Virus record (IMG/VR): IMGVR_UViG_3300042484_000084
Location: 1-20,284 of that record
Length of the DNA: 20,284 nucleotides
DNA from: a virus
Reading direction: 5' to 3' (one strand)
Positions 1 through 20,284 of this stretch are shown in pieces. Below the pieces are notes generated by a model. It ran no database searches and was not told the DNA's origin. It saw only the letters and a program-made list of their open reading frames with translations. A program made the translations under genes and the position numbers. Position 1 is the stretch's first letter. Each line of letters begins with the position of its first letter.

Positions 1-2
1 GC

Positions 3-77
3 AAAGTTATGTGTGCTACTGAAGCAGAACTCTTTGAAGTAATCAAAGAAGCACTCAGCATGGAAGTGGATAATTAA
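3..77 (+). CDS. C-terminal end of an unknown protein (partial)
   Basis: The reading frame beginning at base 3 is open to a TAA at 75-77 and encodes a 24-residue tail ending in EALSMEVDN. The other two forward frames hit stops within the first 45 bases, so this is the only frame able to carry the upstream gene. It ends one base before the uvsX ATG, consistent with an operon. The tail is acidic and helical-looking, and I do not recognise the family. The gene body lies outside the window. Confidence 0.55.
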   Translation, partial: KVMCATEAELFEVIKEALSMEVDN

Positions 78-78
78 A

Positions 79-1146
79 ATGGGAAAACCTTTTGACATTA
101 GTAAGTTCCGCAAGGACATTACAAAAAGTATTGAAGGTCTATCAATAGGATTTAACGATCCTACTGATTGGATCTCGACAGGAAATTATGCTCTCAACTA
201 TCTCATTAGCGGTGATTTTAATAAAGGCGTTCCTCTTGGTAAAGTTACTGTCTTTGCCGGAGAGTCAGGAGCAGGAAAATCTTTTATCTGCTCAGGAAAC
301 CTTGTTAGACACGCACAACAACAAGGAATCTTTGTAGTCTTGGTTGACTCAGAGAATGCCCTTGACGAAGCATGGCTACATGCACTTGGTGTATCAACTG
401 ACGATAGTAAGTTGCTTAAACTAAACATGGCTATGATTGACGAAGTAGGAAAAACTATTTCTATGTTCGTTAAAGATTACAAAGCACTACCAGAACAAGA
501 CAGACCAAAAGTATTGTTTGTTGTTGATAGTTTAGGTATGTTGCTAACACCAACTGATGTTAATCAGTTTGAAGCAGGTGATATGAAAGGTGACATGGGT
601 CGTAAGCCTAAAGCACTAACAGCACTTGTTCGTAACTGTGTTAATATGTTTGGTTCACTTGGCATCGGTCTAGTCGCTACAAATCACACATACGCATCGC
701 AAGATATGTTTGATCCAGATGACAAAATCTCAGGTGGTCAAGGTTTCGTTTATGCAAGCTCTATTGTAGTTGCTATGAAGAAATTGAAACTTAAAGAAGA
801 TGAAGATGGTAATAAGATTAGTGAAGTGCGAGGTATTCGTGCGGCATGTAAGATTATGAAAACTCGTTACGCTAAACCATTTGAATCTGTTCAAGTTAAG
901 ATTCCTTATGAAACAGGCATGAGCCCTTACTCAGGTATGCTAGACATGATTGAGAAGGCTGAACTTGTTAAGAAAGAAGGCAACAGTTTAGTGTATACAA
1001 CACTTGATGGTGAAATCATTAAGAAGTTTCGCAAAGCATGGGAAGCAAACACTGATGGTTGCTTAGATAAAGTAATGTCTGAGTATTCACAAAAGTCAAC
1101 GACAAAGATAAGTACTGTAACATCGGAGGAGGATGATACAGTATGA
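79..1146 (+). CDS. uvsX: UvsX, RecA-like recombinase
   Basis: 355 residues, slightly shorter than T4 UvsX. The protein polymerises on single-stranded DNA and drives strand exchange for recombination-dependent replication and repair. Visible RecA-core features are the Walker A motif GESGAGKS (61-68), a Walker B strand KVLFVVDSLG ending near D150, a DNA-binding L2-type stretch rich in Gly, Met and Lys (about 167-180), and VATNHTYAS (199-207), the usual strand after L2. The tail is acidic (EEDDTV), as in many recombinases. The ATG at 79 follows the upstream stop directly, with a GGAAGTGG-like ribosome site at 62-69. Its stop overlaps the next ATG (ATGA). The UvsY-like gene two genes downstream supports the assignment. 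Family assignment is confident. Confidence 0.95.
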   Translation: MGKPFDISKFRKDITKSIEGLSIGFNDPTDWISTGNYALNYLISGDFNKGVPLGKVTVFAGESGAGKSFICSGNLVRHAQQQGIFVVLVDSENALDEAWLHALGVSTDDSKLLKLNMAMIDEVGKTISMFVKDYKALPEQDRPKVLFVVDSLGMLLTPTDVNQFEAGDMKGDMGRKPKALTALVRNCVNMFGSLGIGLVATNHTYASQDMFDPDDKISGGQGFVYASSIVVAMKKLKLKEDEDGNKISEVRGIRAACKIMKTRYAKPFESVQVKIPYETGMSPYSGMLDMIEKAELVKKEGNSLVYTTLDGEIIKKFRKAWEANTDGCLDKVMSEYSQKSTTKISTVTSEEDDTV

Positions 1147-1394
1147 GTTTAGATTTTGTTGCAGAAGTATGGGACGCATTGCGTTCTCATATTGATTTCA
1201 ATGACCGCACTGATGCGGCCGATTCACTAGTCAATCTACTGATTGATAATAATTACGAAGCTGAAGATATCAAAGATGCCTTTAAGGGCGATAAAGAAAT
1301 GCTAACTGCTCTTAAAGAGAATTTAGCACATCAAGATACTGAAGAATCGTATGAAGATTATGATGAAGATGACCAAGACGAAGAATGGGATTAA
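1143..1394 (+). CDS. Small acidic protein between uvsX and uvsY
   Basis: 83 residues. The first 60 look like three short helices; the last 20 are almost entirely Asp and Glu with a few Tyr and Gln. The start is well supported: ATGA overlap with uvsX and a strong GGAGGAGG ribosome site at about 1125-1132. The uvsY-like gene begins directly after its TAA. I do not recognise a named family. Sitting between a recombinase and its loader, the acidic tail could contact UvsX or UvsY, or mimic DNA, but that is inference from position and charge only. Confidence 0.8.
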   Translation: MSLDFVAEVWDALRSHIDFNDRTDAADSLVNLLIDNNYEAEDIKDAFKGDKEMLTALKENLAHQDTEESYEDYDEDDQDEEWD

Positions 1395-1853
1395 ATGAAT
1401 TGGTATACACGCATCACTCAAAATCTCGGAGTGATACCCGATTTCATAACTCACTATGAAGCTGAATTAATTTCCGCTAAACAAGAAGTCAAGATATACG
1501 GTAATGTTGAAAAGAACATTGCCGCTATACCCGGCGTAACTGAGCATCGTTTCAATCAACTACAAGAGATAGAAGCGGTGCTTAATTATCTCAACATTCA
1601 ATTACGGAAAATTCGCCGAAAACATTTTCAAAAATATTTAGAAGCGTATAATAGAGCATTGACAAGCCGTGATGCTGAAAAGTATGCCGAAGGTGAAGAT
1701 GAAGTAATTGATATGGAAGTGTTGATTAACGAAGTCGCACTATTACGCAATAGATGGCTTGGTATAATGAAGGGTCTCGAAGCTAAACAATGGCAGATGG
1801 GACATATCGTGCGACTACGCACATCTGGAATGGAAGATATCACAATTGGCTAA
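1395..1853 (+). CDS. uvsY: UvsY-like recombination mediator
   Basis: 152 residues, near the 137 of T4 UvsY. UvsY loads UvsX onto single-stranded DNA coated with gp32. The sequence is mostly helical and basic in the middle (LRKIRRKHFQKYLEAYNRAL, about 70-90). The C-terminal part has the layout I remember from T4: a stretch rich in Asp and Glu, then a helix containing RNRWLGIMKGLEAK, then a final amphipathic segment (HIVRLRTSGMED) matching the T4 tail region IKHIQDMRAFEAG in position and character. Identity is low, so the call rests on length, layout and location just after uvsX. The next gene starts inside its last codons. Confidence 0.7.
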   Translation: MNWYTRITQNLGVIPDFITHYEAELISAKQEVKIYGNVEKNIAAIPGVTEHRFNQLQEIEAVLNYLNIQLRKIRRKHFQKYLEAYNRALTSRDAEKYAEGEDEVIDMEVLINEVALLRNRWLGIMKGLEAKQWQMGHIVRLRTSGMEDITIG

Positions 1854-2673
1854 TTTTAACTTAAGCAATCAACTAAGTACCAGTAGTTCAAATATAACTA
1901 ATAATGGTTATGGTGCATTACCTACTATCTCAATAGGGGCTGTCGGGTCATCTGGTTATAATGCTCAAACTATCAATCTAGGTAACTTAGATTTTGAATT
2001 CAATTTCAATGACGATGTTAAAAAATACGAAGTCTATGAAATCAGTCAAGACCTACTATCATTAAGTGTTTGTTGGGCACGATATCGTAAGGCTAGAGAT
2101 ATCCCTGGTCCACAACCTACTATCACTAAGCTATTAGATAGTGAATTGTTTAGGCTTGTGACCGAAGAGGATATTGTACACGCTAATGTTATCCGTGATT
2201 ACTATAGTAAGAAAATCATGGTACTGAAACTTAAGAATGAAGGCTTTACTGCTTTCCGTGAGGACTTAAACACATTCATTCATAGTGAAGGTAAGACATT
2301 TAAAGAAAGTATGCTACCATTGGCATATCGTCTTCCTGAGTTTTATGAGTATGATGTTGAATTTGAAAAAATGGCATTTGAATACAACAGAGAAGTCAAA
2401 CGAAATGATGATCCGCATGTAGTAACTGTAAAACAATTGAAGTTTGTTAAAAAACTGTCAGTTAATAATAAGCGTCAGAAACGTAAAGAATATTGGTTCA
2501 GTGATAGACATAATAATCTTGTTAATATTAATATAGATAATAGTAATCCATTATTGTCATTAATGGATATGACAGTTAATAAAAATGATATTACTATTAA
2601 AGGTAATTTTAGAAAAAGTTCCCGTGATGGATCAGAATACCTAAAGGTTAGTAATAAGTTCTCATTTGTTTGA
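1846..2673 (+). CDS. Unknown protein with low-complexity N-terminus
   Basis: 275 residues if started at the TTG at 1846, which overlaps the end of the uvsY-like gene by 8 bases and has a GGAATGGAAG ribosome site at 1827-1836. No ATG is available near the N-terminus in this frame. Residues 1-45 are rich in Ser, Thr, Asn and Gly and probably disordered. Residues 55-190 are mixed and charged. A basic patch (VNNKRQKRKEYWF, about 205-218) precedes a tail of beta-like segments. I do not recognise the family. Its position in the recombination operon is the only functional hint. Confidence 0.75.
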   Translation: MANFNLSNQLSTSSSNITNNGYGALPTISIGAVGSSGYNAQTINLGNLDFEFNFNDDVKKYEVYEISQDLLSLSVCWARYRKARDIPGPQPTITKLLDSELFRLVTEEDIVHANVIRDYYSKKIMVLKLKNEGFTAFREDLNTFIHSEGKTFKESMLPLAYRLPEFYEYDVEFEKMAFEYNREVKRNDDPHVVTVKQLKFVKKLSVNNKRQKRKEYWFSDRHNNLVNINIDNSNPLLSLMDMTVNKNDITIKGNFRKSSRDGSEYLKVSNKFSFV

Positions 2674-2685
2674 TTGATCCAAAAT

Positions 2686-2714
2686 TTGACAATAAATGGA
2701 TTTGGCTATACAAT
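2686..2714 (+). promoter_or_regulatory. Early-type promoter cassette P1
   Basis: TTGACA at 2686-2691, a 17-base spacer, and TACAAT at 2709-2714. The spacer begins ATAAATGG as in the three copies downstream. Compared with them it carries a CA insertion in the -10 region and lacks two spacer bases, so the 17-base spacing is preserved. It lies just after the stop at 2671-2673 and drives the gene at 2745. Confidence 0.8.
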
Positions 2715-2744
2715 AGAGTCTTATTCAGTCAAAAGGAGTTGTTC

Positions 2745-2957
2745 ATGGGTTACAAAGTTGTTGCAGACAAGTATCAGATGGATGAAATGCGTACAAAGTA
2801 CGGTCCTCGTCAGGGTCTAGAGGGCCCGTTCAATTTCTCTGGACGAGTGTTGTATTATGACAACAAAGAGGGTCAATACTATGATCCTAGGTCTGACTTT
2901 TATGTAGAGCAGGATGAAATGAATCAAATTCATGCAAATTTGATAGCCAAAATTTGA
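2745..2957 (+). CDS. Small unknown protein, early-type unit 1
   Basis: 70 residues beginning MGYKVVADKYQ. I chose the ATG at 2745 because it follows promoter P1 and an AAAGGAG ribosome site (2732-2738). A longer reading from TTG 2670 would need translation through the promoter, and its extra residues come from promoter DNA. The protein is soluble, rich in Tyr and Asp, with no recognised motif. Its TGA stop (2955-2957) lies inside the TTGACA of the next promoter. Strong private expression suggests an early host-interaction or regulatory role, which is inference. Confidence 0.75.
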   Translation: MGYKVVADKYQMDEMRTKYGPRQGLEGPFNFSGRVLYYDNKEGQYYDPRSDFYVEQDEMNQIHANLIAKI

Positions 2958-2982
2958 CAATAAATGGGCTTTCTGCTATAAT
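2954..2982 (+). promoter_or_regulatory. Early-type promoter cassette P2
   Basis: Perfect TTGACA (2954-2959), 17-base spacer, perfect TATAAT (2977-2982), with an extended -10 TGC just before it. The preceding gene's TGA stop occupies 2955-2957, inside the -35 box. The leader contains TCTTAGACAGT, shared with P4. It drives the gene at 3016. Confidence 0.88.
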
Positions 2983-3015
2983 AGAATCTTAGACAGTAAA
3001 GAAAAGGACTCGAAA

Positions 3016-3240
3016 ATGACCAAGCAATTCGTTCAAGTTAGCGCACAAAAAGACAGCAACAACTTTGCTCACTGTAGCAACCTGAGCCTCATGTCAAATG
3101 AGGGTCTGAATGCCGAACAAGCCCTGCGTAAATTGCAGGTTATGGCTGATGAATATGCATTGAACGGGTATAAAATTGAGTGGATCCGCAATGATTTTGA
3201 TCCAGTAGAAGAAGAAATGTACGGCGATTTGTTTGCCTAA
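3016..3240 (+). CDS. Small unknown protein, early-type unit 2
   Basis: 74 residues. The ATG at 3016 has an AAGGA ribosome site at 3004-3008 and sits about 27 bases after the predicted transcription start of P2. The middle (EQALRKLQVMADEYALNGYKIEWIRNDF) reads as one long helix followed by a beta strand, with a short acidic tail. I do not recognise it. The TAA stop lies two bases before the TTGACA of the next promoter. Confidence 0.8.
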   Translation: MTKQFVQVSAQKDSNNFAHCSNLSLMSNEGLNAEQALRKLQVMADEYALNGYKIEWIRNDFDPVEEEMYGDLFA

Positions 3241-3242
3241 AT

Positions 3243-3271
3243 TTGACAATAAATGGGTATTGTGCTATAAT
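3243..3271 (+). promoter_or_regulatory. Early-type promoter cassette P3
   Basis: TTGACA (3243-3248), 17-base spacer beginning ATAAATGGG, TATAAT (3266-3271) with extended -10 TGC. The core is nearly identical to P2 and P4, while the leader after the -10 has diverged. It drives the gene at 3301. Confidence 0.88.
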
Positions 3272-3300
3272 ACTTGTATAGATTGATTAAAGGAGCTTAT

Positions 3301-3624
3301 ATGATTGAACGTGAAACAGAACATAAATCTGCTGGCAAATTTGCATTCTTTGCGGCCCGTGACGCAAGTTTGAAAAGTGCAGTCAATGCAAGTCGTTTTA
3401 GTGATAGTCAAAAGATTAGAGCAGAGCGCATGAAGTTGGCCCTTGAAATGGTGTATGCCGCTGAAGAAGTTTCTATCACAAATTGTAAGAAATGGATTCG
3501 TGTGAAAGTTCACAAAGCACTCATTCGAGACCGCAAGAATTTGCGTTTGCTTGAGAAAGATTGGGCAAATGAAGGTACTACTAAAGTACACACTAATCAA
3601 GGTGTCATCTATCACGTAATTTGA
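3301..3624 (+). CDS. Small basic unknown protein, early-type unit 3
   Basis: 107 residues from the ATG at 3301, which has an AAAGGAG ribosome site at about 3290-3296. A TTG 27 bases upstream is open but would begin only 3 bases after the -10 of P3, before its predicted transcription start. The protein is basic and mostly helical (KIRAERMKLALEMVYAAEE, then NCKKWIRVKVHKALIRDRKN), ending in a short beta-like tail. I see no named motif; a nucleic-acid-binding role is possible from the charge. Its TGA stop (3622-3624) lies inside the -35 box of P4. A 120-codon reading on the opposite strand here is a shadow. Confidence 0.8.
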   Translation: MIERETEHKSAGKFAFFAARDASLKSAVNASRFSDSQKIRAERMKLALEMVYAAEEVSITNCKKWIRVKVHKALIRDRKNLRLLEKDWANEGTTKVHTNQGVIYHVI

Positions 3625-3649
3625 CAATAAATGGGCATTGTGCTATAAT
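3621..3649 (+). promoter_or_regulatory. Early-type promoter cassette P4
   Basis: TTGACA (3621-3626), 17-base spacer, TATAAT (3644-3649) with extended -10 TGC. The upstream gene's TGA occupies 3622-3624. The leader repeats TTCTTAGACAGT as in P2. It drives the AAA+ ATPase at 3682. Confidence 0.88.
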
Positions 3650-3681
3650 ATATTCTTAGACAGTCAAGTAAAGGAAACAAA

Positions 3682-4686
3682 ATGTCAAGCATCGTTCGTA
3701 TCACTTCAGGTTCTTATCGCAATGAATCAATCAAAGGTGAAGTTTTCACACTAGTTAAAGGTTATCAACTAGGTAATAAAGGTGGTTTTGTGACAGTAAA
3801 AAATGAAGGTCAGTTCCCCGGTCGTCCCGATCAAGTTCGTGTGAATGTTGACAATCAATCAATGATTGAATTTGTGTCAGGTCGTGATGCAGTAAAGGTT
3901 GAGACACCTAAAGAAACTGATGAAGAAGCAATGGACCGTATTGCTACTCGTTTCGGTGTGCTTGATGAAATGTCTAAGGCATGTATCAAAGGCGATATTC
4001 GTGCTATGATTGTAACAGGTCCTGCAGGTATCGGTAAGTCACATGGTGTGTCATTGCAAATGGAAAAAGCATCGTTGTTTGACAATCTTGCAAGCAAGAA
4101 GCCTCGCTTTGAAATTGTCAAAGGTGCTATGTCAGGCATCGGCTTGTTCGCTAAGTTGTACAAATTTTCTGATGCTAAAAACGTTCTCGTTTTTGACGAT
4201 TGCGATATCTGGGAAGATCAGGACGCTATCAACGTACTGAAAGGTGCTTTGGATTCAGGCAAGACTCGTAGAATTTCTTGGAACAAGGATAGTCGTCTTT
4301 TGCGTGAAGAAGGTATCCCTAACAGTTTCAACTTTAACGGCTCTATCATCTTCATTACAAACAAATCGTTTGATGCTAAGAAAGCCGGCAAGATGCAACC
4401 TCACTTGGATGCATTGCAAAGTCGTTGTCACTTTTTGGACCTGACTGTTGATACTGAGCGTGACAAAATGTTGCGTATCAAGCAAGTGCATCGTGATGCT
4501 GATGGTGGCTTGTTTGCTGAATATGATTTTACTCAGGAACAAACTGATGAAATCATGTCATTCATTGACGCTAATTGCAACAAATTGCGTGAAGTGTCCT
4601 TGCGTATGTGTTTGAAGGTTGCTGACTTGGTTAAGATTTCCGCTAACTGGCGTGAACTGGCTAAGGCAACTTGCATGAAAGGTTAA
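3682..4686 (+). CDS. AAA+ family ATPase
   Basis: 334 residues. Residues 1-70 are beta-rich and SH3-like in texture, with many Gly and Val. The ATPase core follows: Walker A GPAGIGKS (113-120), Walker B VLVFDDCD (168-175), sensor-1 strand SIIFITN (221-227) and an SRC sequence (247-249) on the following strand. The SRC placement resembles clamp-loader ATPases, but the different N-terminus and Walker A make a gp44 assignment doubtful. I call only the superfamily. The ribosome site AAAGGA (3670-3675), consensus promoter P4, codon choice rich in CGT and GGT, and the terminator after it suggest a strongly expressed final gene of its cluster. Substrate unknown. Confidence 0.85.
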   Translation: MSSIVRITSGSYRNESIKGEVFTLVKGYQLGNKGGFVTVKNEGQFPGRPDQVRVNVDNQSMIEFVSGRDAVKVETPKETDEEAMDRIATRFGVLDEMSKACIKGDIRAMIVTGPAGIGKSHGVSLQMEKASLFDNLASKKPRFEIVKGAMSGIGLFAKLYKFSDAKNVLVFDDCDIWEDQDAINVLKGALDSGKTRRISWNKDSRLLREEGIPNSFNFNGSIIFITNKSFDAKKAGKMQPHLDALQSRCHFLDLTVDTERDKMLRIKQVHRDADGGLFAEYDFTQEQTDEIMSFIDANCNKLREVSLRMCLKVADLVKISANWRELAKATCMKG

Positions 4687-4763
4687 CCCCTGCAGTGTGC
4701 GTAGAGGCAATGTCAATAAGTCCTCTTCGATAAGTTTTTCGTTTCTTTCTTTAGTTAATTTTT

Positions 4764-4788
4764 GGGGAACTTAGGTTCCCCTTTTTTT
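4764..4788 (+). terminator. Rho-independent terminator after the AAA+ ATPase
   Basis: A perfect 7-bp stem GGGGAAC / GTTCCCC with a TTAG loop (4764-4781), followed by seven T residues (4782-4788). It closes the cluster of early-type promoter cassettes and isolates it from the next unit, whose promoter starts ten bases later. Confidence 0.92.
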
Positions 4789-4798
4789 GCCTATAAAT

Positions 4799-4827
4799 TT
4801 GCATTTTGTGTAGTGTCCTGTTATAAT
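4799..4827 (+). promoter_or_regulatory. Promoter of the 4834 unit, probably leaderless
   Basis: TTGCAT (4799-4804), exact 17-base spacer, perfect TATAAT (4822-4827), and an extended -10 TG at 4819-4820. The expected start of transcription, seven bases after the last -10 base, is 4834, the A of the ATG. Confidence 0.8.
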
Positions 4828-4833
4828 GAGTAG

Positions 4834-5841
4834 ATGGATTTCAAAACACTTAATGAACTCGCAACATGGATGCTTAGTAATATTAGACTGAGCAGATATG
4901 ATGACCAATTCGTAAACAATCTTACCCTTTACATTACACAACATAATCGGATCACTAGTAATCAGGACCTTTTATTCAGAAAGGTAGCAGGTAAATATAA
5001 ACGGCAATTCTCTCAATTAAAAATTGAAATAGAAGAAGTACTGACTAGGTCTTGGGATGTTAATATAGTAGAAAGTATTCCTGAGTATACAGGAGCGTCA
5101 ATCAAAATAGAGAATGACAAACTGATTCTACGATCTCCTTTTAATAAAAACTTTTTAACAGCACTTAAAAAGAATCCTATCTATTCATTACAGTGGATCA
5201 AAGATAGACGACAATATGAAGGTGAATATAGTCATACCAATTTGAAAGAATTATTGTACTTGACAGCAGACCACTATTCTATATTGAACTACTGTGAAAG
5301 AGTTACACAAATTGTTGAGAGACTTAGCGTATATGAGAATGTTAAATACTGGACGCCCACTTTAGTCTACAAGGGACATTACTACATTGCCGCATTGAAT
5401 GAACATTTATATGAAGTAATTAAGAACATTGAAATAACAGACGATTTAAAAACAATATCAGCATTAGTTAAATATGGTATTGCTATAGACCAATCGGTCA
5501 CAGACCATTTGCTAGAGACAGAAATCCCTGCTAAGGTAAGACTTGCTATAAATTTTCAAGTTGAAATTGAATTGAGGGATACTCAATTAGCAATAAAATG
5601 GTTAGAAGAATTTGGATGTGATGCAATTTGTGAACCTAAAGCGTTGTTAACTAATTCTAAATTAGATATTCATAATACAACTATTAATGTTTTTACAAAT
5701 CCTAAAGACTTGAAGAACTATGAGAATAGTGTTATAGTGTATCAACGTGGTAATTTTTCATTAGTTAATGAAACACCAATGAAGCTATTTAAAATAATAA
5801 AATTTGTAAACTCGGAACCAATAGATTTAGGACCTAAATGA
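4834..5841 (+). CDS. Unknown protein upstream of UvsW
   Basis: 335 residues. There is no ribosome site because the ATG coincides with the predicted transcription start, and no better-placed in-frame start follows. Residues about 88-150 (beta strand, then NKNFLTALKKNP, then a Trp-containing stretch and a short helix) loosely recall the HARP module of annealing helicases such as SMARCAL1. This is only an impression and would matter because the stop overlaps the uvsW start (ATGA), implying coupled translation. The rest is mixed alpha/beta with no catalytic motif I can name. Confidence 0.8.
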   Translation: MDFKTLNELATWMLSNIRLSRYDDQFVNNLTLYITQHNRITSNQDLLFRKVAGKYKRQFSQLKIEIEEVLTRSWDVNIVESIPEYTGASIKIENDKLILRSPFNKNFLTALKKNPIYSLQWIKDRRQYEGEYSHTNLKELLYLTADHYSILNYCERVTQIVERLSVYENVKYWTPTLVYKGHYYIAALNEHLYEVIKNIEITDDLKTISALVKYGIAIDQSVTDHLLETEIPAKVRLAINFQVEIELRDTQLAIKWLEEFGCDAICEPKALLTNSKLDIHNTTINVFTNPKDLKNYENSVIVYQRGNFSLVNETPMKLFKIIKFVNSEPIDLGPK

Positions 5842-7316
5842 AAGAATGTAAGCTAATAATTAGAGATGAAGTGAATGTTAAACTTGAGGGACTAGAACTA
5901 GGAGACCGCAAGACATTGATGAAAATGTTTGAGTTTGAAGTCCCCGGCGCAAGATATCTTCCTGCAGTAAGGTTAGGTAGATGGAATGGTAAGAGTAGTT
6001 TCTTTGCACTAGGTGGTAGTACATATATCAACTTGCTACCAGAGATATTGCCATTACTAGATCAGGCTGGATATGATATTGAACTAGATGATACCAGAGA
6101 CTATCAAACAACATTCACATTTACTGAAGTGTCCGAGGATACATTCAAGCACAAGAATTGGCCAGTAGGTCATCCAATGGCGGGACAACCTATTATATTG
6201 CGTGACTATCAAATTGAGATTATCAACAACTATTTGAAGAACCCTCAGTCACTACAAGAGATTGCTACAGGTGCAGGTAAGACATTAATCACCGCCGCAC
6301 TATCAAGTTGTATAGAACAATATGGACGTAGTATTGTTATTGTACCTAACACAAGTCTGGTCACACAAACAGAAAAAGATTATATCAACTTGGGTTTAGA
6401 TGTAGGTGTGTATTACGGTGGACGCAAAGAGTATGACAAGACGCATACAATCTGCACGTGGCAATCATTAGGTAACATGTTGAAGAACACTAAAGCAGGT
6501 GAAGCCGAAGTACCATTTCAAGACTTCATTGAAGGCGTAGTGTGCGTGATTGTAGATGAAGTACATCAAGCAAAAGCCGATGTTCTTAAATCATTGTTGT
6601 CTGGTGTGATGAGTCGTATTCCATTACGGTGGGGCTTGACTGGAACGATCCCTAAAGCTAAACATGAATCAATGTCATTGACTGTAAGTTTAGGTCCTGT
6701 CATTAATCAATTGTCGGCAAGTACATTACAAGACATGGGCGTGTTATCACAATGTCATGTGAACATTGTTCAATTGCAAGATGGTATGGAGTTTACTAAC
6801 TATCAAAGCGAACTTAAATTCTTGACCAGTGATGAAAAACGAATGCAGAAAATTGCTGAGTTATCTAATACAGTTAAGAACAGCGGCAACACATTGATCC
6901 TTGTAGACAGGATTGAAGCGGGACAACTATTGCATTTGAAACTAGAAGAATTAGGTGTGCCGGAAGAGAATGTAGTGTTTGTATCAGGTGGTACTAAAGG
7001 TACAACAAGAACAGAACACTATGATGACATTGCTACTGCTACTAATAAGATTATCATTGCAACATACGGTGTTGCCGCAGTTGGCATTAACATCCCTCGT
7101 ATCTTTAATGTGATGCTATTAGAACCGGGCAAGAGTTTCGTAAGAGTTATTCAGTCTATTGGTCGTGGCATTCGTAAAGCAGAAGATAAAGATTTTGTGC
7201 AGATTTGGGACATTACAAGCAATTGCAAGTTTGCCAAACGACATTTGACACAACGGAAAGCATTCTACAAAGAAGCTAACTACCCGTTTGATGTAGAAAA
7301 ACTAAAGTATAAGTGA
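5838..7316 (+). CDS. uvsW: UvsW, superfamily 2 DNA/RNA helicase
   Basis: 492 residues against 503 in T4. UvsW rewinds and regresses forks, processes branched DNA and unwinds R-loops, shutting off origin-dependent replication late. The N-terminal domain keeps the UvsW signature: FEFEVPGARYLPAVRLGRWNG (31-51) matches T4 FSFEADGYRFNPRFRYGNWDG in spacing. Helicase motifs are Q-like RDYQ (122-125), motif I ATGAGKT (143-149), motif II DEVH (240-243), motif III LTGT (267-270) and motif VI QSIGRGIRK (439-447). Its TGA stop overlaps the -10 region of the next promoter. Confidence 0.95.
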   Translation: MKECKLIIRDEVNVKLEGLELGDRKTLMKMFEFEVPGARYLPAVRLGRWNGKSSFFALGGSTYINLLPEILPLLDQAGYDIELDDTRDYQTTFTFTEVSEDTFKHKNWPVGHPMAGQPIILRDYQIEIINNYLKNPQSLQEIATGAGKTLITAALSSCIEQYGRSIVIVPNTSLVTQTEKDYINLGLDVGVYYGGRKEYDKTHTICTWQSLGNMLKNTKAGEAEVPFQDFIEGVVCVIVDEVHQAKADVLKSLLSGVMSRIPLRWGLTGTIPKAKHESMSLTVSLGPVINQLSASTLQDMGVLSQCHVNIVQLQDGMEFTNYQSELKFLTSDEKRMQKIAELSNTVKNSGNTLILVDRIEAGQLLHLKLEELGVPEENVVFVSGGTKGTTRTEHYDDIATATNKIIIATYGVAAVGINIPRIFNVMLLEPGKSFVRVIQSIGRGIRKAEDKDFVQIWDITSNCKFAKRHLTQRKAFYKEANYPFDVEKLKYK

Positions 7317-7322
7317 TATAAT
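7314..7322 (+). promoter_or_regulatory. Extended -10 promoter overlapping the uvsW stop
   Basis: TGATATAAT: the TGA is the uvsW stop codon and also supplies the TGn of an extended -10, followed by perfect TATAAT at 7317-7322. A weak -35 match (TAGAAA, 7294-7299) lies 17 bases upstream. Transcription would start at about 7328-7329, at the ATG of the next gene. Confidence 0.65.
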
Positions 7323-7327
7323 ACATT

Positions 7328-7828
7328 ATGCGTATATTAACCCTAGACAACGAATTCTATAACTTAGAAACACTACCTGAAGAAATTGATGACCTGCGTT
7401 TTGCTATCTTAGATAACAGTAACCCAAGCAATGTAGACTATCATTATATTCCACTAATCTTTTTAGAATCATTCAACAGCCCTGCACTTGTATTGAAGAT
7501 TGGCAACAGTACAATTAAGATGCCAATCGATTGGCAGATCCTTATTGGTGAACAAGAGCATGGTGACTTAGAGACATTGCCTCTTACTAGTATCAATGAC
7601 AGGGGATTTAATGCATTTGAGTTTAATCCACTTACTAGTTTTAGCCCTTCATTTGTTCCCATTGAGATTGTAGACATTTACCATGATGTAACATGGTATG
7701 CACCTCGATTGAAGAACGGACAGTTCTTGTGCGTACCGATTGACGATGGTATTAAACCACGCTGTGTATATTTTGTTAAAGAGATTAGTCGTAACTGTGA
7801 AATTGTAGATTATAGTCAGGCATTCTAA
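7328..7828 (+). CDS. Conserved T4-like phage protein of unknown function
   Basis: 166 residues, beta-rich and hydrophobic in the centre (SPALVLKIGNSTIKMPIDWQ) with the segment LPLTSINDRGFNAFEFNPL (85-103) typical of a small conserved domain. I believe I have seen this layout in other aquatic T4-like phages, always as a hypothetical. The ATG lies five bases after the extended -10, so the mRNA has essentially no leader and there is no ribosome site. The TAA overlaps the next ATG (TAATG), so it is probably cotranscribed with the possible clamp-loader subunit. No catalytic motif is visible. Confidence 0.8.
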   Translation: MRILTLDNEFYNLETLPEEIDDLRFAILDNSNPSNVDYHYIPLIFLESFNSPALVLKIGNSTIKMPIDWQILIGEQEHGDLETLPLTSINDRGFNAFEFNPLTSFSPSFVPIEIVDIYHDVTWYAPRLKNGQFLCVPIDDGIKPRCVYFVKEISRNCEIVDYSQAF

Positions 7829-8424
7829 TGGCAACTAGAAAAGCATCAGTACCCAAAGACGAACAACTTGAGAAGCAAGACTTTCCTTTGTTTGATGCAA
7901 TTGCGGCACTAGATAGGAAAGATTATACTTTCTATGATAAGTTGCCAGCAGAGCAACAAAAGAAATTCACATCATTCATGTTGGTTAGATACATGAGCTA
8001 TATCAAAGGCTCAGGCGAGATTGCAGGTTACTATGCACGAAGCGTAGACTATCATGCTAACAAATATATCTTTAATGAATATGTGCAGAAGCATCCTAAA
8101 CTACAATGGTTAATGTTATGTGCAAGTAGCCCGGGGTTGGGGAAACAATTTCATCCTTGGATCCCTCAGATTAAAGAGAAGGTTAGTTTGTTAAAAGAGC
8201 CTGCTCAACTGAAAGATGTAAAAGAGTATTATAAGAAAATCTATCCTAAAGCAGGTGATGATGACATTGATGAAGTGTCAAAAGCATATGTAACAGAACA
8301 GAAAAAGAAATGTTATCTTGCTACTGTCTACCCAGAGATGAAGATAGCAGATATTGAAACACTAAGTCAAATGGTCACCGATGAAGAAATTGAGCAGTAC
8401 GAAAGAGATAGAGGCAATAGGTAA
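7828..8424 (+). CDS. Possible clamp-loader small subunit (gp62-like)
   Basis: 198 residues, close to T4 gp62 (187). Nearly all helical, with a central block containing FMLVRYMSYI (51-60) and KHPKLQWLMLCASS (89-102), then a charged C-terminal half. This layout resembles the gp62-type clamp-loader subunits I remember from aquatic T4-like phages, which help load sliding clamp gp45. No ATPase motif is expected for gp62 and none is present. The gp44 and gp45 genes are not next to it, which weakens the call. Translation is coupled to the upstream gene by TAATG. Treat the name as a hypothesis and the gene as certain. Confidence 0.42.
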   Translation: MATRKASVPKDEQLEKQDFPLFDAIAALDRKDYTFYDKLPAEQQKKFTSFMLVRYMSYIKGSGEIAGYYARSVDYHANKYIFNEYVQKHPKLQWLMLCASSPGLGKQFHPWIPQIKEKVSLLKEPAQLKDVKEYYKKIYPKAGDDDIDEVSKAYVTEQKKKCYLATVYPEMKIADIETLSQMVTDEEIEQYERDRGNR

Positions 8425-9100
8425 GCCTAAATTTAAATGTGAGTTTTGCACAGGTGAATACTTGCGTGAATCTACATTACTTACCCACATGTGCGAATCT
8501 AAACGCAGATGGATGAATAAGGACCTACAAGGTAATCGTATTGCATATCAAGCCTTTGTTCAGTTTTATAAAAAGAATAGTTCAAGTAAGAAGGCAAAGA
8601 CTAACGAAGAATTCATTAAGAGTCCATACTATACAGCGTTCGTAAAGTTTGGCAATCATTGTGTAGAGATTAACGCATTGAATGTTAGCAGATATGCTGA
8701 CTGGTTAGTTAAAAGTCAAATCAGAATTGACACATGGTGTACTGACACAAACTACACGAACTATCTACTTGAATACATTCGTACAGAAGATCCGTTAGAT
8801 GCTATTCATCGTAGCATTGAAACAACAATATCATTAGCAGAAATTGAAAAGATTCAAAGCAGAGATTATTTGCGATATGGCAATGTCAATAGAATCTGTT
8901 TAGAGATTACTAGGGGTAGAATCAGTCCCTGGATGTTGTTTCAAAGTGAAAGTGGTGTCAAGTTCGTAGAATCACTAGAGCAGGGACATGTCAAGATGGT
9001 GTTTGATTATATCGACCCTGAGAAGTGGGCATTAAAGTTTCATCGTGAACCGGAGAATGTAAAACAGGTTAAGGAACTATTGAATGCCGGCGGGTATTAA
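8381..9100 (+). CDS. Zinc-finger protein of unknown function
   Basis: 239 residues from the ATG at 8381, which overlaps the upstream gene by 44 bases. A C2HC-type finger stands near the N-terminus: C20-x2-C23-x12-H36-x-C38, followed by a basic SKRRW. The remainder is helical with several aromatic residues and no enzyme motif. The start is uncertain: the ribosome site before 8381 is poor, and a start further in would still keep the finger only if it lay before codon 20. The overlap and finger suggest a DNA- or RNA-binding replication or transcription factor, which is inference. Confidence 0.72.
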   Translation: MKKLSSTKEIEAIGKPKFKCEFCTGEYLRESTLLTHMCESKRRWMNKDLQGNRIAYQAFVQFYKKNSSSKKAKTNEEFIKSPYYTAFVKFGNHCVEINALNVSRYADWLVKSQIRIDTWCTDTNYTNYLLEYIRTEDPLDAIHRSIETTISLAEIEKIQSRDYLRYGNVNRICLEITRGRISPWMLFQSESGVKFVESLEQGHVKMVFDYIDPEKWALKFHREPENVKQVKELLNAGGY

Positions 9101-9269
9101 GATTTGTATTCCTTGGCCAAGGAATGATTGGAATATAGCATGTGCCTGGGCTATGGAACAATACGGTTTGCCTGATGAAAGATTTACTACCCGACCCGGT
9201 CATGAAGGCATGTATTTCTATTTTAAGGATAAGCGTGACGCTGTTCATTTTGAATTAAGATGGGGTTAA
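9084..9269 (+). CDS. Small tandem-family protein A (FxLRW tail)
   Basis: 61 residues; the ATG lies inside the end of the zinc-finger gene. It opens with a beta strand (IKICIPWP), then a helix (DWNIACAWAMEQYG), then ends in FYFKDKRDAVHFELRWG. The pattern, aromatic strand then DKxDAxxF and LRW, recurs in the next genes. The fold reads as a compact alpha/beta domain, possibly ferredoxin-like. The DNA encoding the LRWG tail is purine-rich and can act as ribosome site for gene B. Function unknown. Confidence 0.78.
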   Translation: MPAGIKICIPWPRNDWNIACAWAMEQYGLPDERFTTRPGHEGMYFYFKDKRDAVHFELRWG

Positions 9270-9270
9270 A

Positions 9271-9480
9271 GTGCGACAAGTAACATTGTATATTGATGTT
9301 GACAACACACTAGATATAGTATCCGAGCTTAAACAAAAAGGATGGGTACAGGGCAAAGATTTTGATTTTGCATACCACCAAAGTAAATGGGACGAAATGA
9401 TCGGAGAAATTCCCAAACAAACAGTTTTCACTTTTTATAATGATAGTAATGCTAGTTATTTTATGTTGAGGTGGGGATGA
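9271..9480 (+). CDS. Small tandem-family protein B (FxLRW tail)
   Basis: 69 residues starting with GTG, one base after the stop of gene A; no in-frame ATG is near. The N-terminal strand (RQVTLYIDVD), helix (TLDIVSELKQKGW) and tail FTFYNDSNASYFMLRWG parallel gene A. The tail codons TTG AGG TGG GG serve as a strong ribosome site for gene C, whose ATG overlaps the TGA. No catalytic residues are apparent. Confidence 0.78.
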   Translation: MRQVTLYIDVDNTLDIVSELKQKGWVQGKDFDFAYHQSKWDEMIGEIPKQTVFTFYNDSNASYFMLRWG

Positions 9481-9713
9481 GAGTTCAAAACTTTGACCAA
9501 AATCGTGGTTGGGAAGAAACTGATCCGGGTTGGTACGAACATCAGATACATGTTAGTATGAATATGACCGAAAAATACGATGATATATTGGAATGGCTGT
9601 ATAATAGAATAGACAACTGTGAGCGCCATGCTAGATGGAAAATCACTAGAGGGCTTATACAACTAAAATTTAGGTATGAGCGTGATGTAATACTATGTAA
9701 ACTAAGTTTTTAA
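9477..9713 (+). CDS. Small tandem-family protein C (diverged)
   Basis: 78 residues. I place the start at the ATG at 9477, with GAGGTGGGG directly upstream, rather than the GTG six bases earlier that would use part of the ribosome site. The tail LKFRYERDVILCKLSF aligns with the FxxxxDAxxFxLRW pattern but has lost Trp. It carries several Trp and His residues (DPGWYEHQIHVSM). Unknown function; membership in the family is inferred from tail pattern, size and position. Confidence 0.72.
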   Translation: MRVQNFDQNRGWEETDPGWYEHQIHVSMNMTEKYDDILEWLYNRIDNCERHARWKITRGLIQLKFRYERDVILCKLSF

Positions 9714-9961
9714 TGAACATCGAACATGAGATGATAGAAAAGTTAGCAGATGATATGGCAAAAGAAATTGATTATGATATTCTTGTTACCTTGTTAAACT
9801 GGACAAGAGTTGAACTGCCTCCATTTACTGACAGGTATAATGCGGTAGACATTGCCGACTGGTGTACTGATAACTGTACAGGTAAGTTTATGAACTTTGG
9901 TGTTAAGTTTGCGTTTGAGAAAAGTAAAGACGCTGAGTGGTTCATCTTGAGGTGGAAGTGA
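9713..9961 (+). CDS. Small tandem-family protein D (FxLRW tail)
   Basis: 82 residues; TAATG overlap with gene C. The N-terminal 30 residues form an acidic helix, then a segment with two Cys (DWCTDNCTG), then FAFEKSKDAEWFILRWK. The tail matches A and B almost position by position. Its TTG AGG TGG codons again give a ribosome site for gene E, whose ATG overlaps the TGA. Confidence 0.78.
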   Translation: MNIEHEMIEKLADDMAKEIDYDILVTLLNWTRVELPPFTDRYNAVDIADWCTDNCTGKFMNFGVKFAFEKSKDAEWFILRWK

Positions 9962-10233
9962 TGGCAACGATACCGCACATACAAGACTATGATGACGATG
10001 ATCCTAACATAGAACATCGTAGAAAACGATGGGACTATTGGGCGGCATTGAAGCTTGTGCGTAGAGAATATCAGGAACAAAACAAATATACAGAGTTTGA
10101 TGCGTATGATTTTGAAGATTACCTTGAAGGTAAATACGGTGTAAAGATGAACATTGTCGGTGGTAACATAACAGATGGTTATCAGATAGTAGACGAAAAG
10201 AAGTACCTAATATTTTTATTGAAATTCCAATGA
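9961..10233 (+). CDS. Small tandem-family protein E (diverged)
   Basis: 90 residues from the ATG at 9961. An earlier GTG is open but would start inside gene D's tail and its ribosome site. The N-terminus is very acidic (QDYDDDDPN) and then basic (RRKRWDYW). The end, VDEKKYLIFLLKFQ, is a degenerate form of the family tail with Phe in place of Trp. Stop and next start overlap as ATGA. Function unknown. Confidence 0.72.
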   Translation: MATIPHIQDYDDDDPNIEHRRKRWDYWAALKLVRREYQEQNKYTEFDAYDFEDYLEGKYGVKMNIVGGNITDGYQIVDEKKYLIFLLKFQ

Positions 10234-10580
10234 CCAACTCACCTTTCGAATTATACGCAACTGATTTTGGCAATCATGTGATACACTGGCCTACATTTAA
10301 AAACATCAGAGATGTAGATACCAGAATAAAACTTCTAGACATTTTGTTTGGAGAAGTAAAATGTTTTGAAGTAGGATTAGGTCTGTTGTTACAAGGCGGT
10401 GATCTTGACACATTGTGGATTAAATTTAGTGCTTGGGCACAAGATACTAATCATAGTTATAGTGAATATTTACAGGACATGTATGAGATTCGTGCTGTTG
10501 TGTTCCGAGACAAGACTGAAGCAATAAAGTTTCAAGACATACTAGAAAAGAAATATATTTGGAAAATGTTAAAGGCATGA
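10230..10580 (+). CDS. Small tandem-family protein F (diverged, extended)
   Basis: 116 residues, the longest of the run. The segment VVFRDKTEAIKFQDIL (about 91-106) matches the FxFKDKxDAxxF core of gene A but is followed by a further helix instead of the LRW end. The first half is unlike the others. It lies one base before the exonuclease gene. Membership in the family is plausible but weaker than for A, B and D. Confidence 0.7.
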   Translation: MTNSPFELYATDFGNHVIHWPTFKNIRDVDTRIKLLDILFGEVKCFEVGLGLLLQGGDLDTLWIKFSAWAQDTNHSYSEYLQDMYEIRAVVFRDKTEAIKFQDILEKKYIWKMLKA

Positions 10581-10581
10581 T

Positions 10582-11145
10582 ATGGCAAATGATATAATGA
10601 TTGACATTGAAAGTTTAGATACGACACCTAACTGTGTTATCTTAACTATCGGTGCAGTACGATTCGATCCTAAAGGTAGTGGTGTAATTGAACGACTAGA
10701 ATTACGACCTACTGTTGAGGATCAAACAGAGATTTACAATAGAAGTATTAACGAAGATACATTACGATGGTGGAGTGAGCAGAGTCCCGAAGCACTTGAA
10801 GAAGCTATGGGAGACAATGGACGTATACCATTCAAAGAATGCATGGAGATACTCTACAAGTTTTGCTGGAACCGTCGTGCTGTTTGGAGTAACGGTGCTA
10901 GTTTTGACTGTGTAGTAATGGAACATGCCTGGAGACAAACATCGGACAAGCCTAATCCTATTCCTTGGCCTTTCTGGACAGTCAGAGACACACGAACATT
11001 GTATGAAATAACAGGTGTCAGTCTTAAAGACGGTGGGCATAGTACAAGTCACAAAGCAGTAGAAGATGCCGAAAGACAAGCAATCGTTGTGCAAAAAGCG
11101 TATACTAAATTAATTAAAGCAGAATTAGTAACACCAGCAAAATGA
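10582..11145 (+). CDS. dexA: DexA-like DEDDh 3'-5' exonuclease
   Basis: 187 residues, RNase H-fold exonuclease. ExoI is MIDIES with D8 and E10; ExoII is GASFDCVVME with D109; ExoIII is HKAVEDAE with H157 and D162, the DEDDh arrangement needing two metal ions. DTLRWWSEQSPEA (59-71) corresponds to STIEWWKNQSPEA in T4 DexA, a feature of the DexA/Rv2179c-like branch. It is shorter than T4 DexA (227). DexA degrades single-stranded DNA; relatives also act on RNA, so the substrate is not certain. An AAAGG ribosome site precedes the ATG. The stop overlaps the start of the mini-PolIII-alpha gene (ATGA). Confidence 0.85.
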   Translation: MANDIMIDIESLDTTPNCVILTIGAVRFDPKGSGVIERLELRPTVEDQTEIYNRSINEDTLRWWSEQSPEALEEAMGDNGRIPFKECMEILYKFCWNRRAVWSNGASFDCVVMEHAWRQTSDKPNPIPWPFWTVRDTRTLYEITGVSLKDGGHSTSHKAVEDAERQAIVVQKAYTKLIKAELVTPAK

Positions 11146-11723
11146 GAATTGATTCAGACATTGACATTGACTTTGGTGATAGAGATAAATTATTATCTAT
11201 CATCAAACATACACCTGCGTCAATGCGTAATATTACTCCTATGCGTAGACACAATACTGGTGTCTATATAACAGACATTCCCTATGATCCTGTCAACAAC
11301 ATGTCAGCACTTCATTATGAAGATGCAGAGAAGCGCGGGTACTTCAAACTAGACTTGTTGAATGTTCACGTATACTCACAGGTGCGTGATGAACAACATT
11401 TGATTGAATTGATGTACGAACCTGAATGGTCTAAATTAAATGATAGGGTATTTGTTGAGAAGTTAATTCACTTAGCAAATCATTATCAGAGTATTCAGAA
11501 GATGCCTGAACCTATCAATAGTATTCCTAGACTAGCAATGTTTTTAGCATTGATTCGTCCCGCTAAGAAGCATTTAATTGGTAAGAGTTGGAGTGAAGTG
11601 AGTCAAACTATATGGGACCGTGAGAATGACGGGTATAGTTTTAAAAAGAGTCACGCTATAGCTTATGCACAGTTGGTTGTTGTGCATATGAACTTACTTA
11701 CAACATCCGTTTTACAAGCGTAA
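11142..11723 (+). CDS. Miniature DNA polymerase III alpha (DnaE)-like protein
   Basis: 193 residues against roughly 1100 in DnaE, yet DnaE landmarks occur in the right order. SDIDIDF (5-11) matches PDFDVDF, with D8 and D10 at the places of E. coli D401 and D403. HNTGVYI (37-43) matches HAGGVVI. GYFKLDLLNV (66-75) matches VKFDFLGL, with D71 at D555. LALIRPAKKH (135-144) matches ALFRPGPL of the fingers. GYSFKKSHAIAYA (164-176) matches GYGFNKSHSAAYA. PHP, thumb, clamp-binding and tau-binding parts are missing. It might be a minimal polymerase, a terminal transferase-like enzyme, or a catalytically idle regulator. It is translationally coupled to the exonuclease and overlaps the minus-strand gene tail to tail. 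Confidence 0.75.
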   Translation: MRIDSDIDIDFGDRDKLLSIIKHTPASMRNITPMRRHNTGVYITDIPYDPVNNMSALHYEDAEKRGYFKLDLLNVHVYSQVRDEQHLIELMYEPEWSKLNDRVFVEKLIHLANHYQSIQKMPEPINSIPRLAMFLALIRPAKKHLIGKSWSEVSQTIWDRENDGYSFKKSHAIAYAQLVVVHMNLLTTSVLQA

Positions 11724-12108
11724 TACTACGGCGTTTGGACCTACGTTTATGTAGTTCACTTATACTACATGTAGGACCATGTATTACAGTCAGACTTTTA
11801 TTGTTGAAAGTCCTTAAATAGGGTCTGAACATAATCCATTCTTCCTTTAAGAATAGATTGATGGGGACTAATCTATTACTTTCCCACCACCAAACATCCC
11901 CTAATTCTAAGAATTTCTCCTTAACTATAGGGTCAATTATAGCACCATAGTCATAGATTGTGGTGACTATATCATCTCTATTCTGTACGATTCCAACATA
12001 ATCTTGGTTGGCATATGAACATATAGTGATGAACGGGTGGTTTTCAGTTAATTTCTGGAAGAATTCGTTTTGAATCATTGTTATTGTATTGACCGAAATA
12101 TTTATCAT
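11698..12108 (-). CDS. Conserved T4-like phage protein, minus strand
   Basis: 136 residues from the ATG at 12108; a TTG 15 bases upstream is less likely. The protein begins with a helix (MIQNEFFQKLTE), then beta-rich segments (FITICSYANQDYVGIVQN), a Trp-rich stretch GDVWWWESNRLVPINLFLK (about 70-88), and a basic end SELHKRRSKRRSITLVKR. I recall similar proteins in other aquatic T4-like phages, annotated only as hypothetical. The basic C-terminus suggests nucleic-acid contact. It is the only minus-strand gene here, convergent with the mini-PolIII-alpha gene (26-base overlap) and divergent from the late gene at 12223. Confidence 0.8.
   Translation of the reverse strand: MINISVNTITMIQNEFFQKLTENHPFITICSYANQDYVGIVQNRDDIVTTIYDYGAIIDPIVKEKFLELGDVWWWESNRLVPINLFLKEEWIMFRPYLRTFNNKSLTVIHGPTCSISELHKRRSKRRSITLVKRML
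12099..12106 (-). promoter_or_regulatory. Possible minus-strand late promoter
   Basis: Read on the minus strand this is GATAAATA, the T4-type late -10 element, within the first codons of the minus-strand gene. A transcript from it would start near 12093, after the ATG at 12108 and before an in-frame ATG at 12078. It may be chance in AT-rich DNA. Confidence 0.3.
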
Positions 12109-12131
12109 CGGGTTGCCTGGCAATATATTTT

Positions 12132-12139
12132 GATAAATA
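12132..12139 (+). promoter_or_regulatory. T4-type late promoter
   Basis: GATAAATA, matching the T4 late consensus TATAAATA at seven of eight positions. Expected start about 12145. It serves the virion-type gene at 12223 with a leader of about 78 bases. Confidence 0.6.
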
Positions 12140-12222
12140 TGTTTATGTACTCAACTCAAGTATTCGTTTATACACAACGTCAAATCGTTATTCTTTTATC
12201 AGGAAATTCCCCTAGGAGTTAT

Positions 12223-12933
12223 ATGCCTCAGTATGCCAAGCCACTTACTCTACACAAAGGTGTAGACAATCAAATTCAATTTCAGTTCCTTAATCAGGAA
12301 CAGAAACCTGTCAATATCACAGGAAAAGAAATCTCTTGTAGAATATTAAATGCTACCGGGGTTACAGTTCTTATTAGAAAAGCACTTACTATTCAATTAG
12401 GTGCAACAGGCATAGCCGCATTAATGTTAAACCCAGGAGAGCTAGAAGAAATTGAAGCACAAAAATGTTATTACACATTAGAGATTCCAGTAGGCACATT
12501 TGATTACCCGGTATTCGTAGACCAAAATGCAGGTGGTCGTGGGGATATGAATATTGTTAATTCAATATTACCTAGCTTTGTTCCTAGTAATGAAATAACT
12601 ATTCCTACTGGTCAAGCATATCCTAATCCAGATTGGTATTCAAGCGACGGATCATATGTGCCTGATTCTAATTCGGTCGTATATTATACTAGTGTTTATA
12701 CCACAAGCAACAATCCTACATTAACACTGCAAGCCACATACACTGACTTCTATGGTAATGTATTGATTGAAGGTTCTACTATTGGTAACACAGATTGGTA
12801 TCCAATCAGTACAATATATAGTTATACTGAAATAACAGACACATTCCATTATAATGTAAATGGATATCACCCATTCATCCGTGTGGGCTTTGTAAGCAAT
12901 GCGGGCGCAGTAACCAATATATTGGCAAGATAA
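12223..12933 (+). CDS. Probable virion structural protein (BppU-N-like start)
   Basis: 236 residues from the ATG at 12223, chosen for its TAGGAG ribosome site at about 12213-12218. The frame stays open upstream to an ATG at 12145 that coincides with the predicted late start, so a 262-residue leaderless form is possible. The N-terminal 100 residues (LTLHKGVDNQIQFQFLN, then NITGKEISCRIL, then a Gly/Ala segment and LEEIEAQKCYYTLEIPV) resemble the beta-sandwich found at the start of baseplate proteins such as BppU. The rest is rich in Tyr, Ser, Thr and Asn, typical of adhesins. Late promoter and composition support a tail or baseplate role; exact place unknown. Confidence 0.7.
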   Translation: MPQYAKPLTLHKGVDNQIQFQFLNQEQKPVNITGKEISCRILNATGVTVLIRKALTIQLGATGIAALMLNPGELEEIEAQKCYYTLEIPVGTFDYPVFVDQNAGGRGDMNIVNSILPSFVPSNEITIPTGQAYPNPDWYSSDGSYVPDSNSVVYYTSVYTTSNNPTLTLQATYTDFYGNVLIEGSTIGNTDWYPISTIYSYTEITDTFHYNVNGYHPFIRVGFVSNAGAVTNILAR

Positions 12934-12936
12934 GTA

Positions 12937-12965
12937 TTGACTGTGTGACACAATTGTGTTACACT
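12937..12965 (+). promoter_or_regulatory. Promoter and operator-like palindrome before the primase
   Basis: TTGACT (12937-12942), 17-base spacer, TACACT (12960-12965). The spacer and -10 are occupied by two copies of GTGTnACAC (12943-12951 and 12956-12964) separated by AATT, together a 22-bp palindrome with one mismatched pair. Expected transcription start is 12972, the A of the primase ATG. A dimeric repressor or activator site is likely. Confidence 0.65.
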
Positions 12966-12971
12966 AACTAA

Positions 12972-13952
12972 ATGTTCGATATTCTGTCTATAATTCCAGG
13001 CAAGAAAAAACTCACTCAAGGCGGCTGGCAAAGCTTTAATGCTGTGTGCTGTAATCATCGTGGGCACAAGACCGACACACGTAGTCGGGGTGGTGTGAAA
13101 TTTGACGGGCAAACTAATTGGTCATATCATTGTTTCAATTGTGGGTTCAAGTGTGGGTTTACATTAGGTAAGAGTTTATCAAAGAACACACGACAGTTAC
13201 TAATATGGTCTGGAGTTGATGATACACAAATTAGTAAGTGGAGTTTAGAAAGTTTACAACAAAAAGATATATTAGACTTTACACAGCCTAAGAAGAAAGT
13301 TAAGATTAAGTTTGATGAACACAAATTGCCTGAAGATGCAGAACTACTTGATAAAAATAATCCACTACACAAAGTATATGTAGACTATTTACAAGCTAGG
13401 GGTATAAGTAGTAGTGAATATCCTTTCATGGTCACTCCCAACGAATCAAGTCGCATGGGAAATCGCATCATCATACCCTATACATACAAAAACAAGATTG
13501 TTGGTCAAACAAGTAGGTTCTTAGACAATAAGATTCCGAAATATATCAACGAACAACAACCTGGTTATGTGTTTGGTTATGACTTTCAACAACCTAATCA
13601 AAGTGTTTGTATACTAGTCGAAGGCATCTTTGATGCATTGAGCCTAGGTGCCTGTGCATTAACTCATAATACAATCAGTGACGAGCAAGCAGAACTACTA
13701 TCACAACTCAACAGACAAATCATTTTCGTCCCCGACCGTGATAAAACAGGATTTGACTCCTGTGAGAGGGCAATTCAATTAGGCTATAATGTCAGTCTCC
13801 CATATTGGGACAGTGACGTAAAAGATGTTAATGATGCTATTGTCAAATATGGCAGACTACCTACACTGCTCAGTATATTACAATCAGCTACAATGAGCAA
13901 AATTAAAATAGAAATACAAAGGAAGAAAATTGGTAAACAAAACGGATTCTAA
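12972..13952 (+). CDS. 61: gp61-like DNA primase
   Basis: 326 residues against 342 in T4 gp61. It makes the short RNA primers for lagging-strand synthesis within the primosome with gp41. The N-terminal zinc-binding module shows C26, C27 and H29, then C54-x2-C57, with C61 nearby. The TOPRIM domain shows VEGIFDALS with catalytic E217 and FVPDRDKTG with metal-binding D255 and D257. The region between is basic (PKKKVKIKF). The ATG coincides with the predicted transcription start, so the mRNA is probably leaderless. The end overlaps the helicase gene by 23 bases. Confidence 0.92.
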   Translation: MFDILSIIPGKKKLTQGGWQSFNAVCCNHRGHKTDTRSRGGVKFDGQTNWSYHCFNCGFKCGFTLGKSLSKNTRQLLIWSGVDDTQISKWSLESLQQKDILDFTQPKKKVKIKFDEHKLPEDAELLDKNNPLHKVYVDYLQARGISSSEYPFMVTPNESSRMGNRIIIPYTYKNKIVGQTSRFLDNKIPKYINEQQPGYVFGYDFQQPNQSVCILVEGIFDALSLGACALTHNTISDEQAELLSQLNRQIIFVPDRDKTGFDSCERAIQLGYNVSLPYWDSDVKDVNDAIVKYGRLPTLLSILQSATMSKIKIEIQRKKIGKQNGF

Positions 13953-15390
13953 AAAGCAAATTGATTATACACCAGATGTACAAAAGCTTTTTTTAAGAAT
14001 GATGATGACTAACGCTGAGTTATATACTCGGGTTATGAACATTATGAACAGTGAAAACTTTGATAAGAGTTTGCGACCAGTCGCGGATATGTTCAAAGAA
14101 CACACTGACAGATATAAAGTTTTACCTGATGTAACTCAGGTTAAAGCAATGACAGGAGTAGAGATTGAACCTATCCCTGACTTAAGTGAAGGGCACAATG
14201 AATGGTTCTTTGATGCATTTGAAGCATTTACTAAGCGACAAGAACTAGAACGGGCTATTCTTAAAGCCGCAGACTTGCTTGAGAAGGGTGACTTTAGTCC
14301 TGTTGAAAAACTAATCAAAGATGCAGTGCAGATTAGTTTACAACGAGACATGGGTACTGATTACTTCTTTGACCCTAAAGGTCGTATTAACAAATACTTT
14401 AATGCAGGTGGACAAGTTAGTACAGGCTGGCCCCAGATGGATCGTATCTTATATGGTGGCATGAGTCGAGGTGAACTCAACATCTTTGCAGGTGGTTCAG
14501 GCTCAGGTAAGAGTTTAGTTATGATGAACATTGCATTGAACTGGTTACAAGCAGGAATGAGCGGAGTCTACATTACACTTGAATTGAGTGAGGAGCTAAC
14601 ATCACTGCGTACTGATGCTATGTTGACACAGATGGGTACAAAGTCAATTCGTAAAGATATTGACACAACCGATCTTAAAGTTAAGATGGTAGGTAAGAAG
14701 TCTGGTAAGTATCGTGTCAAAGGATTGCCTGCACAGAGTAATGTAAATGACATTCGTGCTTACTTAAAAGAAGTACAGATTCAAACAGGTATTAAAATTG
14801 ACTTTGTGATGGTTGACTACCTAGACTTGGTTATGCCTGTTTCTGTTAAAGTTAATCCTAACGATCAGTTCATCAAGGACAAGTATGTTGCAGAAGAATT
14901 GCGTAACTTAGCTAAAGAGATGGGTATCTTGTTAGTCACAGCTAGTCAGTTGAATCGTAGTGCTGTTGATGAAATTGAATTTGACCATAGTCACATTGCA
15001 GGTGGTATCAGTAAGATTAACACAGCAGATAACGTGTTCGGTATTTTTACAAGTCGTAGTATGCGTGAGCGTGGTAAGTATCAGATTCAATGTATGAAAA
15101 GTCGTAGTTCAACAGGTGTAGGTATGAAAATTGACTTAGACTATGACATTGAAACAATGCGTATTAGTGATAGTGATCCTGATGGATATGCGGATCAACA
15201 AGCAAAATATCGTCCAGCACCTAGTCCGACTGACATTATGAATCAAGTGAAAGCTCAATCTACGATAGTTTCTACAGAACCTATCATTGACCAAGCTACA
15301 GGGGAAGTTTTAGAACCTCTGAATAAGAAGGTTGTAGTGGACGTTCAGGGTTCTAAACTCAAAAGTTTACTGAACAGTTTAAAGAAATAA
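13930..15390 (+). CDS. 41: gp41-like replicative DNA helicase
   Basis: 486 residues, near T4 gp41 (475). It forms the hexameric 5'-3' helicase of the lagging strand and partners with the primase encoded just upstream. The N-terminal 150 residues are helical. The RecA-type core has Walker A GGSGSGKS (188-195), the catalytic Glu in YITLELSEE (E218), a Walker B strand FVMVDYLDLV (near 300) and the DnaB-type segment ITASQLNRSA-like VTASQLNRSAVDE. The C-terminal 60 residues are polar and rich in Gln, Pro and Lys. The start is TTG at 13930 with AAAGGAAG immediately upstream, inside the primase gene, so translation is coupled. Confidence 0.94.
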   Translation: MVNKTDSKKQIDYTPDVQKLFLRMMMTNAELYTRVMNIMNSENFDKSLRPVADMFKEHTDRYKVLPDVTQVKAMTGVEIEPIPDLSEGHNEWFFDAFEAFTKRQELERAILKAADLLEKGDFSPVEKLIKDAVQISLQRDMGTDYFFDPKGRINKYFNAGGQVSTGWPQMDRILYGGMSRGELNIFAGGSGSGKSLVMMNIALNWLQAGMSGVYITLELSEELTSLRTDAMLTQMGTKSIRKDIDTTDLKVKMVGKKSGKYRVKGLPAQSNVNDIRAYLKEVQIQTGIKIDFVMVDYLDLVMPVSVKVNPNDQFIKDKYVAEELRNLAKEMGILLVTASQLNRSAVDEIEFDHSHIAGGISKINTADNVFGIFTSRSMRERGKYQIQCMKSRSSTGVGMKIDLDYDIETMRISDSDPDGYADQQAKYRPAPSPTDIMNQVKAQSTIVSTEPIIDQATGEVLEPLNKKVVVDVQGSKLKSLLNSLKK

Positions 15391-15391
15391 G

Positions 15392-15399
15392 AATAAATA
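15392..15399 (+). promoter_or_regulatory. T4-type late promoter
   Basis: AATAAATA, seven of eight matches to TATAAATA. Expected start about 15405, two bases before the ATG at 15407, giving a leaderless or nearly leaderless mRNA. A TATAAT at 15403-15408 overlaps the ATG and is too close to serve this gene. Confidence 0.6.
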
Positions 15400-15406
15400 C
15401 TATATA

Positions 15407-15661
15407 ATGCAAAAACAAACTCGCAGCCTATTGGAAGAATTAGAGTCGATTGGCAATAACCGTGATACAAGTCACATTATTGAGAGCCGTGGCCACAACA
15501 TTATTACTAGCGCAATCAATTTGCTAGAAATGATTAATAAACACTATACACCAGAACAGGCCGAGATCCTAGAGCGCAAGCTACTAAGTGCTATCAAAAG
15601 CAAGGATCAGAGTAGGTTTGCTAAGTCACTAAAAAAGAACAGTAAAAATGAGCCTATCTGA
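15407..15661 (+). CDS. Small conserved protein upstream of the KWDG protein
   Basis: 84 residues, almost wholly helical and basic at the end (SRFAKSLKKNSKN). The core GHNIITSAINLLEMINKHYTPEQAEILERKLLSAIK looks like two amphipathic helices. No ribosome site is visible, in line with a start two bases from the predicted late transcription start. It overlaps the next gene by 14 bases, suggesting coupled translation. I believe similar proteins occur in other aquatic T4-like phages, without assigned function. Confidence 0.78.
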   Translation: MQKQTRSLLEELESIGNNRDTSHIIESRGHNIITSAINLLEMINKHYTPEQAEILERKLLSAIKSKDQSRFAKSLKKNSKNEPI

Positions 15662-16796
15662 ATCCCTATCATCACTCAAATCTAAGATTGAAGAACTATC
15701 TATTTTAGAAGAAGGAAAGGGTCACCTTGACCATCCTGAAGATATGGTGTTTCTTGGCGGCAGTCAGGGTGCTACTCAAGCAATTAATGCTACAGTCGCT
15801 ACCGCAAAGAATCCTAAGACAGTTACAATCAAGTGGGATGGATACCCTGCATTAATATTTGGTCGTGGAACTAACGGCAAGTTCACTATTATGGACAAGC
15901 ATATGTTCAATAAGAAAGACCAGACTGGACGTCAGGTATTCAGTCCTCAACAGTTTGTTCAATACGATCAAGCCCGTGGGGTAGATCGTTCAGGGTTATA
16001 TCAGATTATAGCAGACATATGGCCTGGGCTTGAAAAAGCAGATAATAGCAAAGGTTTTTATTGGGGTGACTTATTGTTCACTCAACCATTACAAGACCAA
16101 AACGGCATGTATAAGTTTAAAGCGAATCCTAATGGTATCGCATACACAGTAGATTCTGACAGTGAAATTGGTCAGTTGTTCAAGGGTAAACAATCTGCTA
16201 TTGTTGTACATCAGTTCATTCCTGCATCTGCTCAAACTACTGACGAATCAGTCCCATTAGATGGTGGCATAGGAGCATTGAAGAATAATAGTAATGTAGC
16301 TATTGTTCCTGCTAAAATGCCCATCACTCCTAAACTAAAAGTAGATGCGTCATTAATCAAAAATGCACAGAATGCAGTCAGACAGCATGGTGCCGCAGTT
16401 GATAAGTTAATGAATACTGCACCACAAGCCGCTAATACGTTTCAAACATTATTCACTACATATATCAACAAGCGTATTGTTGCAGGTGATTTGAACAATC
16501 TAGTCGATGGATTCATGGAATACTTTAAAGCACGTCCTATGACTGATGCTATGCGAACTAAGCTAACACAACACTTAGAAGCAAACAAAGCAGGTCTAGT
16601 TGGCGCGTTCACTATCTGGGTAGCGTTATATCAAATGAAAATGAACTTAGTTGCACAACTAAACAAAGCCGCAGAAGCAAGTCCTGTCAAAGGCTATTTA
16701 CAAGACGGTACACAAACCCAAGAAGGTTTTGTTGCTAACGGACTTAAATTTGTAGATAGAATGGGCTTTAGTCGTCAAAATCTAGCCGGAAGATAA
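15648..16796 (+). CDS. KWDG protein, possible ligase-type nucleotidyltransferase
   Basis: 382 residues. The block HLDHPEDMVFLGG (26-38) followed by TVTIKWDGYPALIFGR (58-73) is shared with a large hypothetical family in aquatic T4-like phages, as far as I remember. K62-W-D64-G65 matches motif I (KxDG) of DNA and RNA ligases and capping enzymes, where Lys takes up AMP or GMP. GFYWGDLLF (136-144) could be motif III, in which ligases have an acidic residue after Gly. Motifs IV and V are not clear, so the enzyme activity is a hypothesis. The C-terminal 150 residues are helical, rich in Ala and Gln. A late promoter controls the pair; it might act in head assembly or DNA packaging repair. Confidence 0.75.
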   Translation: MSLSESLSSLKSKIEELSILEEGKGHLDHPEDMVFLGGSQGATQAINATVATAKNPKTVTIKWDGYPALIFGRGTNGKFTIMDKHMFNKKDQTGRQVFSPQQFVQYDQARGVDRSGLYQIIADIWPGLEKADNSKGFYWGDLLFTQPLQDQNGMYKFKANPNGIAYTVDSDSEIGQLFKGKQSAIVVHQFIPASAQTTDESVPLDGGIGALKNNSNVAIVPAKMPITPKLKVDASLIKNAQNAVRQHGAAVDKLMNTAPQAANTFQTLFTTYINKRIVAGDLNNLVDGFMEYFKARPMTDAMRTKLTQHLEANKAGLVGAFTIWVALYQMKMNLVAQLNKAAEASPVKGYLQDGTQTQEGFVANGLKFVDRMGFSRQNLAGR

Positions 16797-16825
16797 GCCC
16801 AAATCCTGGATTTTTTCATGCCAGG

Positions 16826-16833
16826 ACTAAATA
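16826..16833 (+). promoter_or_regulatory. T4-type late promoter
   Basis: ACTAAATA, six of eight matches to TATAAATA. Expected start near 16839. A short inverted repeat GAATC/GATTC (16841-16855) then lies at the 5' end of the mRNA, and an AAAGGA ribosome site follows at 16865-16870. Confidence 0.6.
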
Positions 16834-16878
16834 TTAGTATGAATCTATACGATTCAAACTTTTTAAAGGAATTTTATT

Positions 16879-17301
16879 ATGGCAGGCTTTACAAGAACAC
16901 ACGGCGATGCACAACCAGTATTCGCAATGGACGTACAAAACGGTCCAGTAGCACCATCTACTGCGGCTGACGGCACAACTACAAACTTTATCGGTCCAGC
17001 AATGGACTTCTTCGGTTTTGACTTAGGCGCGGCTCCTACAACACAATTAGGTGTTGACGAGATGGTTGCACAAGTTATGGTTTCAATTGAGCAATTAGGC
17101 ACAGTTATGATGTACTCTGTGGCAGCTACAGCAAACGTTACAAACATGTCTGTTGCAGTTTATCCAGTTGGCGCATACACAGCGGCTACACTTCAAGCAC
17201 AAGTTCGTGCTTTAGGTACAGTTAATGGTTATGACCTATCTGGTGCTACAGTAACAAACGTTGGTTTCCGTTTAGCTTCTACAGCTACAACAGCAAGCTA
17301 A
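16879..17301 (+). CDS. Abundant small virion-type protein
   Basis: 140 residues, very rich in Ala, Thr, Val and Gly, poor in Lys and Arg, with alternating hydrophobic stretches typical of a beta-sandwich capsid or decoration protein. The opening MAGFTRTHGD and the segment MSVAVYPVGAYTAATL resemble small structural proteins I recall from aquatic phages. It has the best ribosome site of the late region (AAAGGA), its own late promoter, a 5' hairpin, a private terminator, and codon choice richer in GCA, ACA and GTT than its neighbours, all pointing to high expression. A decoration or cement role is inference. Confidence 0.75.
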   Translation: MAGFTRTHGDAQPVFAMDVQNGPVAPSTAADGTTTNFIGPAMDFFGFDLGAAPTTQLGVDEMVAQVMVSIEQLGTVMMYSVAATANVTNMSVAVYPVGAYTAATLQAQVRALGTVNGYDLSGATVTNVGFRLASTATTAS

Positions 17302-17304
17302 TCA

Positions 17305-17351
17305 GAAGTTTAACTTCAAAGAAATCCGAGATTTATTCTCGGATTTTTTTT
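17305..17351 (+). terminator. Rho-independent terminator after the virion-type gene
   Basis: The main hairpin has a perfect 9-bp stem AAATCCGAG / CTCGGATTT (17322-17330 and 17338-17346), loop ATTTATT, and a T run to 17351. A smaller hairpin GAAGT/ACTTC (17305-17317) precedes it. It ends the transcript four bases before the next late promoter. Confidence 0.9.
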
Positions 17352-17354
17352 GCC

Positions 17355-17362
17355 TCTAAATA
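17355..17362 (+). promoter_or_regulatory. T4-type late promoter
   Basis: TCTAAATA, six of eight matches to TATAAATA, immediately after the terminator. Expected start 17368, the A of the next ATG, so the transcript would be leaderless. Confidence 0.6.
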
Positions 17363-17367
17363 TACAT

Positions 17368-17826
17368 ATGAGTTTTAAAATAAGTTGCTACACATTATTT
17401 GATATCACCCAAACAGGTGTTATCAATCGTTCCAGACCAGGGGTAGAAGATGATCCTGAGTTATGGCTACACAAAAGAAATACACAGTGCAATTTTGACA
17501 CAATCGTACAAGCAGTATCACTACGTTCACAACCTGAAGACATTACTACACCTAACTTATCAAAGATTAAGTTAAATGATTTTGACAGTTTTGGTTTTCT
17601 ATTTGAAGAAGAAGATATTGAAATCAATTGCTGGACCTTTGATTTTACAGTACAACACGCTAGTGTATACAATGATGGCATAACTGACTTGGGTTCATTG
17701 TATTCAGATTGCGACCAAGTACCTATGATAAAGACAAATACAGTATGGAACAAATTACCCGAATTTTTGGATAGCTCAGATGAACTTAGAAACATTTATT
17801 TTAAGGTGGTCGAAAATGATGAATGA
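17368..17826 (+). CDS. Conserved T4-like phage protein (YTLFDITQTG family)
   Basis: 152 residues starting MSFKISCYTLFDITQTGV. The ATG at 17368 is preferred to an upstream TTG at 17350, which would begin inside the terminator and late promoter. The pattern YTLFDITxTG, then a Gln/Asn-Asp stretch and VQAVSLRSQP (about 49-58), is shared with hypotheticals of aquatic T4-like phages as I recall them. The C-terminal half is acidic with several Trp and Phe. Function unknown; late expression suggests morphogenesis. The last 11 bases overlap the next gene. Confidence 0.8.
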   Translation: MSFKISCYTLFDITQTGVINRSRPGVEDDPELWLHKRNTQCNFDTIVQAVSLRSQPEDITTPNLSKIKLNDFDSFGFLFEEEDIEINCWTFDFTVQHASVYNDGITDLGSLYSDCDQVPMIKTNTVWNKLPEFLDSSDELRNIYFKVVENDE

Positions 17827-18301
17827 CATTGAACTAGAACGCAAATTCAGCAGGATGATTGACTCAAGGGAACTGGACGATTTACAGGATATTTCTATTT
17901 TTGAAACATCTAAAGATAATTATGTTGTATTTAAAAATTATAATGTCATAAAAAAATCTAAAACAGACGTAGATGTATGTTTGATAAACGGTGATTTAGT
18001 ACATTCATTTTCTAGTATGAGAAATGCTATTTGTTGGTGCATTTTTGACAAACGTGGTAAATATGTATTAGCTAATAGAATCATTACCCTAGATAGAGGT
18101 ATATCTAACGAAGAAGTGCAAATAAACATTCATAATAATTTGTTTAAAAAAGCAAAGAAAACAGACGATAAATTGATATTCCTAGCTAAATTAAACGAAG
18201 ATAAGTTTAGACGAAGCTCAATGTATCGTGAATTAGAGAGTTATGTAGGAGAATCTGACTACTGGCAACAGCATCAGTTCAGATTAAAAACCACACATTA
18301 A
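17816..18301 (+). CDS. Conserved T4-like phage protein of unknown function
   Basis: 161 residues from the ATG at 17816, with AAGGTGG upstream at about 17803-17809; a second ATG follows at once. A longer reading from TTG 17780 would start inside the preceding gene. Layout: acidic helix (ELDDLQDISIF), beta strand (NYVVFKNYNVIKK), then FSSMRNAICWCIFDKRGKYVLANRIITLDR (about 64-93), and a helical basic C-terminus. I recall similar hypotheticals in aquatic T4-like phages next to the preceding family. Strong ribosome site and overlap argue for coupled expression. No catalytic motif. Confidence 0.8.
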   Translation: MMNDIELERKFSRMIDSRELDDLQDISIFETSKDNYVVFKNYNVIKKSKTDVDVCLINGDLVHSFSSMRNAICWCIFDKRGKYVLANRIITLDRGISNEEVQINIHNNLFKKAKKTDDKLIFLAKLNEDKFRRSSMYRELESYVGESDYWQQHQFRLKTTH

Positions 18302-18311
18302 AGCCAAAAGT

Positions 18312-18319
18312 GATAAATA
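18312..18319 (+). promoter_or_regulatory. T4-type late promoter
   Basis: GATAAATA, seven of eight matches to TATAAATA. Expected start about 18325, leaving a 23-base leader for the gene at 18348, in which no good ribosome site is visible. Confidence 0.62.
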
Positions 18320-18347
18320 CTTTATATTAGTCTTGGGACCCACAATT

Positions 18348-19064
18348 ATGAAATTAACAGATTTTGACAAACAACCAGTATACAGTGCTCAAAGAGCATT
18401 GAAAGAACACTATGGTACATCCATTGATGTTAGCAGAATGAGTTACGCACAAGTGCGTACTATGCTCAGTAAAGTCCGTGGTTTGATGAGTGAATCAAAA
18501 GCATCAAATAAATTTTACGAGAGCACAGGCAACGGTTCATACATGAAACTAGTTTTCATGGAACAAGCATTGAGCAAGCAGTTTGCTTACTTAAGCACCC
18601 AACGTCCACGTATCGTTGTTGAAAACGAAGAAGTAGAAAAGTCACAGACTATTCTAGCCGCACAAGATATGGTTGACTCTATCCAGAAGATGGTTGAGCA
18701 AGTCAGCGATATGATTGTTAAAGAATTACCAGCACTAGTTGATTCAGTTCAATCTGAAATTGGTGTTAATGAGAGTTCATCATTCAGTCAACAAGCTTCA
18801 GAAGCATTGACTTCATTACAAGCCGCATTGACTCAAAGCCAGACTACAATGAAGTCTGCTGTCAATGGAATCACTGGTCAAGGTGATATGGGTGCATTTG
18901 ACGCAGGTGGTGATGTTACTGCCGATATCGGTGGCGATTTAGGTGGCGAAGAAGATTTCAGCATGGATGCCAATGCAGAACTACCAGATGGTGGTGAAGA
19001 AGATATCGATGTAGACATTGAAGAACCGGAAGATTTGGGTTCTGTCGGTCGCGCCAAGAGATAA
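18348..19064 (+). CDS. Possible prohead core or scaffold-like protein
   Basis: 238 residues from the ATG at 18348, chosen over a TTG 15 bases upstream. Residues 1-90 are basic and helical. Residues 95-175 form a long Gln/Ser/Ala-rich coiled-coil-like region (SQTILAAQDMVDSIQKMVEQ, then ASEALTSLQAALTQSQTTM). The last 55 are Gly, Asp and Glu-rich and end in a basic VGRAKR. A coiled coil with an acidic low-complexity tail under a late promoter is typical of phage scaffold or prohead-core proteins, but no sequence relationship to T4 gp22, gp67 or gp68 is evident. The role is a guess from layout; the gene is secure. Confidence 0.6.
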   Translation: MKLTDFDKQPVYSAQRALKEHYGTSIDVSRMSYAQVRTMLSKVRGLMSESKASNKFYESTGNGSYMKLVFMEQALSKQFAYLSTQRPRIVVENEEVEKSQTILAAQDMVDSIQKMVEQVSDMIVKELPALVDSVQSEIGVNESSSFSQQASEALTSLQAALTQSQTTMKSAVNGITGQGDMGAFDAGGDVTADIGGDLGGEEDFSMDANAELPDGGEEDIDVDIEEPEDLGSVGRAKR

Positions 19065-19065
19065 T

Positions 19066-19386
19066 ATGAGACTCTTTGAGTTTGATACTAGTCCACTATT
19101 AGTTGGCTTGGTTGCAACGACCAGCCAACTAACCAGTGAAATTGATACTGGTAAAGTCAAACCAAACTGGACCGTTCCAGAACTGTTGCAATACTATAGA
19201 GATAATGATATCATTATTGATAAGTCAGATTTGTACAACATGATTAAAAATCCTCCATTGAACAAATATATTACCAACATACAAGCTGATAATGTAGTGT
19301 TTAAGGGGCAAACAGAAGGTGGCGAACAAGCTCCAGATGAAAATAAAAAAGTTGTACAACAAATGGCTAAGCAAGCAATGAAATGA
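19066..19386 (+). CDS. Small conserved protein before the IscA-like gene
   Basis: 106 residues from the ATG at 19066, one base after the upstream stop; a TTG further upstream would start inside the previous gene. Contents: helix (SPLLVGLVATTSQLTSEID), WTVPELLQYYRDNDIIIDKSDLYNMIKNPPLNKYI (about 31-65), a beta-like VVFKGQ, and an acidic linker leading to a basic helix QMAKQAMK. The domain after WTVPELLQYYRDN recurs, as I remember, in aquatic T4-like phage hypotheticals. Stop overlaps the next ATG (ATGA). Confidence 0.78.
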   Translation: MRLFEFDTSPLLVGLVATTSQLTSEIDTGKVKPNWTVPELLQYYRDNDIIIDKSDLYNMIKNPPLNKYITNIQADNVVFKGQTEGGEQAPDENKKVVQQMAKQAMK

Positions 19387-19703
19387 TAACACTAACAACA
19401 AAAGCAAGTAGCAAAGTACAACAGCAAATTCAAAAACGAGGCAAAGGTCTGGGGATTCGCATAGGTGTAAAAACTACGGGTTGCTCGGGCTTAGCCTATG
19501 TACTAGAGTTTGTTGACGCACCTATCGAAGGTGATATTAAAGTTGATTGTGAAGGTAGTGTATTATTTGTAGATCCAAAAAGTAGTGCATATGTTCAGGG
19601 ATTAGAAATTGATTTTGTCCGCAATGGACTGAATGAGGGTTTTGAATTTAAGAATCCCAATGAGCGTGACCGTTGTGGTTGCGGCGAGAGTTTCCGAATA
19701 TAG
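19383..19703 (+). CDS. IscA/HesB-like A-type iron-sulfur carrier
   Basis: 106 residues, the full length of bacterial IscA (107). A-type carriers hold iron or a [2Fe-2S]/[4Fe-4S] cluster on three cysteines and pass it to target enzymes. All three are present at the expected places: C34 in GCSGLAY, and C98 and C100 in CGCGESF near the C-terminus. The central FVDPKSSAYVQGLEIDF is the usual family segment. It is thus probably functional and would act in the host cytoplasm. Such genes are recurrent accessory genes in aquatic phages. It is coupled to the upstream gene, and 47 bases later a nuclease starts. Target unknown. Confidence 0.92.
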   Translation: MITLTTKASSKVQQQIQKRGKGLGIRIGVKTTGCSGLAYVLEFVDAPIEGDIKVDCEGSVLFVDPKSSAYVQGLEIDFVRNGLNEGFEFKNPNERDRCGCGESFRI

Positions 19704-19752
19704 TTGACAATCGTACTATAATCAACTATAATCAACTATAATTGACTATAAT
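19704..19752 (+). promoter_or_regulatory. Promoter with four -10 boxes at 10-base spacing
   Basis: TTGACA at 19704-19709 and, after a 17-base spacer, TATAAT at 19727-19732. Identical TATAAT hexamers also occur at 19717, 19737 and 19747, each 10 bases apart, through tandem copies of ACTATAATCA. The last overlaps the ATG at 19751. Confidence 0.8.
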
Positions 19753-20284
19753 GTACAATCCCACAAAATTCAATTATGTTCCCATGAGCCGTGTAGAGAT
19801 AGACGGCAAACGCCGTTATGCTACACCTGATGGTGAGAAACTACCCAGTGTCACTACGATACTAGACTTTACCAAGTCAGAAGAATCAAAACAAGCATTA
19901 CAAAACTGGCGCAAGCGTGTTGGTGTTCAAAAAGCGCAAGAGATTACTACAGAAGCCGCAGGTCGTGGCACACGAATGCACAAGTGGCTAGAAGATTACA
20001 TTAAGACTGGTGTACTCAATGAGCCCGGAAGCAATCCATATAGCATCCAAAGCCATAAAATGGCCCAGAACATTATCTATCAAGGTCTTAGCAAGTGTAA
20101 TGAATACTGGGGCACAGAAGTTCCTTTGTATTTTCCAAAGATTTACGCAGGGACGACGGACTTAGTAGGAATACATGATGGCGATGAAGCTATCATGGAT
20201 CACAAACAAACAAATAAGCCTAAAAAGCGTGAATGGATCGATGATTACTTTGTTCAGTTAGCAGCCTATGCTAATGCACACAAT
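19751..20284 (+). CDS. PD-(D/E)XK exonuclease, MGME1/RecB-like (partial, runs off window)
   Basis: 178 codons are open from the ATG at 19751 to the end of the window. Motifs of the RecB/MGME1-type nuclease fold appear in order: SVTTIL near residue 33, GRGTRMHKWLE (70-80) with the helix His and Glu, GTTDLVG with the catalytic Asp (near 137), IMDHKQT with the D-x-K pair (near 149-151), and QLAAYA (near 170) with the Gln and Tyr of motif QxxxY. These enzymes cut single-stranded DNA ends. No ribosome site is visible. A second in-frame ATG at codon 12 is an alternative start. The C-terminus lies beyond the window, and any iron-sulfur cysteines there cannot be judged. Confidence 0.82.
   Translation, partial: MYNPTKFNYVPMSRVEIDGKRRYATPDGEKLPSVTTILDFTKSEESKQALQNWRKRVGVQKAQEITTEAAGRGTRMHKWLEDYIKTGVLNEPGSNPYSIQSHKMAQNIIYQGLSKCNEYWGTEVPLYFPKIYAGTTDLVGIHDGDEAIMDHKQTNKPKKREWIDDYFVQLAAYANAHN

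Follow-up and report, generated by a model that had tools for sequence, protein, structure and literature searches.

The four promoters P1 to P4 described here probably belong to a clade-wide family of strong sigma70-type promoters of uncultured jumbo phages, which would combine an extended -35, modules exchanged between promoters and a role as the joint of gene cassettes, and which are probably active early. In a member of this family, the -35 is perfect or nearly so, the spacer to the -10 is always 17 bp long, and the word NTAAATSR comes right after the -35. The promoters lie in a 20,284-base virus fragment, hereafter the window, whose source is an uncultured jumbo phage.

Four promoters in a jumbo-phage fragment

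The window encodes a set of replication genes, i.e., UvsX (79-1146), a UvsY-like protein, a helicase, an exonuclease, a polymerase-related protein and a primase. Among cultured phages, it is closest at the DNA level to jumbo phages, e.g., PA5oct and CBB, which were found via UvsX at 67-69% nucleotide identity, and the same gene order is present in a 348.7-kb viral contig (G002), with UvsX at 94%. The four-gene block (2686-4788) interrupts the UvsX-UvsY-helicase replication region. In PA5oct, a related ATPase lies more than 100 kb away from UvsX.

All four promoters are on the + strand and begin with an exact copy of TTGACAATAAATGG (n = 4), for which 0.0004 copies would be expected by chance from base composition (Table 1). 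No fifth copy was found across the 20,284-base record with up to two mismatches allowed. The spacer is 17 bp at 4/4 promoters and is followed by TACAAT in P1 and TATAAT in P2 to P4, in agreement with the four-copy cassette, 17-base spacer and TATAAT-type box described in an earlier, sequence-only reading of this DNA. P1 to P4 all have the arrangement of a sigma70-type promoter (TTGACA, 16-18 bp, TATAAT) and score 11-12 out of 12 against that consensus. The sequence-only reading had also taken ATAAATGGG as the conserved sequence; its third G is not conserved (A in P1), and the word kept across relatives is NTAAAT followed by G/C and then G/A. The leader it had noticed in P1, P2 and P4 was confirmed as TCTTA-(TT/GA)-CAGT, while that of P3 differs (ACTTGTATAGATTGA). 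Each promoter precedes a single gene, and the four genes, previously described as unrelated, do fall into four separate protein families. Genes 1 to 3 have zero relatives among 50,697 phage records and gave only weak Pfam matches, under the cut-off. The ATPase (gene 4) has distant relatives in phage records, e.g., at 39% in PA5oct.

Table 1. Positions of the promoters, leaders, genes and flanking signals of the four-promoter block in the window.
Feature	Position	Strand	Remark	Basis
Upstream 275-aa gene (ORF 1846-2673), stop codon	2671..2673	+	12 bp before P1	sequence
P1: TTGACA - ATAAATGGATTTGGCTA (17) - TACAAT	2686..2714	+		
P1 leader: AGAGTCTTATTCAGTC...AAAGGAG	2715..2744	+	module precedes 10 gene families	
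Gene 1, 70 aa, phrog_13298 (family without assigned function)	2745..2957	+	stop TGA 2955-2957 within P2 -35	
P2: TTGACA - ATAAATGGGCTTTCTGC - TATAAT	2954..2982	+		
P2 leader: AGAATCTTAGACAGT...AAAGGAC	2983..3015	+	module precedes 17 gene families	
Gene 2, 74 aa	3016..3240	+	stop TAA 3238-3240, 2 bp 5' of P3	
P3: TTGACA - ATAAATGGGTATTGTGC - TATAAT	3243..3271	+		
P3 leader: ACTTGTATAGATTGATTAAAGGAG, GATTGA-type module	3272..3300	+		
Gene 3, 107 aa	3301..3624	+	stop TGA 3622-3624 within P4 -35	
P4: TTGACA - ATAAATGGGCATTGTGC - TATAAT	3621..3649	+		
P4 leader: ATATTCTTAGACAGT...AAAGGAAAC	3650..3681	+	module precedes 4 gene families	
Gene 4, 334-aa AAA-type ATPase, phrog_1250 (family without assigned function)	3682..4686	+	slot's anchor gene	
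Intrinsic terminator GGGGAAC-TTAG-GTTCCCC-T7	4764..4788	+	end of four-promoter block	

The genome scan suggested by the sequence-only reading, for the cassette and the genes behind it, found the cassette throughout the genomes of relatives and before unrelated genes. TTGACAATAAATGG-N9-TAYAAT is present in more than 119 viral stretches among the matches listed, often with two to five per contig, and the promoter precedes dozens of unrelated small-gene families in related viral stretches. An unbiased scan of G002 for sigma70 consensus promoters returned 52 matches compared to about 21 expected, and the sites located before genes mostly carried NTAAAT. Six promoter-gene units stand in tandem on the minus strand of G002 (233049-234661), 286-339 bp apart and with one promoter per gene. 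A host origin of the promoter was rejected: 257 Gb of bacterial genomes yielded 26 scattered TTGACAATAAATGG-N9-TAYAAT matches, mostly in Bacillota, all single and none multi-copy. A 58-nt promoter query found no convincing match in cultured phages, and TTGACANTAAAT has zero copies in PA5oct, CBB, XaC1 and T4 and one copy in Atu_ph07. A literature search for the promoter motif (TTGACAATAAAT) found no report of it and returned unrelated mouse papers only.

Conserved and exchanged parts of the promoter

To avoid circularity, relatives were fetched by protein and not by motif. TTGACA-17-TAYAAT was present upstream of the ATPase in 58/58 distinct sequences. Within the spacer of these 58 regions, ATAAAT (-29 to -24) reaches 1.5-2.0 bits, near the hexamers, compared to mostly 0.3-1.0 bits at other positions and 1.4 bits at a single G at -16. 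Among 258 unbiased promoters with a gene behind them, TAAAT was found at spacer offset 1 in 223 (86%) and at other offsets in none; when the two query families were left out, 131/150 promoters carried it. The remaining 35/258 sigma70-like promoters of the clade deviate from the word. These values bear out the earlier claim that spacer conservation goes beyond what sigma70 requires. The bases after NTAAAT are G/C then G/A (spacer positions 7-8), with A at position 7 in 1/265. In G002, a perfect TTGACA stands beside 16/16 TAAATGG-N9-TAYAAT, and the -10 follows at 17 bp for 21/21 copies of TTGACANTAAAT. Because the word always adjoins the -35 in G002, TTGACA-NTAAATSR is best read as a clade-wide extended -35, i.e., one composite element and not a separate box.

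The rest of the spacer and the leader vary. We assembled 648 distinct promoter-gene units, partly selected by motif, whose genes form 137 clusters with singletons counted. The first 15 nt past the -10 are recurring modules, and a single leader module stands before up to 17 gene families. At least 20 changes of leader class occurred along a tree built from 80 ATPase genes. Among same-family pairs in which the 150-nt flanks on either side match at 85% identity or more, 61 differ by a switch of the whole leader; these all belong to a single gene family (cluster 2) with shared ancestry and do not represent 61 events. The spacer half alone was switched in another 67 pairs from three families, under the same flank threshold and again with pair counts that share ancestry. 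As shown by comparison of these sequences, the second spacer half and the 5' leader are exchanged as modules between promoters. Switches between unchanged flanks could be due to short gene conversion but not to a single crossover between flanking genes. In addition, sharing of spacer halves by neighbouring promoters exceeds expectation (34 compared to 16 +/- 3), which fits local conversion, and 27 adjacent promoter pairs are nearly identical across 30 nt. Part of the recurrence of spacer halves could reflect convergent selection instead of conversion, and the excess among neighbours could partly stem from clade-specific preferences. Anti-recombination, in which neighbours would be kept unlike to protect the gene between them, was rejected, neighbours being slightly more alike than expected. 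The promoter cassette had been proposed as the part that moves; promoter segments do move independently of genes, but whole promoter-plus-gene units move too.

The promoter also coincides with gene borders. The stop codon of the upstream gene is exactly the TGA of the -35 (tTGAca) in 186/428 units, representing 56/114 upstream families, and the second commonest stop position is 4-7 bases 5' of the -35. In the window, the stop lies within the -35 at P2 and P4. Between two fixed anchor genes, 114 loci display 20 gene arrangements, with each gene under its own promoter. An intrinsic terminator was found within 75 nt upstream in 22/537 units and in 0/4 of those in the window. This comparison shows that the promoter is the joint of single-gene cassettes, often supplying the upstream gene's stop codon, and that gene content between the fixed anchors changes by gain, loss and replacement.

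Proposed mechanism and alternative readings

We propose that these promoters fire early, during immediate takeover of the cell, with the host RNA polymerase. Such timing and polymerase use are suggested by the sigma70 consensus, the small genes without assigned function and the likeness to promoters of T4, CBB and a kayvirus. The extension would increase promoter strength, or a factor associated with RNA polymerase would read it. Phage recombination by UvsX/UvsY, encoded next door, could exchange short patches of the common promoter sequence and thereby spread promoter variants. Any other cassette joint could then take up a promoter-gene unit, which would fit with correct ends and bring the means of its own expression, and the small genes may have takeover roles.

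The second of these two readings of the extension can be made specific, as a possible, though less than probable, alternative: a factor that the phage encodes or that arrives with the virion would bind NTAAATSR (-29 to -22) beside sigma region 4 and turn these promoters on, or off, as a class, its site overlapping a host-type promoter. In its favour, the word has a specific letter order beyond A+T richness, and bases at positions 7-8 are restricted, with A nearly absent at position 7. RNA polymerase has no known contacts with spacer bases upstream of -15 (PMC2613000), and promoter spacer sequence is seldom conserved (PMC8695583). However, in G002 the word was never found as a separate box and always adjoins a perfect TTGACA at one spacing, and it has no dyad symmetry. 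Zero matches were obtained in three relatives for the MotA and AsiA families, in searches without a positive control, and for Sigma70_r2 (phage sigma factor), for which the controls worked. A MotA-type middle promoter, in which an activator box near -30 takes the place of the -35, was rejected, since an intact TTGACA always stands beside the word in G002. With a similar probability, NTAAATSR could be the site where a putative phage factor docks beside sigma region 4 with the -35 intact, which would define a class of promoters within a large clade of uncultured jumbo phages; such a composite promoter would at the same time be the cassette joint, its -35 giving the stop codon of the gene before it.

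Recent duplication was one of two causes offered by the sequence-only reading, the other being binding of another factor. A tandem duplication of a single promoter, with spacers identical for want of divergence time, draws support from the four near-identical copies inside 1 kb as well as from the 27 near-identical adjacent pairs. It is nevertheless very unlikely, as ATPase orthologues with as little as 77-80% amino-acid identity retain ATAAAT even where the adjacent spacer half and the leader are replaced. Likewise, divergence per site in most families is 0.03-0.08 for the 20 core positions compared to 0.17-0.51 for the spacer half. Duplication as the sole cause is refuted, although local copying still contributes, and comparison across these relatives indicates that the NTAAATSR extension is maintained by selection. 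We also considered a T4-type late promoter nested in the spacer, leading to both early and late expression. ATAAATA, often as GATAAATA, is more frequent than any other motif upstream of genes in G002 (53/294 called genes compared to 5.5 expected) and would be a T4-type late promoter of the clade; it has 6/7 bases in common with ATAAATG. Yet its final A seems to be required, given that ATAAATG and ATAAATC occur before genes outside these promoters 4 times (4.9 expected) and once (4.1 expected), respectively, and the early word almost never has A there (1/265). The T4-type late core TATAAATA, including its final A, is not what the spacers carry, and this nesting was rejected as highly improbable. 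Elsewhere in the window, at 4782-4804 and 17345-17367, a terminator-like T-run is directly followed by late-promoter-like CTATAAAT and CTCTAAAT, respectively (repeat D12). PeSL (promoter-early stem-loop) cassettes of T4-type phages, reportedly described by Arbiol in 2010 and Comeau in 2014, would be a further candidate. In the strict sense, they are composites of a stem-loop terminator and an early promoter that mediate gene shuffling in T4-like phages. The apparent role is the same, with repeated early-type promoters at gene borders and small genes shuffled between related phages (the 20 arrangements at 114 loci). Nonetheless, the defining stem-loop is missing from all but the 22/537 units with a nearby terminator and from all of P1 to P4, and where the -35 itself contains the stop codon, as is often the case, there is no space for it. 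An identity with strict PeSL is thus hardly credible.

If the window holds members of an early, modular promoter family as we propose, this would show how small takeover genes could be continually exchanged in giant phages. Each such gene would come along with a promoter of its own, which would also mark the border between the end of one gene and the start of the next. The extension offers a cheap and specific test case, i.e., a strictly conserved signal between -35 and -15, a region without known specific polymerase contacts. Its signature could also help to find early genes, probably directed at the host, across hundreds of contigs from uncultured jumbo phages.

Comparison with early promoters of other phages

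PeSLs of T4-type phages are described as repeated early-type promoters between small genes, with shuffling at the joints (PMC4503421). Repeated early-type promoters and gene shuffling at joints are found in the jumbo clade too; in contrast, 96% of the jumbo-clade units have no stem-loop terminator, the -35 itself is often the joint and contributes the stop codon, and the spacer has its own signature. T4 early promoters are strong sigma70 promoters with extra consensus regions beyond the hexamers (PMC2988021), a feature they have in common with the promoters described here, but T4 is without any TTGACANTAAAT. In Kayvirus vB_SauM-515A1, 58 early promoters with TTGACW, a 17-bp spacer and an extended -10 were identified by RNA-seq (PMC7698491). 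The reported extension adjoins the -10, whereas that of the jumbo clade adjoins the -35. Finally, 18 strong RpoD-like promoters were predicted in jumbo phage CBB, most of them before short unknown genes, and were proposed to act in early takeover (PMC5259590). In the CBB genome (NC_041878), repeated sigma70 promoters at 6000, 8945, 12071 and 13127, with further copies near 362-369 kb, have a common spacer sequence, GTTAGAGTACTT, directly 5' of the -10. CBB, which has no TTGACANTAAAT, seems to carry its own repeated signature in the other spacer half, which suggests that clade-specific early-promoter signatures may be more widespread among jumbo phages.
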